Part shown: positions 1 through 64,000 of the stretch, piece by piece
Layout: the number at the start of each line of letters is the position of its first letter
Numbering within the stretch: the first letter of the stretch is position 1
Source of the DNA: Phytopseudomonas punonensis
GTDB lineage: Bacteria > Pseudomonadota > Gammaproteobacteria > Pseudomonadales > Pseudomonadaceae
DNA: 64,000 nt
Direction of reading: 5' to 3'
Assembly: GCF_900142655.1 (NCBI RefSeq)
Contig: NZ_FRBQ01000003.1
Span: forward strand, 312,060-376,059
Notes under the pieces: generated by a model
Databases searched by the model: none
What the model saw: only the letters and a program-made list of their open reading frames with translations
Told to the model about the DNA's origin: nothing
Translations under genes and position numbers: made by a program

Positions 1-2
1 CA

Positions 3-83
3 CCGGCCCCGGCCGTGCCGGCTGATGTCGCCCAGAAGACCGCCGACAAGTACCGCGAAGCGTTGACGCGTCTGACTGCCTGA
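3..83 (+). CDS. 3' end of an unidentified CDS (26 residues visible)
   Basis: The window opens inside a reading frame that closes with TGA at 81-83. The visible tail is rich in Pro and Ala and then reads as a short helix ending KYREALTRLTA. The ending resembles the C-terminus of the long form of SAICAR synthase (PurC), which often finishes with a K-Y-x-E-A-x-x-R-L-T pattern, but 26 residues are too few to decide. The gene is convergent with kdpE, and the 148 bases between them show no clear terminator. Confidence 0.4.
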   Translation, partial: PAPAVPADVAQKTADKYREALTRLTA

Positions 84-231
84 GGCCTCTCGCTGAGCGT
101 TGACGTGTAGTGGCTGAGCAGGGCACGCCGTCCGGTCGGTCTGGCAGCTTGCGCGCTCGACCGCTACGCGCGCCGCTTTGAAGCCGTGATGAGGTCCAGG
201 GTTCTGCCAGCATTAAAGGCCGCACGCCTGG

Positions 232-945
232 TCAGAGTGCCTGCGAGATGAATCGCAAGCCCACTCCGGGCTCGGTCGCCAGCCAGCGCGGCGAGGCGGC
301 GTTGTCCCCAAGGCGCTGGCGCAGTTTGCCGACCAGCACCCGTACGTAGTGCAGATCGTCGTCGTGCGCCTTGCCCCAGATCTCGCGCAAGATCTGCGGC
401 TGTGTAACCACTCGGTCGCTGTTCTTCACCAGCAAGGCCAGCAGCGCATATTCCTTGCGCGCCAATTGCAGACGCTCGCCGCGCAGCAGCACATCCCGCC
501 GGCCCAGGTCTATATGCAGCACGCCATCATCGTAGACAGTGGCCACACTTTTTTGTGTGTCGCTGTGACGCAGTAGCACGCGAATACGCGCCATCAGTTC
601 GCGGGTGCCGAACGGCTTGGTCACGTAGTCGTTGGCTCCGGCGTCCAGGGCAGCCACCTTTTCCGTTTCGGCATCGCGCACCGTGAGCATGATGACGGGC
701 ACCGCGCTCCATTCGCGTAGCTGTTTCAGCACTTGATGACCGTCCATGTCCGGCAGGCCTATGTCCAGCAGGATCAGGTCGGCGTTGTCCTGTGCCAGGC
801 TCTGCAGGCCTGAGTGGCCATCTTCCGCCTGACGGACTTCGTAGCCCTGGGCACGCAGGCTGATGTCGAGCAGCCGCCTGATCTGCGGCTCATCGTCGAT
901 GATCAGGATGCGTGTCTGGCTAGAGGAGGGTTCAATCGCCATCAT
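232..945 (-). CDS. kdpE: KdpE, OmpR-family response regulator of the Kdp K+ system
   Basis: Cytoplasmic DNA-binding response regulator that activates the kdp operon when phosphorylated by KdpD. The 237 residues hold a receiver domain (about 12-125) with the acidic pair D17/D18, phosphoacceptor D61 in LLDIGLPDMDG and conserved K110 in VTKPFG. A winged-helix OmpR/PhoB effector domain follows (about 140-235). The length is normal for the family. It is the last gene of the operon, and its start lies inside the end of kdpD (14-base overlap), which implies translational coupling. Identification rests on domain order and on position next to a clear KdpD. Confidence 0.95.
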   Translation of the reverse strand: MMAIEPSSSQTRILIIDDEPQIRRLLDISLRAQGYEVRQAEDGHSGLQSLAQDNADLILLDIGLPDMDGHQVLKQLREWSAVPVIMLTVRDAETEKVAALDAGANDYVTKPFGTRELMARIRVLLRHSDTQKSVATVYDDGVLHIDLGRRDVLLRGERLQLARKEYALLALLVKNSDRVVTQPQILREIWGKAHDDDLHYVRVLVGKLRQRLGDNAASPRWLATEPGVGLRFISQAL

Positions 946-3604
946 CGATTGCCTTTAGTGGACTGTCCGGCTCGGTCAGCGGGATGCTCAGGCGGATCAG
1001 CGTACCTTGGTCGCCTTCGCCGGAGAAGGCGCTGACGCTGCCGCCGTGGGCGCCGATCATGCCCTGGGCGATGGTCAGCCCCAGGCCGGTTCCCTGCTTG
1101 CCGCAGTCACCGCGCTCGATGCTGTAGAACATATCGAAGATCCGCCCGCGCTCCTCTTCGGCGATACCCGGGCCGCGGTCCTGTACGTCCAGCTGCAGGT
1201 GGCCGTCGACCTGCCTGGCGAATACCTGGATGCTTGCGCCGGCCGGCGAGAACTTGGCGGCGTTCTCCAGCACGTTGAACAGGCTCTGCTCGACCAGCGC
1301 CGGGTGTACCCATAGCGGCGGCAAGTCGGCGTCCAGCTGCAGGTCGACCACCACCTGCGGGCGATAACGGCGCAGGCGGCCGGTCGCTGAGCCGACCAGC
1401 TCGTCGACGCCGATCCAGCTGCGCTGCAGGGTCAGGCCCTCGTGGCCCAGGCGCGTCATGTCCAGCAGGTTCTGGATGTAACGGTCGAGGCGCTCGCCCT
1501 CCTGCTGGATGGTCTGCAACAGGCTGAGGCGATCTTCCTCATTCATCGCTGCCGAATAGCTGATCAGGCTACCGGCCGAACCCATCATCGCGGCCAGTGG
1601 CGAGCGCAGGTCGTGGGAAACCGACGAGAGCAAGGCCGAGCGTAGGCGTTCGGTTTCATTGTTGACCCGCGCCGCTTCTAGCTCCGCCACCAGCGTGGTA
1701 CGCAGCGCGGCCTGGGCGATGTCGGTACAGATAGCTTCGGCAAGGCGGCGGTTTTCGGTGCTCAGTTGCCGTTGCTCGGTGTTTTCCTGCAAACCGACGA
1801 CGCCGATTGCCTGATCGTTACCCAACAGCGGTATGAACCACCAGGCAGCGCCGGCCAGGGTTTGCGTGTGGCGGCCAGCTGGTTGCCCGTGGCTCAAGGC
1901 CCAATCGGCAGCGGCCCTGTCCAACTGGGCGAGCTGCAAGCCGTGTGGGGAGATCTGAGAGGCGCCGACCTGCAACATGGCCGTCGCCCCGAAGGCGCGC
2001 TCCAGAGTGCTGCGCCCGGCCTGCAGCACCTGATCCAGATCGGCGGCGGCGCTCAGTTGCCGGCCCAGGTGCTGCAGCACCGAGGCCTGGTTGTTGGCGG
2101 CGCGCAAGGTCAGCACTTGCATGCGCAGTTGCGAGGCGAGCCGCCCGGCTACCAGCGCGGTGAGCAGGAACAGCACCACCGTGGTGATGCCCCAGGGCGC
2201 GGCGATGATCAGCGTGTAACGGGGCTCGATAAAGAAGAAGTTGTAGGCCAGAAAGCACAGGATGGCTGCCAGAATCGCCGCCGACATGCGGGTGCGCGCC
2301 GCCACCACGACCACGGCGACGATGAAGATCATCGACAGATCCGTCAGGCCGACCCACTGCTCTGCCAGCCATCCAAATCCCGTCGCCGCTAAGGCGCAGA
2401 GGCTGGCGTACAGCGCATCCCGATAGGACAGCCAGCGCGCTGGGGCAACAGGCCGCCAGCGGGCCCGCGCCTGAGCGCGCGCGTGCGGGGAACTGAGGAT
2501 CACCAGCTCATAATGGGCGCCGTGCTGCAGCAGGCGCTGGGTCAGGGTGCGGTTGAACATGCGGGCGATGGGCCGCTCGCGGCTGCGCCCGACCACCAGG
2601 GTGGACACCCCATCATGGGCGGCATGGTCGAGCAGCGTGTCGGCGATGGCGTTGCCATGTAGCACCTGGGTATCGGCGCCCAGGTTGCGCGCCAGGGCGA
2701 AGGCGCGGTCCAGTTCGGCCTGCCTCTGAGGGGCGAGGCGCCCGGCGCGCTGCACGGTGACCACGCTCCAGGGCGCGTCGCGGCGTTCGGCAAGCCGCCG
2801 GCCAGCCCGCACCAGGTACTCCGAGTTGCCGCTGCCGTCGATGGCGATCAGCACCCGCCGGCGCAAGGCCAGCCCGCTGATGCCCTGGGCCGTCTGGGCT
2901 TCGCGCAGGTGGTCTTCGATATGGTCGGCCGCCGTCTGCATGGCCAGCTCGCGCAGCGCCGCCAGGTTGGGCGCCGCGAAGAAACGCTGCAGCGCCTGTT
3001 CGGCCATCTCCGGCAGGTAGATCTTGCCCTGGTGCAGCCGCTCGATCAGCTCGCCCGGCGGCAGGTCGACCAGGCGGATGTCGCGCAGCCGGTCGAGCAC
3101 CGCATCGGGCACTGTCTCGCTGACCCGGATGCCGGTGATGCGGTGCACGATGTCGTTGAGGCTTTCCAGGTGCTGGATGTTCACCGTACTGTAGACGTCG
3201 ATGCCCTTGTCCAGCAGTTCCAGAACGTCCTGCCAGCGCCGTTCGTGGCGGCTGCCGGGTGCGTTGCGATGGGCCAGTTCGTCGACCAGCACGATACGGG
3301 GCTGGCGCTGCACGATGGCATCCAGGTCCATCTCGTCCAGCCGGTGGCCCTGGTACTCGATCTGCCGACGCGGGATTAGCTCATGGCCGTCGATCAGCGC
3401 CGCCGTTTCACTGCGCCCATGGGTTTCCACCACGCCGATCACCAGGTCGACGCCTTGCCGACCCAGCTCCCGGGCGCGGGACAGCATGGCGTAGGTCTTG
3501 CCCACGCCAGGCGCCGCGCCGAGAAACAGGGTCAGGTGGCCGCTGTCCTGGCGGCGTAGCTCACCGGCCAGGGCATCGGCGCGTGCTTCACGGTTTTCCT
3601 GCAT
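932..3604 (-). CDS. kdpD: KdpD, osmosensitive K+ channel sensor histidine kinase
   Basis: Inner-membrane sensor kinase that senses K+ limitation and phosphorylates KdpE. The 890 residues contain the N-terminal KdpD domain with Walker A GAAPGVGKT (29-37), a universal-stress-protein-like domain (about 248-372), the four-helix DUF4118 membrane region (about 395-490), a GAF-like segment (about 505-630), and a HisKA domain with H664 in SVSHDLRSPL. The ATPase domain shows the N box at N781, DRGPGI at 809-814 and GTGLGL at 838-843. Nothing is missing and the length is typical. The start is 5 bases from the end of kdpC, so it belongs to the same transcript. Confidence 0.97.
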   Translation of the reverse strand: MQENREARADALAGELRRQDSGHLTLFLGAAPGVGKTYAMLSRARELGRQGVDLVIGVVETHGRSETAALIDGHELIPRRQIEYQGHRLDEMDLDAIVQRQPRIVLVDELAHRNAPGSRHERRWQDVLELLDKGIDVYSTVNIQHLESLNDIVHRITGIRVSETVPDAVLDRLRDIRLVDLPPGELIERLHQGKIYLPEMAEQALQRFFAAPNLAALRELAMQTAADHIEDHLREAQTAQGISGLALRRRVLIAIDGSGNSEYLVRAGRRLAERRDAPWSVVTVQRAGRLAPQRQAELDRAFALARNLGADTQVLHGNAIADTLLDHAAHDGVSTLVVGRSRERPIARMFNRTLTQRLLQHGAHYELVILSSPHARAQARARWRPVAPARWLSYRDALYASLCALAATGFGWLAEQWVGLTDLSMIFIVAVVVVAARTRMSAAILAAILCFLAYNFFFIEPRYTLIIAAPWGITTVVLFLLTALVAGRLASQLRMQVLTLRAANNQASVLQHLGRQLSAAADLDQVLQAGRSTLERAFGATAMLQVGASQISPHGLQLAQLDRAAADWALSHGQPAGRHTQTLAGAAWWFIPLLGNDQAIGVVGLQENTEQRQLSTENRRLAEAICTDIAQAALRTTLVAELEAARVNNETERLRSALLSSVSHDLRSPLAAMMGSAGSLISYSAAMNEEDRLSLLQTIQQEGERLDRYIQNLLDMTRLGHEGLTLQRSWIGVDELVGSATGRLRRYRPQVVVDLQLDADLPPLWVHPALVEQSLFNVLENAAKFSPAGASIQVFARQVDGHLQLDVQDRGPGIAEEERGRIFDMFYSIERGDCGKQGTGLGLTIAQGMIGAHGGSVSAFSGEGDQGTLIRLSIPLTEPDSPLKAIDDGD

Positions 3605-3609
3605 ACCGG

Positions 3610-4203
3610 CTACCTGTTGTGGGCTTCGTCGAGTGCCAGGTTGAGCAACAGCACATTGACCCTGGGCTCACCGAACAGCCCCCATTGCTGGCCCTCGGTG
3701 TAGGCACCCACCAGGGTTTGCACCTCGCCTGGCGACATGCCGCGCTCGCGCGCCACTCGGGCGACCTGGATCTGCGCCGCTTCCGGGCTGATGTGCGGAT
3801 CGATGCCGCCGCCGGACTGGGTGAGCAGATCGCCCGGTACGGCGCCCAGCTCGACGCCTTCCCGGGCAGCAATGGCGGCTCGCTGCTCGTCGATGCGTTG
3901 GCGCAGCGCCGGGTTGCTGCGCGCCTGGTTGCTGCCGGCCATGGCCATCGGATCATAGCTGGCGGCCGAGGCTCGTGCCTGGAAATAGCCGGGGCTGGTG
4001 AAGGGCTGCGCCACCCATTCGGAACCGATGACGGTACCGTTGCCCTCGATGAGGTTGCCGTTCGCCTGCTCGGGAAACAGGCCGTTGCCGATGCCGGTGG
4101 CGAGCAGCGAATAGCTCAGGCCGAAGCCCAGCAGGCTGATCAGCGCCAGGACGCAGGCCGGACGCAGCAGATTGCCCTGGGGCATAGTCGTTTGGTTGGT
4201 CAT
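3610..4203 (-). CDS. kdpC: KdpC, subunit of K+-transporting P-type ATPase
   Basis: Single-span membrane subunit that stabilises the KdpFABC complex and supports ATP binding by KdpB. A hydrophobic anchor lies near residues 12-35, followed by a periplasmic domain with the family signatures GSEWVAQPF, YFQARAS and GGGIDPHISPEAA. The ATG at 4203 has a GGGTG-type ribosome site about 6 bases upstream. A GTG nine bases further out (4212) is in frame but lacks one, so the 197-residue form is preferred. The gene lies 22 bases downstream of kdpB in the same operon. Confidence 0.94.
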   Translation of the reverse strand: MTNQTTMPQGNLLRPACVLALISLLGFGLSYSLLATGIGNGLFPEQANGNLIEGNGTVIGSEWVAQPFTSPGYFQARASAASYDPMAMAGSNQARSNPALRQRIDEQRAAIAAREGVELGAVPGDLLTQSGGGIDPHISPEAAQIQVARVARERGMSPGEVQTLVGAYTEGQQWGLFGEPRVNVLLLNLALDEAHNR

Positions 4204-4225
4204 CTCGTTCACCCAATGTAGTCGT

Positions 4226-6277
4226 CTATACGCCGATGGTTGCCGACAGCAGCATGTCGATCAGTTTGATGGCCGGAAACGGCAGCAACACCCCACCGAT
4301 GCCGTAGACCAGCATGTTGCGGCGCAGCAGCGCCGTGGCATTGGCGGCGCGCACGCGCACACCGCGCATGGCCAGCGGAATCAACAGCGGAATGATCAGC
4401 GCATTGAAGATCAGCGCCGACAGCACCGCATTGGTCGGGCTGGACAGCTGCATCAGGTTGAGCCCGGCCAGGGCCGGAATCGCCCCGGCGAACAGCGCTG
4501 GCAGGATGGCGAAATACTTGGACACGTCGTTGGCCAGCGAAAAGGTGGTCAGCGCGCCGCGGGTGATCAATTGCTGCTTGCCCACCTCCACCACGGCCAG
4601 CAGCTTGGCCGGATCGGAATCCAGGTCGACCATGTTGCCTGCCTCCTTGGCGGCCTGGGTGCCGGAGTTCATGGCCAGGCCGACATCCGCCTGAGCCAGC
4701 GCCGGCGCGTCGTTGGTGCCGTCGCCGACCATGGCCACCAGGTGGCCGCGCTCCTGCTCCTGGCGAATGCGCGCCAGCTTGTCTTCCGGGCGGGCCTCGG
4801 CAATGTAGTCATCGACGCCCGCCTCGGCAGCGATGGCCGCCGCGGTCAGCGGGTTGTCGCCGGTGATCATCACGGTGCGAATACCCATGGCGCGCAGCTT
4901 GGCGAACTTCTCCCTGATGCCGTGCTTGACCACGTCGCTGAGCTCGATCACGCCCAGCACCTGGCGCCCATCAGCGACCACCAGCGGTGTGGCACCCTTG
5001 CGCGCGACCTGATCGACCAGTTCCTGCAGTTGCGGCGGCACCGAGCCGGACACCGCCAGCACACGGCGGCGAATGGCATCGATGGCGCCCTTACGGATCA
5101 CCCGACCGTCGACCATATCGAGGCCGGACAGGCGAGTCTGGGCGCTGAAGGGAATGAAGGTGGCGTCCTTCGGCGCTTCAGCGTTGACGCCGTTTTGCCG
5201 CGCCAGCTTGACGATGGATTTGCCTTCCGGGGTCGGGTCGGCCAGCGACGACAGCAGCGCGGCTTCCTGCAGACGCCCAAGCTGCATGCCCGGCAGCGCA
5301 TGGAACTGCGTGGCCTGGCGGTCGCCGTGGGTGATGGTCCCGGTCTTGTCGAGCAGCAGCACGTCGACGTCGCCGGCGACCTCCACAGCCTTGCCGGACT
5401 TGGCCAGCAGGTTGGCGGACAGCGCGCGGTTCATGCCGGCGATGCCGATGGCCGGCAACAGGCCGCCGATGGTGGTCGGGATCAGGCACACCAAGAGTGC
5501 GATCAGCAGCAGCGGATCGATCCTGATGCCGACGGAGGCGGCGATGGCGGGCAGCGTGATGACCACGATCAGAAAGGTCAGGGTCATGGTGGTCAGCAGC
5601 AGGCCCAGGGCGATTTCGTTGGGCGTCTTCTGCCGGTTGGCGCCTTCGACCAGGGCGATCATGCGGTCCAGGAAGCTGTCGCCCGGCTGGGCGGTGACCT
5701 CGACGATGATCTGGTCGGACAGCACCTTGGTGCCGCCGATCACCCCGGAGCGGTCGGTGCCAGCCTCACGCAGCACCGGCGCGGATTCACCGGTAACCGC
5801 CGACTCGTTGATGCTCGCCAGCCCCTCGATGATCTCGCCATCGGCGGGAATGATCTCGCCCTGCGTAACGATCACCAGATCGCCCGGGCGCAGTTCGCTG
5901 GCGGCGATGCGCTGCGGCGCACCGCGCTCGCTCAGGCTCTTCAGGCGAAGGGCGACCAGATCCTTGCGGGCCTTGCGCAGCGAATCGGCCTGGCCGCGCC
6001 CGCGGGCCTCGGCTACCGCCTCGGCGAAGTTGGCGAACAGCACCGTGACCAGCAGCAGCAAGGTTACGCTCCAGCCAATGGCGGGCGTGCTCTTGCCCAT
6101 CAGGGTCAGCACGGCGCACAGCAGCGTGCCGGCCCAGACCACGGCCATCACCGGGTTCCTGAACGCGTTATTCGGAGCGAGCTTAGCGAAGGCGGCCAGC
6201 GCGGCGCCCTTCATGCCAGCGCTGTCGAGCAGCGCCGGGCGTTTGGCCGCAGCGGAATGTTGGGTTATCTGAGTCAT
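4226..6277 (-). CDS. kdpB: KdpB, catalytic P-type ATPase subunit of the K+ importer
   Basis: The subunit hydrolyses ATP to drive K+ uptake through KdpA. The chosen start (ATG at 6277, with GAGG about 9 bases upstream) gives 683 residues, the normal size. The protein shows the actuator loop VTGESAPV (161-168), the phosphorylation motif DKTGTITHG with D310, and [21 protein letters not shown] in the hinge. The membrane helices are near 38-85, 225-285 and the C-terminus. The frame stays open upstream to 6727, but that part overlaps kdpA in another frame and does not look like KdpB. It lies 11 bases after kdpA. Confidence 0.97.
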
Positions 6278-6288
6278 GTAAATCAGCC

Positions 6289-7980
6289 TCAACGGGTGAT
6301 GAACTGCAGGTGGTCGGCCACGGGCCCCAGTACCAGCACGGGCATGAATTGCAGCAGGGTGAGGATGGCGATGATGGCCATCAGTGTGAGCGCGAAGGTC
6401 GGCGTCTCGATCTGCAGGGTGCCCGGGCCTTCCGGCGTCACCCGTTTGCGCGCCAGCATCGCGGCGATGATCAGCGGCAGGATCAGCGCCGGGTAGCGGC
6501 CGAGAATCAGCGCCACCACGCAAGTGAGGTTCCACCAGTAGGTGGCATCGCCCAGCCCCTCGAAACCCGAACCGTTGTTGGCGAAGGCCGAGGTGTACTC
6601 GTAGAGCACCTGGCTGATCGCATGGGCGCCGGGGTTGGAGTTGCTGGCCAGATCCGGCAGTAGCAGCGTGAGCGCGGTGAAGCCAAGAACCACCAGCGGC
6701 TGCAACAGGATCAGCACGGCCAGGCACTTCACTTCCGGCGCCTCGATCTTGCGGCCCAGCAGTTCAGGCGTACGGCCGGTCATCAGGCCTGCCAGGAACA
6801 CGCTCAGCAGCAGGTACACGAGAAACTGCTGCAGGCCACAGCCCACGCCGCCCCAGATCGCGTTCACCAGCATGTTGGCGATGGTTACCATGCCGGTCAG
6901 CGGCGCCAGGGAATCATGCATGGCGTTGACCGAGCCGTTGCTGGTCTGGGTGGTCAGCGCTGCCCAGAGCGCCGAGGCGTCGGCGCCGAAGCGTACTTCC
7001 TTGCCTTCCAGCAAGGCACTGTCGCTGCTGGTCGCCGAATGCCCCTCGGACCACAGCGCGATACCAGCCGACATCAGCGACATGCTCAGCATGCAGCCGA
7101 AGATAAGGGCGCTGAGCTTGGCTCGGCCGGTCAGGCTGCCGACCATGAACACCACGCTGATCGGCAGCAGAATGATGGCCAGCGTCTCCAGCAGGTTGCT
7201 CAGCGGCGTCGGATTCTCCAGCGGCGCGGCGCTATTGGGGCCGTACCAGCCACCACCGTTGGTACCCAACTGCTTGGTCGCGACCATGGCGGCGACCGGG
7301 CCGAGCGGGATCTTCTGCTCGCTCATCTGCGCGGCGCCATCCAGCGGTTTCGCCAGCGGCCCGCCATCCAGGGTGGCCGGCACCCCTTGCCAGGTCAGCA
7401 ATACCGAAAGTACCAGGCACAGCGGCAGGAACAGGCGCACCGTCGGGCGGATAAGGTCAGCCCAGAAGTTGCCAACATCGGCAGCCTCATCCTTGCCAAC
7501 CTGCCGGCGCCCGCCAAACAGGCCACGCAGCGTCGCCACCACCAGCGCCAGGCCCATCATCGGGGTGATCACCTGCAGGCCGACGATGGCGCTCATTTGC
7601 GCCAGGTAGGAAAGCTGCGCCTGCCCGGAATAATGCTGCTGGTTGGTGTTGGTGAGAAATGAAACGGCGGTGTGCAGCGCCAGATCCCAGCGCATATTGG
7701 GCACCGCGTTGGGGTTGAGCGGCAGCCACTGCTGGGTCATCAGCATCAGCCAGACCAGCAGGCCGAGAATCAGGTTGCTCAGCAGAAAGGCGCCGGCGTA
7801 GGTCTTCCAGCCCATGCCATGAGCGGGGTTTACACCGAGCAGTCGATACAGCGGGCGCTCCACCCACGCAAACAGCCGATCCCCGCGCATCGGCGCACCG
7901 CGCATAACGGCCGCCAGGTAGCTACCCAGTGGCCATGCCAGCGCAATGGCCAAGCCAAAAACGAAGAGAAATTCAGTCAT
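6289..7980 (-). CDS. kdpA: KdpA, K+-binding and translocating subunit
   Basis: Membrane channel-like subunit (SKT superfamily) that binds and conducts K+ in the KdpFABC complex. The ATG at 7980 gives 563 residues, the normal length. The N-terminus [19 protein letters not shown] matches the family, and the selectivity-filter repeats are visible, for example [28 protein letters not shown], and [13 protein letters not shown] near the C-terminus. The frame extends upstream to 8142, but those residues are not KdpA-like. KdpA is the first recognisable gene of the operon; the small peptide KdpF, usually encoded just upstream, was not found. Confidence 0.97.
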
Positions 7981-8065
7981 GATCCGTGCCTGCGATGCCG
8001 AAATGGCGACGAAAGCATTGTTGGATCGATGCCCGTAAAGTCTCCATTCAGCTCTGTCGGCAAGG

Positions 8066-8086
8066 CATAAAATAAACGTAAAAATC
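8066..8086 (-). promoter_or_regulatory. Candidate KdpE binding site upstream of kdpA
   Basis: Read on the minus strand this is a T-rich stretch of the form TTTTTACGTTTATTTTATG. It lies about 86-106 bases upstream of the kdpA start. The E. coli KdpE site is likewise a T-rich 17-base element upstream of the kdp promoter. The assignment is by analogy only. Confidence 0.35.
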
Positions 8087-8235
8087 GCCCAAGCCTGCTT
8101 TCTCTGGGCAGTGAGGCGTTCACGCCTGGCCATCCGCAACAACGGTTTTTACCCTTTGCTCGCTTGCCAGGAACTGGCCTCAGCGGTGCGGGCAAGCAGC
8201 CAATACGCGGCCGTGGCCGTTTACCTGTGGTCTGG

Positions 8236-8269
8236 AGGTTTTCGCAAAAACTCCAGAGGTTTTCGCAAG
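8236..8269 (+). promoter_or_regulatory. 21-base-phased direct repeat upstream of putA, candidate activator site
   Basis: GAGGTTTTCGCAA occurs at 8236-8248 and again, identical, at 8257-8269. The period is 21 bases, about two helical turns, in the same orientation. The repeat lies 131-164 bases upstream of the preferred putA start. Two half-sites in direct orientation with this spacing are typical of AraC/XylS-type activators. Because this PutA lacks a DNA-binding domain, an external regulator (PruR-type, as in P. aeruginosa) is expected. Confidence 0.45.
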
Positions 8270-8399
8270 AAACCGAAGTCCATCTGCCTCTAAATTCCGC
8301 CATCCGCTTCTGCAAGCCTGTGATCGCCAGATCCTCGTATCTGGGCTAGACCCAAAGCAGGGGTACCCCATACATAATCCCTACAAGAGGATGGGCGTG

Positions 8400-11300
8400 A
8401 TGTTCAAAGCCAGCCAGGTCTTGCAGCCGGAGTTCCTGTCGCGAATCTGCGCAGAAAAGTCCGCCGATTTTTTCCCCGCCATCAGTGCCAACTACAACGT
8501 TGACGAAGCCGCATACCTCGAGGAGCTGCTGCAGCTGGCCGACCCTGGCGCTGCGGGCATCGACAGCATTCGTCAGCAGGCGCGCAGCCTGATTCAAGAT
8601 GTGCGTGGTCGCGACAATGCGGTCGACACCCTAGATGCGCTGCTGCGCCAGTACAGCCTGGATACCCAGGAAGGCCTGATGCTGATGTGCCTGGCCGAAG
8701 CGCTGCTGCGCGTGCCAGATGCCGCCACTGCCGATGCGCTGATCCGCGACAAGCTCAGCGCCGCCGAGTGGGAGCGGCACTTGGGCAAGAGCGACAACGT
8801 GCTGGTCAACTTCGCGGCCTGGGGCCTGGTGATGACCGGCAAGGTGGTCGACCCGCAAGCCGCGGACGGGCGCCCGAAGAAGGTGCTCGGCCGCCTGATC
8901 CAGCGCTCCGGCGAACCGGTGATTCGCGCGGCGATGAACCAGGCCATGAAGCTCATGGGCAAGCAGTTCGTGCTCGGCCGCACCATCAGCGAAGCGCTGA
9001 AGAACGGTCGCCCGGAGCGCGAGAAGGGCTACACCTATTCCTTCGACATGCTTGGCGAAGCGGCGCTGACCGCCGAAGACGCCGAGAAATACATGGCCGA
9101 CTACCGCAAGGCCATCGACACCGTCGGCGCCGAGCCGCAGGTCGGCCCAGGCCCGAAGCCGTCGATCTCGATCAAGCTGTCCGCGCTGCACCCGCGTTAT
9201 GAAACGGCCCAGCGCGAGCGCGTGCTCAGCGAGCTGTTCGCCAACGTGCGCGAGCTGGCCATCCGCGCCCGCAAGCTCAATGTCGGTATCTCGGTGGACG
9301 CCGAAGAGGCGGATCGCCTTGAGCTGTCTCTGGAGCTGTACGAGAAACTGCTGCGTGACCCGGCCGTGGCAGGCTGGGGCGAGTTCGGTCTGGTCATCCA
9401 GGCCTACTCCAAGCGCTGTCTGCCGGTACTGGTGTGGCTGACCCTGCTGGGCAAAGAACTCGGTGAGAAGATGCCGCTGCGCCTGGTCAAGGGCGCCTAC
9501 TGGGACAGCGAGATCAAGCAGTGCCAAGTATGGGGCCTCGACGGCTACCCGGTGTTCACCCGCAAGGAAGGCACAGATACCTCCTATCTGGCCTGCGCGC
9601 GCTACCTGCTCAGCGACTTCACCCGCGGCGTCATCTACCCGCAGTTCGCCAGCCACAACGCCCACACCGTCAGCTGCATCCTGGCTATGGCCGCCGAGCA
9701 GTCTTCGCCGCGCGAGTTCGAGTTCCAGCGCCTGCACGGCATGGGCGATGCGCTGTACGACACCGTGCTGGAGAAGCACCGCAAGACCGTGCGCATCTAC
9801 GCACCGGTCGGCGCCCACAAGGACCTGCTGCCGTACCTGGTGCGGCGCCTGCTGGAGAACGGCGCCAACTCGTCGTTCGTGCACCAGCTGGTCGACCCGA
9901 GCGTGCCGGTCGAGTCGCTGATCGATCACCCGGTCACCCAGCTGCGTAAGTTCGCCAGCCTCGCCAATAACAAAATCCCGCTGCCGCCTGCGCTGTACGG
10001 GGCCACCCGGAAAAACTCCCAGGGCATCAACATGAACATCCAGAAATCGCTGACCGAACTCGAAAATGCCTACCGGCCACAACTGGATCGCCAGTGGCAG
10101 GCCGCGCCGGTGATCAACGGCCAGACCCTGAGCGGCACCGCCCAGGAGGTTCGTTGCCCCTTTGATCTGAACAAGCGGGTCGGCACCGCCCAGTTCGCCA
10201 CCGCCGCCCAGGCCGCCCAGGCGCTGGATGGCCTGAGCGCTGCCTGGCCGAGCTGGAATGCCACCACCATCGACGCCCGTGCCAGCGTGCTCGAGCGCCT
10301 TGCTGACCTGCTGGAGAAACATCGCCCCGAACTCATGGCACTGTGCACCGTGGAAGCCGGCAAATCCATGCAGGACGGTATCGACGAAGTGCGCGAGGCG
10401 GTGGACTTCTGCCGTTACTACGCCCAGCAGGCACGCTTGAAATTGGGCCGTGAAGAACTCAAGGGCCCGACCGGCGAGCGCAACGAGCTGTTCCATGAAG
10501 GCCGCGGCATCTTCGTCTGCGTGAGCCCGTGGAACTTCCCGCTGGCCATCTACCTCGGCCAGATCAGCGCCGCGCTGGTGGCCGGCAACGTGGTGCTGGC
10601 CAAGCCGGCCGAGCAGACTAGCCTGATTGCCGCCCGCGCCCTGGAACTGATGTTCGAAGCCGGCCTGCCTAAGGACGTGATCGCCTTTCTGCCGGGTGAC
10701 GGCGCGACCCTGGGCGGGGTGTTTTGCCGTGACCCGCGTGTCGCTGGCGTGTGCTTCACCGGTTCCACTGATACCGCCCGCATCATCAACCGCCAGCTGG
10801 CTGAGAAGGACGGCATGATCGCCACCCTGATCGCCGAGACCGGTGGCCAGAATGCGATGATCGTCGACTCCACCGCGCTGCCCGAGCAGGTGGTCAAGGA
10901 TGCCGTCGGTTCGGCTTTCACCAGTGCCGGCCAGCGTTGTTCGGCCCTGCGCGTGCTGTACGTGCAGCGCGATATTGCCGACCGGGTGATCGATCTGCTC
11001 AAAGGCGCCATGGCCGAACTGAAGATCGGCCCGACTCACCTGCGTGAAAACGATATTGGCCCGGTGATCGATGCCGAGGCCCGCGAAGGCCTGCTGGCGC
11101 ACATCAACCAGCTCAAGGGCGAGGGCAAGCTGATTGCCGAAGCCTCGTTGCGTGCTGATCTGAACGGTCACTTCATCGCCCCGGTAGCCTTCGAGATCGG
11201 CGGCATTCACGAACTCAAGAAGGAGCAGTTCGGCCCGGTGCTACACGTGGTGCGCTACGACGCCGGCGACCTGGAGAAGGTCGTGGCTGCGATCAACGCC

Positions 11301-11576
11301 ACCGGCTATGGATTGACCCTTGGCATTCACAGCCGAAACGAGGAAACTGCCGCCCGCATCGAAGCCCTGGCGCGTGTCGGCAACCTGTACGTGAACCGCA
11401 ACCAGATCGGTGCGGTGGTCGGCGTACAGCCGTTCGGCGGCTGCGGCCTGTCCGGCACCGGCCCGAAAGCCGGTGGCCCGAGCTACCTTTTGCGCTTCGT
11501 CAACGAGCGCACCACCTCGGTGAACACCACGGCGGTGGGCGGTAATGCCTCACTGCTGTCGCTGGGCGACGAGTAA
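8400..11576 (+). CDS. putA: PutA, bifunctional proline dehydrogenase / P5C dehydrogenase
   Basis: The enzyme oxidises proline to glutamate in two steps at the inner membrane. From ATG 8400 (AAGAGG 9 bases upstream; the in-frame ATG at 8391 touches that site) the protein has 1058 residues. The FAD-dependent proline dehydrogenase barrel spans about 200-515, with ISIKLSALHPRY, LVKGAYWDSEIK and FASHNAHT. The aldehyde dehydrogenase domain spans about 560-1045, with SPWNFPLA, catalytic E813 in IAETGGQN and C847 in SAGQRCSALR. It begins at the dehydrogenase arm and lacks the N-terminal ribbon-helix-helix domain of the 1300-residue enterobacterial or P. putida PutA, so it cannot act as its own repressor. 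This short form is the P. aeruginosa type. putP follows downstream. Confidence 0.96.
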   Translation: MFKASQVLQPEFLSRICAEKSADFFPAISANYNVDEAAYLEELLQLADPGAAGIDSIRQQARSLIQDVRGRDNAVDTLDALLRQYSLDTQEGLMLMCLAEALLRVPDAATADALIRDKLSAAEWERHLGKSDNVLVNFAAWGLVMTGKVVDPQAADGRPKKVLGRLIQRSGEPVIRAAMNQAMKLMGKQFVLGRTISEALKNGRPEREKGYTYSFDMLGEAALTAEDAEKYMADYRKAIDTVGAEPQVGPGPKPSISIKLSALHPRYETAQRERVLSELFANVRELAIRARKLNVGISVDAEEADRLELSLELYEKLLRDPAVAGWGEFGLVIQAYSKRCLPVLVWLTLLGKELGEKMPLRLVKGAYWDSEIKQCQVWGLDGYPVFTRKEGTDTSYLACARYLLSDFTRGVIYPQFASHNAHTVSCILAMAAEQSSPREFEFQRLHGMGDALYDTVLEKHRKTVRIYAPVGAHKDLLPYLVRRLLENGANSSFVHQLVDPSVPVESLIDHPVTQLRKFASLANNKIPLPPALYGATRKNSQGINMNIQKSLTELENAYRPQLDRQWQAAPVINGQTLSGTAQEVRCPFDLNKRVGTAQFATAAQAAQALDGLSAAWPSWNATTIDARASVLERLADLLEKHRPELMALCTVEAGKSMQDGIDEVREAVDFCRYYAQQARLKLGREELKGPTGERNELFHEGRGIFVCVSPWNFPLAIYLGQISAALVAGNVVLAKPAEQTSLIAARALELMFEAGLPKDVIAFLPGDGATLGGVFCRDPRVAGVCFTGSTDTARIINRQLAEKDGMIATLIAETGGQNAMIVDSTALPEQVVKDAVGSAFTSAGQRCSALRVLYVQRDIADRVIDLLKGAMAELKIGPTHLRENDIGPVIDAEAREGLLAHINQLKGEGKLIAEASLRADLNGHFIAPVAFEIGGIHELKKEQFGPVLHVVRYDAGDLEKVVAAINATGYGLTLGIHSRNEETAARIEALARVGNLYVNRNQIGAVVGVQPFGGCGLSGTGPKAGGPSYLLRFVNERTTSVNTTAVGGNASLLSLGDE

Positions 11577-11646
11577 CAGACAACGGGTGGGAGTCGATGA
11601 GATTTCTGCCCGTTTTGCTATTGGGGGCCTTTGCCCCGAATCGGTA

Positions 11647-11691
11647 ACGCCACCATAAGAGTGGCGTACCTGGAGCACGACCGTAGTCGTG
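11647..11691. other. Two hairpins between putA and putP
   Basis: Two inverted repeats occupy the 176-base gap. ACGCCAC (11647-11653) pairs with GTGGCGT (11661-11667), and CACGAC (11676-11681) pairs with GTCGTG (11686-11691). Neither is followed by a T run, so they are not classical terminators. They may affect read-through or mRNA stability between the two put genes. Confidence 0.4.
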
Positions 11692-11752
11692 ATGTGCCAA
11701 CTGGATCGGTAATCCCGGTTCGAATAAAAACAAACGAGAGGGGCATTCCCCA

Positions 11753-13243
11753 ATGACTGCAAGTACTCCCATGCTGGTCACCTTCGTGGTCTATATCCTG
11801 GCCATGGTGCTGATTGGTTTCATTGCCTACCGTGCGACCAAGAACTTCTCCGACTACATCCTCGGCGGCCGCAGTCTCGGCAGTTTCGTCACTGCGCTGT
11901 CCGCCGGTGCCTCGGACATGAGCGGCTGGCTGCTGATGGGCCTGCCGGGCGCCATTTTCATCGCCGGTATCTCGGAAAGTTGGATCGCCATTGGCCTGAT
12001 CCTCGGTGCCTGGCTGAACTGGCTATTCGTGGCTGGCCGCCTGCGTGTGCACACCGAGCACAACAACAATGCGCTGACCCTGCCGGACTTCTTCACCCAC
12101 CGTTTCGAAGACAACAGCAAGCTGCTGCGCATCTTCTCGGCGCTGGTGATCCTGGTGTTCTTCACCATCTATTGCGCCTCGGGCGTGGTGGCAGGTGCGC
12201 GTCTGTTCGAATCCACCTTCGGCCTGAGCTACGACACGGCGCTTTGGGTCGGTGCGGCGGCGACCATCCTCTATGTATTTGTAGGCGGCTTCCTTGCCGT
12301 GAGCTGGACTGACACCGTGCAGGCAACGCTGATGATTTTCGCGCTGCTGATCACCCCGGTATTCGTCATCCTCGCTCTTGGCGATTTCGATGCTGCCATG
12401 GTGACCATCGAGCAGGCCAATCCGGCCAATTTCGACATGTTCCGCGGCCTGTCCTTCGTTGCCATCATCTCGTTGCTGGCCTGGGGGCTGGGCTATTTCG
12501 GCCAGCCGCACATTCTGGTGCGCTTCATGGCTGCTGATTCGGTGAAGTCGATTCCGGCTGCCCGCCGCATCGGTATGACCTGGATGATCCTCAGCCTGGG
12601 TGGTGCGGTAGCCGTTGGGTTCTTCGGTATCGCCTACTTCGCCAACAACCCGGCGCTGGCCGGCCCGGTTACCGAGAATAGCGAACGCGTGTTCATCGAG
12701 TTAACCAAGATTCTCTTCAATCCCTGGGTTGCCGGCCTGATCCTGTCTGCCATCCTGGCGGCGGTGATGAGCACCCTGAGCTGTCAGCTGCTGGTGTCCT
12801 CCAGTGCCCTGACCGAAGACTTCTACAAGGCATTCCTGCGCAAGGATGCCAGTCAGACCGAACTGGTCTGGGTCGGTCGTGGCATGGTGCTGTTGATCGC
12901 GTTGGTGGCCATCGGTATTGCCTCCAATCCGGATAGCAAAGTGCTGGGCCTGGTGTCTTACGCGTGGGCCGGTTTCGGTGCGGCCTTCGGTCCGGTGGTG
13001 ATTCTTTCGCTGGTCTGGAAAGGCATGACCCGTAACGGCGCGTTGGCCGGTATGGTGGTCGGTGCGGTAACCGTGGTGGTGTGGAAGAACTTCATCGGGC
13101 TGGGTCTGTACGAAATCATCCCAGGCTTCATTCTCGCTACCCTGGCCATCGTGGTGTTCAGCAAGATCGGTCGCCCGGCAACGCCGACCATGGTCAAGCG
13201 CTTCGACGAGGCCGAGAAGGAGTACCAGGACGCGCATCTCTGA
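11753..13243 (+). CDS. putP: PutP, Na+/proline symporter
   Basis: Inner-membrane sodium:solute symporter (SSS family) that imports proline to feed PutA. The 496 residues are strongly hydrophobic with about 13 spans. The signature SAGASDMSGWLLMGLPGA puts D55 and S57 at the same positions as the Na+- and proline-critical residues of E. coli PutP. The start ATG is preceded by GAGAGGGG. The gene has 176 bases to putA and ends before a strong terminator at 13268, so it is probably the last gene of a put transcription unit. Confidence 0.96.
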   Translation: MTASTPMLVTFVVYILAMVLIGFIAYRATKNFSDYILGGRSLGSFVTALSAGASDMSGWLLMGLPGAIFIAGISESWIAIGLILGAWLNWLFVAGRLRVHTEHNNNALTLPDFFTHRFEDNSKLLRIFSALVILVFFTIYCASGVVAGARLFESTFGLSYDTALWVGAAATILYVFVGGFLAVSWTDTVQATLMIFALLITPVFVILALGDFDAAMVTIEQANPANFDMFRGLSFVAIISLLAWGLGYFGQPHILVRFMAADSVKSIPAARRIGMTWMILSLGGAVAVGFFGIAYFANNPALAGPVTENSERVFIELTKILFNPWVAGLILSAILAAVMSTLSCQLLVSSSALTEDFYKAFLRKDASQTELVWVGRGMVLLIALVAIGIASNPDSKVLGLVSYAWAGFGAAFGPVVILSLVWKGMTRNGALAGMVVGAVTVVVWKNFIGLGLYEIIPGFILATLAIVVFSKIGRPATPTMVKRFDEAEKEYQDAHL

Positions 13244-13267
13244 TCGTACCTGCGTAGGCTGTTGAAC

Positions 13268-13294
13268 AAAGGCCCGGACATTGTCCGGGCCTTT
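13268..13294 (+). terminator. Rho-independent terminator after putP
   Basis: AAAGGCCCGGAC pairs with GTCCGGGCCTTT around a 3-base loop and runs into TTTT. It lies 24 bases after the putP stop. It also lies upstream of the small DUF2132 gene, which therefore needs its own promoter or read-through. Confidence 0.85.
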
Positions 13295-13343
13295 TCGTTG
13301 GTGCCTGCTGGTAAGCTTGCCGCCCAGCCATCAGGAGCCCGCC

Positions 13344-13556
13344 ATGACCCCATCCAAAGACCCGCTGCACGGTATCACTTTGCAGGCCATTCTTACCGAG
13401 CTGGTAGAGCACTATGGCTGGGACGGCCTGGCCCAACGCATAGATATCCGCTGCTTCAAGAGCGACCCGAGCATCAAGTCGAGCCTGACCTTCCTGCGCA
13501 AAACGCCGTGGGCACGGGAGAAGGTGGAGGCGTTGTATCTGAGGCAGAAGCGCTAG
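13344..13556 (+). CDS. Small VF530/DUF2132 family protein
   Basis: A 70-residue soluble protein that begins [14 protein letters not shown]. It contains the family pattern [36 protein letters not shown]. The domain is known from the Vibrio VF530 protein, which has been described as a DNA-binding fold, but no cellular role is established. The ATG at 13344 has AGGAG 6 bases upstream, and a longer in-frame start at 13281 lies within the putP terminator and is unlikely. Confidence 0.85.
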
Positions 13557-13613
13557 GGTTCGTTGGCAATAGCGCCAGGCGTGAACAAGGCACAAGCGGG
13601 CATCGTTGCTGTA

Positions 13614-13670
13614 CCTGTGGAAACGGGCCATGCCCGTGACTTTTTCGCGGGCATGGCCCGCTCCCACAGG
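13614..13670. repeat. REP-type palindrome between convergent genes
   Basis: CCTGTGG plus CGGGCCATGCCCG on the left pairs with CGGGCATGGCCCG plus CACAGG on the right, forming a long imperfect hairpin. It sits between the ends of the DUF2132 gene and the penicillin-binding protein gene. Its core (GGGCATGGCCCGCTCCCAC) recurs at 17874-17924. Confidence 0.75.
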
Positions 13671-13701
13671 TGTGTGTCGACCTATTCTTTTACATCAGGC
13701 T

Positions 13702-16700
13702 CTAGTGCATCACCTGCGCCATCTGTTGCTGCGGTGGCGGCGCACATTGCGTGCGGGTGCCGGTTTGCAGGTAGGGCGCCAGGATCGGTTGCATACCCTT
13801 GAGTACCTGCACCGGCAGAGCCGAGGTGAAGCGGAAGTTCTCGGCGGCGCGGCCGGGTACGAACGCGGTGAGGGTGCCGAAGTGATCGGGGCCGAGAAAG
13901 AATACGAAGGTTGCGGTGCGGTTCTGTACCCGCGAGCTGATCACTTGGCCGCCGCGACCGACGCTGGTCATGCGGTTGTCGCCGGTGCCGGTCTTGCCGC
14001 CGAGGATCAGTGGGCTGCCGTCGGCCAGGGTAAAGGCGCCCTGCAAGCGCCGCGCGGTACCGCCATCCACTACCTGTGATAAGGCCTCGCGCAGCGCTAC
14101 GGCGACCTCCGGGGCCATCACCCGTTTGCCCGATTCGAGCACGTGTCCCAGGCGTGTTTCATAAGGCGTTCCGCCCGCGAAGTGCAGGCTGTCGATACGC
14201 ACTGTGGGCAGGCGAATACCGTCGTTCTGGATGATACCGATCAGCTCGGCCAGGGCAGCAGGGCGGTCGCCCGAGCTGCCCAAGGCGGTGGCCAAGGACG
14301 GTACCAGGTACTCGAACGGGTAGCCGAGGTTCTGCCAACGCTGGTGAATATCCAAGAAGGCTTCGACCTCCAGCATGATGCGAATGCGGCTATCTCGGGC
14401 GCTCTTGTGGCGGCTCTTGAACAGCCAGCCGTAGACCTCCTGGCGCTGCTCGGCGCTGGCGGTCACCGCGTCGGTGAACGAGGTCTGCGGGTGGTCGATC
14501 AGGTATTTCAGCAGCCACAGCTCCAGCGGATGTACGCGGGCGATATAGCCTTGGTCCGGCAGGTTGAAGGCGCCAGGGCCATAGCGCCGGTAGAGCTCGT
14601 CGATACGCTTGTCGCTGATCCGCACGCCCGGCAGATGAGCCTTGATGAAGTTGCCAAAGGTGGCCTGATCGACCTCGGGCATCAGGTAGCGGTGCACCGC
14701 CGCCAGGCGCGTGTCGGTCAGGCGCAGGCCGCCGATAAAGGTGTCCAGGCGTTCCTGGGCGGACTGGCCCTGATACTTGCGCCAGAAGCGCAACATGAAG
14801 GTGGTGCCCTCGCGGTCGGCGAAGCGGCTCAGGTATTCCTGGCGTCGTGGATCCTTATCATCCTTGAGCAGCTCGGCGCTGTTGCCTGGCGCTTGGTAGG
14901 TGCTATAGCGCACCAGGTCGCGCATCAGGCGCACGAAGGGCAGGTTGATCGATTCGCGCAGCGACTCACGCAGGGTGGGCAGCCTGCCGTCGTCCTCGCG
15001 TCGGAAGTTGCCAAAGGTATGTAAGCCGCCGCCGGTAAAGAAGCGCTCCGCTGGGCTGGCCGAATAGCGACGTTCCAGGGCGGCGTCGAGCATGCTGGCC
15101 AGGTCGGCGCCCGGATTGCGCAGCAGGTAGTCGACGGCCCAGCGACTGAGCAGATCCTGATCGGCGATGTCCTGGCCGCGCAGTTGCGCGGGGCTCATGC
15201 CGGCCAGCCGGCCATGCAGCTCGGCGATCACCTCTAGGTAGGTCGCCATCACCCGTAGCTTGGCGGTAGAGCCCAGTTCCAGTTTGCTGCTCTCGTTGAT
15301 ATCGAAGGGCTGGTGGGTATTGTCGGTCTGCACGCGCACCTGATTGCCGTTCGGCGTGCGCTCTAGGAGGGTGAAGCTGTAGCTAACGTCGCCAGTCTTG
15401 TTCGGCGACAGAAGGCGGTCGCCGAACAGGCCCACGCTTTCGGCAAACGCAGGGTCGGCGAGCTGCTCCAGATAGAGGCTGACCTGCTGCTGCAGATCCG
15501 AATTGAGGCTGGAGCGAGCCTCCAGATCGAGCCTGTCGAGCTCGTAGTAGGAGACGTTTAGCAGCCCGGCCAGCCGCGCCCTCGCCATGCTGATGCCTTT
15601 GTCGCTGTCGATGCGTTGCAGGTTGGGATCGGTCTGCCAGTCGCGGTATTTCACCTGCTGGGCCAGCGCTGAATCGCGTAACTTCGCATCCAGCACGCCG
15701 CCATCGGCGAGCAGGCGCAGGTGACTGTCGACCAGCGCAGCCAGCTCTGCACGCCCCTGGGACAAATAGTACGAAGGCCGACGTTGGGCGATCATCAGCG
15801 ACAGCACCTGGCGCAGTGCTATGCCTCGTTCGGCCAGGTTGGCATCGCTGGCATTGGCGGGATCGAGCAGGCGGTTGGTGGTGATGAAGTCGGCGCCGTA
15901 CCAGATGCGCAGGCCGTCGGCCAGGCCATGCACCTCGCCGTGGCCTGGTGCGGCCGAGAGCGGCACGCTGTTGAGGTAGTCGCGCACGATGTTCTGCCGG
16001 GCTTCGAGGGTCTTTGGCCCCCCCTGATAAGCACGTACGCTGGCGGACACCATCTGCCGCAGCTTCTCGGCCGGTGCGTGGGTGATGCCGTCCGGCGAGT
16101 GGCGGTACTTCTCCAGTTGGGTGGCCAGAGTGCTGCCGCCAGCGGACTGATCCTGCATGCCAGCGTACTTGCCGACCTGAGACAGCGCCGCCATCACGAA
16201 GCGCGGCCAGTCCACCGCCGGGTTGGCTTCGGCGGGTTCTGCGGCCAGCAATTGGCGGTCCTCGATGAACAGCAGGCTGCCGATCACCAATGGCGGAATG
16301 GCGGCGAAACTGGTGTACCGCTGGCGCGGGTTGCGCATGGTGTAGAAGGGCGTACCGCGGCAATCCTCGATGTTCACACCGGTTTGCGCTTTCTCGGCGA
16401 AAGGCGGGAAGAAGCCGCGTTCGGCGTAGTCGGTCAGCGCGGGCGAGAAGCGGCTTTGCTGCAGCACCTCGAAGCCGCGACTTTGCAGGCGTTCGATGAA
16501 AGTCGGCAGGCGGCTGTAGCCCTGGCGCTGATCGAAGGGGCCGTTGCCGGGGTAGACGATGGCGTCGCTGGGGCCGTCTTCTAGCGCGAACGTCAGCGTG
16601 GCGGCATAGCGGCTCAGTTCACTGGATTGGAAGTGGGCGGTGCGCAGCTCAAAGACCACAAGCCCCGTGATACCTATGAGCCCGAGCAACAGCGTCGAGC

Positions 16701-16812
16701 CAACCAGCCAGCGCACGCGATGCTTGCCGGGCTGGGGTTTGCGCGGCACCGCGGTCGCGACTTTGTGTTCGCGGACAGGCGGTGCGGAGTCGGATCGCCA
16801 TAGTGCGCCCAT
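13702..16812 (-). CDS. Bifunctional penicillin-binding protein (glycosyltransferase 51 plus transpeptidase), unusually long
   Basis: Membrane-anchored peptidoglycan synthase. The 1036 residues show a single anchor helix (about 34-55). A glycosyltransferase-51 domain follows with IEDRQLL (E184) and GGSTLATQLEKYRHS (226-240). The penicillin-binding domain has active-site S515 in GSTAKLR (SxxK), SIN at 621-623 and KTG at 940-942. The distance from SxN to KTG is about 320 residues, much longer than in ordinary class A PBPs, and the segment 640-840 has no motif I know. It is therefore a divergent class A PBP, not clearly PBP1A or PBP1B. It is transcribed alone and divergent from the aldo/keto reductase. 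Confidence 0.85.
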   Translation of the reverse strand: MGALWRSDSAPPVREHKVATAVPRKPQPGKHRVRWLVGSTLLLGLIGITGLVVFELRTAHFQSSELSRYAATLTFALEDGPSDAIVYPGNGPFDQRQGYSRLPTFIERLQSRGFEVLQQSRFSPALTDYAERGFFPPFAEKAQTGVNIEDCRGTPFYTMRNPRQRYTSFAAIPPLVIGSLLFIEDRQLLAAEPAEANPAVDWPRFVMAALSQVGKYAGMQDQSAGGSTLATQLEKYRHSPDGITHAPAEKLRQMVSASVRAYQGGPKTLEARQNIVRDYLNSVPLSAAPGHGEVHGLADGLRIWYGADFITTNRLLDPANASDANLAERGIALRQVLSLMIAQRRPSYYLSQGRAELAALVDSHLRLLADGGVLDAKLRDSALAQQVKYRDWQTDPNLQRIDSDKGISMARARLAGLLNVSYYELDRLDLEARSSLNSDLQQQVSLYLEQLADPAFAESVGLFGDRLLSPNKTGDVSYSFTLLERTPNGNQVRVQTDNTHQPFDINESSKLELGSTAKLRVMATYLEVIAELHGRLAGMSPAQLRGQDIADQDLLSRWAVDYLLRNPGADLASMLDAALERRYSASPAERFFTGGGLHTFGNFRREDDGRLPTLRESLRESINLPFVRLMRDLVRYSTYQAPGNSAELLKDDKDPRRQEYLSRFADREGTTFMLRFWRKYQGQSAQERLDTFIGGLRLTDTRLAAVHRYLMPEVDQATFGNFIKAHLPGVRISDKRIDELYRRYGPGAFNLPDQGYIARVHPLELWLLKYLIDHPQTSFTDAVTASAEQRQEVYGWLFKSRHKSARDSRIRIMLEVEAFLDIHQRWQNLGYPFEYLVPSLATALGSSGDRPAALAELIGIIQNDGIRLPTVRIDSLHFAGGTPYETRLGHVLESGKRVMAPEVAVALREALSQVVDGGTARRLQGAFTLADGSPLILGGKTGTGDNRMTSVGRGGQVISSRVQNRTATFVFFLGPDHFGTLTAFVPGRAAENFRFTSALPVQVLKGMQPILAPYLQTGTRTQCAPPPQQQMAQVMH

Positions 16813-16980
16813 CGTTAATTGGCCCTGGCTTGTCCTGTCCCCACAGCGTAGCCGCTCAAGCGCGCGCTGTCCGAGCGATCGGTCAAAAAAAGCCAGTCTT
16901 TACATACGCCTATGTTTGGATCATGGGCCTGAACCTGGGCTATATGGGCAGGTCAGGATGCAATCACAGGAGGAAGCATG

Positions 16981-17802
16981 ATGCGCACACTCGAATTGGC
17001 CGGCGTTCAGGTGCCGGTGATAGGCCAGGGTACCTGGCGCATGGGTGAAAACCGCGATCGGCGCAAAGGCGAAGTCGCCGCGCTACGCGAAGGCATCGAG
17101 CGCGGTTTGTGCTTGATCGACACTGCTGAGATGTACGGCGAAGGCGGCGCAGAAGAGGTCGTCGGCGAAGCGATGGCCGGCAAGCGCGATCAGGTGTTTC
17201 TGGTCAGCAAGGTCTACCCGCACAACGCCAGCCGCACGGACGTCGCCGCGGCCTGTGAACGCAGCCTCAGGCGCCTGGGCACCGAGCATATCGATCTCTA
17301 TCTGCTGCACTGGCGTGGCCAGCACCCGTTGGACGAAACGGTCGAAGCCTTCGAGCGCCTGCGTGAGCAAGGCAAGATCGGCCGCTGGGGCGTGTCCAAT
17401 TTCGATCTGGATGATCTGCAAGAACTCGTCGAGCCGGCCTGTGCGACCAATCAGGTGCTCTACAACCCCGAGGAACGTGGTGTGGAGTTCGAGCTGTTGC
17501 CATGGCAGCAGCGCCAGAACATGCCGTTGATGGCCTACTGTCCGCTGGGGCAGGGCGGTGCGTTACTGGCGGATGCAGCGCTGCAACGCGTCGCGCAGCG
17601 GCACGGCGTGACCACCGCCCAGGTCGCCCTGGCCTGGGCGCTACGCCAGCCCAATGTGCTGGTGATCCCCAAGGCCAGTGACCCCCGGCACCTGGCCGAA
17701 AACGCCGCGGCCGCCGAGCTGCAGCTCAGCGCTGACGACCTGCAGATGATCGACAGCGCCTACCCGGCGCCGACGCGCAAGCAGCGGTTGCAGATGGTGT
17801 AA
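16981..17802 (+). CDS. Aldo/keto reductase
   Basis: Cytoplasmic NAD(P)H-dependent oxidoreductase with a TIM-barrel fold; substrate unknown. About 273 residues. The catalytic tetrad is visible as D47 (LIDTAEMYG), Y52, K77 (VSKVYPHN) and H110 (LLHWRG). The cofactor region KASDPRHLAENAAA lies near the C-terminus. Two ATGs stand in tandem (16978 and 16981); AGGAGG at 16968-16973 gives the better spacing (7) to the second. A single-gene unit, divergent from the penicillin-binding protein gene. Confidence 0.9.
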   Translation: MRTLELAGVQVPVIGQGTWRMGENRDRRKGEVAALREGIERGLCLIDTAEMYGEGGAEEVVGEAMAGKRDQVFLVSKVYPHNASRTDVAAACERSLRRLGTEHIDLYLLHWRGQHPLDETVEAFERLREQGKIGRWGVSNFDLDDLQELVEPACATNQVLYNPEERGVEFELLPWQQRQNMPLMAYCPLGQGGALLADAALQRVAQRHGVTTAQVALAWALRQPNVLVIPKASDPRHLAENAAAAELQLSADDLQMIDSAYPAPTRKQRLQMV

Positions 17803-17873
17803 GGGATTTTTTCTGAAGAGGGGCTGAGCTAGATAGGCTAGGAAAGCGCGCCAGAGAGCCGTGGGGTGATTCA

Positions 17874-17924
17874 GTGGGAGCGCGCCATGCGCGCGGCGGC
17901 TTCGCGGGCATGGCCCGCTCCCAC
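17874..17924. repeat. REP-type palindrome
   Basis: GTGGGAGCGCGCCATGCGCG on the left pairs imperfectly with CGCGGGCATGGCCCGCTCCCAC on the right. It shares its right arm with the element at 13614-13670. It lies between the ends of two convergent genes, the aldo/keto reductase and rapA. Confidence 0.75.
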
Positions 17925-17978
17925 AAGGCTATTTAGGCGCAGCCAGTCAAAGAATCCAAGGTGAGGCTTATCGCCATT

Positions 17979-18067
17979 TGATGGGTTGCACCCATCCTAC
18001 ATTTTGTAGGATGGGGCGGGCCGCGTAGATAAAACCCTAGGCCTTCTAGGATGGGTGAAACCCATCA
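17979..18067. repeat. Nested palindromic repeat downstream of rapA
   Basis: The outer arms TGATGGGTT...CCCATCCTA and TAGGATGGG...AACCCATCA face each other. A perfect inner hairpin (CCATCCTACA / TGTAGGATGG, 17992-18014) sits in the left half. It ends 28 bases from the rapA stop. No T run follows, so this is a repeat element rather than a standard terminator. Confidence 0.65.
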
Positions 18068-18095
18068 ATGGTTTGGCGGGATAACTGGTTTTATC

Positions 18096-20939
18096 TCAAC
18101 CCGCAACCAACACTCGAATAGCTTCCAGGCGCAGGGCGGCCTTGTCTAGCATGGCCAGGCCTTGCTCGCGCTGCTCGCGCAGCGCCTCCAGCTCGCTGTC
18201 ACGCACGCTCGGGTTGACCGCTTGCAGGGCAGTCAGTCGGGCCAGCTCTTCGTCCAGCTCCGCAGCCAGACGGCGTTTGGCTTCGGTGACGCGTTCGACG
18301 TGGCGCGGCGAGATCTTTGTTTCACCGGCGGCGATCTTCGGCGTCAGTGCATCGCGTTGGGCCTGTACGAACTTGTTGGCGCTGGCGCGTGGCACGGCTT
18401 CGAGTTGGTCGTTGAGAGTCTCGAACGAGACCTTCGAGGCCAGGTCGTTGCCATTGCCGTCGAGCAGGCAACGCAGCGCAGCCGGCGGCAGATAGCGGCC
18501 GAGTTGCAGGCTGCGCGGCGCGACCACTTCGCTGACATACAGCAGCTCCAGCAGCACGGTGCCAGGCTTGAGCGCCTTGTTCTTGATCAGTGCCACCGAG
18601 GTGTTGCCCATCGAGCCAGAGCGCACCAAGTCCATGCCGCCCTGCACCATGGGGTGTTCCCAGGTGAGGAACTGCATGTCCTCACGGGACAGTGCCAGGT
18701 CGCGGTCGTAGGTGATGGTCACGCCTTCGTCGTCGCCGAGCGGGAAGCTGGCGTCGAGCATCTTCTCGCTGGGGCGCAGGATCAGTGCGTTGTCCGAATG
18801 GTCTTCGCTGTCGATACCAAAGGCGTCGAACAGCTGCTCCATGTACATCGGCAGGGCGAACTGATCGTCCTGCTCGAGGATCGCCTCGACCAGCGCTTCG
18901 CCTTCACCGGCGCCGCCGGAGTTGAGCTCCAGCAGGCGGTCGCGACCGGCGTGCAGCTCGCCTTCCAGGCGCTGGCGTTCGGTGGTGGCTTCGTCGATAA
19001 GCGCCTGCCACTGGCCGTCGTCGGCATTTTCCAGCATTGGTAGCAGGCGGCTGCCGAACTGGTGCTGCAGGGCGTTGCCGGTCGGGCAAGTGGCCAGGAA
19101 GGCATTCAGCGCCCCGTGGTACCACTGGAACAGACGCTCCTGCGGGCTGTTTTCCAGGTACGGCACGTGCAGCTGGATCTTGTGCTTCTGGCCGATCCGG
19201 TCGAGGCGACCGATACGTTGCTCGAGCAGGTCCGGGTGGGCCGGCAGATCGAACAGTACCAGGTGGTGGGCAAACTGGAAGTTGCGGCCTTCGGAGCCGA
19301 TTTCCGAACAGATCAGTACCTGGGCACCGAATTCTTCATCGGCGAAGTAGGCAGCGGCGCGGTCACGCTCGAGGATGCTCATGCCCTCGTGGAACACGGT
19401 GGCCGGGATGCCGGAGCGCACGCGCAGGGCATCTTCCAGGTCCATGGCGGTTTCGGCGTGGGCGCAGATCACCAGTACCTTGAATTTCTTGAGCATCTTC
19501 AGGGTGTCGATCAGCCATTCGACGCGCGGGTCGAAGCGCCACCACCGTTGGTCTTCCTCGATATCGGCCTGGCCCTGATAGCTGACTTCCGGGTACAGCT
19601 CTGCATGCTCGCCCAGCGGCAGCTCCATGTACTCGTCCGGGCTCGGCAGCGGGTAAGCGTGCAGCTCGCGCTCGGGGAAGCCCTGCACGGCGGCGCGGGT
19701 GTTGCGGAACAGCAGACGGCCGGTGCCGTGGCGGTCGAGCAGTTCGCGTACCAGGCGGGCGCGGGCGTCGGTGTCGCCACCGTCGGCGGCGTCGAGCAGT
19801 TCGCGGCTTTCATCGCCCAGGAAGCTGCCGATGGCGTCGCGGGCCTGGGCGCTCAGCTGGCCCTGGTCAAGCAGTTCCTGCACCGCCTCGGCCACCGGTT
19901 GGTAGCTGGCGCTCTCGGCGCGGAAGGCTTGCAGGTCATGGAAGCGATTCGGGTCGAGCAGGCGCAGGCGCGCGAAGTGGCTGTCCTGGCCAAGCTGTTC
20001 AGGGGTGGCGGTTAGCAGCAGTACACCAGGGATGACTTCGGCCAGTTGCTCGACCAGGCTGTATTCGCGGCTGGCCTTTTCCGGGTGCCAGACTAGGTGG
20101 TGGGCTTCGTCGACGACCATCAGGTCCCAGCCGGCTGCGAATAGTGCGTCCTGAGCCTTTTCGTCTTCGCACAGCCACTCGAGGGCGACCAGTGCCAGTT
20201 GCGCGTCTTCGAACGGGTTACTGGCATCGCTTTCGATAAAGCGTTCGGCATCGAACAGCGCCACTTCCAGGTTGAAGCGGCGGCGCATTTCCACCAGCCA
20301 CTGGTGCTGCAGGTTTTCCGGCACCAAGATCAGCACGCGGTTGGCGCGCCCGGAGAGCAGCTGGCGATGGATAACCAGGCCTGCTTCGATGGTCTTGCCG
20401 AGACCCACTTCGTCGGCCAGCAGTACGCGCGGGGCGATACGGTCGGCCACTTCACGGGCGATGTGCAACTGGTGAGCGATAGGTTGCGCACGTACGCCGC
20501 CCAAGCCCCACAGCGAGGACTGCACCTGCTTGCTGGTGAACTCCAGGGTGCGATAACGCAGCGAGAACCACGGCAGCGGGTCGATCTGTCCGGCGAACAG
20601 GCGGTCGCTGGCCAGGCGGAACTGGATGAAGTTGGACAGCTGGGTTTCCGGCAGGGTGACAGCCTGGTTCTTGGCGTCGAGGCCGTGGTAGACCAGCAGG
20701 CCATCGACATCGTCGACTTCGCGTACGGTCAGTTTCCAACCTTCGAAGTGGGTGATCTCGTCGCCCGGCGAGAAGCGTACGCGGGTCAGCGGCGCGTTAC
20801 GCGCGGCGTACTGGCGGGTTTCGCCGGTGGCGGGGTAGAGCACGGTGAGCATGCGGCCGTCCTGCATGAGGATGGTGCCCAAGCCCAGTTCCGCTTCGCT
20901 GTCGCTGATCCAGCGTTGCCCCGGTTGATACTCCGCCAT
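18096..20939 (-). CDS. rapA: RapA, RNA polymerase-associated SWI/SNF ATPase
   Basis: ATP-dependent recycling factor that binds RNA polymerase and rescues it after transcription. The 947 residues contain N-terminal Tudor-like domains (about 1-105) and a Snf2 ATPase with Walker A DEVGLGKT (176-183) and DEAH (277-280). The helicase C domain has [16 protein letters not shown] and [11 protein letters not shown], and a long RapA-specific C-terminus follows. The ATG at 20939 has GGAG 9 bases upstream; an in-frame GTG at 20954 is possible but worse. The gene stands alone and its sequence closely follows Pseudomonas RapA throughout. Confidence 0.96.
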
Positions 20940-21114
20940 GCTGCCTGTCTCCACCTGTAAAAAAGCCGGCTATGTTACCGCAGTGCCAGGCCTGACCAAA
21001 GGTGCATCACGCCTGTTTTGGCACTTACCGACGCGCGTCCGGTCAGACAGTGTAGTAACGCAGCCATAAAGTCGCCCGCTACGCTGCCGATAAAGCTGCA
21101 AAGAGAGGTCACCT

Positions 21115-21411
21115 ATGTTGCCGCCGATTCCCCACAGCCTGGTTCCGGTCACTGCCCAGCAGGACGTGGTCAAGTCGCGCCCGGAAATCGCTCCGGTAAC
21201 CCCAACCGCCGAAACGGCTCAGGAGGATGCGGTCGGCCTCGACAAGCGCCATCCGCAGGAAGTCGAAGAGCGACTGCGTGAAGAGCAGCGCCGTCGGCAG
21301 CGGCGTGGCTATACCGCGGCCGAGCTGGCCGAAGGCGAGGTCGATGAGGCGGATGAGCCAGCCATCGATCAATTGCCGCGACAGGGTCTTTGGGTGGACG
21401 TAGAAGTTTGA
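21115..21411 (+). CDS. Conserved small protein of unknown function, upstream of alkB
   Basis: A 98-residue hydrophilic protein with no signal peptide or membrane segment. The first third is Pro/Val/Thr rich and looks disordered. The middle (about 43-72) is a highly charged helix, Glu and Arg rich (EERLREEQRRRQRRGY). The ATG is well placed behind AGAGAGG. Its stop (TTTGA) overlaps the likely TTG start of alkB, so the two are probably translated together. I do not recognise a family. It is divergent from rapA, with 175 bases between the starts. Confidence 0.7.
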   Translation: MLPPIPHSLVPVTAQQDVVKSRPEIAPVTPTAETAQEDAVGLDKRHPQEVEERLREEQRRRQRRGYTAAELAEGEVDEADEPAIDQLPRQGLWVDVEV

Positions 21412-22034
21412 CGCACGTGGAAACTCCGCAGGCTGGCCTGTTCGATCACGCAGGGCTGCAGCTGCCGGATGCCGAGCTCAGTTACTTACCAGCCTGGATC
21501 GACCGCGCCACGGCCGATCACTGGCTGCAAACGCTGGTCGAGCAAACGCCCTGGCAACAACCCGAAGTGCTGCTATTCGGCCGTCGCCATCCGGTGCCTC
21601 GCCTGCTCGCCTGGTATGGCGACAGTGAAGCCAGTTATCGTTATTCCGGTATGACCCACCAGCCGTTGCCCTGGGCACCTTTACTCGCCGAGATTCGCAA
21701 TCGCCTGGTCAATGCGCTGGGACAGCCGCTCAATGGCGCGCTGCTCAACTACTACCGCGACGGCCAGGACTCCATGGGCTGGCACAGCGACGATGAGCGA
21801 GAGCTGGGCGTCGAGCCTTTGGTAGCGTCATTGAGCCTGGGCGGTGAGCGGCGTTTCGATCTGCGTCGCAAGGGCCACAGCCGTATCGAACATTCGCTGC
21901 AGCTCGAACACGGCTCGCTACTGGTCATGAGCGGCCAGACGCAGCATCATTGGCAGCATCAGGTGGCGAAAACGCGCAAGCCTTGCGCGCCACGCCTGAA
22001 CCTTACGTTTCGTCTGATCCGGGCGCCGCTATGA
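21408..22034 (+). CDS. alkB: AlkB-like Fe(II)/2-oxoglutarate dioxygenase
   Basis: DNA or RNA repair dioxygenase that removes alkyl groups from bases. The jelly-roll core shows the Fe ligands H126 and D128 (GWHSDDE) and H184 (HHWQHQV). R196 and R202 in PRLNLTFR bind 2-oxoglutarate. The compact 208-residue form resembles ALKBH2/3-type bacterial proteins more than E. coli AlkB. The start is unclear: there is no in-frame ATG at the beginning, TTG 21408 overlaps the upstream stop (TTGA), GTG 21417 and TTG 21390 are alternatives. The stop overlaps the next gene (ATGA). Confidence 0.88.
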   Translation: MTHVETPQAGLFDHAGLQLPDAELSYLPAWIDRATADHWLQTLVEQTPWQQPEVLLFGRRHPVPRLLAWYGDSEASYRYSGMTHQPLPWAPLLAEIRNRLVNALGQPLNGALLNYYRDGQDSMGWHSDDERELGVEPLVASLSLGGERRFDLRRKGHSRIEHSLQLEHGSLLVMSGQTQHHWQHQVAKTRKPCAPRLNLTFRLIRAPL

Positions 22035-22192
22035 GCAATGATGTGAAACTGATCGATTTCGCCGCCGAGCGCGACAAACGCATCCACGACCTGCACGACA
22101 AGAAGCTCGAAGATATGCGCAACGCCTTCGAGCAGGCGCTGCCGTTGCCCAAGGGCAAGAAGAAGTCCAAGAGCAAACCGAAGAAACGCTGA
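22031..22192 (+). CDS. Small basic protein of unknown function
   Basis: A 53-residue protein starting MSNDVKLIDFAAERDKRIHD. It is an amphipathic charged helix followed by a Lys-rich tail (KGKKKSKSKPKKR). No membrane segment is present. The start codon overlaps the alkB stop as ATGA, so it is probably coupled to it. The basic tail suggests nucleic-acid or ribosome contact, but that is only an inference. Confidence 0.7.
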   Translation: MSNDVKLIDFAAERDKRIHDLHDKKLEDMRNAFEQALPLPKGKKKSKSKPKKR

Positions 22193-22329
22193 GCGGTTTC
22201 CTACTCGGTTCGCTACTGCGCCTTTTCTCTGTTGCAGCCTCTCCCAAATGCCAGCAGCGCTCTGCTGTATGTATTCCGTTGATCCGGGTCACCATCTGAA
22301 CCCTATCTGCACACGCTGCGGCTCCACCC

Positions 22330-22343
22330 TTGACCTGGGTCAA
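22330..22343. promoter_or_regulatory. ANR/FNR-like box upstream of ccoM
   Basis: TTGACCTGGGTCAA is a perfect palindrome that fits the ANR/DNR/FNR pattern TTGAy-N4-rTCAA. Its centre lies about 73 bases upstream of the ccoM start. A -10-like TAACGT at 22365-22370 would put the box near -41, the usual activating position. This fits a gene for a microaerobic oxidase subunit. Confidence 0.65.
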
Positions 22344-22409
22344 TGGCGGGCAGCGCGTGGCTGTTAACGTAGTCCCATACCCGAGAGACAACAGGTGCAA
22401 GGAGGCAGC

Positions 22410-22526
22410 ATGTTCTTAGATGTGGTGGTTCTGGCCGGTATCGGCACTGTCGGACTGATGATTCTGTTTGGCTTCGGGTTCACGTATTTCGTCTGGAAGG
22501 ATGCGAGCAAGAAAAAGCCGCAGTGA
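22410..22526 (+). CDS. ccoM: CcoM-like small membrane subunit of cbb3 cytochrome oxidase
   Basis: A 38-residue peptide with one hydrophobic helix (about 4-29), then the charged tail WKDASKKKPQ. The pattern MFLDVVVLAGIGTVGLM...GFGFTYFVWKD matches my recollection of CcoM, the small subunit that stabilises cbb3-type terminal oxidase in Pseudomonas stutzeri. AAGGAGG precedes the ATG closely, an ANR-like box lies upstream, and a perfect terminator follows at 22557, so it is a self-contained unit away from the cco operon. It is short enough to be missed by gene callers. Confidence 0.75.
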   Translation: MFLDVVVLAGIGTVGLMILFGFGFTYFVWKDASKKKPQ

Positions 22527-22556
22527 TATCCGGGCTAACGAGCACGCAAGGCATTG

Positions 22557-22581
22557 GGGCGACTTCGGTCGCCCTTTTTTT
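22557..22581 (+). terminator. Rho-independent terminator after ccoM
   Basis: GGGCGAC, a TTCG tetraloop and GTCGCCC are followed by seven T residues. It lies 30 bases after the ccoM stop. Confidence 0.92.
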
Positions 22582-22641
22582 CGTCTGCGTTTTTGCGTTT
22601 GCACGGGCTTGAGCGTTGGTCGATTGCTGGACAGTATATGC

Positions 22642-22653
22642 TTAGCTAGCTAA
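22642..22653. promoter_or_regulatory. Palindrome TTAGCTAGCTAA, candidate operator of the efflux operon
   Basis: A perfect 12-base palindrome in an AT-rich stretch, about 80-90 bases upstream of the FUSC start. Many MarR/PecS-type repressors bind sites of this TAGCTAGCTA kind. No MarR gene is adjacent. Confidence 0.4.
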
Positions 22654-22730
22654 TAATTTGCCCCCTGCACGGAGGCGGAACCCTTTGGCTGCGGCTATGT
22701 TCAGAGCTGAGACGTTTTCAGGTAAGCATC

Positions 22731-24770
22731 GTGCGTGATTCTTTGCTGGCGTTCATTGCGCCGAGCACTCAAGCCCTTCAGTTTGCGATCAAGACCCTGC
22801 TTGGCGGCGGTCTGGCGCTCTGGCTCGCCCTGCGTTTAGGCCTCGAGCAGCCGCAGTGGGCGTTCATGACTGCCTTTATCGTCGCCCAGCCACTCTCCGG
22901 CATGGTGGTGCAGAAGGGCCTGGCGCGCCTGCTGGGCACCCTGGTTGGCACCTTCATGGCGGTGGTGATGATGGCGCTGTTCGCGCAGATGCCGCTGCTG
23001 TTCGTGCTGGCGTTCGCGCTCTGGCTGGGCCTATGCACGGCAGCCTCGACCATGCTGCGCAGCGCCTGGTCCTATGCCTTCGTGCTGGCCGGTTACACGG
23101 TGGCGATCATCGGTCTGCCGGCGATTGGCAAGCCCCAGGTGATCTTCGATGAAGCCATCGCCCGTTCCACGGAAATCTGCCTGGGTATCGTCTGCGCCAC
23201 CCTGAGCAGCGCGCTGCTTTGGCCACAGCGGGTCGAGCGTCAGCTCGCTCAGCAGGCCCGCGACGCCTGGCAGACTGGCCTCAAGGCGGCGCGCCAGGCG
23301 TTGACCGGCGAGGAGGAGGCGCGCCAGGGGCTGCTCGAAGCCTTGTCACGTATCGTTGCCGTGGATGCTCAGCGCGAGCACGCCTGGTTCGAGGGTGAGC
23401 GCGGTCGCCAGCGTGCCATCGCGCTGCGAGTGCTGAGCCGCGATCTGCTTGGTGTACTGCGCCTGGCGCGCGGCGTGGCGCGCCAGTGGCGGCAGCTGAG
23501 CAGCCACGAAGCGCAAGCCGTGGCGCCTTGGCTGCAGGAAGTGGATGAGCGCCTGCAGCATGAGGCGAGCGACCGCCCACAACTGATCGAGCGTTTGCGT
23601 CAGGCTGCTGAGGACGACGAGTTCAACGGCGGCCAGCAGCTTTGTCTGGAGCGCATGGCGGTGCTGTTGCTGCGCATCGAGGACGCCAGCCGCGCGCTGC
23701 TCGCCGTCGAGCAGGGCAAGGCGCCGGTGGATGCACCACGGGCGCTGTCCTGGCACTACGACTGGCAGAGCGCGCTGGTATTCGGTTCTCGCAGTGCCCT
23801 GGCATTCCTGACCCTGGCGAGTTTCTGGCTGGCCACCGGCTGGACCCACGCAGTCGGCGCCATGCTGCTGGCCTGTGTGGTGTGCAGCCTGTTTGCCCGC
23901 CTGGAGGCAGCGCCGCAGATCGGCATGATGTTCTTGCGCGGCATCCTCTACGCACTACCGGTGGCGTTCTTCGTCGGGCAGATTCTGATGCCGCAGATCG
24001 ACGGTTTCGTGATGCTTTTTATGGTACTTGGCGTGCCACTGTTCTTTGGCGTGCTGGGCATGGCCAAGCCGCCGATTGCCGCCACCTCGACTGCTTTTTG
24101 CCTGCACTTCATCGTGCTGTGCCTGCCGGCTCCAGGCGTGGGTTACAACGTGGAGTTCTTTCTCAACGAAGCGCCAGGCTTGTTGATGGGCGTCGGCGTC
24201 GCGGTGATGGCCTTCCGGCTGGTGGTGCTGCGCAACCCGGTGTGGCATGGCCGGCGCCTGGTGCATGCCATGCTGGTCGACCTCGGCCGGCTCACCCGCC
24301 GTGATCTCGGTCGGGCGGAAAACTGGTTTGGCGGGCGTATGGCTGATCGCTTGCTGCAGCTGGCGCGGCACTACCCGGCGCGCCCTGATCAGGCGCGCAG
24401 CCGTTGGGACGAAGGTGTCGCCGGGCTCGACCTTGGCGACGAGTTGCTGCACCTGCGTGCCTGTCTGGCCAAAGCCGACGCCGGCCTGGCCCGTTCGCAG
24501 CGGCGCTTTCTGCAGCGCCTCGATGACGCCCTGGAGCGAGGCCCGGCACCCGGCCGCGAGGATGACCTGAATACGCCAGTGGCCGAGCTGCAGGAAGCCC
24601 TGCGCGCCTGCACGCCGAGCATCGACAAGCGCCTGGCCGAAGCGGCGCTGTTGCAATTGCAGAACGGCTGGCGCCACTGGTGTCAGCTCAGAACCTGTGT
24701 AGGGCCTAGCGAGCTAGAGCCCTGCAAGGCAAAAACAGGCGAAGACGCGGAGTTTACAAGCGGTAAATGA
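22731..24770 (+). CDS. FUSC/AaeB-type aromatic acid efflux transporter
   Basis: Inner-membrane transporter, probably exporting p-hydroxybenzoate-like acids with the two following proteins. The 679 residues show two halves with hydrophobic blocks (about 18-165 and 345-505) separated by cytoplasmic segments, as in AaeB. The start is GTG 22731 behind a weak AGGTAA. Codons 655-679 and the stop are contributed by the palindromic repeat at 24693-24817, so the true ancestral C-terminus was probably near residue 654. It is first of three genes; the AaeX-like gene starts 75 bases later. The substrate is not shown by the sequence. Confidence 0.85.
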   Translation: MRDSLLAFIAPSTQALQFAIKTLLGGGLALWLALRLGLEQPQWAFMTAFIVAQPLSGMVVQKGLARLLGTLVGTFMAVVMMALFAQMPLLFVLAFALWLGLCTAASTMLRSAWSYAFVLAGYTVAIIGLPAIGKPQVIFDEAIARSTEICLGIVCATLSSALLWPQRVERQLAQQARDAWQTGLKAARQALTGEEEARQGLLEALSRIVAVDAQREHAWFEGERGRQRAIALRVLSRDLLGVLRLARGVARQWRQLSSHEAQAVAPWLQEVDERLQHEASDRPQLIERLRQAAEDDEFNGGQQLCLERMAVLLLRIEDASRALLAVEQGKAPVDAPRALSWHYDWQSALVFGSRSALAFLTLASFWLATGWTHAVGAMLLACVVCSLFARLEAAPQIGMMFLRGILYALPVAFFVGQILMPQIDGFVMLFMVLGVPLFFGVLGMAKPPIAATSTAFCLHFIVLCLPAPGVGYNVEFFLNEAPGLLMGVGVAVMAFRLVVLRNPVWHGRRLVHAMLVDLGRLTRRDLGRAENWFGGRMADRLLQLARHYPARPDQARSRWDEGVAGLDLGDELLHLRACLAKADAGLARSQRRFLQRLDDALERGPAPGREDDLNTPVAELQEALRACTPSIDKRLAEAALLQLQNGWRHWCQLRTCVGPSELEPCKAKTGEDAEFTSGK

Positions 24771-24817
24771 GCAGTCTGAGCCTGTTTTTAACGCAGCAGG
24801 GCCGACGCGCAGCAGGT
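24693..24817. repeat. Nested palindromic repeat that supplies the end of the FUSC gene
   Basis: The outer arms ACCTG...GGGCC and GGCC...CAGGT enclose the inner arms CCCTGC-AAGGC-AAAAACAGGC (24720-24740) and GCCTGTTTTTAACGCAGCAGGG (24780-24801). The centre includes AGTTTACAAGCGGTAAATGAGC. It resembles dispersed palindromic repeats of Pseudomonas genomes. It starts inside the coding frame of the FUSC protein and ends just before the ribosome site of the AaeX-like gene. Confidence 0.65.
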
Positions 24818-24845
24818 CGTACACTGGTTCTGGAGGGAGAAGCAA

Positions 24846-25049
24846 ATGGGTTTACATGAATGGTCGCTGGGCGGCGTATTGCTGAGCCCCATGGCGGCTT
24901 ACGCGGTTTTGGCGCTGCTGCTCACCGGCGTGGTACGCCTGGGCCTGCAGCGCGTTGGACTGGCGCAGTGGATCTGGCACGAGGCCTTGTTCGACTGCGC
25001 CCTGTTTGTTTGCGTCCTGGCGGCGGTTATTGCCGTCCTGGCGACTTGA
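24846..25049 (+). CDS. AaeX-like DUF1656 small membrane protein
   Basis: A 67-residue protein with two hydrophobic helices (about 9-32 and 45-66). This is the DUF1656 family, which accompanies AaeA/AaeB-type efflux pumps. GGAGGGAG precedes the ATG. It lies between the FUSC transporter gene and the membrane-fusion protein gene, and its stop is 10 bases before the latter. Confidence 0.88.
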   Translation: MGLHEWSLGGVLLSPMAAYAVLALLLTGVVRLGLQRVGLAQWIWHEALFDCALFVCVLAAVIAVLAT

Positions 25050-25059
25050 GGAGAAAAGC

Positions 25060-25911
25060 ATGCGTTCGACCATTCGCGTCGGCATTACCCTGGCTGTGGT
25101 GGTAGCGGCGATCTTTGCTGGCGCCTGGATCTGGCAGCACTACATGTATTCGCCGTGGACCCGCGACGCCCGCGTGCGCGCCGATGTGGTGACCATCGCC
25201 CCGGACGTTTCCGGCTGGGTGCTCGAACTCAAGGTGCATGACAATCAGCAGGTGAAGGCCGGCGATCTGCTGATGACCATCGACCGTGACCGCTACCAGG
25301 CCGCGTTGGAAAAGGCCCAGGCCGTGGTCGACATCCGCAAGCAGCAGCTCAGCCTGCGCGAGCACGAAGCCTCGCGCCGTGCGCAGCTGGGCAGCCAGGC
25401 GATCAGTGCCGAGCTGCGCGAGAACGCGCAGATCAATGCCGAGATGGCGCGCAGTGAATACCGCGAGGCCCAGGCCGACCTTCGCATCGCCCAGCTCAAT
25501 CTGGAGCGCAGCGAAGTGCGCGCGCCGCGCGACGGCCAGATCACCAACCTGAGGCTGGCCCAAGGCAACTACGTGACGGCCGGGCAGGCGGTGATGGCCC
25601 TGGTCGATACCGGCTCGTTCTACGTGCAGGCCTATTTCGAGGAAACCAAGCTGCCACGCATTCAGGTCGGCGCGCCGGTGGAAGTCTGGTTGATGGGCGG
25701 TGAGCAGGAGATTCGTGGTCAGGTGGAAGGCATCAGCCGCGGCATCACCGACCGCAATGCCAGCCCGGACGGCCAGTTGCTGGCCAATGTCGAACCGACC
25801 TTCAACTGGGTGCGCTTGGCCCAGCGCATTCCGGTGCGCATCAAGCTTGATGCCATGCCTGAGAGCGTCCAACTCAGCGCTGGCATGACCGCCAGCGTGC
25901 GGGTGGAGTAG
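25060..25911 (+). CDS. AaeA/EmrA-like periplasmic membrane fusion protein
   Basis: HlyD-family adaptor that links the FUSC transporter to the outer membrane. The 283 residues have an N-terminal anchor (about 7-28), a lipoyl half (about 45-80, APDVSGWVLELKVHDNQQVKAGD), a helical hairpin (about 80-155) with Arg/Glu/Gln-rich coiled coil, the second lipoyl half (RAPRDGQITNL) and a beta-barrel domain. The ATG at 25060 has GGAG upstream; the longer open frame overlaps the DUF1656 gene. It is the last gene of the operon, and palindromic repeats follow. Confidence 0.9.
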   Translation: MRSTIRVGITLAVVVAAIFAGAWIWQHYMYSPWTRDARVRADVVTIAPDVSGWVLELKVHDNQQVKAGDLLMTIDRDRYQAALEKAQAVVDIRKQQLSLREHEASRRAQLGSQAISAELRENAQINAEMARSEYREAQADLRIAQLNLERSEVRAPRDGQITNLRLAQGNYVTAGQAVMALVDTGSFYVQAYFEETKLPRIQVGAPVEVWLMGGEQEIRGQVEGISRGITDRNASPDGQLLANVEPTFNWVRLAQRIPVRIKLDAMPESVQLSAGMTASVRVE

Positions 25912-25926
25912 GGCGCTTTCGCAGTT

Positions 25927-25986
25927 GTAGGAGCGGCTTCAGCCGCGAGGTCTTCATGGGGGTGTCGCGGCTAAAGCCCCTCCCAC
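25927..25986. repeat. Palindromic repeat after the efflux operon
   Basis: GTAGGAGCGGCTTCAGCCGC on the left faces GCGGCTAAAGCCCCTCCCAC on the right. It belongs to the common Pseudomonas 'GTAGGAGCGGCTTTAGCCGCGA' type. A relative lies at 58351-58402. Confidence 0.75.
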
Positions 25987-26002
25987 GTTTTAGCGTCAGT
26001 TC

Positions 26003-26079
26003 GTAGGGTGGACAACGCGAAGCTTGTCCACCGCTTGGACTGACGCAATGGTGGATGAAAAAAGCGTCATCCACCCTAC
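26003..26079. repeat. GTAGGGTGGA...TCCACCCTAC palindromic repeat
   Basis: The outer arms GTAGGGTGGA and TCCACCCTAC enclose internal GGACAACG...CTTGTCCACC and GGTGGATGA...CGTCATCCACC hairpins. Relatives lie at 30098-30173, 59473-59502 and 61153-61203. It sits at the 3' end of codA, convergent with the efflux operon. Confidence 0.7.
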
Positions 26080-26095
26080 GGCCAAATGCACCTGA

Positions 26096-27331
26096 TCAGG
26101 CGCGCTCTATCTGTGCCGGTGTGCGGCGCATTAGCACTTCACCGTTGCGTACCGATACCAGGGCGTAACCCTGTGTACGGATCATCTCGTAATCGTCGGG
26201 CGCCGAGAGGATCAGCAGGTTGGCCGGACGACCCACTTCCACGCCGTAGCGCTCACCCAGGTGCAGGGTGCGGGCGCTGTTGTCAGTGATCAGGTCGAGG
26301 CTGCGCTTGAGGTCTTCGTAGCCAAGCATATGGCAGATATGCAGCCCGGCTTCGAGGACGCGCAGGATGTTGCCATTGCCCAGCGGATACCAGGGATCGA
26401 CGATGGAATCCTGGCCGAAGCAGATGTTCATGCCGGCGCGGTCGATCTCCGCCACACGAGTCAAGCCGCGGCGTTTCGGGTAGTTATCGAAACGGCCCTG
26501 CAGGTGAATGCTCTCGGTGGGGCAGGAGATGAAGTTGATCTTCGACTGCTTCAGCAGGCGAAACAGCTTGGAGCAGTAAGCGTTGTCGTAGGAGCCCATG
26601 GCGGTGGTGTGGCTGGCGGTGACCCGTTCGCCCATGCCGCGCACCCGGGCCTCTTCGGCCAGCACTTCGAGAAAGCGCGACTGCGGGTCGTCGGTTTCGT
26701 CGCAGTGCACGTCCACCAGGCAGCCGGTGCGCTCGGCCAGGTCCATCAGGAATTTGATAGAGCTGACGCCCTGATCACGGGTGTTCTCGAAGTGTGGAAT
26801 GCCGCCCACCACATCAGCACCCAGCGCCACAGCCTGCTCCATCAGCGTGCGACCACCCGCGTAGGACTCGATGCCCTCCTGAGGAAAGGCGACGATCTGC
26901 AGGTCGATCAGGTGACGGGTTTCCTCGCGCACCTCGATCATCGCTTTAAGCGCAGCCAGGGTCGGGTCGGTGACGTCGACGTGGGTGCGCACGTGCTGGA
27001 TACCGTGATCGACCAGCATGTCGATGGTCTTCTTGGCGCGGGTCTTGGTGTCTTCATGGGTGACGAGCGCCTTGCGCTCGGCCCAGCGCTCGATGCCCTC
27101 GAACAGCGTACCGCTCATGTTCCAGGCCGGCTCGCCGGCGGTCAGGGTGGCGTCGAGGTGAATGTGCGGCTCGACGAAGGGGGCGACCACCAGGTTGTTG
27201 GCGGCGTCGAGATCGCCTGCGCTGGCGCTGACCATCGCCGGCTGCTCGCTGATGGCGGCAATCTGCGAGCCGTCCAGGGCGATGTGGAAAAGACCTTCGC
27301 GGCCACGCAGGCGGGCGTTGACGATGTTCAT
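26096..27331 (-). CDS. codA: CodA, cytosine deaminase
   Basis: Cytoplasmic amidohydrolase that converts cytosine to uracil and ammonia for pyrimidine salvage. The 411 residues show metal ligands H56 and H58 (EPHIHLDA), then DVHCDETDD in the middle and CFGQDSIVDPW with the catalytic Asp. The chain is similar in size to E. coli CodA. It is the last gene of a codB-regulator-codA operon, and its ATG overlaps the stop of the regulator (ATGA). Confidence 0.95.
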   Translation of the reverse strand: MNIVNARLRGREGLFHIALDGSQIAAISEQPAMVSASAGDLDAANNLVVAPFVEPHIHLDATLTAGEPAWNMSGTLFEGIERWAERKALVTHEDTKTRAKKTIDMLVDHGIQHVRTHVDVTDPTLAALKAMIEVREETRHLIDLQIVAFPQEGIESYAGGRTLMEQAVALGADVVGGIPHFENTRDQGVSSIKFLMDLAERTGCLVDVHCDETDDPQSRFLEVLAEEARVRGMGERVTASHTTAMGSYDNAYCSKLFRLLKQSKINFISCPTESIHLQGRFDNYPKRRGLTRVAEIDRAGMNICFGQDSIVDPWYPLGNGNILRVLEAGLHICHMLGYEDLKRSLDLITDNSARTLHLGERYGVEVGRPANLLILSAPDDYEMIRTQGYALVSVRNGEVLMRRTPAQIERA

Positions 27332-28569
27332 GGGGTACTCCTTGGCAGGCTATGAGACGACAGGCGACGGATCAGCAGGGCGATGCTGATGTTCAGCCGG
27401 TCGTGAGGATCATCGAACGAGCAACCGGTCAGCGCTTCGATACGCTGTACACGGTAGCTCAGGGTGTTGCGGTGTACGCCGAGGCGTTGCGCGGCCAGGG
27501 CGAGGTTGGCGTTCTCGAAGAACCAGGCTTCCAGGGTTGGCATCAGCACCGGCTCGTGGCGTGAATCATCGCCGATCAGCGGACCCAGGGTACGCTCGAC
27601 GAAGCGCTCGAGCAGGCTGCGGTCGCGTATCGCGGCGAGCAGCTCGATCACGCCCAGTTCGTTGAAGCTGCACAGCCCCAAGCGTTCGGGAAAGGCCTGG
27701 GCAGCGACCAGTGCCTGACGGGCCTGACCGATCGCCCGGGCGAAGTGTTTGGGGGGATGATTGCCACTGCTCAGGCCGAGAAACAGGCGCTGCGGCTGAA
27801 GGCGTTCATCCAGCTCGCTGAGCAGGGCCATTAAGACTTTGCGGTTGCGTTGCTCGTCCTGGCTGCCAATGCAGGGCAGCAGGGCGATCCAGTGTTCGCC
27901 TTGGCTGATCAGCGGCAGGGCGTCGCCCAATTGTTGCAGGCACTGTTCGAGACGCTGCTGCAGGCACTGGCGGTTGTCGCGCAGCAGGCGCTCGCCGCTG
28001 GTCGCTGCCTCACCATCGAACAGTTGCTCGCTGTTCTGCAGGCGTAGCAGGGCGACCTGGCGCGGCACGCTCAGCGGCAAATCCAGGCTGGCAGCGCGCT
28101 GCAGCAGCACGTCCAGGGACTGGTAATCGCCTTCCAACAGTTGCTCCAGCACGTGCTGGCGCGAGCTGCCGATCATTTGCTGTTGCACCAGTGCCGTGCC
28201 GATGGCCTGGGTGACCACCACCATCTTCAGCCCGTAGGGCTGCTCCAGCAGCGGCAGACCCAGGCGCTCGGCCTCAGTGATCACCGCTGGCGGTATCGCC
28301 TGGATGAATTCGGCGCCGGTGAGGATCACCAGCCCTGCGGTGGCCCGCTCGACCGCCTGGCGCACGAGAAGCAGCAGGTTGGCTTCATCACGGGGATGGT
28401 TGATGCCGGTGACGAACACCAGCTCGCCGCCCATCACCCAGTCGGCGATATCCTCGTTCTCGGCCACATAGGGCCAGCGCACCGGATTATCCAGTGCCGC
28501 GTGGCCGGCGCGCAGACGCAGTTCCTGCAGGCCAGGCAAGGCGAGGACATCGGCAAGGCTCAGGGTCAT
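27328..28569 (-). CDS. PucR-family transcriptional regulator within the cytosine operon
   Basis: A 413-residue regulator. The N-terminal PucR domain (about 3-125) begins MTLSLADVLALPGLQELRLRAG. A GGDEF-like CdaR middle region follows, and a C-terminal PucR helix-turn-helix (about 350-400, LALAAQRLGVHRNTLSYRVQRIE). The start is ATG 28569, which overlaps the codB stop as ATGA; the longer open frame upstream is codB sequence in another frame. The position between permease and deaminase suggests it senses cytosine, another pyrimidine or nitrogen status, but the ligand is unknown. Confidence 0.88.
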   Translation of the reverse strand: MTLSLADVLALPGLQELRLRAGHAALDNPVRWPYVAENEDIADWVMGGELVFVTGINHPRDEANLLLLVRQAVERATAGLVILTGAEFIQAIPPAVITEAERLGLPLLEQPYGLKMVVVTQAIGTALVQQQMIGSSRQHVLEQLLEGDYQSLDVLLQRAASLDLPLSVPRQVALLRLQNSEQLFDGEAATSGERLLRDNRQCLQQRLEQCLQQLGDALPLISQGEHWIALLPCIGSQDEQRNRKVLMALLSELDERLQPQRLFLGLSSGNHPPKHFARAIGQARQALVAAQAFPERLGLCSFNELGVIELLAAIRDRSLLERFVERTLGPLIGDDSRHEPVLMPTLEAWFFENANLALAAQRLGVHRNTLSYRVQRIEALTGCSFDDPHDRLNISIALLIRRLSSHSLPRSTP

Positions 28570-29837
28570 GCGCGAGCGACCTGGCCACGGGTGGCGAAGA
28601 CTTTTTTCGCTTCGAACAGAACGATGTACGCCAACGCGGCGACGGCGATACCGACCAGCGGCGCGACCCAGGGCGACAGGTAGGCGCACAGCGCGCCGGT
28701 GCCGTAGGCGCCGAGGCCGACCCAGTTGAATTTCGGCAGGCGGGCTTCGGCGAGCAGCGGGTAGCGGCTCTTATGGCCGTAGAAGTAGTCCGCCATGATC
28801 ACGCCACCAATTGGCGGGATGATCGAGCCGAGCAGGATCAGGAAGGGAATCAGCATTTCGTACATACCGCCGATGGCCAACAGGGTGCCGATGCCGGCGC
28901 CCGCGATCGTTACCGTCTTGCGGCGCTCGGTGCGCAGCAGGTTGCAGCCAGCGGCGGCGAAGTTGTAGATGGTGTTGTCCTGGGTGGTCCACAGGTTGAG
29001 GAACAGCATCACCACGGCTGCCATGGACAGGCCTTGCAGCACCAGCACTTCGACGATGTCCGGTTGCTGGTAGACGATGGCGCCGTAGGCGCCGGCGACG
29101 ATCATCAGGCCGTTGCCGATGAAGAAACCGAACAGGCTCGACAGCACCGCAACGCGGCCGCTCTTGGCAAAGCGGGTCCAGTTGGTGGCTTGCGTCGCGC
29201 CGCTGACGAAGGTACCGAACACCAGGGTGATGGCCACGCTCATGCTCATGGTCTCCTTGGGTTCGACCGCCAGCAGGCCAGCCAGGCCGCCGATGTCACG
29301 GGTGGCGATCCACAGTGAGACGACCAGCAGCACCAACATAGCCGGCACGGCGATGCGCGAAAGCAGGTCCAGACCTTTGTAGCCGATGAAAGCGGTGAGG
29401 CAGAAACCGAAGCCGAAAATCACCATCAGCGGGATAGTCAGGCCTTCGGGTAGGCCGAGAATCTTCACCAGCACGATGGCGATGGTCGCCGTGCCCCAGG
29501 CGTACCACCCGATCTGGGTGAATCCGAGCAGCACGTCGGAGAGCTTGCTGCCCACTTCGCCGAAGCAGAAACGCCCCATCAGCACCGAGTTGAGGCCGCT
29601 GCGGCAGGCGATCAGGCCAAGAATGGCGGCGTAGGTGCCGAGTAGCAGGTTGCCGACCACCGCGGCCCAGATCAGCGTCTTGAAATCGAACGCCATGCCG
29701 ATCTTACCGCCGGCGAACATGGTGGCAGTGAAGAAGGTGAAGCCGAACAGCAGGATGGTGGTGGAGAACAGCCCCTTGCGTGCGCCGGCCGGCACTTCGC
29801 TCAAGGGGTAGTCGCTATCGGTAGTGGGGTGAGTCAT
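28566..29837 (-). CDS. codB: CodB, cytosine permease
   Basis: Inner-membrane importer of cytosine (NCS1 family) that supplies CodA. The 423 residues have about 12 hydrophobic spans. Typical features are GFTFFTATMFAGGKIG near the N-terminus, GWYAWGTATIA and TTQDNTIYNFAAAGCN. The ATG at 29837 has GGAG 8 bases upstream; the frame continues to 29936 without family similarity. It is first of three genes. A perfect palindrome lies about 105-125 bases upstream. Confidence 0.93.
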   Translation of the reverse strand: MTHPTTDSDYPLSEVPAGARKGLFSTTILLFGFTFFTATMFAGGKIGMAFDFKTLIWAAVVGNLLLGTYAAILGLIACRSGLNSVLMGRFCFGEVGSKLSDVLLGFTQIGWYAWGTATIAIVLVKILGLPEGLTIPLMVIFGFGFCLTAFIGYKGLDLLSRIAVPAMLVLLVVSLWIATRDIGGLAGLLAVEPKETMSMSVAITLVFGTFVSGATQATNWTRFAKSGRVAVLSSLFGFFIGNGLMIVAGAYGAIVYQQPDIVEVLVLQGLSMAAVVMLFLNLWTTQDNTIYNFAAAGCNLLRTERRKTVTIAGAGIGTLLAIGGMYEMLIPFLILLGSIIPPIGGVIMADYFYGHKSRYPLLAEARLPKFNWVGLGAYGTGALCAYLSPWVAPLVGIAVAALAYIVLFEAKKVFATRGQVARA

Positions 29838-29942
29838 TGCCAGGCTCCACAAGGTTAGGGAAGTCATGGCTATAGCAGGCGACGTGCCAACTGATCGGTT
29901 CGGCAGCACGTACAGAGCGGGTTGTGCGATGTGCACAATGAG

Positions 29943-29961
29943 AAAAGCTTTTTAAGCTTTT
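29943..29961. promoter_or_regulatory. Perfect inverted repeat, candidate operator of the cod operon
   Basis: AAAAGCTT, TTT, AAGCTTTT: two 8-base arms around 3 bases, in the codB promoter region. It could be the site of the PucR-type regulator encoded in the operon. It is not placed like a terminator of any gene. Confidence 0.45.
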
Positions 29962-30097
29962 ATGCGGATTATCGTTGTGTGAAATGAACAGGTTTGACCT
30001 GTCTTGGTGCGATGCCGACAGGGCATGCACCAAGAGGTCACGGGGCGACTCAATACGCTTTTGCCTGCTATTTGGCGGGTGCAGCCGTTCGCTATAT

Positions 30098-30173
30098 GTA
30101 GGGTGGATGACGCTCTTTTCATCCACCATTGCGATCGCAGAGCGGTGGACGGATGAGGCGTCGTCCACCCTAC
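30098..30173. repeat. GTAGGGTGGA...TCCACCCTAC palindromic repeat
   Basis: It has the same outer arms as the element at 26003-26079, with internal GGATGACG...CATCCACC and GGTGGACG...CGTCCACC pairs. It lies downstream of the DUF1993 gene. Confidence 0.7.
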
Positions 30174-30235
30174 GACGGGCCGCTTGCGCCTTGTAGCAGT
30201 GGCTTCACAGGGGTTACAGAAGACCGCGAGAGCGC

Positions 30236-30742
30236 TCAGCGGGTGCCGAGGAAGTCGCGCTTGCCCAGTTCCACGCCATTGTGACGCAGGATTGCGTAGG
30301 TGGTGGTGATGTGGAAGTACAGGTTCGGCAGCACGTGATCGAGCAGAAAGGCCTGGCCCTGAAAGTGGGTTTCCTTGTCTCGGCGCTTGAGGGTCACGGT
30401 GCGGTCTTCGCTACCGTCGAGCTGCGCGGCGCTGATGCCCTGCACGAACTCCAGCGTCTTGGCAATGCGCGCTTGCAGGTCGGCGAAGCTGGTTTCGTCA
30501 TCGGCATGGCTCGGCGCTTCGACGCCGGCCAGCAGGGCAGCGCCAGCTTTGACGGTGTCGCAGGCGATCTGCACCTGGCGGCTCAGCGGGAACATATCCG
30601 GCGCCAGGCGTGAGCCGAGCAGCACGCTCTGTTCGATCTTGCGGGTTTCGGCGTTGGCCGCAGCGATGCCGAGAATGGTCGACAGATTGGTCAGCTGACG
30701 GGTGAATACCGGGATGGAAATGGAATGCATGGACAGGGACAT
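30236..30742 (-). CDS. DUF1993 family protein
   Basis: A 168-residue soluble protein, predicted all-helical, with no signal peptide. The pattern SIPVFTRQLTNLSTIL near the start, SRLAPDMFPLSRQVQIACDT in the middle, and FQGQAFLLDHVLPNLYFHITTTYAILRHNGVELGKRDFLG at the end identifies DUF1993, a DinB-like fold of unknown role. The ATG at 30742 has GGAG 6 bases upstream. It is transcribed in the same direction as phaJ1, but 154 bases with hairpins lie between. Confidence 0.88.
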   Translation of the reverse strand: MSLSMHSISIPVFTRQLTNLSTILGIAAANAETRKIEQSVLLGSRLAPDMFPLSRQVQIACDTVKAGAALLAGVEAPSHADDETSFADLQARIAKTLEFVQGISAAQLDGSEDRTVTLKRRDKETHFQGQAFLLDHVLPNLYFHITTTYAILRHNGVELGKRDFLGTR

Positions 30743-30797
30743 GGTGTGCTCCAGTGGAAGACGGGGAGGCGCAGGCCGAAGGACCGTTGCCTGATAA

Positions 30798-30889
30798 CCG
30801 TAGGATGGGTTTCCCCCTTCCTACGGGGTGACAGGAACCGAGCAGGCGCTTGAAAAACTCAAGCCATGGCAACGCAGGTAGTTTTTCAA
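30798..30889. repeat. Two hairpins between phaJ1 and the DUF1993 gene
   Basis: CCGTAGGA (30798-30805) pairs with TCCTACGG (30819-30826). TTGAAAAACT (30850-30859) pairs with AGTTTTTCAA (30880-30889). The second, read on the minus strand, lies 8 bases after the phaJ1 stop and may serve as its terminator. Confidence 0.55.
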
Positions 30890-30896
30890 CAACCTG

Positions 30897-31367
30897 TTAA
30901 CCGATGCTGATCGGCGGCAGGGTCGCCAGCTCGACAGTAAAGGCTTTACGTGGCGCGATGATTTCAGCTTCGCCGTCGACCACCAGTTCTTCGTTCTGGT
31001 TGAACACGCGGGTGGCGATGCGTACGCGGAATTTCGGCAGTTTCTCGAGAATTTCCAGGCGCACGGTCAGGGTGTCGCCGAGTTTGACCGGCTTCTGGAA
31101 GCTCATCTGCTGGCCTACGTAGATGGTGCCGGGGCCGGGCAGGGTGCAGGCCACGGCGGCGCTGATCAGTGCGCCGCTGAACATGCCGTGGGCGATGCGC
31201 TCCTTGAACATGGTGGTGGCAGCGTATTCGGCGTCCAGGTGTACCGGGTTGTGGTCACCGGAAACGGCGGCGAACAGCAGGATGTCGCGTTCTTCCACGG
31301 TCTTGCTGTAGGTAGCGGTCTGGCCGACTTCGAGGGCTTCGTAAGGCGTGTTGCTGCTTTGCGTCAT
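30897..31367 (-). CDS. phaJ1: PhaJ-type (R)-specific enoyl-CoA hydratase (MaoC family)
   Basis: Hot-dog-fold hydratase that turns trans-2-enoyl-CoA from beta-oxidation into (R)-3-hydroxyacyl-CoA, a precursor for polyhydroxyalkanoate. The 156 residues carry the catalytic motif SGDHNPVHLD (D38, H43) and match the MaoC/PhaJ pattern ERIAHGMFSGALISAAV. The place next to the hydrolase and fadD genes fits PhaJ1 of P. aeruginosa and P. putida. Its ATG overlaps the stop of the hydrolase gene (ATGA). Confidence 0.87.
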   Translation of the reverse strand: MTQSSNTPYEALEVGQTATYSKTVEERDILLFAAVSGDHNPVHLDAEYAATTMFKERIAHGMFSGALISAAVACTLPGPGTIYVGQQMSFQKPVKLGDTLTVRLEILEKLPKFRVRIATRVFNQNEELVVDGEAEIIAPRKAFTVELATLPPISIG

Positions 31368-32326
31368 GGATGGGGTTCCTGAGAATGTAATGGTCGCTGC
31401 TGGGGCTGCGAGAGCGTCTGTTCCAGCCAGTCGATCAGGTCGCGGGTGACCTCGTCACGGTTCAGCTCGTTGAGTAGTTCGTGGCGGGCCTGTGAATAGC
31501 ATTTGAGTGTCGTGCGGGTATGTCCTGCTTGAGCCAGCGCGTTGGCCAGGCGTTGCAGGCCATTGCCCTGGCTGACCGGGTCGCTGTCGCCGCCGATGAT
31601 CAGAATCGGCAACTGCGGCGCAATTTGCTTCAACGCGGCCTGCGGCGTGATCTGCTGCAGGCCATGCAGCAGGTCGAGCCACAACCCGTTGGTACAACGG
31701 AAACCGCACAAAGGGTCAGCAATGTAACGGTCGACTTCCTCGCTGTCACGGCTCAGCCAGTCGAACGGCGTGCGTACAGGCTTGAAAGCCTTGTTGAAGG
31801 TGCCGAACGACAGCCACTCGATCAGCGCGCTGCGCCCGGTCGCACCCTGGCGCCAGCGCTCGAAACGGGCGACCAGTGCGGCGGCCTGGTACGCGCTGAG
31901 CCTGCCGTAATTGGAGCCGCCAAGAATGGCGCCCTGCACGCTGCTGCTGTGGTGCATCAGGTACGCGATGGCGATAAAGCTGCCCATGCTGTGTCCGAGC
32001 AGGAAAATCGGCGTGTGCGGCCGCTGGTGGCGAATATGGTGGTTGAGCGTGGACAGGTCGCCGACCACATGGCCCCAGCCATTTTCATCGGCAAACTGGC
32101 CAAGCAGGCCATGCTGCGCGGTTTGCCCATGGCCGCGCTGGTCGATCGCGTAGAACTCGAAACCTGCAGCTACCAGCGCCTCAGCGAAACGGGCATAGCG
32201 GCCGCTGTGTTCGGCCATGCCATGGGCGAGCATCACCACTGCCTTGGGCTCGTGCGCGGGGCACCAGTGGTTGGCGTACAGAGGCACGCCATCACTGCTG
32301 TCGAGCCAGAAGCTGCGGTGCTGCAT
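31364..32326 (-). CDS. Alpha/beta hydrolase, lysophospholipase / monoacylglycerol lipase-like
   Basis: A 320-residue hydrolase of the S33 type. The nucleophile elbow is GHSMGS, an oxyanion HG is in MLAHGMAEHSGRY, and acid and His residues lie near GGDSDPV and ARHELLNE. No signal peptide is seen, so it is probably cytoplasmic. The ATG at 32326 has AAGGGA 6 bases upstream. It is translationally coupled to phaJ1 and divergent from fadD2, so a role in releasing fatty acids for activation and beta-oxidation is a fair inference. Confidence 0.87.
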   Translation of the reverse strand: MQHRSFWLDSSDGVPLYANHWCPAHEPKAVVMLAHGMAEHSGRYARFAEALVAAGFEFYAIDQRGHGQTAQHGLLGQFADENGWGHVVGDLSTLNHHIRHQRPHTPIFLLGHSMGSFIAIAYLMHHSSSVQGAILGGSNYGRLSAYQAAALVARFERWRQGATGRSALIEWLSFGTFNKAFKPVRTPFDWLSRDSEEVDRYIADPLCGFRCTNGLWLDLLHGLQQITPQAALKQIAPQLPILIIGGDSDPVSQGNGLQRLANALAQAGHTRTTLKCYSQARHELLNELNRDEVTRDLIDWLEQTLSQPQQRPLHSQEPHP

Positions 32327-32437
32327 GGCGATTCCCTTGAGCCTGCGAATGCTCTGCATTGTAGACCCTGCAGGTACTGAAATTCACGGTATTGATTGTG
32401 GCTTTGCCAGGCTGTGGCCGGCTGCTAAGTTCGTCCG

Positions 32438-32449
32438 GGTGATATCACC
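32438..32449. promoter_or_regulatory. Palindrome GGTGATATCACC upstream of fadD2
   Basis: A perfect 12-base palindrome, 24 bases before the fadD2 ATG, in the fadD2/hydrolase divergent region. Its position, near the start of the transcript, would suit a repressor. It does not match the known PsrA pattern (GAAAC...GTTTC type). Confidence 0.4.
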
Positions 32450-32473
32450 GTCGGAAAACAAGGGATAACAACA

Positions 32474-34183
32474 ATGCAGCCCGATTTCTGGAACGACAAA
32501 CGCGCCCCCGGCGTGGCCAACGACATCGACATGACGGCTTATCAGTCGGTGCTCGAGGTGTTCGAACGCTCCTGCAAGACCTTCGCCGACCGGCCCGCAT
32601 TCAGCAATCTGGGCAGAACGCTGACCTACGGCGAGCTGGACAAACTGTCCGGCGCGTTTGCCGCCTACCTGCAGAAGCACACCAACCTCAAGCCCGGCGA
32701 CCGCATCGCCGTGCAGATGCCCAATGTGCTGCAGTACCCGATTGCCGTGTTCGGGGCGATGCGTGCTGGGCTGATCGTGGTCAACACCAACCCGCTGTAT
32801 ACCTCCCGCGAAATGCGCCATCAGTTCAAGGACGCCGGGGTGCGTGCCCTGGTGTACCTGAACATGTTCGGCAAACTGGTGCAGGAAGTGCTGCCCGACA
32901 GCGAGATCGAATACCTGATCGAAGCGCGCATGGGCGATATGCTGCCTACGCTCAAGGGCTGGCTCATCAACACCGTGGTGAATAAGGTCAAGAAGATGGT
33001 GCCTCCCTACTATCTGCCCCAGGCGCTGTCGTTCAAACAGGTGCTTCGCGATGGCGCTAGCCTTACGGCGCGCCCGCTCACCGCCGGCCAGGACGATATC
33101 GCCGTGCTGCAGTACACAGGCGGCACCACCGGCGTGGCCAAGGGCACCATGCTTACCCACGCAAACCTGATCGCCAACATGCTGCAGGCCAATGCCTGCA
33201 TGTTGCAGCACGGCCCCGATGGCACGCCGCTGATGAAGCCCGGTCAAGAAGTGATGATCGCGCCGCTGCCGCTGTACCACATCTATGCCTTCACCATGAA
33301 TTGCATGTGCATGATGGTCAACGGCAACCACAACGTGCTGATCACCAACCCACGCGATATCCCCGGTTTCGTCAAGGAACTGGGCAAGTGGCAGTTTTCC
33401 GCACTGCTGGGTCTCAACACCCTGTTCGTGGCACTGATGGATCACCCGGATTTCGACAAGCTCGACTTCAGCCACCTCAAAGTCACCAACTCAGGCGGCA
33501 CGGCGCTGGTCAAGACCACCGCCGAGCGCTGGAAACACCTGACCGGCTGCACAGTGGTGGAAGGCTACGGGCTCACCGAAACCTCGCCAATCGCCAGCGC
33601 CAACCCCAGTGGCGACTTGGCGCGCTTGGGCACCGTCGGCATTCCGGTGCCGGGCACGGCGTTCAAGGTCATCGATGATGACGGCAACGAGCTGCCGCTG
33701 GGCGAGCGGGGCGAGCTGTGCATCAAGGGCCCACAGGTGATGAAGGGTTACTGGAATCGTCCCGACGCCACCGCCGAGGTGCTGGACGCTGAAGGCTGGT
33801 TCAAGTCCGGCGACATCGCGGTAATCGACGAAGACGGATTCGTGCGGATCGTCGACCGCAAGAAGGACATGATCATTGTCTCTGGCTTCAACGTGTACCC
33901 TAACGAGATCGAGGACGTGGTGATGGCCCACAGCAAGGTGGCCAGTTGTGCAGCCATCGGTGTGCCGGACGAAAAATCCGGGGAGGCGGTGAAGCTATTC
34001 GTGGTCAAGCGCGATGAGAGCCTCACCGCCGAAGAGCTCAAGGCCTACTGCAAGGAGAACTTCACCGGCTACAAAGTGCCGCGGCATATCGTTTTCCGCG
34101 ACTCCCTGCCCATGACCAACGTTGGCAAGATCCTACGCCGCGAGCTGCGCGACGAAGAGTTGAAGAAGCTTGGCAGGACTTAG
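32474..34183 (+). CDS. fadD2: FadD2, long-chain fatty acid-CoA ligase
   Basis: ATP- and CoA-dependent activation of fatty acids, at the inner face of the membrane. The 569 residues show the AMP-binding P-loop YTGGTTGVAKG (about 214-224), EGYGLTETSP in the middle, GWFKSGDIAVIDEDG, and the FadD signature DRKKDMIIVSGFNVYPNE. It is paralogous to the next gene over its full length. The N-terminus MQPDFWNDKRAPGV and the gene order match FadD2 of P. aeruginosa. AAGGG lies 9 bases before the ATG, and a terminator follows. Confidence 0.93.
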   Translation: MQPDFWNDKRAPGVANDIDMTAYQSVLEVFERSCKTFADRPAFSNLGRTLTYGELDKLSGAFAAYLQKHTNLKPGDRIAVQMPNVLQYPIAVFGAMRAGLIVVNTNPLYTSREMRHQFKDAGVRALVYLNMFGKLVQEVLPDSEIEYLIEARMGDMLPTLKGWLINTVVNKVKKMVPPYYLPQALSFKQVLRDGASLTARPLTAGQDDIAVLQYTGGTTGVAKGTMLTHANLIANMLQANACMLQHGPDGTPLMKPGQEVMIAPLPLYHIYAFTMNCMCMMVNGNHNVLITNPRDIPGFVKELGKWQFSALLGLNTLFVALMDHPDFDKLDFSHLKVTNSGGTALVKTTAERWKHLTGCTVVEGYGLTETSPIASANPSGDLARLGTVGIPVPGTAFKVIDDDGNELPLGERGELCIKGPQVMKGYWNRPDATAEVLDAEGWFKSGDIAVIDEDGFVRIVDRKKDMIIVSGFNVYPNEIEDVVMAHSKVASCAAIGVPDEKSGEAVKLFVVKRDESLTAEELKAYCKENFTGYKVPRHIVFRDSLPMTNVGKILRRELRDEELKKLGRT

Positions 34184-34207
34184 TCAGCGGCATGACTCAA
34201 CCACGAG

Positions 34208-34230
34208 GGCCCTGCATTGCGGGGCCTTTT
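34208..34230 (+). terminator. Rho-independent terminator after fadD2
   Basis: GGCCCTGC, ATT, GCGGGGCC followed by TTTT, 24 bases after the fadD2 stop. This implies fadD1 has its own promoter. Confidence 0.8.
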
Positions 34231-34621
34231 GCTTCGTGGCAGATAGCGTCGTCTCAAATTCGTAGCCTGGCTACAAAAGCTTGTATTGCCGTCACGACGC
34301 GCCGCCTTCCAGGTTTTACATCACTTCTCCCATTGCCAATCCGAACCGGCAAAAAAGGCCGCAGGCGTCTATCATGGGCGTTGCCTGTCAGCTGACGATG
34401 AATTCTGCCCGTCAATCAGCGGCAGTAAAATGCTTTGTGACTTATTCTTTTATATCGGTCACTTTCAATACTGATCGGCCTTTTCGAGCTCTGGTCGGTA
34501 TCTGGCAACTCTGCTACTCTCGGCCCCGCTTTGCGCCTCACAGAGGCGAACTGCCAGGCATACATACAACAAACAACCGCATACGCGGTGAAGACAAGCT
34601 GTTGCTTAGGAGTGGGTGTCC
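34231..34621. other. fadD2-fadD1 intergenic region
   Basis: No gene is seen in these 391 bases. A short perfect palindrome GTAGCCTGGCTAC lies at 34262-34274, which looks like the fused ends of the repeat at 36383-36452. The stretch around 34430-34480 is AT-rich and is the likely place for the fadD1 promoter, but no convincing -35/-10 pair could be fixed by eye. Confidence 0.5.
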
Positions 34622-36310
34622 ATGACCGAAAACTTCTGGACGGACAAATATCCCGAGGGGATCGCGGCCGAGATCGATCCCGACCAGTACCCCAACGTTC
34701 AAGCGGTACTGAAGCAGTCCTGCCAGCGTTTTGCCGACAAGCCCGCGTTTACCAACCTGGGCAAGACCCTCACCTATGGTGAGATGTACGAGCAGTCCGG
34801 CCACTTCGCGGCCTATCTGCAGCAGCACACCGATCTCAAGCCCGGCGACCGCATCGCCGTGCAACTGCCCAACGTTCTGCAATATCCGGTCGTGGTGTTC
34901 GGCGCCATGCGTGCCGGCCTGGTGGTGGTCAACACCAACCCGCTGTACACCGCACGGGAAATGGAACACCAGTTCAAGGATTCCGGCGCCAAGGCGCTGG
35001 TGTGCCTGGCGAACATGGCGCACCTGGCCGAGCAGGTTGTGCCCAAGACCGACGTGAAGACCGTGATCGTCACCGAGGTCGGCGATATGCTATCGCCGCT
35101 CAAGCGTCTGTTGGTCAATGCCGTTGTCAAGTACGTGAAGAAGATGGTGCCGGCCTATAACCTGCCGAGCGCCGTCAAATTCACCGATGCTCTGAGCCAA
35201 GGCCGTGGCAAGGCGATCAACGAGGCCAGCCCAGACGCGCAGGATGTTGCCGTGCTGCAGTACACCGGTGGCACTACCGGCGTGGCCAAGGGCGCGATGC
35301 TCACGCACCGCAACCTGATCGCCAACATGTTGCAGTGCCGCGAGCTGATGGGTTCCAACCTCAACGAGGGCAGCGAGATTCTGGTCGCGCCGTTGCCGCT
35401 TTATCACATCTACGCCTTCACCTTTCACTGCATGGCGATGATGCATTGCGGCAACCACAACCTGCTGATCACCAACCCGCGTGATCTGCCGACCATGATC
35501 AAGGACCTGTCCAAGTTCAAGTTCAGTGGTTTCGTCGGCCTCAACACCCTGTTCGTGGCGCTGAGCAATAACGAGGGTTTCCAGAAACTCGACTTCTCCA
35601 AGCTCAAGGTCACCCTGTCCGGTGGCATGGCGCTGCAGCAGGCGGCCGCCGAGCGCTGGAAACAGGTTACCGGCTGCGCGATTTGCGAAGGCTACGGCTT
35701 GACCGAGACCAGCCCGGTAGCGTCGGTCAACCCGGTAACCCACAACCAGCTGGGTACCATCGGTATTCCGGCACCGTCTACCCTGTTCAAGGTGATCGAT
35801 GATCAGGGCAATGACCTTGATTTGGGCGAAACCGGCGAGCTGTGCATCAAGGGCCCGCAGGTGATGAAGGGCTACTGGCAGCGCCAGGAAGCCACCGATG
35901 AAGTGATCGACGCCAACGGCTGGTTCAAGACCGGCGACATCGGCATCATCCAGCCCGACGGCTACATCCGTATCGTCGACCGCAAGAAGGACATGATTCT
36001 GGTGTCCGGCTTCAACGTCTACCCGAACGAGCTCGAAGAAGTGCTGGTGACCCTGCCTGGCGTGCTGCAGTGCGCGGCCATCGGTGTGCCGGACGAGCGT
36101 TCGGGCGAGTCGATCAAGGTGTTCGTGGTGGTCAAACCGGGCATGACCCTGACCAAAGAGCAGGTCATGCAGCACATGCACGACAACCTCACCGGCTACA
36201 AACGACCCAAGCAGGTCGAGTTCCGCGAAAGCCTGCCGACCACCAACGTCGGCAAGATCCTGCGCCGCGAACTGCGCGACGAAGAGCTGAAGAAACTCGG
36301 CAAGAAGTAA
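34622..36310 (+). CDS. fadD1: FadD1, long-chain fatty acid-CoA ligase
   Basis: Second acyl-CoA synthetase, 562 residues from ATG 34622 (AGGAG 9 bases upstream; an in-frame GTG at 34616 is too close to it). It has the same motifs as its neighbour: YTGGTTGVAKG near 213-223, EGYGLTETSP, GWFKTGDIGIIQPDG and DRKKDMILVSGFNVYPNE. In P. aeruginosa FadD1 prefers long chains and FadD2 shorter ones; that division is known for the family there but not shown here. It ends before a strong terminator. Confidence 0.94.
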   Translation: MTENFWTDKYPEGIAAEIDPDQYPNVQAVLKQSCQRFADKPAFTNLGKTLTYGEMYEQSGHFAAYLQQHTDLKPGDRIAVQLPNVLQYPVVVFGAMRAGLVVVNTNPLYTAREMEHQFKDSGAKALVCLANMAHLAEQVVPKTDVKTVIVTEVGDMLSPLKRLLVNAVVKYVKKMVPAYNLPSAVKFTDALSQGRGKAINEASPDAQDVAVLQYTGGTTGVAKGAMLTHRNLIANMLQCRELMGSNLNEGSEILVAPLPLYHIYAFTFHCMAMMHCGNHNLLITNPRDLPTMIKDLSKFKFSGFVGLNTLFVALSNNEGFQKLDFSKLKVTLSGGMALQQAAAERWKQVTGCAICEGYGLTETSPVASVNPVTHNQLGTIGIPAPSTLFKVIDDQGNDLDLGETGELCIKGPQVMKGYWQRQEATDEVIDANGWFKTGDIGIIQPDGYIRIVDRKKDMILVSGFNVYPNELEEVLVTLPGVLQCAAIGVPDERSGESIKVFVVVKPGMTLTKEQVMQHMHDNLTGYKRPKQVEFRESLPTTNVGKILRRELRDEELKKLGKK

Positions 36311-36326
36311 CCCTTCGCGCCGTAGC

Positions 36327-36353
36327 AAAAGGCCCTGCATCGCAGGGCCTTTT
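36327..36353. terminator. Bidirectional terminator after fadD1
   Basis: AAAAGGCCCTGC, ATC, GCAGGGCCTTTT: a 12-base stem with A and T tracts on both sides, 16 bases after fadD1. It can also stop transcripts coming from uvsE on the other strand. Confidence 0.9.
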
Positions 36354-36382
36354 GCGTTGTGGGGATCGAGCTGTTCGATTCC

Positions 36383-36452
36383 GTAGCCTGGCGTTGAGCG
36401 CAGCGAAACCCGGGAATCAACCTGGGTCTCGCTGCGTCCAACGCCAGGCTAC
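36383..36452. repeat. GTAGCCTGGCGTTG...CAACGCCAGGCTAC palindromic repeat
   Basis: Arms of about 30 bases, GTAGCCTGGCGTTGAGCGCA... and ...GTCCAACGCCAGGCTAC, with CCCGGG/CCTGGG near the middle. It ends 3 bases before the uvsE stop. A minimal version of the ends is at 34262-34274. Confidence 0.75.
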
Positions 36453-36455
36453 AAG

Positions 36456-37481
36456 TCAGGCGTCTTTCAGATACCGCTCGTAAAACTCGATAGTTGCCAC
36501 ATTCTTGTCCTTGGCTTCGAACATGATGTCGAAGCGATCTAGAAACTGCAGCACGTACTCGTTGGTCCAGTGGTTCCACATCCGCGCGCTGTGGCCGTAC
36601 AGCTCGCGCTTGGGCGCGACCTTGAGTACCTCGGGCATCTCAAGTTTCTGCTCGGCGCTCAGCCCGAGTTCCTGCAGGCGTTCCTGAGGCTGCGAAAGGT
36701 GCATGGTCGGGCGTACACCGCGCCAGCTTTCGATGATCCGCGCCACGCGTTCGCTGTGCGGATCGATGTAGTCGTCCTCGTGAATCCAGCAGTGGTGTAC
36801 GTCGAGCACTACGGGCGCGAGATCGGCCAGCCCCAGGCAGGCATCTACGCCGTAGGTCTTCTCGTCGTTCTCGAAGGTGATGCACTGGCGCGCTTCATGG
36901 GACAACCGCGGCCACACCGCACGAATACCGTCGCCACCCAGCTTGCCGGCGATATGCAGATTGCACTTGAAGTCCTGAAAGGTCCGCCCGTAACCCATCA
37001 TGCGGATCATGTCGGCGTGGTACTCGAACTCGGCGAGGCTGTTTTCCACCACGTCCGGGCGATCCGAGCCCAGCACGCAATACTGGCCAGGGTGCATCGA
37101 CAGGCGAATATTGGCCGCGCGCGCCACTTCACCAATCGCCGCAAAACCCTCGATCAGGCGCTGCTGCATCTCGGGTTGCTGATAGAAGGCGGCTACCTTC
37201 GGGTGGCTATAGAACGGCAGCAGGTCGCTGCTCAAACGCAGCATCTGCAACGGTTTTGGCAGCGTCACCACATAGGCGAGCAGGCGCAGCTGAGCTTGCA
37301 GGTTGTGCTCGACGATCTCGGTCAGCTTGGCGTATGCCACAGGCGTGGCGACGCTTTCCATCCACCGCAACGTTGTGGTGCGCGGATTGAACGCCGCCTC
37401 GATGGTTTTCAGCTCACCTGCCGGCAGGCTCTGGTCGGGGTGGCGGTACTGACAAGGGAAGCCAATGCGGTGTAGCGACAT
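36456..37481 (-). CDS. uvsE: UV damage endonuclease (UvsE/UVDE family)
   Basis: Metal-dependent TIM-barrel endonuclease that nicks DNA 5' of UV photoproducts, an alternative to excision repair by UvrABC. The 341 residues include the N-terminal RIGFPCQY and RLSSDLLPFYSHP. The metal-site motifs are LSMHPGQYCVLGS, HIAGKLGGDG, CITFENDEK, VVLDVHHCWIHEDD and DIMFEAKDKN. The ATG at 37481 has GAGG 6 bases upstream; the longer frame to 37538 is not needed. It forms a single-gene unit on the minus strand. Confidence 0.93.
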   Translation of the reverse strand: MSLHRIGFPCQYRHPDQSLPAGELKTIEAAFNPRTTTLRWMESVATPVAYAKLTEIVEHNLQAQLRLLAYVVTLPKPLQMLRLSSDLLPFYSHPKVAAFYQQPEMQQRLIEGFAAIGEVARAANIRLSMHPGQYCVLGSDRPDVVENSLAEFEYHADMIRMMGYGRTFQDFKCNLHIAGKLGGDGIRAVWPRLSHEARQCITFENDEKTYGVDACLGLADLAPVVLDVHHCWIHEDDYIDPHSERVARIIESWRGVRPTMHLSQPQERLQELGLSAEQKLEMPEVLKVAPKRELYGHSARMWNHWTNEYVLQFLDRFDIMFEAKDKNVATIEFYERYLKDA

Positions 37482-37568
37482 CTGTAACCTCGAAACAGAA
37501 GAGAGCTGCGCGTTCAGACAGGCGCGGCGTTCGATCACTCATTGTTTCGATTATGCCGCAGGCGGCGC

Positions 37569-38735
37569 TCAGCCGCCTCGCGTATGAAACCTACCGCTAC
37601 CCGGTTTGAAACGCGTCGCCATGAGCATCAGTACCAGCGTGGCAGCGGCCATCATCAGCCAACTCAGACGCAGGTCGTTGGCGTATTGGCGCAGCAGGCC
37701 GGCGAGCAGCGGTGAGGTGGCGGCGATCAGGTAGCCGCCGCCCTGCACGAAGGCCAGCAGGTCGCCAGTCTGGCGTGGGTCGTCGAGATGATCCTGAGCG
37801 ACCACCAGCGACAGCGGAAACAGCGCGCCGATACCGATGCCGATCAGCACGCAAATCGGTACTACCAGCGCTAGTGGCGCCAGCACCAGGGCGATCAGCC
37901 CAAGCAGCAGGCAAACCAGCACGACGCCCAGCAGCACGCGGCGATCCGGGCAGCGCGCCAGCAGGCTTGAGGCCAGCAGGCCGGCGGCGACTTCACAGAG
38001 CGTCAGGGCGGCCAGCAACAGGCCGCTGGCCTCGGCGCTCCAGCCCAGCGAGGTGTAGTAGGGCGGCAGCCAGGCCAGCACTAGCGTATAGCCGGCGGTG
38101 CCGACCCCGAAGAAGGCCATCAGCAGCCAGGCGCGCGGCGAGCGCCAGGGGTTGAGCGGCGCGGCTGCTTGGGCGGCAGCGGGTTCGTCGGCTGGCGCGG
38201 CGCGGTTCCACACCAGGCAGGCGACGATGGCCGGCACGGCCCAAGTCGCCAGTGCCCATGACCAGCCCAGCCACTGCGCGAGCCACGGCGTCAGCGCCGC
38301 ACCGAAAGCCGCGCCGCCCATGATCGCGCAGCTGTAGAAGCCGATCAGGCGGCCGGCGTCATGGCTGAAACGCGCCTTGATCAACCCCGGTAGCAGTGCC
38401 TGCACGAAGGCGATACCGGCGCCGGCCAGTAGTGCGCTGATCAGCAGCGGCGTGGCCTGCGGCAGCAGTCCACGTGCCAGGCAGGCGACGGCGATCAGCA
38501 GGGTGCCGAGCCAGATGCCGCGGCGTTCGCCGAGCCTTCCGCGCAAGAAGGTCGCCGCCAGGGCGCCGAGGCCCATGATCACGATTGGCAGGCTGGTCAG
38601 CAGGCTGGCGCCCACGTGCCCCAGGTGCGTATCCAGCTGAATGCGGTCGAGCAGCGGGCCCACGGCCGCAAGTACGGGGCGCAGGTTCAGGCCCAGCAGA
38701 ATGATCGCCAGCAGCAACAGGGTTTGCTTTTTCAT
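37569..38735 (-). CDS. MFS transporter, CynX/NimT type
   Basis: A 388-residue inner-membrane transporter with 12 predicted spans. The start MKKQTLLLLAIILLGLNLRPVLAAVGPLLDRI is typical of the CynX/NimT (cyanate/nitroimidazole) MFS subgroup. AGGAG precedes the ATG at 38735. The frame remains open far upstream, but that part is the EamA gene read in another frame. Its ATG overlaps the stop of the EamA gene, so the two transporters are made together. The MarR gene lies divergent upstream. The substrate is unknown. Confidence 0.87.
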   Translation of the reverse strand: MKKQTLLLLAIILLGLNLRPVLAAVGPLLDRIQLDTHLGHVGASLLTSLPIVIMGLGALAATFLRGRLGERRGIWLGTLLIAVACLARGLLPQATPLLISALLAGAGIAFVQALLPGLIKARFSHDAGRLIGFYSCAIMGGAAFGAALTPWLAQWLGWSWALATWAVPAIVACLVWNRAAPADEPAAAQAAAPLNPWRSPRAWLLMAFFGVGTAGYTLVLAWLPPYYTSLGWSAEASGLLLAALTLCEVAAGLLASSLLARCPDRRVLLGVVLVCLLLGLIALVLAPLALVVPICVLIGIGIGALFPLSLVVAQDHLDDPRQTGDLLAFVQGGGYLIAATSPLLAGLLRQYANDLRLSWLMMAAATLVLMLMATRFKPGSGRFHTRGG

Positions 38736-39634
38736 TGCGCGTTCTCCTGAGCGCCGCGCCAGGCCACCAGTAGTACGCCGACCACGATGCACAGGGCTGA
38801 CAGCGCCAGGCTCAGGCTGCCTTGTTCGCCAAGCAGACCAATGGCCATGGCCGCGCCGGTGATCGCTGCTACCGAGCCGATCTGGCTGAGAAATACGGTA
38901 CCCGCCAGCTTCTGGAGGATGAAGAACAGCGCGTAGACCGCCGCGAACAACAGCATCTGCACCAGCATCAGGCCGACGCCCATGGTGCTGCTTAGGTTCG
39001 GCGAGAAGTCCACGCCAAACAGGGCCGTCAGCCCCAGCAGCAGCGCGCCACCCAGCAGCATGCCGGGCGCCAGCGACAAAGGCGCGGCGCCAATGGGCCA
39101 GTAACGGGCGCGGTAGATATTGCCCAACGCCAGGAACACTGGCACGCAAAGTGCGGCCACCACCCATAGCGCCGGGCTGTCGCCGCCGTGCAGCTTGTCG
39201 AGGGCCAGCAACAGGCTGCCGGACAGGCCGATGCAGATACCTACCAGGCGGATACGACTGAGCGCCTCCATGCGCAGCACCAGGGCCAGCAAGTAGGTGA
39301 ACAGGGGCGGGAAAGCCAGGCACATCGAGGCGAAGCCGGCACCAACATGGCCGATTGAGCTGAACAGCAGGGCGTTCGGCAGCGCGATGCTGAGCAGGCC
39401 CGATGCCAGGTAATAGCGTTGTTGCGGCAGGCTCATGCCAGGCCGCTCGCCACGCCACCAGGCGAACAGCAATAACAGCAGACCGCCGCCGATCAGGCCC
39501 CACAGCAGGTAGGCCATCGGCTGCCAGCCGACGTTGCCGGCCAACTTGACCAGAATACTGGTGAGCCCCATTAGCGCGCCGATGGTGAATAGCAGGGCCA
39601 GGGCCAAAACGGGTCGATGCTGCGTGCCTGCCAT
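38732..39634 (-). CDS. EamA/DMT-family transporter
   Basis: A 300-residue membrane protein of the drug/metabolite transporter superfamily. It shows ten hydrophobic spans in two EamA repeats (about 10-145 and 155-290), with GQ/PLFTYLLALVLRMEALSR in the first. It is the first gene of a two-transporter operon, and its stop overlaps the MFS start (ATGA). The divergent MarR regulator and the palindrome between them suggest substrate-induced expression. The substrate is unknown. Confidence 0.87.
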   Translation of the reverse strand: MAGTQHRPVLALALLFTIGALMGLTSILVKLAGNVGWQPMAYLLWGLIGGGLLLLLFAWWRGERPGMSLPQQRYYLASGLLSIALPNALLFSSIGHVGAGFASMCLAFPPLFTYLLALVLRMEALSRIRLVGICIGLSGSLLLALDKLHGGDSPALWVVAALCVPVFLALGNIYRARYWPIGAAPLSLAPGMLLGGALLLGLTALFGVDFSPNLSSTMGVGLMLVQMLLFAAVYALFFILQKLAGTVFLSQIGSVAAITGAAMAIGLLGEQGSLSLALSALCIVVGVLLVAWRGAQENAQ

Positions 39635-39688
39635 GCAGGTGTCTCCTCTGACGGGTTACGCTAAGATGCAAACATTCTTTTTGAAAAG

Positions 39689-39706
39689 TATCTTGATGGC
39701 AAGATA
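39689..39706. promoter_or_regulatory. Probable MarR operator
   Basis: TATCTTG, ATGG, CAAGATA: two perfect 7-base arms in the 85-base divergent region between the EamA and MarR genes. MarR-family dimers commonly bind palindromes of the form ATCTTGA-TCAAGAT. Its position, 14 bases before the marR start codon, fits autorepression together with control of the exporter operon. Confidence 0.75.
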
Positions 39707-39719
39707 AATTGAGGTCGAC

Positions 39720-40217
39720 ATGCGAGATCGAGCACACCTGGCCACCGAGCAGTGGCGTGAACAACGTCCGGATGTGGATGGTTTTGCCATGGCCGTGATT
39801 GGGCGACTAGGCGAGCTGAGCCAGGTGATCAGCCGCGACCACCTACTGCCGTTCTTCGCCAGTCACGGACTGCAGGCCGGTGAGTTCGACGTGCTCGCTA
39901 CGCTTCGTCGCTCTGGCGAGCCCTATGCGCTGATGCCCACAGCGTTGTACGAAAGCGCGATGATTTCCTCCGGCGGCATGACCAGCCGCATCGACCGCCT
40001 GGAAAAGGCCGGGTTGATCGAGCGGCGCAAGCACCCGAGCGATCGCCGCGGCATTCTGGTGGCGCTGACAGCCGCTGGCTTTGAACTGATCGACAGCATG
40101 CTCGCCGCTCATGTTGCTAACCTGCAAGGCGTTCTGGCCGCCCTCAGTGACGAGGAAAAACAGCAGTTATATGCGCTCACCGGCAAGCTGCTGGCCAACC
40201 TGCAACCGGGTGAATGA
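39720..40217 (+). CDS. MarR-family transcriptional regulator
   Basis: A 165-residue regulator. The winged helix lies at about 45-120, with GEFDVLATLRRSGEPYALMPTALYESAMISSGGMTSRIDRLEKAGLIERRKHPSDRRG holding the recognition helix and wing. GAGG lies 5 bases before the ATG. It is divergent from the EamA/MFS operon, with the likely operator between. It is followed by two small membrane-protein genes on the same strand, 14 and 14 bases apart, which are probably co-transcribed. Confidence 0.9.
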   Translation: MRDRAHLATEQWREQRPDVDGFAMAVIGRLGELSQVISRDHLLPFFASHGLQAGEFDVLATLRRSGEPYALMPTALYESAMISSGGMTSRIDRLEKAGLIERRKHPSDRRGILVALTAAGFELIDSMLAAHVANLQGVLAALSDEEKQQLYALTGKLLANLQPGE

Positions 40218-40231
40218 AAGGAATCGAACCC

Positions 40232-40528
40232 ATGTCGCTCACGGCATTGATCATCGGCGTGTTCGCCCAGCTCTTCTTCGCAGGCCTGCAAGGCCTGATC
40301 GTGGTGTTCTCCGGCGCGGCCATCGCCAACAACAGCGAGTTGACGCCCTTTCAGGACCGCCTGCTGTCGAGCCTGATGCTGTTGCTCCCTGGCATATCGC
40401 TGGCCACCGCCGGCCTTTTGGTGGTCGGCTACCTCAGCTCGGCGCCGTGGCTGTCCAACCTCTGGCATCTGATTCCGGTAGTGACGTTCGGGTTGTATCT
40501 GCTGTTCGTGCTGTTCCTGAATCGCTGA
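40232..40528 (+). CDS. Small membrane protein of unknown function
   Basis: 98 residues with three hydrophobic segments (about 3-28, 45-66, 74-96). It begins MSLTALIIGVFAQLFFAGLQG. AAGGA lies 9 bases before ATG 40232; an earlier in-frame ATG at 40214 overlaps the marR stop and has no ribosome site. It follows marR directly. I do not recognise a family. Confidence 0.7.
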   Translation: MSLTALIIGVFAQLFFAGLQGLIVVFSGAAIANNSELTPFQDRLLSSLMLLLPGISLATAGLLVVGYLSSAPWLSNLWHLIPVVTFGLYLLFVLFLNR

Positions 40529-40542
40529 ACAGGCAGGGCAGC

Positions 40543-40746
40543 ATGGATGAGATTCTGGGCTACCTTGGTGGGCTGATCGAACGCGGTTTCCGGCTGTTCG
40601 GATTATGGATATTGAAGCTATTGACAGATGGCCGTTACAGAGACACCAACAGCTACCTGTATTTCCTGCCTACCTTCATCGGCTTCGTGACCCTCGCAGT
40701 CCTGTCGATCGCCATCCTCTGCATCTTCCTCTTCTTGCTCAGCTAG
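40543..40746 (+). CDS. Small membrane protein of unknown function
   Basis: 67 residues. An amphipathic N-terminal helix (about 1-28) is followed by a polar turn DGRYRDTNSY and one strong transmembrane helix (about 40-66). AGGG precedes the ATG. It starts 14 bases after the preceding gene, in the marR transcription unit. The family was not recognised. Confidence 0.65.
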   Translation: MDEILGYLGGLIERGFRLFGLWILKLLTDGRYRDTNSYLYFLPTFIGFVTLAVLSIAILCIFLFLLS

Positions 40747-40907
40747 TCGCCTGGCTTTTGGGCGCGCGTAGCTGACTTCCTCTCATCATCTGGTGCTCTC
40801 AGTAGGGTGGGTCAGGGTGCGTAGCTGGCGCTTCACCTGCGCGGCCCGACCTGTCCGCCATCAGCGATTGATGACCTTGCTGGATATGGAATAAAAATCT
40901 AATATAG

Positions 40908-40920
40908 ACAAATATTTTGT
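40908..40920. promoter_or_regulatory. AT-rich inverted repeat upstream of the dehydratase gene
   Basis: ACAAA, TAT, TTTGT within an AT-rich patch (40890-40920), about 115-127 bases upstream of the dehydratase start. It is a candidate operator or promoter region for the two-gene operon. The rest of 40747-41034 shows no gene. Confidence 0.35.
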
Positions 40921-41034
40921 ATCGCTCTGATTTTGGGCCTCCGCGGTCACAAGTCGCCATGCATGGCTTGTTAACCCGCATACCCCTACCAGAGCCGATT
41001 TCCGCATCATCATCTCCGACACTAGAGGTTCCAG

Positions 41035-42012
41035 ATGCCACTCGACGATACCTACCTGCAGCAGCTTTTCGCGGCGATCAGCGAGGCGCATGTCGCGCTG
41101 CGTCCGGAGGTGGCGGTAACGCCGCTCGTTCACAGTGCGGCGTTGTCCTCGATGACAGGCTGCGAGGTTTACCTCAAGTGCGAGCACCTGCAGCACACCG
41201 GGTCGTTCAAGTTTCGCGGTGCCAGCAACAAGATTCGCCTGCTGCCGGAAGCGCAGCGCAAAACGGGCGTGATCACGGCATCGTCCGGTAACCATGGCCA
41301 GGCGCTTGCGCTGGCCGGCAGGACGCTCGGCGTGCCTGTCACCGTCTACACCACTGCGACGGCTTCGCGCGTCAAACTCGATGCCATACGTGCCCAGGGC
41401 GCAGAGGTGGTAAGCCTGGATACGGACCCGCTGAGTGTCGAGCTGGAAGCCGCCCGCCAGGCCGAGCAGCAGGGCAAGCCGTTCGTTTCCCCCTACAACG
41501 ACGCCCAGGTGATCGCCGGTCAGGGCACCATCGGCATGGAGCTGTATGAGCAGGCCGAGCAGCTGGATGCGGTCTTCGTCGCGGTTGGTGGCGGCGGGAT
41601 GATTTCAGGCATCGGCACCGCGCTCGACCGCCTGAGCCCGGCAACCCAGATCATCGCCTGCTGGCCTGCCAGTGCCCCGACGCTGCAGAAGTCGCTGGAG
41701 GCCGGAGCGATTATCGACATGGAGGAGGGCGAGACCCTGTCCGACGGTACCGCCGGCGGTGTCGAGCCGGGCAGCATTACCTTTCCGCTGTGCCAGCATC
41801 TGATCGATCGCGCCGTGCTGGTTTCCGAGCAGGAGATCAAAGAGGCAATGCGCGATGTTGCGGCAACCGAACGCTGGATCATCGAAGGCGCCGCCGGCGT
41901 TGCCATGGCCGCGATGAAAAAGCTCGCACCAGAGTTGCGCGGCAAGCGCGTTGCCGTGGTGATCTGTGGTCGCAACATCACCCTCGAAAAAATCCTCGGC
42001 GCGCTGGCGTGA
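41035..42012 (+). CDS. PLP-dependent serine/threonine dehydratase-like protein (EutB / hydroxyaspartate-dehydratase type)
   Basis: Fold-type II PLP enzyme of 325 residues. The PLP lysine is K59 in GSFKFRGA. The phosphate loop AVGGGGMISGIG is near residues 182-193, and SSGNHGQALA near 83-92. It lacks the C-terminal ACT domain of biosynthetic IlvA, so it is a catabolic type. It is translationally coupled (GTGA overlap) to an ornithine-cyclodeaminase family gene. The same pairing occurs in ectoine degradation (EutB-EutC) and in the beta-hydroxyaspartate pathway (BhcB-BhcD). No doeA/doeB or other ectoine genes are in view, so the substrate is open. Confidence 0.85.
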   Translation: MPLDDTYLQQLFAAISEAHVALRPEVAVTPLVHSAALSSMTGCEVYLKCEHLQHTGSFKFRGASNKIRLLPEAQRKTGVITASSGNHGQALALAGRTLGVPVTVYTTATASRVKLDAIRAQGAEVVSLDTDPLSVELEAARQAEQQGKPFVSPYNDAQVIAGQGTIGMELYEQAEQLDAVFVAVGGGGMISGIGTALDRLSPATQIIACWPASAPTLQKSLEAGAIIDMEEGETLSDGTAGGVEPGSITFPLCQHLIDRAVLVSEQEIKEAMRDVAATERWIIEGAAGVAMAAMKKLAPELRGKRVAVVICGRNITLEKILGALA

Positions 42013-42953
42013 GGATCGTCGACAAGCAGCAAATCGTTGCCCATATCGATCTCGACCTGGCGGTGCAGTGGATCGAAGAAGGCTTCGTCGCGTTCTCCAA
42101 TGGGACGGTGCAGGTACCGCCCGTGCAGAGCTTTGCGTTCACCGGCGCCAATGGTGATTGCTGCGTTAAATCCGCCTTCATGGAGGGCAGCGAAACTTTC
42201 ACCGTCAAGATTTCAACCGGCTTCTACGACAACCCCGGCAAGGGGCTGGCGAGCAATGACGGGCTGATGCTGGTGCTGTCGGCAAGCAACGGCCAGCCGA
42301 TCGCGCTGTTGCAGGATGAAGGCTGGCTCACCTGCATGCGCACGGCGCTGGCTGGGCGTATCGCGGCACGGCTTCTCGCGCCGCGAGAGGTGCATGCCAT
42401 TGGCATTCTCGGTACGGGGATGCAGGCGCGCATGCAGCTCGAACAGCTGCTGCCGGTTACCGCGTGCCGCAGGGTAATTGTCTGGGGGCGCAGCGAGGTT
42501 GCTCTGGCGTCTTATAAAGCCTTCGCAAGCGCGCTCGGATTCGAGGTTCACACCACCGTCGATCCGCGAGAGGTGGCGCAAGGTGCCAACCTGATCGTGT
42601 GTGCAACGCCATCGCGACAAGCGCTTATCGACAACAAGTGGGTCAGGCCGGGCACGCATATCACTGCAGTCGGCGCGGATGCGCCCGGTAAGCAGGAGCT
42701 CGACCCGCTGCTGGTCGCGCGTGCAGATCGCATCATCGTCGACTCGATCGTTCAATGCCGGCAGTACGGCGAGGTGTCCCATGCCTTGAAGGCCGGGCTG
42801 ATCGAGGAAGGAAGGTTGAGTGAAATCGGCGCCTTGCTGGATGGGCGAATTAGCGGACGTGCGAATGACGATGAAATAACCCTCGTCGACCTGACCGGGG
42901 TCGCCATTCAGGACGCGCAAATCGCGCGCTGTGCGCTGCAGTCTCTGCCATGA
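42009..42953 (+). CDS. Ornithine cyclodeaminase / mu-crystallin family protein (EutC or iminosuccinate-reductase type)
   Basis: NAD(P)-dependent enzyme of 314 residues. The Rossmann motif GILGTGMQARMQLEQLL begins near residue 132, substrate-side VKSAFMEGSETFTVKIST lies at 53-70, and VGADAPGKQELDP near 225. The start is GTG 42009, overlapping the stop of the dehydratase gene; the open frame further upstream is that gene's sequence in another frame. Members of this family act as cyclodeaminases, imine reductases or alanine dehydrogenases. The coupled dehydratase makes reduction of an imine intermediate attractive, but that is an inference. Confidence 0.85.
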   Translation: MRIVDKQQIVAHIDLDLAVQWIEEGFVAFSNGTVQVPPVQSFAFTGANGDCCVKSAFMEGSETFTVKISTGFYDNPGKGLASNDGLMLVLSASNGQPIALLQDEGWLTCMRTALAGRIAARLLAPREVHAIGILGTGMQARMQLEQLLPVTACRRVIVWGRSEVALASYKAFASALGFEVHTTVDPREVAQGANLIVCATPSRQALIDNKWVRPGTHITAVGADAPGKQELDPLLVARADRIIVDSIVQCRQYGEVSHALKAGLIEEGRLSEIGALLDGRISGRANDDEITLVDLTGVAIQDAQIARCALQSLP

Positions 42954-42963
42954 CTCGCCCGCC

Positions 42964-43575
42964 TCAGGTGGCGCGCAGGGCCTTGAGGTATTTGTAGACC
43001 GTCGCCCGGCCCATGTTCAGTACGTTGGCGATGTAGTCCGTTGCGCTACGCCCATCAAAAGCACCTTCGTTGAAAAGCGCCTCGATCAGCTCCTTCTTGT
43101 GCTTCTGGCTCAGTGTGCCGAGGGCCAGTTGCCTGTCGCGCAGCCAGCTGTGAAGAAAGGTGTTGATCCGCTCCTGCCAGTCATCCCGGAAGAGGGTGTC
43201 CGGTTGGGCAATGATGCGGCTCACCTGGAAGAACGCATCGAGTGCTTCACGCGCCTGCTCGAGTACCGACAGGTTGAGGTTGATGCACATTAGCGCTTTG
43301 GGCTGGCCTTGGTCGTTGCGCAGCACACTGCTGATCGAGCGGATTTTCTGGCCGTTCCAGTTCAGCTTCTCGTATGGGCCGAGATTGGACGCTGAGGCGA
43401 GGTCGCCCGCGATGTCCTCAAGGGCCGAATCGTCGCCGAGTGTGCGCTTGGAGATATTGTTGGCGATGTGCACAACCGTCTGGCTGGCCAGGTCGTGAAT
43501 GACCACTTCCGCATGAGGAAAAAGCAGCGTGGCGATGCTGTCGGCAATGGCTTTGTAGTTGTCGAGATCTTTCAT
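42964..43575 (-). CDS. YheO/DauR-type transcriptional regulator (PAS-like plus HTH)
   Basis: A 203-residue regulator. The YheO-like PAS domain covers about 8-118 (HAEVVIHDLASQTVVHIANN...NLNLSVLEQA). The DauR-like helix-turn-helix covers about 140-200 (KKELIEALFNEGAFDGRSATDYIANVLNMGRATVYKYLKALR). The family includes DauR, the repressor of D-arginine catabolism in P. aeruginosa. The gene is convergent with the dehydratase operon, with 10 bases between the stops. It is a plausible regulator of it. Confidence 0.88.
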   Translation of the reverse strand: MKDLDNYKAIADSIATLLFPHAEVVIHDLASQTVVHIANNISKRTLGDDSALEDIAGDLASASNLGPYEKLNWNGQKIRSISSVLRNDQGQPKALMCINLNLSVLEQAREALDAFFQVSRIIAQPDTLFRDDWQERINTFLHSWLRDRQLALGTLSQKHKKELIEALFNEGAFDGRSATDYIANVLNMGRATVYKYLKALRAT

Positions 43576-43723
43576 TGTTCAGCGCTTCGTTCCGGGTTCC
43601 ATGGCAGGCACGGATGGTGTGTGCATGAGACTAATGGGGGCGATCATATCAGCTTGGTTTACCTGCCAAGCCCGGTTTGCTGCTGGCTTCACCAGCACCC
43701 GCCGAAGAGCCCTCATGAACCCC

Positions 43724-44617
43724 TTATAGGCGGTGATGCTCGATCAGAAAATCCACGAACAGCCGCACCCGCGCCGGCATCGTCGGGCCGCCGACGAATA
43801 CCGCGTGGATCGGTTCCCGCTCGCCGGGGTTGTAGGCTTCGAGCAGTTGCACCAGATCGCCGCGCCCGATGTCCTCGTTGACCGTGAAGGCGCCGATACG
43901 GGCGATGCCGGCACCGACGCGGGCCAACTGCGCCAGTGCTTCGCCGCTGCTGCATTCGATGTTGCCGCATACCTTCAGGGAGAACACCTCGCCGTCGCGC
44001 ACGAAGGGCCAGTTGGGCTCGGCGCGGCGGAAGTTGAAGCGCAGGCAGTTGTGCTGCAGCAGGTCTTCCGGCGCCTGGGGCGTGCCGTGACGCGCCAGGT
44101 AGTCGGGCGAGGCCACCACCACTTGGCCGGTGTCGCCGATCTTGCGAGCGGTCAGTGGGCTGTCCGGCAGGGGGCCGAAACGCACTGCTACGTCGGCCTG
44201 GCCGCCAAGAATGTCCACCACCTCATCGCCGAGAGTCAGGTCGACGACGATGTTCGGATAGCGCGCGCTGAAGGCCGCCACCAGCGGCACGATGGCCTGC
44301 CGACCATGACCGAGCGCAGCGCTGACCCGCAGGCGGCCCTTGGGCACGCTCTGGTCGGCGATGGCGTCTTCGACTTCCGCCAGGTCCGCGAGAATGCGCC
44401 GGGCGCCACGCAGATACGCCTCGCCTTCAGCCGTGAAGGTGATTGCCCGGGTGGTGCGCAGCAGCAGGCGGGTGCCCAGGCGCAGTTCGGTGCGGGCGAT
44501 GATGCGGCTGACCGCCGAGGGCGTCATGCCCAGCGTACGCGCCGCTGCCGACAGGCTGCCTTCCTGCGCCACGCGCACCAGCACTTCCATCTCGCCTGAT
44601 CGGCCGCCTACGTCCAT
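43724..44617 (-). CDS. LysR-family transcriptional regulator
   Basis: 297 residues. The N-terminal winged helix (about 6-65, GSLSAAARTLGMTPSAVSRIIARTE) is followed by a periplasmic-binding-protein-like effector domain (about 92-293). It is divergent from an MFS exporter gene with 94 bases between the starts, a common arrangement for a LysR activator and its target. The effector is unknown. Confidence 0.9.
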   Translation of the reverse strand: MDVGGRSGEMEVLVRVAQEGSLSAAARTLGMTPSAVSRIIARTELRLGTRLLLRTTRAITFTAEGEAYLRGARRILADLAEVEDAIADQSVPKGRLRVSAALGHGRQAIVPLVAAFSARYPNIVVDLTLGDEVVDILGGQADVAVRFGPLPDSPLTARKIGDTGQVVVASPDYLARHGTPQAPEDLLQHNCLRFNFRRAEPNWPFVRDGEVFSLKVCGNIECSSGEALAQLARVGAGIARIGAFTVNEDIGRGDLVQLLEAYNPGEREPIHAVFVGGPTMPARVRLFVDFLIEHHRL

Positions 44618-44711
44618 TTGTGCCTCTGCAGCAAAGGTGTTTGCCAGAAATGCGGTCTACCGCCATTGGGGTCGGGATCGTAGCATTTGCGGCATAGATA
44701 AGGAGCCTCTC

Positions 44712-45878
44712 ATGCGTATCAATCCACCCCTCGTCGCGCTCGCCACCGGTGCGTTCGGCATCGGCGTTACCGAGTTCGCCCCCATGGGCATGTTGCCCGG
44801 CATCGCCAGTGATCTTGGCGTGTCGATTCCCGCCGCCGGCCTGCTGGTCAGCGCCTATGCCATCGGTGTGCTGATCGGCGCGCCGCTGATGACTCTTACC
44901 ACCGGCAAGATTCCCCGGCGCTACCTGCTGATCGGGCTGATGGCCATCTTCACCCTCGGCAACCTGATGTCCGCCCTGGCCACCGACTACACCAGCCTGC
45001 TGATCGCCCGTGTGGTCACCTCGCTCAACCACGGCGCCTTCTTTGGCGTTGGCTCGGTGGTAGCTGCCAGCCTGGTTGCGCCGGACAAACGGGCCGGCGC
45101 GGTCGCGGCGATGTTCATGGGCTTGACCCTGGCGACCATCGGCGGCGTGCCGCTGGCTGCCTGGTTCGGTGAGTTGCTTGGCTGGCGCACGGCGTTCTGG
45201 GGCATCTCCGGCCTGGGCGTGATCACCATGCTCGCGCTGTGGTTCGCCTTGCCGAACGTCGAGCTGCCGAAGAGCGATGGCGTACTCGCTGAAATCCGCG
45301 TGCTCGGCCGTGGCCCGGTGCTCGCCGCGCTGGCCCTGACCGTGGTCGGCTCCAGTGCGATGTTCACCGTGTTCACCTACATCGCGCCGATTCTCAGCAC
45401 ACAGACCCACGCGTCCACCGGCTTTATCACCGCCATGCTGGTGCTCTACGGTGTGGGCCTGACGCTTGGCAACATGTGGGGCGGCAAGGCGGCGGATCGC
45501 TCCATCGACCGCACCCTGATCGCCTCGCTGAGTGCGCTGATCCTGGTGCTGCTGGCCTTTACCGTGCTGATGCGTTGGCCGCTGCCAGCCGCGGTGGCCA
45601 TTCTCATCTGGGGCATCGCTAGCTTCGCCATCGTGCCGCCACTGCAGATGCGCGTGATGGAGGCGGCTAAGGCGGCGCCCAATCTTGCTTCGGCGGTGAA
45701 TATCGGCGCCTTCAACCTGGGCAATGCCGTAGGTGCCGCTGTCGGTGGCGTAGTGATCAACGCCGGGCTCGGTTATCCGGCTATCTCGCTGGCCGGAGCG
45801 GCGATGGCAGGGCTGGGGTTGTTGATGGTGTTGGGGTTTGCGTGGCGGTCGAGGGTAGTAGTGGCACCAGTGACCTAA
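44712..45878 (+). CDS. MFS transporter, DHA1 (AraJ/YdhP-like)
   Basis: A 388-residue inner-membrane exporter with 12 hydrophobic spans. The signature GIGVTEFAPMGMLPGIASDLGVSIPAAGLLVSAYAIGV is typical of the AraJ/YdhP-like DHA1 group. AAGGAG precedes ATG 44712. It ends with a strong terminator. It is probably under control of the divergent LysR gene; the substrate is unknown. Confidence 0.9.
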   Translation: MRINPPLVALATGAFGIGVTEFAPMGMLPGIASDLGVSIPAAGLLVSAYAIGVLIGAPLMTLTTGKIPRRYLLIGLMAIFTLGNLMSALATDYTSLLIARVVTSLNHGAFFGVGSVVAASLVAPDKRAGAVAAMFMGLTLATIGGVPLAAWFGELLGWRTAFWGISGLGVITMLALWFALPNVELPKSDGVLAEIRVLGRGPVLAALALTVVGSSAMFTVFTYIAPILSTQTHASTGFITAMLVLYGVGLTLGNMWGGKAADRSIDRTLIASLSALILVLLAFTVLMRWPLPAAVAILIWGIASFAIVPPLQMRVMEAAKAAPNLASAVNIGAFNLGNAVGAAVGGVVINAGLGYPAISLAGAAMAGLGLLMVLGFAWRSRVVVAPVT

Positions 45879-45892
45879 AAAGGCGTTAATTG

Positions 45893-45926
45893 AAAAGGGA
45901 CGGATTAAATAAATCCGTCCCTTTTT
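45893..45926. terminator. Terminator between the MFS gene and the alcohol dehydrogenase gene
   Basis: AAAAGGGACGGATT, AAATA, AATCCGTCCCTTTT plus T: a perfect 14-base stem with A and T tracts. It serves both convergent genes. Confidence 0.92.
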
Positions 45927-45960
45927 CGTTAGGGTGTCAGCTGGAAGGCCACAGCAAACT

Positions 45961-47001
45961 CTAGAACTGCGTCACCACTGTAACGCCAGTGGTCTCGAAG
46001 CGATCCATATTCACCAGCGCGTCGATGGACTGCTCCAGGCTGATGGTTTTGCCGACCAGCTTCTCGGGCGCCAGTTTGCCGGACGCAATCATCTCGAACA
46101 TGGCGTCATAGCGGTGCGCTTGCATGCCGTGGCTGCCGTAAATCTCCAGCTCGTGGGCGATGACCTTGCTCATCGGGATCGCCGGCGTGGCGTGGTCAGC
46201 GAGCATCAGGCCGACCTGGACGTGCCTGCCACGACGGCGCAAGTTGTTGATGGAGTTGAAGCAGGTGGTTGGGTGCCCCAACGCATCGAGCGATACGTGG
46301 GCGCCCCCGTGGGTAATCTCCATGACTGCCTCGGTTACGTCCGCCACCTGGGTCGCGTTCACCGTCGCCACGGCCCCTAGGGCACGAGCCAGTGCCAGCT
46401 TGTCGTCGGCGATGTCGATAGCGATGACATTGGCGCCAATGGCTTGGGCGATCATCACGGCCGATAGGCCCACACCGCCGCACCCGTGCACCGCTACCCA
46501 CTGGCCGGCGCTGACTTTGCCTTGGTCGACGACCGCGCGAAATGAGGTGACGAAACGGCAACCCAGGCTGGCGGCGGTTGCGTAGTCCATGTGCTCGGGC
46601 AGTGCGACCAGATTCAGGTCGGCCTGGTGGATGCCCACATACTCCGCGAACGAACCCCAATGGGTAAAACCTGGCTGGAACTGCGTGTGGCAGACCTGTT
46701 GATTACCGCTGTTGCACTCGGGGCAGGCGCCGCAACCACCTACGAAAGGCACGGTTACCCGGTCGCCTACTTTCCACTTGGTCACATCACGGCCGACTTC
46801 CGCCACGACGCCGGCCAGCTCGTGCCCCGGCACGTGCGGCAACTGGATATCCGGGTCATGGCCTTTCCAGCCATGCCAGTCGCTGCGGCACACGCCCGTG
46901 CCTTTGACCTGAATGACCACGCCGTGGCGTTCTGCGCTGGGATCAGCGACCGTCATTACGCGCGGCGGCTGAGAAAAGGCTTCGTAGACAACGGCTTTCA
47001 T
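45961..47001 (-). CDS. Zinc-dependent alcohol dehydrogenase
   Basis: Medium-chain dehydrogenase of 346 residues. The catalytic zinc ligands are C38 and H60/E61 (GHELAG), with C90, C93, C96 and C104 for the structural zinc. The Rossmann motif [14 protein letters not shown] lies near 173-186. The ATG at 47001 is preferred over the longer frame to 47022. It is divergent from an Lrp/AsnC regulator with 236 bases between, suggesting control by an amino acid. The substrate is unknown. Confidence 0.9.
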
Positions 47002-47130
47002 GGAGCACCTCTGATTGAACAATCGCTAGGACTTCAGTTCGGCACCACTTGGTACGCAATAGCTAGGAAGGACACCGGCTTATTACCGGTACGGACTACT
47101 GCGCCGCATTGTTGCGTGATGGAAACTTGC

Positions 47131-47143
47131 ATTCATTATGAAT
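47131..47143. promoter_or_regulatory. Candidate Lrp/AsnC site
   Basis: ATTCAT, T, ATGAAT: a perfect 13-base palindrome in the AT-rich region between the divergent alcohol dehydrogenase and Lrp/AsnC genes. AT-rich palindromes of this length are usual for the family. Confidence 0.45.
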
Positions 47144-47237
47144 AAACGCCCTGAAATTACCTTTCAGAATAAGATTGACAATTCGCGGTTATTGAAATGA
47201 TCCTTCATTAATACGTTTTTATATGAAAGGAATTTCC

Positions 47238-47720
47238 ATGCCGACTGGCATTGATAAAGTAGACATTGCAATCTGTGATCGGCTGCAGCGTGACGGCAGG
47301 TTGTCGAACGTGAAGCTCGCGCAACAAGTTGCCCTTAGCGAAGCCTCCTGTTGGCGCAGACAAAAGCGCCTTGAGGAATGTGGCGTTATCGAGGGATACC
47401 AAGCCATTCTCAACCGTAAAAAATTAGGGCTTGGAGTCATGGCCTTCGTGCAGATTTCCTGCACCGATCACAGCGAAGAGGCGACCGCCAAGTTTGAAAG
47501 CATCATCGCCTCCGCGCCGCAGGTGCTCAGTTGCCACAACACTACTGGCGAGGCCGACTTCCTGCTTCAGGTGGTGGCACGCGATCTGGATAGTTACAGC
47601 CGGTTCGTCGAGAAAGTGCTGAGGGCACTGCCAGGTGTCTCCAGTATTCGCTCCAACCTCTCCCTGCGGGAAATGAAGACCACCAATCGGCTCCCTGCTA
47701 GCGAAATCCTGAGCATCTAA
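47238..47720 (+). CDS. Lrp/AsnC-family transcriptional regulator
   Basis: 160 residues. The N-terminal helix-turn-helix (about 5-60, DRLQRDGRLSNVKLAQQVALSEASCWRRQKRLEECGVIEGY) is followed by the RAM ligand-binding domain (about 68-145), with HNTTGEADFLLQVVARDLDSY typical of the effector site. ATG 47238 has AAAGGAA 6 bases upstream; the in-frame ATG at 47223 lies before that site. It probably controls the divergent dehydrogenase. Confidence 0.9.
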   Translation: MPTGIDKVDIAICDRLQRDGRLSNVKLAQQVALSEASCWRRQKRLEECGVIEGYQAILNRKKLGLGVMAFVQISCTDHSEEATAKFESIIASAPQVLSCHNTTGEADFLLQVVARDLDSYSRFVEKVLRALPGVSSIRSNLSLREMKTTNRLPASEILSI

Positions 47721-47818
47721 GGTATTGCGCTGCACCATTGCGCCAGCTACGGCCAGGCTGCGATGCAGGGAGCGATGCGGTATCGTGTCGATCACAGACA
47801 CCCGGATGTTCACCGCAG

Positions 47819-48469
47819 ATGCCCCATGATCTTTTCATCGTCGCTGACGATCACCCGCTTTTTCGTGATGGACTGGTGCGGCTGCTAGCACAGGCACGAC
47901 CGGACGCCTCGATCAAAGAGGCGGCGACGCTGGATGAGGCCTTGACGCTGGCTCGGTCGCAGCTTCCTACGGGCATTTTTCTGGACCTGATGTATTCGAG
48001 CGATAACCAGTGGGCCTCTATCGCGGACTGGCGCCAGGAGTTCCCCACTTCGCTACTGCTGGTGGTGTCGATGTGCGAAGACCCGCTGGTGGTCGAGCGC
48101 ATCATGAGCCAGGGGGCCAGCGCCTTTATCGGCAAATCGCTGCCTCCCCACGAGGTCGCCGAGGCGTTGACGGCCGCGTTGAATGGCGAGCGTGTGGTTC
48201 GCTGCGCGCCCCAGGGCCGTTTCACCGCCTATGAGCCACCTGCCACCGCCGACCATTTCTCGTCGCTCACTGCACGGCAATTCGAGGTGCTGCAGCTCAT
48301 CACGGCTGGGCTGAGCAACAAGGAGATCGCACAGGTGCTGCGTATCTCCCCCTTTACCGTGCGCATTCATGTCTCTGCGCTGCTGAGTGCGCTTGGCGTG
48401 AGCTCGCGTGCGGCCGCCGCGGCGCTGGGCGCCCGGCATGGGCTAGGTGCGCAGAATCGAGGTGCCTAG
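47819..48469 (+). CDS. NarL/LuxR-type response regulator
   Basis: 216 residues. The receiver domain (about 3-118) has D10/D11, phosphoacceptor D56 (IFLDLMYS) and K106. The LuxR-type helix-turn-helix (about 150-212) has LTARQFEVLQLITAGLSNKEIAQVLRISPFTVRIHVSALL. The ATG at 47819 is the start of the receiver homology; a longer frame to 47738 has none. The gene is convergent with the hybrid kinase gene, with 15 bases between the stops, so the two are likely partners. Confidence 0.9.
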   Translation: MPHDLFIVADDHPLFRDGLVRLLAQARPDASIKEAATLDEALTLARSQLPTGIFLDLMYSSDNQWASIADWRQEFPTSLLLVVSMCEDPLVVERIMSQGASAFIGKSLPPHEVAEALTAALNGERVVRCAPQGRFTAYEPPATADHFSSLTARQFEVLQLITAGLSNKEIAQVLRISPFTVRIHVSALLSALGVSSRAAAAALGARHGLGAQNRGA

Positions 48470-48484
48470 GTCAGGTGCGGTGGC

Positions 48485-50095
48485 CTAGCGCTCAGCCAGT
48501 TCGGCGATAACGCGCTGCAACTCGGTTGAGCGCACTGGTTTCGACAGCAGCGGTATGCTCGGGTCCGGTAACGCTGATCTGATCTTTTCCGGGGCGTGAC
48601 CCGTGAGGATCAACGCCGGTAACGAGCGGCCATGCCACTTTTCGAGCTGCGCCAGGCACTCAACGCCTGTGGCTTCACGGCCCAAATCGAAATCCGTTAC
48701 CACCACATCGCAGGGCAACGCTTCAGTGGGCGGGCTGTCGATAGCGGTCACCTTGCATCCCCAGGAGCGCAGCAATTTAGCCATTGCCTCCAGCACGCTA
48801 CGGTCATCCTCGATGAGCAGCACATGAATGCCTTCTAGGTGGGCGACAGGCTCGGCTGCTGGCAGCGCAGCGGTCGCCCCGTGAGGCATGACTTCCGGCA
48901 GGCCTTCCAGGGTGATCGAGGTGCCATGGCCGACTCGCGAGGCGACACTGATGCGCAAGTCGAGGAGGGTGGCGATGCGTTTGACGATGCTCAAGCCCAG
49001 GCCAATGCCTTCGACATCCCGATCTCGCTCCTGGCGTACGCGATAGAACTCTTCGAACAGGTGCGGCAGATGCTCCGGGGCAATGCCCGGGCCACGATCA
49101 TGCAGTTGCAGGGTGAGGGTCGAACCACGCCGGCGGCAGGCAATGAGTAACGGGCTACCCGGCGCGTATTTGATCGCATTGGAGATCAGGTTTTGCAGCA
49201 GGGTGCTGAGTAGCGCCGGGTCGCTGTAGGTCAGCGTGGCGGCGCCACGTATGCGGATATCCACCCCGGCCCAGCGCGCGGCTTCGCTGTTCTGCTTCTT
49301 CAGGTCGGCTAACAGTCGATGCAGATCCAGCGGCTGATTGCGCGGCAAGACCTGCTGCTGATCGAGCGTGTAGATGTCGAGCAGCGAGCGGAAAAGCTGC
49401 TCGACGCTTAGCAGGGAGCGGTCGACGCTATCGATCAACTGATGTTGCTCGGCATTGAGCGGGGTGCCCCGCAGGCACGTGGTGAACAAGCCGATCGCGT
49501 GAATGGGTTGGCGCAGGTCATGGCTGGCCTGCGCCAGAAAGCGCGACTTGTCCTGGTCGGCACGCTTGGCGGCCGCCATGGCCTCCTGCAAACGCCCCAG
49601 CAGGAAGTAGCTGAAGGTGGGCAGCACCAGCATGCTCAGCACCATCATCACCAGAACCGCCGGGTGCTCCTGCAGGAAGGGCATGAAGGCCGCAATCAGC
49701 GCGATAGAGGCAAGGCCGAAGGTTGTAGCGAGAATCAGATAGGGCCGGCCAAAGCGCACGCCATTGCCAACCGTCATGCTCAAAAGGACGCAGAACGTGG
49801 GTAGCAAGGTTTCCTGCCCGAGAATCATCACCGCGCAGGCGCCCAGATTGTCCAGCAGCATGGCGGCAACCCTGCGCCACACCATGGGCTGTGGCAAGAA
49901 CCAGAGGTGGGCGAGCATTAGCAGCGACAGCAGCGTGAACACCGTTCCGCTAACCAGAACCGCCTTCAGCAGTTCGGCATCGAGCAGCCCCAGCGGATAC
50001 ATGATCAGGGCATAGAGCGATACGACGAAAACCACCACCAGGCGCAGTTGTGCCTGGCTGAATTCCAAATCCTCTAAGCGAAACAGCGACTTCAT
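48485..50095 (-). CDS. RpfC-like hybrid sensor histidine kinase
   Basis: Inner-membrane hybrid kinase of 536 residues. About five membrane helices (about 17-165) with MTVGNGVRFGRPYL resemble the RpfC sensory input domain for diffusible fatty-acid signals (DSF). HisKA follows with H192 (QASHDLRQPIHAIG), then HATPase with N306, DRGPG 333-337 and GIGLGL 363-368. A C-terminal receiver has D468 (VVVTDFD) and K519. The arrangement next to a NarL-type regulator recalls PA1396/PA1397 of P. aeruginosa, where the kinase senses DSF. That orthology is from memory and needs a search. Confidence 0.85.
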   Translation of the reverse strand: MKSLFRLEDLEFSQAQLRLVVVFVVSLYALIMYPLGLLDAELLKAVLVSGTVFTLLSLLMLAHLWFLPQPMVWRRVAAMLLDNLGACAVMILGQETLLPTFCVLLSMTVGNGVRFGRPYLILATTFGLASIALIAAFMPFLQEHPAVLVMMVLSMLVLPTFSYFLLGRLQEAMAAAKRADQDKSRFLAQASHDLRQPIHAIGLFTTCLRGTPLNAEQHQLIDSVDRSLLSVEQLFRSLLDIYTLDQQQVLPRNQPLDLHRLLADLKKQNSEAARWAGVDIRIRGAATLTYSDPALLSTLLQNLISNAIKYAPGSPLLIACRRRGSTLTLQLHDRGPGIAPEHLPHLFEEFYRVRQERDRDVEGIGLGLSIVKRIATLLDLRISVASRVGHGTSITLEGLPEVMPHGATAALPAAEPVAHLEGIHVLLIEDDRSVLEAMAKLLRSWGCKVTAIDSPPTEALPCDVVVTDFDLGREATGVECLAQLEKWHGRSLPALILTGHAPEKIRSALPDPSIPLLSKPVRSTELQRVIAELAER

Positions 50096-50263
50096 GAAGG
50101 GGCTTCCGAAACCAGATCAAGCGGGCGACCTTAACGGAATTTATTCCCAGGGTGCCATGCAAGATGTGAGGTGCTGAAAATCAAAGTGCGCAGCAGGCTG
50201 TCTTGTAAGACGGCATGGGATAAGCTTGCGCCGACAATCAACCACGAAGTTGTTAACTGAACG

Positions 50264-50752
50264 ATGGGTTTTGAGCAATTAGCTGATCTACGCGACCGCC
50301 TGCGAGCTGAAAAGCAGCAGGTGAAAACCGAGCCTGCCAAGCCGCGCAAGCGCCAGCCTGCCTCGCCAAAAAAGACTCAGGAGCAGGACCCTGCGCTGGA
50401 GGCGATCTGGCGTTTGCAGAAGCACTTCCCGCTGGCCTTCCCGGTCAATCCCGCCCCCAAGGTTCCGCTCAAGGAAGGCATTCTCAAGGATGCCGAGCAG
50501 CACCTGGAGAAGCTGGGCATATCCCAGGAGCAGCTCAAGCTTGGCTTGGCATCCTGGTGCCGGGGCGGTCGCTACTGGGCTAGCATGATCGAAGATGCCC
50601 CGCGCCTGGACTTGGATGGCCAGGCAGCTGGCACGGTGACGGCGGCCCAGGCACTGCATGCCAAGCAGCAGGCCAGACGCCAGCGCAGCCAGATGCGTCG
50701 AGCTCAGCAGAAGCCGAAAGAACCGGCCGCCACTGCTGATAGCGATGCCTGA
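50264..50752 (+). CDS. proQ: ProQ/FinO-family RNA chaperone
   Basis: 162 residues. A basic, flexible N-terminus (about 1-40) rich in Lys, Pro and Gln is followed by a FinO/ProQ domain (about 42-120). In it, LQKHFPLAFPVNP, PLKEGILKDAEQHL and WCRGGRYWASMIEDAPRLDLDG are the family hallmarks. A basic low-complexity tail (KQQARRQRSQMRRAQQ) follows. Such proteins bind structured RNAs and 3' ends of mRNAs. It is divergent from the hybrid kinase gene and stands alone. Confidence 0.9.
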   Translation: MGFEQLADLRDRLRAEKQQVKTEPAKPRKRQPASPKKTQEQDPALEAIWRLQKHFPLAFPVNPAPKVPLKEGILKDAEQHLEKLGISQEQLKLGLASWCRGGRYWASMIEDAPRLDLDGQAAGTVTAAQALHAKQQARRQRSQMRRAQQKPKEPAATADSDA

Positions 50753-50873
50753 CAGCGCAGTCACTGCGCACACGGCCTTCCCGCAATAGCGAAACCAGCG
50801 AACCACTGCCAGGGTGAATGGCGTTAGCCTTACATTCTGGCCAGTGCCGCTGCCTTTCCTGGACCCGACCCTC

Positions 50874-51323
50874 ATGCTGCATAAGCTCGGCCTCTGCCTT
50901 AGCGCCATGCTTCTGCCAGTGCTCACGGCCTGCACCGGCAAGCCGATGGAGCGCAAGGTGGTGTACGAGAACTCGGTTTACCACTGGCGCATCGAGCATG
51001 TGATCGTGCGTAACTTCCCGGCGGGCAGCCACCAGTACTACGAGGTGTTCCTAAAGGATCAGCCGTTGGTATTGCCGGCATCGGCCTTCAACGATCAGCG
51101 TGATATCGGCCAGTTCATCGCGGCCGGTGGCTTCGATGTCGGGCACTGGCGTAACAAGTCGATCGTGGTGGCGTTCGAGAATATTCAAGCGCGAGAAGGG
51201 CAGTCGGTGCGGTTGATTCGCTCGGTGATGATCACTCCGGATCTCACCGATGGCGAAGTGGTGCTGACGGATATGTACACCCAGCAAGAAGTGCTTGTGC
51301 AGCGGGTCGGGCCAGGCAACTGA
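50874..51323 (+). CDS. Putative lipoprotein of unknown function
   Basis: 149 residues from ATG 50874. The signal peptide of about 18 residues ends in a lipobox, LLPVLTAC, which makes the Cys near residue 19 the lipidated one. The mature part is beta-rich, with YENSVYHWRIEHVIVRNFPAG and SHQYYEVFLKD. The longer frame to 50814 would bury the signal peptide and is rejected. No family was recognised. It lies 121 bases after proQ. Confidence 0.75.
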   Translation: MLHKLGLCLSAMLLPVLTACTGKPMERKVVYENSVYHWRIEHVIVRNFPAGSHQYYEVFLKDQPLVLPASAFNDQRDIGQFIAAGGFDVGHWRNKSIVVAFENIQAREGQSVRLIRSVMITPDLTDGEVVLTDMYTQQEVLVQRVGPGN

Positions 51324-51429
51324 CCCAGTGCTCGCTCAGGCTTGGCTCTGGCCCAGCACGTTGGCTTCGTGGGTGATGGCGAGCATGTTGCGCATTGGCG
51401 AGGCGTAATTGGTTCTAAAAAGGCGCAGA

Positions 51430-51981
51430 TTATTTTCTGGTTGTTTTCTCGCGCTCAGCTTCCTCGCCAATGCAGATCCTGGGGGATTTGAATCCCATGG
51501 CAATCCACGCGGCCAACAGCTTTGCATAGAATCGCCAGGTCTGAAGCGTGCCCGCTGGAACACTCTCATCGAGCGCCAGTTGGTCTCTTCTGTCGCGGGT
51601 CATGGTGCGCAGCTGCGGCGTTGGCCGTGTCTCTGCGGGCCAGAGACTCGAATAAAGGCTGAGCCAGTGGCCGCTCTGGAATTCGAGAAAGATCGGGCTG
51701 TTGCAGCACCGGCTGATTACGCGGCGCGTTGGAGCTTTAGGCCCGAGCCGGAAAGCCTCCAGAAGATCCCGGCCGCGCAGGATTTGGATCCTGTCTTTGC
51801 GATAGAGCACAAACTGCGTGCCTGCATTGCGCTCCAGCATTGGCCGCGCAAGCGGCAGCTGCTCAAGACGTGCCGCCGCTTCCCGGCAACTGTTGCAATG
51901 GCATTCGGTGGAGATGAACGGCGCCCCATCGAGTTCGATGGCAACCTTTGCGCAATCGCACGTCACAACGTTCTTAGCCAA
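51430..51981 (-). CDS. GFA/CENP-V-fold protein (DUF6151-like)
   Basis: Zn-binding protein of the glutathione-dependent formaldehyde-activating (GFA) fold. The first ligands are visible in VTCDCAKVAIEL and ECHCNSCREAAARL, and a further Cys pair in VISRCCNSPIF. The rest is of the DUF6151 kind. The start is uncertain: the frame is open to ATG 52068, but homology-like sequence begins after residue 30, and TTG 51981 is a reasonable alternative (about 183 residues). The function is unknown; no formaldehyde genes are nearby. Confidence 0.7.
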   Translation of the reverse strand: MAKNVVTCDCAKVAIELDGAPFISTECHCNSCREAAARLEQLPLARPMLERNAGTQFVLYRKDRIQILRGRDLLEAFRLGPKAPTRRVISRCCNSPIFLEFQSGHWLSLYSSLWPAETRPTPQLRTMTRDRRDQLALDESVPAGTLQTWRFYAKLLAAWIAMGFKSPRICIGEEAEREKTTRK

Positions 51982-52273
51982 GCTGCCACTTCTTGAAGAT
52001 TGGTCTTGCTGCCTTCTGACGCCCCAAACAACAGGCGTCTTTGAGCCGCAAAGCCATTCTCTCGTCATCGATTGCTATCGAGGTTGATCGGCATCGTATC
52101 GCCCTGCCAGGAAGGAAGCCCAGCGCCGTTCGGCTGGCGCCTAGCTTTGAGACAATGGCGCTGGGAGAGCTGTTCATCAGGCGCGCAGTACTAACGAAAA
52201 TAAATAGGCGGCAGACCGCAATTAACGTCGCATTGAGCCGTAGCACTCGATGATATTTGAAGAGGTGGGTTCT
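51982..52273. other. Region between the GFA-like gene and the AT-rich island
   Basis: No convincing gene. Open frames of 70-90 codons on both strands overlap each other and show no recognisable motif. The composition changes from GC-rich to AT-rich near 52190-52260, which marks the left edge of the island. Confidence 0.5.
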
Positions 52274-53140
52274 TTATTTAATGTGGCGTGATATATAGAT
52301 TTTGGGCTTAAGCGCGTATCCGCTAACTAATTTCTTCCAGGCTTCGACTGCTAGTAGGAATTGGATAGAGTTTACATCTGTGATGTTTTTAACGTCTTCT
52401 TCGAATACAAACCAAAGCGCCGCCGAAGTCAGCTTCTTGTTGAACTTTATTTTGTTGTTTTTGATGAGGGTTATTGAGTCTTTCGATTGCTCAATGTTGT
52501 AGATTAACTCGGGCTTCTTTTTTGAGATCTTTACGGAAATTATTTCGCCTTTATAATAGAGGTCTGCTATTTCAATTTGATAATCTCTTCTTTTTTGATC
52601 TAGCGAGCGAATAGCTGTTAACTCACGGTCTAAAAGTGTATATCCGCGATCGTTACATATTTTTTGATTGAAATATGCTTCGCGATAGTCAACTTTGTCA
52701 TCTCCGTTTTGTTGATTCGCTCGCTTGTTAGTTTGCCAAGTAATGAAGTCTGCCTCAATCAGTTGTTCTTCTATAATTATATCAATAGTGCTAAGAGAGC
52801 GTTTCAGGTAATCCATGAAGACTTGGTTGAAAAAGAACCATTCGCCGTTTTTCAAAAAATATTGCTGCTCATCCCACGTGATAGGTATGTCCAGAAGCTC
52901 TTTTAGGCTTCTAGTAAAGCGCCCTGTATCCTCGCTTTTAAACTGCACTGTTACATTGTTTATATCGTCAATGTCGGGGTTTTCAGCTAGGAATTCCGAG
53001 ATGCCTTCAATTTCCAAAGTGTTGCCTAGGGGCTTGCTTACGATTCTCCCCTCACTACTCTTTGCCTTGATGACATAGTCATAGTCATGAAAGTTAAAGC
53101 ATATGGATACACCGCTTACATGGAACTGATCGATGTCCAC
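52274..53140 (-). pseudogene. C-terminal part of a DUF6119-like protein, separated by an in-frame stop
   Basis: 288 residues in the same frame as the N-terminal part. It reads as the second half of a TIGR04141/DUF6119 'sporadically distributed' protein: QYFLKNGEWFFFNQVFMDYL, then EAYFNQKICNDRGYTLLDRELT, and a nuclease-like region EIADLYYKGEIISVKISKKKP. The possible start is GTG 53140 with a ribosome site (AAGGGAG) that is too close. It is strongly AT-rich against all neighbours. It could be a separately translated protein, the remnant of a broken gene, or reachable by stop read-through. Confidence 0.7.
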
Positions 53141-53173
53141 GCTCCCTTCACCGTTTTTCAGATGATTAAAAGT

Positions 53174-53857
53174 TTAGGTGTCTAGATCGTCTGCTATATC
53201 AGAGTTGGCCGATTCTAGTTTCGGAAGATGTATTATTTGATCATCCTTGAAACTGGCTTCAATTATTTTGAATATTTCAGGGAGGTGCATGGGTTGCTTG
53301 TCCATGTCCATCTGGATAGAGTCAGCAAAAATTATATTGCGTTTACCCCATAATGTTTTATTTGCGGCCTTCAGTTTTATGTGATCTACAGATTCTCCGG
53401 CTTCATAGTTATTTATTTGGAATTGTTGGTATGAAGATACGTCTTGCCTTTTTGTGCCAGTAAAATACCGGCTTTTCTTGAGCAGTATCGAGCTCTCATC
53501 AGCCATATGTAGAGCGAGATCAATACCAAAATCTAGTTGTATGAATTTTGAGAGGTAAAAGTGTGATTTGCCTAAGCTGACGGCAAATATCTTCTCGGGT
53601 TCTAAAGTGTTTATACAAATTAATACTGCGAAGTTAAAAATATTTTTTGGCTCTTCTACGTCTTTGTTGAAGAAGTCGCGGTATGTCTTCCACCACCAAA
53701 CTTCATTACCTTCTACTTTTTCTGAAAAGTAAAATGTTTTTGAGTATCCGTCCTTTTGTAGCGTTTTTTGCTCTACTAGCCCAACGGATGTTAATTTTTC
53801 CTTTAGTTGGTCCAGTTTGGTTGGTTTGACTTTGTAGATATTATAAGTGTTAGCCAT
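53174..53857 (-). pseudogene. N-terminal part of a DUF6119-like protein
   Basis: 227 residues, starting MANTYNIYKVKPTKLDQLKEKL. It contains the family features of the first half: IFAVSLGKSHFYLSKFIQLDFGIDLALHMAD, then SRYFTGTKRQDVSSYQQFQIN and KLKAANKTLWGKRNIIFADSIQM. AAGGGA lies about 6 bases before the ATG. It ends with TAA at 53174-53176, after which the same frame continues for 11 codons into the second part. Together the two make about 527 residues, close to full-length members of the family. It is AT-rich, which indicates horizontal transfer. Confidence 0.72.
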
Positions 53858-54201
53858 GACAATTCCCTTTGTATGTGACTTCGTTCTGGAGTTATGAGAT
53901 TCATCCTCAAGTGAGGAGTTTCTCCTTTGGATGTCGCCGTGATTAAAATGAATGGCAGCCTAGCTATCGTTTCCTATAAGGCTAAATGCTATCACTAGTT
54001 ATGGCAATGATGCTGGTTTGATGAAATGGGTGAAAACGGGTACGGATTGGGCAGATTTATTTTCTGCTCCAAGCCGACAGGTTCTAAAAGCCATCCTTCG
54101 CTAACTTACTCTTTCCTCAATTTCCATCGACAGCCCACCCTGCACCCCACCCCCCGGAATCTGCGACAATCGCCGCTTTTCCGCGACCCGCCCCGAGCCT
54201 G
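53858..54201. other. Intergenic region between the AT-rich island and hrpA (344 bases)
   Basis: No gene is seen. It must carry the minus-strand promoter of the DUF6119-like gene and the plus-strand promoter of hrpA. Two small inverted repeats lie together: CCTCA-AG-TGAGG (53905-53916) and AGGAG-TTT-CTCCT (53914-53926). The sequence remains AT-rich until about 54110. Confidence 0.5.
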
Positions 54202-57200
54202 ATGACCGACGCCCCCTTCGATATCGCCGCCCTGCAGAAGAACCTCGACCACGCCATGATCGCCGACCGCCATCGTCTGCGTCGGCAGTTGTACGAGCTG
54301 CAGAAAAAGCCCGACGAGGCCAAGCAGGCGCAGTGGCTGGAGCGTTTGCAGGCGTCGTGCGCCAAGGTCGAGGCGCGGCGCTTGAGCGTGCCAGTGATGC
54401 GTTATGACGACGCCTTGCCGATTGCCGCCAAGCGCGACGAGATCAAGGCAGCGCTGGAAAAGCATCAGGTATTAGTGATCGCCGGCGAAACCGGCTCGGG
54501 CAAGACCACTCAGCTGCCGAAGATCTGCCTGGAAATCGGCCGGGGCCAGCACGGCCTGATCGGTCATACCCAACCACGGCGTTTGGCGGCGCGCAGCGTG
54601 GCCACGCGGGTGGCCGAGGAGATCGGCACACCGCTCGGTGAGCTGGTCGGCTACCAGGTGCGCTTCGAGGATCAGAGCAAGGACAGTTCGCTGATCAAGC
54701 TGATGACCGACGGCATTCTGCTCGCCGAGACCCAGCACGACCGCTACCTGGAAAAGTACGACACCATTATCGTCGACGAGGCCCACGAACGCAGCCTCAA
54801 TATCGATTTTCTCCTGGGGTATCTGAAAACCCTGCTGCCGCGCCGCCCCGATCTCAAGGTGATCATCACCTCGGCGACCATCGACCTGGAGCGCTTTTCC
54901 AAGCACTTCGGTGGCGACGGGCTGCCGGATGCACCCATCGTCGAGGTTTCCGGGCGCACCTATCCGGTGGAAACCTGGTACCGCCCGCTGGCCGCCGAGG
55001 TGGACGAAGAGGGCGAAAGCCTGCTCGACGACCTGACCGTCGACCAGGCCATTCTCGCTGCGCTGGACGAGATCGCCGCCCATGAGAAGAGCGTCGGCCA
55101 GCGCCCCGGCGATGTGCTGATCTTCCTGCCCGGCGAGCGCGAGATTCGCGATGCTGCCGAGGTACTGCGCAAGGCCAACCTGCGCTTTACCGAAGTGCTG
55201 CCGCTGTATGCGCGGCTGACGCCGGCCGAGCAGCAGAAGATCTTCGCGCCCATGGCCGGGCGCAAGATCGTGCTGGCCACCAACGTGGCGGAAACCTCGC
55301 TGACGGTACCCGGCATTCGCTACGTGATCGACAGCGGCACGGCGCGCATCAGCCGCTACAGCTACCGCGCCAAGGTGCAGCGCCTGCCCATCGAGGCCAT
55401 CTCCCAGGCCAGCGCCAACCAGCGCAAGGGCCGTTGCGGGCGGGTCGAGCCGGGCATCTGCGTGCGCCTGTACAGCGAGGAGGATTTCCTCGGCCGGCCG
55501 AGCTTCACCGATCCGGAAATCCTGCGCACCAATCTGGCGGCGGTGATCCTACAGATGCTCCATCTGCGCCTGGGCAGTATCGAGGATTTCCCCTTTATCG
55601 AACCACCGGATGGCAAGGCCATCAGCGATGGTTTCAACCTGCTGCAAGAGCTTTCGGCGGTCAATCGAGAAGGCCAGCTGACGCCACTGGGTCGCCAGCT
55701 GGCGCGCCTGCCCATCGACCCGCGCCTGGGCCGCATGGTGCTCGAAGCGGCCAAGCTCGGCAGCCTGCCGGAACTGTTGATCGTCGCCAGCGCGCTGTCG
55801 GTGCAGGACCCGCGCGAGCGGCCGATGGATCGCCAGCAGGCGGCCGACCAGGCCCACGCGCAGTGGAAGGACGTGGATTCGGATTTCGCCGCGCTGATCA
55901 ACCTGTGGCGTGGCTTCGAGGAAAAGCGCCAGGAGCTGGGCTCCAACCCGCTGCGCAGTTGGTGCAAGAAGAACTTCCTCAACTACATGCGCCTGCGCGA
56001 ATGGCGCGATGCCCATCGCCAGCTGGTGCTGCTCGCCAAGGATCTGCAGCTGGCGCCCGGCAAGGCTGGCGCTCAGGCGGCGGACGGCGGCAAGCCTGCG
56101 CAGGCCCAGGTGCAGGCGACCACCGACACCAAGGTCAACGTGATCCTGCGCGAGCAGGCCGAAGCCAGCGAAGCCGCGCAGCGCGCCAAGGGTTACGCGG
56201 CCGTGCACAAGGCGATTCTCAGCGGCCTGCTCAGCCAGATCGGCCAGAAAGCCGAGGAGGGCGACTTCCTCGGTGCTCGGCAGCGACGCTTCTGGGTGCA
56301 TCCGTCGTCGGTGATCGGCCGCAAGAAGCCCAACTGGATCATGGCCGCCGAGCTGGTCGAAACCACCAAGCTGTTCGCCCGCCAGGTGGCGAAGATCGAG
56401 CCGGACTGGATCGAGCCCCTGGCCGGCCACCTGATCAAGAAGAACCACTTCGAGCCGCACTGGGAGAAGAAGCGCGGCCAGGTGGTGGCGTATGAGCAGG
56501 TCACCCTGTACGGCATGATCGTGGTCGGTCGTCGCCCGGTGCATTACGGGCCCATCGACCCTGTGGCGTCCCGTGAGCTGTTTATTCGTGAAGGGCTGGT
56601 GCGTGGCGAAATCAACAGCCGCGCCAAGTGCCTGAACGCCAACCGCGTACTGCTGGAAAAACTCGACGAGCTGGAAGCCAAGGCGCGTCGCCGCGACATT
56701 CTCGCCGACGAGGAAACCCTGTTCGCCTACTACGAGGCGCGCATTCCCGCGGACATCTACCAGACCGCCACCTTCGAGAGCTGGTACAAGCGCGAGAGCG
56801 CCAAGGACCCGCAACTGCTGATGATGCGCGAGGAGGACGTGCTGGCCCGCGAGGCGCTGGAAGTCACCGCCGCGCAGTACCCGGACACCCTGCATATCGG
56901 TGAGCTGCAGTTGCCGCTGACTTATCACTTCGAGCCCAACCACCCACGCGACGGCGTGACCCTACGCGTGCCGGCGCCGCTGTTGCCGCAGCTGCCGGGC
57001 GAGCGCCTGGAGTGGCTGGTGCCGGGGCTGATCGAGGCCAAGGCCATCGACCTGGTGCGTGGCCTGCCCAAGGCCATCCGCAAGAACTTCGTGCCGGTGC
57101 CGGACTTCGTCGGCGCCGCCCTGAGCAAACTCACCTTCGGCCAGGGCAGCCTGCCAGAAAGCCTGGCCCGTGAACTGCAACGCATGACCGGCGCACGGAT

Positions 57201-58245
57201 CGACAGCGAGGCGTGGGTCGAGGCGACCCGCCAGCTGGAAAGCCACCTGAAGATGAACATCGAGGTGGTCGATACCCACGGCAAGCCGCTCGGCGAAGGC
57301 CGCGACCTGGCCGAGCTGACTGCGCGTTTCGCCGAGGCCAGCCAGGCCGCGCTGGCCATCCCGCAAACCGACAAGGTGCAGAAGCCGGTTGAAGCCAAGG
57401 GCTTCGCCCAGGTTGCCGAGAAGACTCAGCAGAAGGTTGCCGGGTTGTCGATGACGGTGTTCCCGGCGCTGGTGGAAGAAGGTGCTGTGGTCAAGGAAGG
57501 GCGCTTCCCGACCCAGGCCGAAGCCGAGTTCCAACACCGTCGCGCCCTGCAGCGCCTGTTGCTGCAACAGCTGGCCGAGCCCGCCAAGTTCCTGCGCGGC
57601 AAATTGCCTGGGCTGACTGAGCTGGGCCTGCTGCACCGCGACTTGGGCCGCGTCGATGCACTGGTCGAAGACATACTGCTGGCCAGCCTGGACAGCTGCA
57701 TCCTCGACGGCGAACAGCCGCTGCCCCGTGATGGCGCAGCCCTGGCCGCCCTGGCCGAGAAGAAGCGCGGCGCCTGGACCGAGCACGCCGAGAAGCTGGC
57801 GCGCCTTACCCTGGACATTCTCAAGCTGTGGCACGGCCTGCAGAAGCGCTTCAAGGGCAAGATCGACCTGGCCCAGGCCGTGGCGCTCAACGACATCAAG
57901 GCGCAGCTGGGCAATCTCGTCTATCCCGGCTTCGTGCGCGAAACCCCGGCCGAATGGCTCAAGGAAGTGCCACGCTACCTCAAGGCCATCGAACAACGCT
58001 TCGACAAGATCGCCGCGCAACTGCAACGCGACCGCGTGTGGAGCGGCGAGCTGGCCGGCTATTGGGAGCAGTACCAGGCGCGCCTCGGCAAGCACCTGCA
58101 GGAAGGTAAGCGTGACCCCAACCTGACCCTGTACCGATGGATGCTCGAAGAGTACCGCGTATCCCTCTGGGCCCAGCAACTGGGCACGAAGATGGCGGTG
58201 TCGGACAAGCGCCTGAGCAAGCAGTGGAGTCAGGTGGAGGGCTGA
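54202..58245 (+). CDS. hrpA: HrpA, DEAH-box ATP-dependent RNA helicase
   Basis: RNA helicase of 1347 residues, close to E. coli HrpA. Walker A is GETGSGKT (95-102), DEAHERS begins at 192, SATID follows near 224, and QRKGRCGRVEPG marks motif VI. The HA2 and OB domains follow, then the long HrpA-only DUF3418 C-terminus (about 720-1330). In E. coli HrpA resolves stalled ribosomes and processes some mRNAs. It starts at ATG 54202 and forms a single-gene unit right beside the AT-rich island. Confidence 0.95.
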   Translation: MTDAPFDIAALQKNLDHAMIADRHRLRRQLYELQKKPDEAKQAQWLERLQASCAKVEARRLSVPVMRYDDALPIAAKRDEIKAALEKHQVLVIAGETGSGKTTQLPKICLEIGRGQHGLIGHTQPRRLAARSVATRVAEEIGTPLGELVGYQVRFEDQSKDSSLIKLMTDGILLAETQHDRYLEKYDTIIVDEAHERSLNIDFLLGYLKTLLPRRPDLKVIITSATIDLERFSKHFGGDGLPDAPIVEVSGRTYPVETWYRPLAAEVDEEGESLLDDLTVDQAILAALDEIAAHEKSVGQRPGDVLIFLPGEREIRDAAEVLRKANLRFTEVLPLYARLTPAEQQKIFAPMAGRKIVLATNVAETSLTVPGIRYVIDSGTARISRYSYRAKVQRLPIEAISQASANQRKGRCGRVEPGICVRLYSEEDFLGRPSFTDPEILRTNLAAVILQMLHLRLGSIEDFPFIEPPDGKAISDGFNLLQELSAVNREGQLTPLGRQLARLPIDPRLGRMVLEAAKLGSLPELLIVASALSVQDPRERPMDRQQAADQAHAQWKDVDSDFAALINLWRGFEEKRQELGSNPLRSWCKKNFLNYMRLREWRDAHRQLVLLAKDLQLAPGKAGAQAADGGKPAQAQVQATTDTKVNVILREQAEASEAAQRAKGYAAVHKAILSGLLSQIGQKAEEGDFLGARQRRFWVHPSSVIGRKKPNWIMAAELVETTKLFARQVAKIEPDWIEPLAGHLIKKNHFEPHWEKKRGQVVAYEQVTLYGMIVVGRRPVHYGPIDPVASRELFIREGLVRGEINSRAKCLNANRVLLEKLDELEAKARRRDILADEETLFAYYEARIPADIYQTATFESWYKRESAKDPQLLMMREEDVLAREALEVTAAQYPDTLHIGELQLPLTYHFEPNHPRDGVTLRVPAPLLPQLPGERLEWLVPGLIEAKAIDLVRGLPKAIRKNFVPVPDFVGAALSKLTFGQGSLPESLARELQRMTGARIDSEAWVEATRQLESHLKMNIEVVDTHGKPLGEGRDLAELTARFAEASQAALAIPQTDKVQKPVEAKGFAQVAEKTQQKVAGLSMTVFPALVEEGAVVKEGRFPTQAEAEFQHRRALQRLLLQQLAEPAKFLRGKLPGLTELGLLHRDLGRVDALVEDILLASLDSCILDGEQPLPRDGAALAALAEKKRGAWTEHAEKLARLTLDILKLWHGLQKRFKGKIDLAQAVALNDIKAQLGNLVYPGFVRETPAEWLKEVPRYLKAIEQRFDKIAAQLQRDRVWSGELAGYWEQYQARLGKHLQEGKRDPNLTLYRWMLEEYRVSLWAQQLGTKMAVSDKRLSKQWSQVEG

Positions 58246-58350
58246 TGCAGGCGTTCAGCCGGTCGTGGAATTGCGATGCTCAGGGCCGGCTCAGTGTGTT
58301 TGATTCACCGACTTGACGGAAAGTAGCGAGAGCAGCCGCTTGCATAATCC

Positions 58351-58402
58351 GTAGGAGGGGCTTTAGCCCCGAGCTCTTTGCGCCCTAAAAAGCCCCTCCT
58401 AC
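58351..58402. repeat. Palindromic repeat downstream of hrpA
   Basis: GTAGGAGGGGCTTTAG on the left faces CTAAAAAGCCCCTCCTAC on the right, around GCTCTTTGCGCC. It is related to the element at 25927-25986. It may act as the 3' border of the hrpA transcript. Confidence 0.75.
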
Positions 58403-58525
58403 AAAATAAACGCTACGCACTGTCCGCTTTTTCCTACTTCCTGCCAGTTTACAGGCCGATAAAACTAACTGCTGCACCTTGCGCCGCTTCGCTCAGGACG
58501 CTTCGCCAACCCACGGAGACAGGTG

Positions 58526-59410
58526 ATGTCAGCACTTTCCAATTCACTGGTTATCAATAGCCAGCTTCTCGCTACGGCCCGGTCGGAGCAGATCGTGCCA
58601 TGGTGGAGCTTTGGTAAGACCGTGCTCGCCGCCACGGCGCTGACTCTGGTGCGTGATGGGCTGCTGGCGTTGGACGAGGTCTTGCCCGCTGACCCCTTCA
58701 CCTTGCGGCAACTGCTCAGGCATGAATCGGGTCTGGCCGATTATGGCGAACTGGCCGACTACCACGCCGCCGTTGCCCGTGGCGATGAGCCGTGGTCAGC
58801 CAACGAAATGCTTGAGCGCCTCGACGCGACGCGTCTGCGTTATCAGCCTGGAGTCGGTTGGGGTTATTCCAATGTCGGCTATCTGTATATCGCTCGGCTG
58901 ATCGAGACACTCACCGGCACCACGCTGGAGCGGGCCATCGAGCAGCGGGTATTGCAGCCTCTTGGTGTGCCCGCTGTTCGCCTGGCCAAGACGCCGGCGG
59001 ATTTGCGCGGCGTCGATATGGGCAGTGCCGCCGCTTATCACCCCGGCTGGGTTTATCACGGCCTGTTGGTTGGCCGTGTGTCCGATGCAGCGTTACTGCT
59101 GGACCGGCTGTTGGGCACAGGCTTGCTACCGGAAACGCTGCTGGTCGAGATGCAGAAGCGCCGCATATTGGGTGGCCCCCTTGCAGGGCGCCCGTGGCTG
59201 GTAGCGGGTTATGCCCTGGGCTTGATGCAGGGCGCCGTCGAGGGTGGCCTGGTTCTCAGCGGTCATACCGGGGTAGGGCCGGGCAGCGTGATTGCGGTGT
59301 ACCGCTGCACTACGGATGCCGGCACGGCGACCTGCGCGGTGTTTCAGAAAGACGCCCGCGAAGGCGATGTGGAAGCTGAACTGGTCGCTGCGCTTGGTCG
59401 CTGTCGCTAG
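58526..59410 (+). CDS. Serine beta-lactamase-fold hydrolase
   Basis: A 294-residue protein of the class C beta-lactamase / EstB family. The SxxK motif is S28-F-G-K31. The tyrosine motif is Y114-S-N116 in GWGYSNVGYLYIARLIE. HTG near LSGHTGVGPGS may be the third motif. There is no signal peptide, and the N-terminus before SxxK is shorter than in secreted enzymes, so it is probably a cytoplasmic esterase or peptidase-like protein rather than a resistance enzyme. GGAG lies 7 bases before ATG 58526. Confidence 0.82.
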   Translation: MSALSNSLVINSQLLATARSEQIVPWWSFGKTVLAATALTLVRDGLLALDEVLPADPFTLRQLLRHESGLADYGELADYHAAVARGDEPWSANEMLERLDATRLRYQPGVGWGYSNVGYLYIARLIETLTGTTLERAIEQRVLQPLGVPAVRLAKTPADLRGVDMGSAAAYHPGWVYHGLLVGRVSDAALLLDRLLGTGLLPETLLVEMQKRRILGGPLAGRPWLVAGYALGLMQGAVEGGLVLSGHTGVGPGSVIAVYRCTTDAGTATCAVFQKDAREGDVEAELVAALGRCR

Positions 59411-59472
59411 CCGTCACATGACCCCGGCTAGGGGACTGACGCTTAACCCAGCCAACATCGCGGTGCTGGAAC

Positions 59473-59502
59473 GGTGGACAATAAAAGCGTTGTCCACCCT
59501 AC
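59473..59502. repeat. Short copy of the GTAGGGTGGA...TCCACCCTAC repeat
   Basis: GGTGGACA faces TGTCCACC, followed by CTAC. It matches the right-hand part of the elements at 26003-26079 and 30098-30173, so it looks like a half element. Confidence 0.6.
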
Positions 59503-59584
59503 GGCCAGGCCCATGGGCAGGCGCGTCGACCTTGCCCTCGGTAACGCTGCGCTCGACCCAAGCGGCTTGCCTGGTAAGGCTGGT

Positions 59585-60139
59585 TTAGTCGATCACGGTC
59601 AGATCAGGCCATCTGGCTAGCCACTGTTTGCTTTGCAGGCGCTCCAGAAACAGATGCCTTTTCTCGTCTCGAAACTTTCCGGCTGGCCGTACCACGAGGT
59701 CGAACAGGTCTTCCAGGCCAAATGGCGCGGCAATCTGCAGTTCGTCGTTGGCATTGAGGCGCACCGCGACTGCCGTTGCGGTCTCGGGCCAGTACGTCAT
59801 TGCATCCGTCGCTGATTCATAAGGTCGATCACCATTGCGCAGGTGCATGCGTGCCTGGTTTTTCACCGACCAGTTCAGCGTGTTGTCGACGCGCTGCAAT
59901 TGGGCTTCGAGCTGACTGTCTTGCTCTTGCGACGCCCTGTCCGTATCGAACCAGATCACATCGATGTCAGGCGGCAAGGGTGAATGCGTCCGCTCGTGCA
60001 GGCGATCCCAGACAGCACTGCGTAGGAAGCCCGCGGCCACCCAGCCATCCGGAAGGTGCAGGTCGCGCAGGTGCTGCAGTATTCGCCAGCGATGTTCGTC
60101 AGTGCTGAGCAGAGTCTGAATGCAGGTGAGGTGGTTCAT
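59585..60139 (-). CDS. Nucleotidyltransferase-like family protein (COG3575)
   Basis: 184 residues, cytoplasmic. GWVAAGFLRSAVWDRLH and DIDVIWFDTD recall the nucleotidyltransferase fold, with the Asp pair as metal ligands. RMHLRNGDRPYESATDAMTYWPETATAVAVRL and FGLEDLFDLVVRP are typical of the COG3575 family. The biological substrate is not known. It is divergent from the next small gene. Confidence 0.82.
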   Translation of the reverse strand: MNHLTCIQTLLSTDEHRWRILQHLRDLHLPDGWVAAGFLRSAVWDRLHERTHSPLPPDIDVIWFDTDRASQEQDSQLEAQLQRVDNTLNWSVKNQARMHLRNGDRPYESATDAMTYWPETATAVAVRLNANDELQIAAPFGLEDLFDLVVRPAGKFRDEKRHLFLERLQSKQWLARWPDLTVID

Positions 60140-60319
60140 GGGCGAATCGTATCAGGCGCAGCATGGTCATCCACGGCTCTACGAATGTGATCGTGGATTG
60201 AGCGGCGCACCAGGGATTTATTTCTTTTGTGCGTGGTCATTCACGGTGGATTGCGTGTTGCTTCGTCATGCTTGTTCAGCAACATCGTCACCGACCTGCG
60301 TACACATAAGGAGCATGTG

Positions 60320-60793
60320 ATGGAAATGAAAATACTGGCCAGCGGTATTGGCGCAGCACTGCCCAAGACCAGTATTGGTTTCAGCCTGTTCAGTGGCGTT
60401 TATATCCAGCTAAGACGTTCCAGCAGCGACCAGCCGCAGACTTTTGGCATTGCCTCCGGTCTCGAAATAGGTGGCAACAGCGGCACGTTGATCGCCGGGC
60501 ATATTGAAACGGCGTGGATGAAGATCGATACCACCAAGCACGTCTGGTTGTGCAGCCGCTCTTCGCTAGTCGGCAAGTTGGGCGAGGTGGAATTGAAGGG
60601 CACGCTGGCATTCAGCGGTACCATCGACGTGAATTTCACCATCTTCGATGCGAACAACGAGTCCACGTTCTCGCTCAGCCGCATCAAGGTCGAGTCCAAA
60701 GGTGGGCAACTGGCTGACACCAAGATTCGTGGCGTGATCAAGGACATGATGGGCAAGACCCAGAACGGGAGGGCACTCTGTGCACAGCCGTGA
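60320..60793 (+). CDS. Protein of unknown function, first of an overlapping pair
   Basis: 157 residues, without clear signal peptide or membrane helix. It looks beta-rich, with repeated Gly/Thr/Ser strands (SGLEIGGNSGTLIAGHIETAW, VELKGTLAFSGTIDVNFTIFD). AAGGAG lies 6 bases before ATG 60320; the longer frame to 60227 has none. The last 14 bases overlap the next gene. I do not recognise a family. Confidence 0.7.
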   Translation: MEMKILASGIGAALPKTSIGFSLFSGVYIQLRRSSSDQPQTFGIASGLEIGGNSGTLIAGHIETAWMKIDTTKHVWLCSRSSLVGKLGEVELKGTLAFSGTIDVNFTIFDANNESTFSLSRIKVESKGGQLADTKIRGVIKDMMGKTQNGRALCAQP

Positions 60794-61139
60794 CGTGGGG
60801 CGCTTCCCCCGCCTGAAGACCTTCTGCAACCTGATCCTGCTTGTGCTTCAGCTGATTACCGTGGCGGCGTACTGGGGGCTTGTCGAGGCAAGGCCCGGTT
60901 ACATGGCCATCAGTCAGGGGCTTTACCCGGACAGTGCGTTGCTGATGAACAGCCGAGTCGCCGACTGGTTGGTGTCCATGCCAGCGTTTGTGGCGGTGGC
61001 GATGGTGTTTGCAGGAATTGTCGCCAAGGAATTTTTCGGCTTTTCCAAGGGGCGGCGGATACTCCTCAATCTGGTTCTGCTGATCGCGCTGGCGGCGGTG
61101 TTCGGCCTCGCGGCTGCGCAGCTTCACCCAGGCGTTTAA
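60780..61139 (+). CDS. Small membrane protein of unknown function, second of the pair
   Basis: 119 residues with three hydrophobic helices (about 15-35, 66-85, 94-113). The start is GTG 60780 behind GGGAGGG, inside the end of the preceding gene. The overlap suggests that both are translated together and act together. The family was not recognised. Confidence 0.72.
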   Translation: MHSRDVGRFPRLKTFCNLILLVLQLITVAAYWGLVEARPGYMAISQGLYPDSALLMNSRVADWLVSMPAFVAVAMVFAGIVAKEFFGFSKGRRILLNLVLLIALAAVFGLAAAQLHPGV

Positions 61140-61152
61140 GAGAGCGGTAGCG

Positions 61153-61203
61153 AAGGGTGGATCGGGATGGCGCGCCTTGTTGCCACTCGACTTGTCCACC
61201 CTT
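61153..61203. repeat. Divergent copy of the GGGTGGA...TCCACCC repeat
   Basis: AAGGGTGGA at 61153-61161 faces TCCACCCTT at 61195-61203. It lies between two convergent genes. Confidence 0.5.
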
Positions 61204-61229
61204 TAGCAGAGCAAGCCATGGCTACTGAC

Positions 61230-62135
61230 TTACGCCATATCGCTCTGCCCAAACTCCTCCGCCAGAAAGTCGATGAGCGTGCGCACCGACGGCAGCAGGC
61301 CACGGCGTGACGGGAAGATGGCGTGGACGATGCCGCATTTGGGTTCCCAGCCCGGCAGCATTTCCACCAGGGCGCCGGCGTCGAGATCCTCGCGCACCGC
61401 CACCCGTGGTACGTGGGCGATGCCGACGCCGGCCAGCGTGCCGTGGCGCAGGGCGATGAGGTCGTCGGTGACCATGCGCGGGCGGTGGGGGATGAGCAGC
61501 TTGCCGTCGCCCGGGCCGAACAGTTCCCACTGGTACTCACGCTGCGAGCCACCCCAATGCAGGCTCGGCAGCGCGCTCAGGTCAGCGGGCTGAAAACCTT
61601 TTGGCAATTGCTTGAGAAAGTCCGGGCGGCCGACCAGGCACTGGCGGCTGTTGCCCAGCACCTTCATCACCATGTCGGTATTTTCCAGCGGCGGGAAGCG
61701 CACACGCAGGGCGATGTCGAAGCCTTCGTGGAGCACGTCGACGCGCCTGTTGGTGCTCTCGATGAATAGCTCCACCGCCGGGTAACGCAGCATGAAGCGG
61801 GTCAGCATCGGCCCGACCCAGGAATTGAGCAGGGTGGTCGGGCAGGCCAGGCGCACTAGGCCGCGCGGTTCGCTGCGGTTGCGCTCGATCACCTCGGCAG
61901 CGCCTTCGGCCTCCACGCGCATGGCCACGCAGCGCTGGTAGTACTCCTGGCCAATCTCAGTCAGCGAGCAATGCCGACTGGTGCGCTGCAGCAGGCGCAC
62001 ACCCAGACGCTCTTCGAGCAGGGCGATGCGCCGGCTGAGTTTGGACTTGGGAATGTCCAGCGCACGACCGGCCGGGGCGAAGCCGCCATGTTCCACCACC
62101 TGGGTGAAGTAGTAGAGCGTGTTCAAATCTTCCAT
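61230..62135 (-). CDS. LysR-family transcriptional regulator
   Basis: 301 residues. The N-terminal winged helix (about 3-62, GGFAPAGRALDIPKSKLSRRIALLEERLGVRLLQRT) is followed by the effector domain (about 90-295). It is of the CrgA-like group with LSRRIA in the recognition helix. It is divergent from the YcaC-like hydrolase gene, with 159 bases between the starts, and probably controls it. The inducer is unknown. Confidence 0.9.
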   Translation of the reverse strand: MEDLNTLYYFTQVVEHGGFAPAGRALDIPKSKLSRRIALLEERLGVRLLQRTSRHCSLTEIGQEYYQRCVAMRVEAEGAAEVIERNRSEPRGLVRLACPTTLLNSWVGPMLTRFMLRYPAVELFIESTNRRVDVLHEGFDIALRVRFPPLENTDMVMKVLGNSRQCLVGRPDFLKQLPKGFQPADLSALPSLHWGGSQREYQWELFGPGDGKLLIPHRPRMVTDDLIALRHGTLAGVGIAHVPRVAVREDLDAGALVEMLPGWEPKCGIVHAIFPSRRGLLPSVRTLIDFLAEEFGQSDMA

Positions 62136-62294
62136 GGGTTTACCGTTCTGTAAATGGAACGCTAGAGGCGATTTTTGCCGTCTGGTGCGAGATGGGTGTC
62201 GAATTTAATCTTTCCCACATGCAGCGACAACTGCAAGCCACCCAAACGAATCAGCCGAATGAATCGGCAACCACCCAAGAAAGAGGATCGCACC

Positions 62295-62927
62295 ATGACC
62301 AACTCCATCGCCTACAACCGCCTGGACAAAGACAACGCCGCCGTTCTGCTGGTCGATCACCAGGCCGGTCTGCTGTCGCTGGTACGTGACATCGACCCGG
62401 ACAAGTTCAAGAACAACGTGCTGGCCCTGGCCGATATCGCCAAATTCTTCGACTTGCCGACCATCCTCACCACCAGCTTCGAAACCGGCCCCAACGGCCC
62501 GCTGGTGCCCGAGCTGAAAGAGATGTTCCCGGACGCGCCGTACATCGCTCGCCCTGGCCAGATCAATGCCTGGGACAACGAAGATTTCGTCAAAGCCATC
62601 AAGGCCACCGGCAAGAAGCAACTGATCATCGCCGGCGTAGTAACTGAAGTGTGCGTGGCGTTCCCGGCATTGGCGGCCATCGAAGAAGGCTTCGATGTGT
62701 TCGTGGTCACTGATGCTTCGGGCACCTTCAACCAGATCAGCCGTGACTCTGCCTGGCAGCGCATGACCGCCGCCGGCGCCCAACTGATGAACTGGTTCGC
62801 CGTGGCCTGCGAGCTGCACCGCGACTGGCGTAACGATGTGGAAGGCCTGGCGAAGATCTGCTCGGACCACATCCCGGACTACCGCAACCTGATGACCAGC
62901 TACTCCGCGCTGACCGGCAACAAGTAA
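62295..62927 (+). CDS. ycaC: Isochorismatase-family hydrolase, YcaC-like
   Basis: A 210-residue cysteine hydrolase. The active-site residues are D21 (LLVDHQAG) and C120 (GVVTEVCVAF), with a conserved Lys between them. SFETGPNGPLVPEL and ARPGQINAWDNEDF match YcaC, whose natural substrate is unknown. AAGAGGA lies 7 bases before ATG 62295; the frame to 62175 runs through the promoter region. It ends with a terminator. Confidence 0.88.
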   Translation: MTNSIAYNRLDKDNAAVLLVDHQAGLLSLVRDIDPDKFKNNVLALADIAKFFDLPTILTTSFETGPNGPLVPELKEMFPDAPYIARPGQINAWDNEDFVKAIKATGKKQLIIAGVVTEVCVAFPALAAIEEGFDVFVVTDASGTFNQISRDSAWQRMTAAGAQLMNWFAVACELHRDWRNDVEGLAKICSDHIPDYRNLMTSYSALTGNK

Positions 62928-62940
62928 GCCAGCCGACTCG

Positions 62941-62969
62941 AAAAAGGCACCTCTCGCAGGTGCCTTTTT
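62941..62969 (+). terminator. Rho-independent terminator after the ycaC-like gene
   Basis: AAAAAGGCACCT, CTCGC, AGGTGCCTTTTT, 13 bases after the stop. Confidence 0.93.
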
Positions 62970-63262
62970 GCATGGCCTTGAAACCTCGCCAGCGCAGCGG
63001 CAGCACGCCGTTTCGCTTGCCTGCGCCTGACACACCCGCTCACTAATGGCTCACCAGACCACAGGGCCGTTAGCCCGAATCAGCCGATTCCTAGTGCTCG
63101 GAATAGCGATCCACAAGGAAGCCCCTTGCAGCAACGTGCATGTCGCTACCTTCTATTGATTTGAGTCAGGCCTACTACTATTCGCTAGGTGTGAGAAAAT
63201 ATCGGAAGTGCCACTATATTGGCATTACGTCTGTTCGGCTGCAGCTAGGCGGAGCGTGTGCC
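62970..63262. other. Intergenic region upstream of the sensor gene
   Basis: No gene is seen. The last 120 bases are AT-richer and probably hold the promoter of the following gene. No clear operator could be picked out. Confidence 0.5.
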
Positions 63263-64000
63263 ATGAAAAGTGGGGCAAAGGTGAGTATCCGCCGCTGGAT
63301 ATGGAGCCTTTTCGTTCAAACGGCATTGATCCCACTCCTATTGGTGGAAACGCTGCTTATTGCGGCTTATTTGCACACCAACGCCTCGATCCGCGATGCT
63401 CAGATTGCCAACTTGCGATCAGTGGTACTCGATAACCTCAAGGCATCCTCCGCTCAAGAAACGCAAATCCTACAAGGCGAGCTCAGTCACATCGCCAAGC
63501 TGGCAGATACCTATGCCTCCCTCGCGCAAGATGCGTTGCGCTCCACTCAGGCGTTACCTCCTGCCAAACTTGGCGAAAGCGCTAATGGCGTTCGCTACAG
63601 CGAGTACGACGACGGTGGTTCTGCCTCGTTCTACTCCAGTGCCACGCCACTGGCGAAGCAGGATTTGCGCAAGGTCGCCGGTCTGGCGCAGCTGGATCCG
63701 TTCATGCGCGAAACCGTTCGCAATAACGATCTGGTATCGAGCATCTACTTCAACAGCTGGGATAGCTACAGCCGTAGTTACCCGTGGATCGATACGTTGC
63801 ACCAGTTCCCTCCAGGCACGGTGATTCCTTCTTTCAACTTCTATTATCTGGCGACCGAAACGCACAATCCTCAGCGGCAACCCACTTGGACTGACGTTTA
63901 TCTCGATCCGGCCGGACAGGGCTGGATATTGTCGGCAATCGCACCGGTCTTCCTGCGAGATTTTCTCAAAGGCGTGGTAGGGCTGGACATCACCATCGAT
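63263..64000 (+). CDS. Membrane-anchored cache-type sensor protein, 5' part only
   Basis: The frame runs from ATG 63263 (GGAG 8 bases upstream) to the window end, 246 codons without stop. After a basic start (MKSGAKVSIRRW) there is a membrane helix (about 14-38). A periplasmic region of at least 200 residues follows, beginning with a helix and then reading YSEYDDGGSASFYSS, SSIYFNSWDSYSRSYPWID and DPAGQGWILSAIAPVF. This pattern is that of a double-cache ligand-binding domain. The output domain is outside the window, so it could be a hybrid kinase, a chemoreceptor or a diguanylate cyclase. Confidence 0.75.
   Translation, partial: MKSGAKVSIRRWIWSLFVQTALIPLLLVETLLIAAYLHTNASIRDAQIANLRSVVLDNLKASSAQETQILQGELSHIAKLADTYASLAQDALRSTQALPPAKLGESANGVRYSEYDDGGSASFYSSATPLAKQDLRKVAGLAQLDPFMRETVRNNDLVSSIYFNSWDSYSRSYPWIDTLHQFPPGTVIPSFNFYYLATETHNPQRQPTWTDVYLDPAGQGWILSAIAPVFLRDFLKGVVGLDITID

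Follow-up and report, generated by a model that had tools for sequence, protein, structure and literature searches.

The DUF6119/TIGR04141 gene on the minus strand at 52274-53857 of the window (the whole stretch of 64,000 nucleotides analyzed here) appears to be a horizontally acquired gene that was recently inactivated, one case of such loss in a family whose intact protein would act as an anti-phage nuclease effector. As a whole, this reading seems to us fairly probable, and it builds on what is seen directly: the gene belongs to the family, it has a single stop, some of its relatives are intact, its GC is low, its slot is variable, and dN/dS is low both above and below the stop. The intact protein was probably a DNA-cutting defense protein, because its relatives often lie beside or inside anti-virus gene clusters. 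The window copy, taken alone, is an ordinary recent pseudogene.

The interrupted frame and its variable slot

The gene is one DUF6119/TIGR04141 frame of 527 codons with one in-frame TAA. Its upper and lower ORFs are in identical phase and are separated by the TAA (53174-53176) and 11 codons, so that the coordinates and phase of the two frames described in the first-pass annotation were reproduced. The features are as follows.

52274..53857, minus strand: DUF6119/TIGR04141 gene with a single internal TAA (PF19614 read-through match and ORF list)
53174..53857, minus strand: upper ORF, 227 aa plus TAA, ATG start, DUF6119 N-terminal part (PF19614 positions 3-206)
53174..53176, minus strand: in-frame TAA, codon 228 (several different residues there in homologues)
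52274..53140, minus strand: lower ORF as listed, 288 aa, GTG start, DUF6119 C-terminal part (PF19614 and TIGR04141)
53862..53870, minus strand: Shine-Dalgarno-like AAAGGGAAT, 5' of the upper-ORF ATG (from the sequence)

Judged from the sequence, the match to DUF6119 is real and not due to chance, as the two halves hit successive ranges of the PF19614 profile: positions 3-206 for the upper half (E 3.5e-10, 39.6 bits) and positions 272-451 for the lower frame 52274-53173 (E 8.8e-16, 58.1 bits). The read-through protein matches DUF6119 continuously over residues 29-469 (E 1.9e-27, 96.6 bits), and the earlier proposal of about 527 residues of DUF6119/TIGR04141 is thereby borne out by the joined translation as well as by each half singly. 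The curated cut-offs are 27 bits for PF19614 and 35 bits for TIGR04141; the latter model matches the lower half (E 1.5e-13, 50.1 bits) and gave no match to the upper half. The window copy does not form a single frame of ~520 codons, owing to the TAA at codon 228, and a second DUF6119 match was not found in the window genome. A purine-rich stretch lies only 1-2 nt upstream of the lower-ORF GTG. Scans for promoters and terminators gave no excess over shuffled sequence.

The GC content of 52274-53857 is 38%, against 61% in 48000-52000 and 66% in 54202-58245, in agreement with the AT-rich patch between GC-rich flanks noticed at first sight. The upstream flank was searched in 57 relatives, with a strong match in one (G001), the nearest syntenic relative. 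Similarity between G001 and the window stops at 51398 and restarts at 54127, in front of hrpA, and the slot in G001 is occupied by unrelated DNA of 3.8 kb. Because the similarity breaks at 51398 and 54127, the GFA-like and DUF6119 genes are placed in a common variable slot.

51399..54126, no strand: variable slot with the GFA-like and DUF6119 genes (no blastn match in G001)
51430-52068: GFA-like ORF (PF04828, E 1.1e-06)

The low GC and the unrelated DNA in the G001 slot, as seen when the presence of the island was compared, support the suspected acquisition of the region. The GFA-like ORF likewise had no match within the compared G001 stretch, and its PF04828 match upholds the position given to the DUF6119 gene, between a GFA-like gene and a large ORF called hrpA. 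The latter is an ORF of 1347 aa, a putative hrpA that we call so after the earlier note, and it was matched in 36 of 36 genus members searched. No tRNA gene was found in the window, and no clear boundary repeat at the slot. Repeats around the slot match only imperfectly (76-100% for a 17-nt direct repeat and 74-82% for inverted pairs) and are probably due to chance, including one inverted pair that brackets the AT-rich patch, its arms being at 52163 and 54194.

Close relatives, lesions and selection

A DUF6119 match was found in 34 of 398 genomes of the genus that includes Pseudomonas helleri and P. aylmerensis (32 above the cut-off), and in 7 of 299 genomes of the phylum. The window copy belongs to a subfamily of eight members, the seven others being 58-85% identical over the main match, and draws of 298 family genomes and 369 class genomes contained no subfamily member beyond the window. 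Profiles of the subfamily and of nine main-clade members align over 411 columns with an hhalign probability of 93%. In the 27 proteins of alignment A2, which uses window numbering and omits two main-clade members (L012 and L025) and three subfamily members (L035, L038, and L040), ten positions are invariant (G96, F110, G111, W340, E393, D410, E429, D432, K443, and Q457; 27/27), and the window frame retains all ten.

Three subfamily members (L036, L037, and L039) are intact single frames. The other five of the eight copies, with the window counted, are broken by five different lesions.

Window: TAA at codon 228
L038: TAA at codon 449
P. helleri (L002/L034/L049): insertion near codon 55, presumably of the IS3 kind
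P. aylmerensis (L003/L035): frameshift in an A tract near codon 422
L040: frameshift near codon 495-500

An internal stop occurs in 1 of 24 members of the main clade (L012), and L027, in which the usual start codon is missing upstream of the match, may be a second broken copy of that clade. The excess of lesions in the subfamily (5/8 vs. 1/24; Fisher p 0.0015) gives p 0.0048 if L027 is counted as broken, 0.0051 if the window is left out, and 0.014 if both changes are made, and becomes marginal with frameshifts excluded (3/8 vs. 1/24, p 0.039). These counts exclude two weak DUF6119 matches (G040 and G279), and the point lesions amongst them could partly be sequencing errors, which the insertion alone cannot be. 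For the window copy itself, an assembly or sequencing error in a gene that is whole in the organism seems very unlikely; the sequence does come from a single genome in 20 contigs, but the stop keeps the frame, which the usual homopolymer error does not, and other subfamily copies are disrupted as well, one of them by an insertion.

Alignment of close relatives at 53174-53176 revealed intact single-frame homologues with several residues at codon 228, which is a variable position, and a two-gene form split at this codon was not found amongst the homologues examined. NG86 dN/dS is 0.03-0.14 in the computable pairs, in which dS exceeds 1 and many pairs are near saturation, more distant pairs not being computable; between the window and L003 it is 0.03 above the stop and 0.08 below. 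Among sites that do not vary across three outgroup sequences, changes unique to the window number 1/158 above the stop and 4/184 below, such that relaxed selection below the stop is not detectable. Because dN/dS is low above as well as below the stop, the window copy looks, in these comparisons, to have lost its function recently and to have been under selection until then.

The small number of unique changes and the conserved residues kept in both halves could also be expected of a natural two-protein form, in which both ORFs would be expressed and assemble, as the first-pass annotation had suggested as an option. We consider this form highly improbable since the homologues examined are single frames at codon 228, the lower ORF starts at a GTG whose ribosome-binding site is poorly spaced, and the low divergence is equally explained by recent loss. 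Nonsense inactivation, the other option raised at the outset, is favored over it by the three intact homologues, the lack of any homologue split at that position, and the poor lower-ORF start. Reversible switching, as at phase-variable loci, would accommodate recurrent lesions alongside low long-term dN/dS, and the P. aylmerensis frameshift does lie within an A tract, but the window stop involves no frame change and would be hard to reverse, and the lesions are of different types at different places; this is the least probable of the readings weighed here.

Defense genes and restriction operons around DUF6119 genes

The neighbors of Pseudomonas DUF6119 genes were surveyed at 18 loci that were picked before the neighbors were seen, namely seven of the eight subfamily loci (window excluded) and 11 of the 24 main-clade loci. 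On either side of the gene, the closest ORF that reached 200 aa and lay no more than 4 kb away was taken, which gave 35 proteins, of which 32 were scanned; one L048 protein, the protein of the L049 insertion, and the 438-aa protein of L050 (whose L049 homologue had no match) were left unscanned. PADLOC models at E up to 1e-5 matched 16 of the 32 neighbors, or 14 without two possibly generic helicases. The matched proteins were PDC-S50, an LmuA/Cap4-type nuclease, PDC-S58 with an ApeA-like domain, AbiD, a PifA-like protein, PDC-S73, a DRT reverse transcriptase, PDC-S11, NsnA, a type IV restriction enzyme, a ThsA-like protein, a deaminase matching the dCTPase model, Dsr1, a protein like PDC-S41 and AbiO/Nhi, and the two helicases.

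With the helicases dropped, a defense-model neighbor is present at 13 of the 18 loci (4 of 7 in the subfamily) and at none of ten control loci. The controls, 20 ORFs from ten other genus members, lie upstream of hrpA and had no PADLOC match (14/32 vs. 0/20, p 0.0003; 14/35 and p 0.0008 if the unscanned three count as misses). Twelve of the 32 proteins were scanned before the list was made, some as defense-like, and all are within the list by the rule; eight further scanned proteins outside the list, six of which matched PADLOC, are uncounted. Because the control is a core locus and not a set of AT-rich islands, part of the neighbor excess may reflect islands generally.

Several gene arrangements were observed alongside this survey. 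A protein that combines pentapeptide repeats with a Cap4-type nuclease domain (L046:7029-8456) adjoins a DUF6119 gene with an internal stop, and a DarT/DarG-model pair and a type I restriction enzyme gene (L054:4770-6499 and 11322-14657) lie around a main-clade Pseudomonas DUF6119 gene. A 438-aa gene is convergent to the DUF6119 gene in P. helleri (L049:6098-7414) and in P. aylmerensis (L050:7094-8410); its P. helleri protein had no Pfam match, and a search of the window genome for the gene, run without a positive control, gave no match.

A main-clade query matched 27 plasmid records, of which 11 were examined and nine are annotated (H6, H13, H15, and H17 were left out). In four of the nine annotated plasmids (Actibacterium, Paracoccus albus, Mesorhizobium, and Mameliella), the gene is located between hsdS and hsdR, and a SprT-type protease gene then ends the operon, with frames overlapping by 1-8 nt. 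The DUF6119 gene is downstream of hsdR and the protease gene in Sinorhizobium meliloti, and in Rhizobium AB2/73 it is divergent and beside hsdR. The gene tables of the remaining 3/9 annotated neighborhoods, which are incomplete, list no restriction gene. The TIGR04141/DUF6119 genes between hsdS and hsdR are at the following positions.

L107:4152-5873
L108:4839-6566
L111:5854-7521
L114:4752-6425

Close relatives of the window protein were not found on plasmids, in E. coli genomes, or in viral contigs. A phage search gave three weak matches below 25% identity, and of three main-clade queries against viral contigs, two found distant relatives and one found none. The Pseudomonas phage record BK061476.1 encodes a DUF6119 relative between two integrase genes, with the annotation "hypothetical" (L106:5800-7509).

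No type I restriction locus was recognized around the window copy, and no defense or restriction gene beside it, among neighbors that were partly scanned (the GFA-like ORF by Pfam and NCBIfam only). Against PADLOC-DB 2.0.0, the upper half of the protein matched only Cmr1 at E 0.016 and the lower half matched nothing, and a known PADLOC system protein was rejected as an identity on this best E value. The defense reading of the first-pass annotation, a guess there, gains context evidence from the neighbors and restriction operons of relatives; no clear PADLOC model was found for the protein.

Alternatively, the window copy could be the pseudogene of some other acquired function, with DUF6119 genes as island cargo that lie near defense genes because islands collect them. 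The GFA-like gene next to the window copy, the 3/9 annotated plasmid neighborhoods without a listed restriction gene (in incomplete tables), and a literature search that found no study of DUF6119 function are in line with this alternative. We regard it as possible but rather unlikely, as the gene is inside a restriction operon on four plasmids, with frame overlaps of 1-8 nt, and defense-model neighbors occur at 13/18 Pseudomonas loci vs. 0/10 control loci.

Predicted nuclease core and comparison with known systems

The conserved residues near the C-terminus form a predicted nuclease core, and all of them are downstream of the stop in the window copy.

52487..52681, minus strand: predicted nuclease core, E393, D410, E429, D432, K443, and Q457 (27/27 in A2)

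An E, a D, an ExxD, a K, and a Q are retained near the C-terminus in 27/27 proteins of A2. For the D...(D/E)xK residues of PD-(D/E)XK nucleases, D432 and K443 are candidates present in 27/27, but the usual ExK acid is absent, its position being H in 22/27 and S in 5/27; E393, E429, and Q457 likewise occur in 27/27. These residues would fit a variant site made of a helix E, ExxD, (H/S)xK, and a Q 14 residues after the K. The nuclease-like core suspected earlier in the C-terminal part is supported by the invariant acidic, Lys, and Gln residues in 27/27 and, weakly, by comparing the fold of a distantly related protein.

For the window protein, modeling gave a poor result (mean pLDDT 50), and this model was left out of the fold search. 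P0002, a viral-contig relative that is ~18% identical, gave a model with a fair to good C-terminal half. In a VIA comparison of P0002 with the PDB, HamA, SfsA, R.BspD6I, EcoT38I, Can2, CdiA-CT, SduA, and BglII matched with Z 5.1-6.5, mostly from ~residue 345 to the end among the 16 top rows, which also include Upx (Z 5.9) and CD38 (Z 5.2); all P0002 matches are below 8, where a VIA Z can reflect a common arrangement. The nucleases in this list presumably have the PD-(D/E)XK fold. Foldseek gave no match for P0002 against the PDB at E up to 0.001. A Foldseek search of viral models likewise gave none at E up to 0.001, and two alignment-profile searches against PDB sequences returned unrelated names at E 0.35 or worse. 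The P0002 model points weakly to a PD-(D/E)XK likeness of the C-terminal part of this distant relative, and we infer nuclease activity and a defense role for DUF6119.

The intact protein of ~527 aa may be a single-gene or restriction-linked anti-phage effector, in which the N-terminal part (~residues 1-340) would serve as a sensing or regulatory part and the C-terminal part would be a metal-dependent nuclease that resembles PD-(D/E)XK enzymes and has an unusual active site, (S/H)xK. Upon infection, or upon defeat of a partner restriction enzyme, the protein would cut nucleic acid and phage growth would be stopped. From the genomic context and the precedent of PrrC and RloC, we infer that it could act on sensing of a phage or on defeat of the type I enzyme. 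Because the selective advantage would be intermittent and carriage possibly costly, copies would be gained by transfer and lost by mutation; in the window, the gene would have arrived on an AT-rich segment and then been silenced by the stop. Extended to the whole family, the proposal is that DUF6119/TIGR04141 proteins are anti-phage PD-(D/E)XK-like nucleases with an atypical (S/H)xK site and a large N-terminal sensor, which in the type I operons of some bacteria would be a PrrC-like second line, triggered once restriction is defeated, with a stand-alone Pseudomonas subfamily that is repeatedly switched off as costly and a freshly silenced copy in the window, and this wider proposal we offer as a tentative but serious possibility.

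DUF6119 is a probable defense nuclease family for which no functional study was found. In the open-access literature (bioRxiv being outside the scope), DUF6119 came up only as an incidental domain match in a wheat gene, and no mention of TIGR04141 was found. PMC12799240 concerns metallo-beta-lactamase-type nucleases, and the term DUF is absent from its main text; the relevant portion of PMC548270 contains nothing on the active site. A portion of PMC9252829 states that many putative defense genes are annotated as pseudogenes. The analysis gives a scattered, widespread family that is known by name only as sporadically distributed a concrete candidate role, that of an anti-phage nuclease effector, including occasional insertion in type I restriction operons, and the excess of broken copies in the subfamily provides a small natural data set on the loss of defense genes.

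In comparison with DUF6119/TIGR04141 proteins as a class, the window frame matches both models, although it scores ~97 bits where the 24 Pseudomonas main-clade members score 305-465 bits and is 14-19% identical to the 22 aligned main-clade members. It also carries SxK where the main clade has HxK, and it is interrupted.

HamA and SduA, of the Hachiman and Shedu systems, are amongst the best fold matches of the P0002 C-terminal part (Z 6.5 and 5.2). Passages of PMC12278908 describe HamA as an effector nuclease with a D-E(X)K motif, whereas DUF6119 is without the ExK acid and without profile similarity to HamA; SduA was compared by fold alone. Comparison by hhalign with nine Pseudomonas HamA proteins (PF08878, DUF1837) gave a probability of 0.3%, equal to that of a column-reversed control, and 0.1%. 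Membership in Hachiman is not supported, as no profile similarity to HamA was found.

The prrC gene sits between hsdS and hsdR. Both PrrC and RloC resemble DUF6119 in their setting, as DUF6119 relatives lie within type I operons in some genomes and elsewhere in others; excerpts of PMC2610378 state that PrrC is silenced by its linked type I enzyme, and that RloC inserts in type I loci, with most copies elsewhere and some thought inactive. The two differ from DUF6119 in combining an ATPase part with tRNA cleavage, whereas the predicted core of DUF6119 resembles DNA nucleases. Within what the search filters let through, the 27 A2 proteins have no ATPase or tRNA-cleaving Pfam domain even at an E of up to 10, and they matched no other Pfam family at better than E 0.014.

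The CCGG-family restriction enzymes, which have permuted active sites (PfoI, NgoMIV, and Cfr10I), are a further comparison, by residue pattern and fold. Against P0002, PfoI ranks only 32nd (Z 4.5). In residue pattern, the likeness is seen between the E...ExxD...K...Q of DUF6119 and the active site of PfoI, E...ExD...K with a shifted acid, in whose place Kpn2I has a glutamine, as given in a section of PMC6344858.
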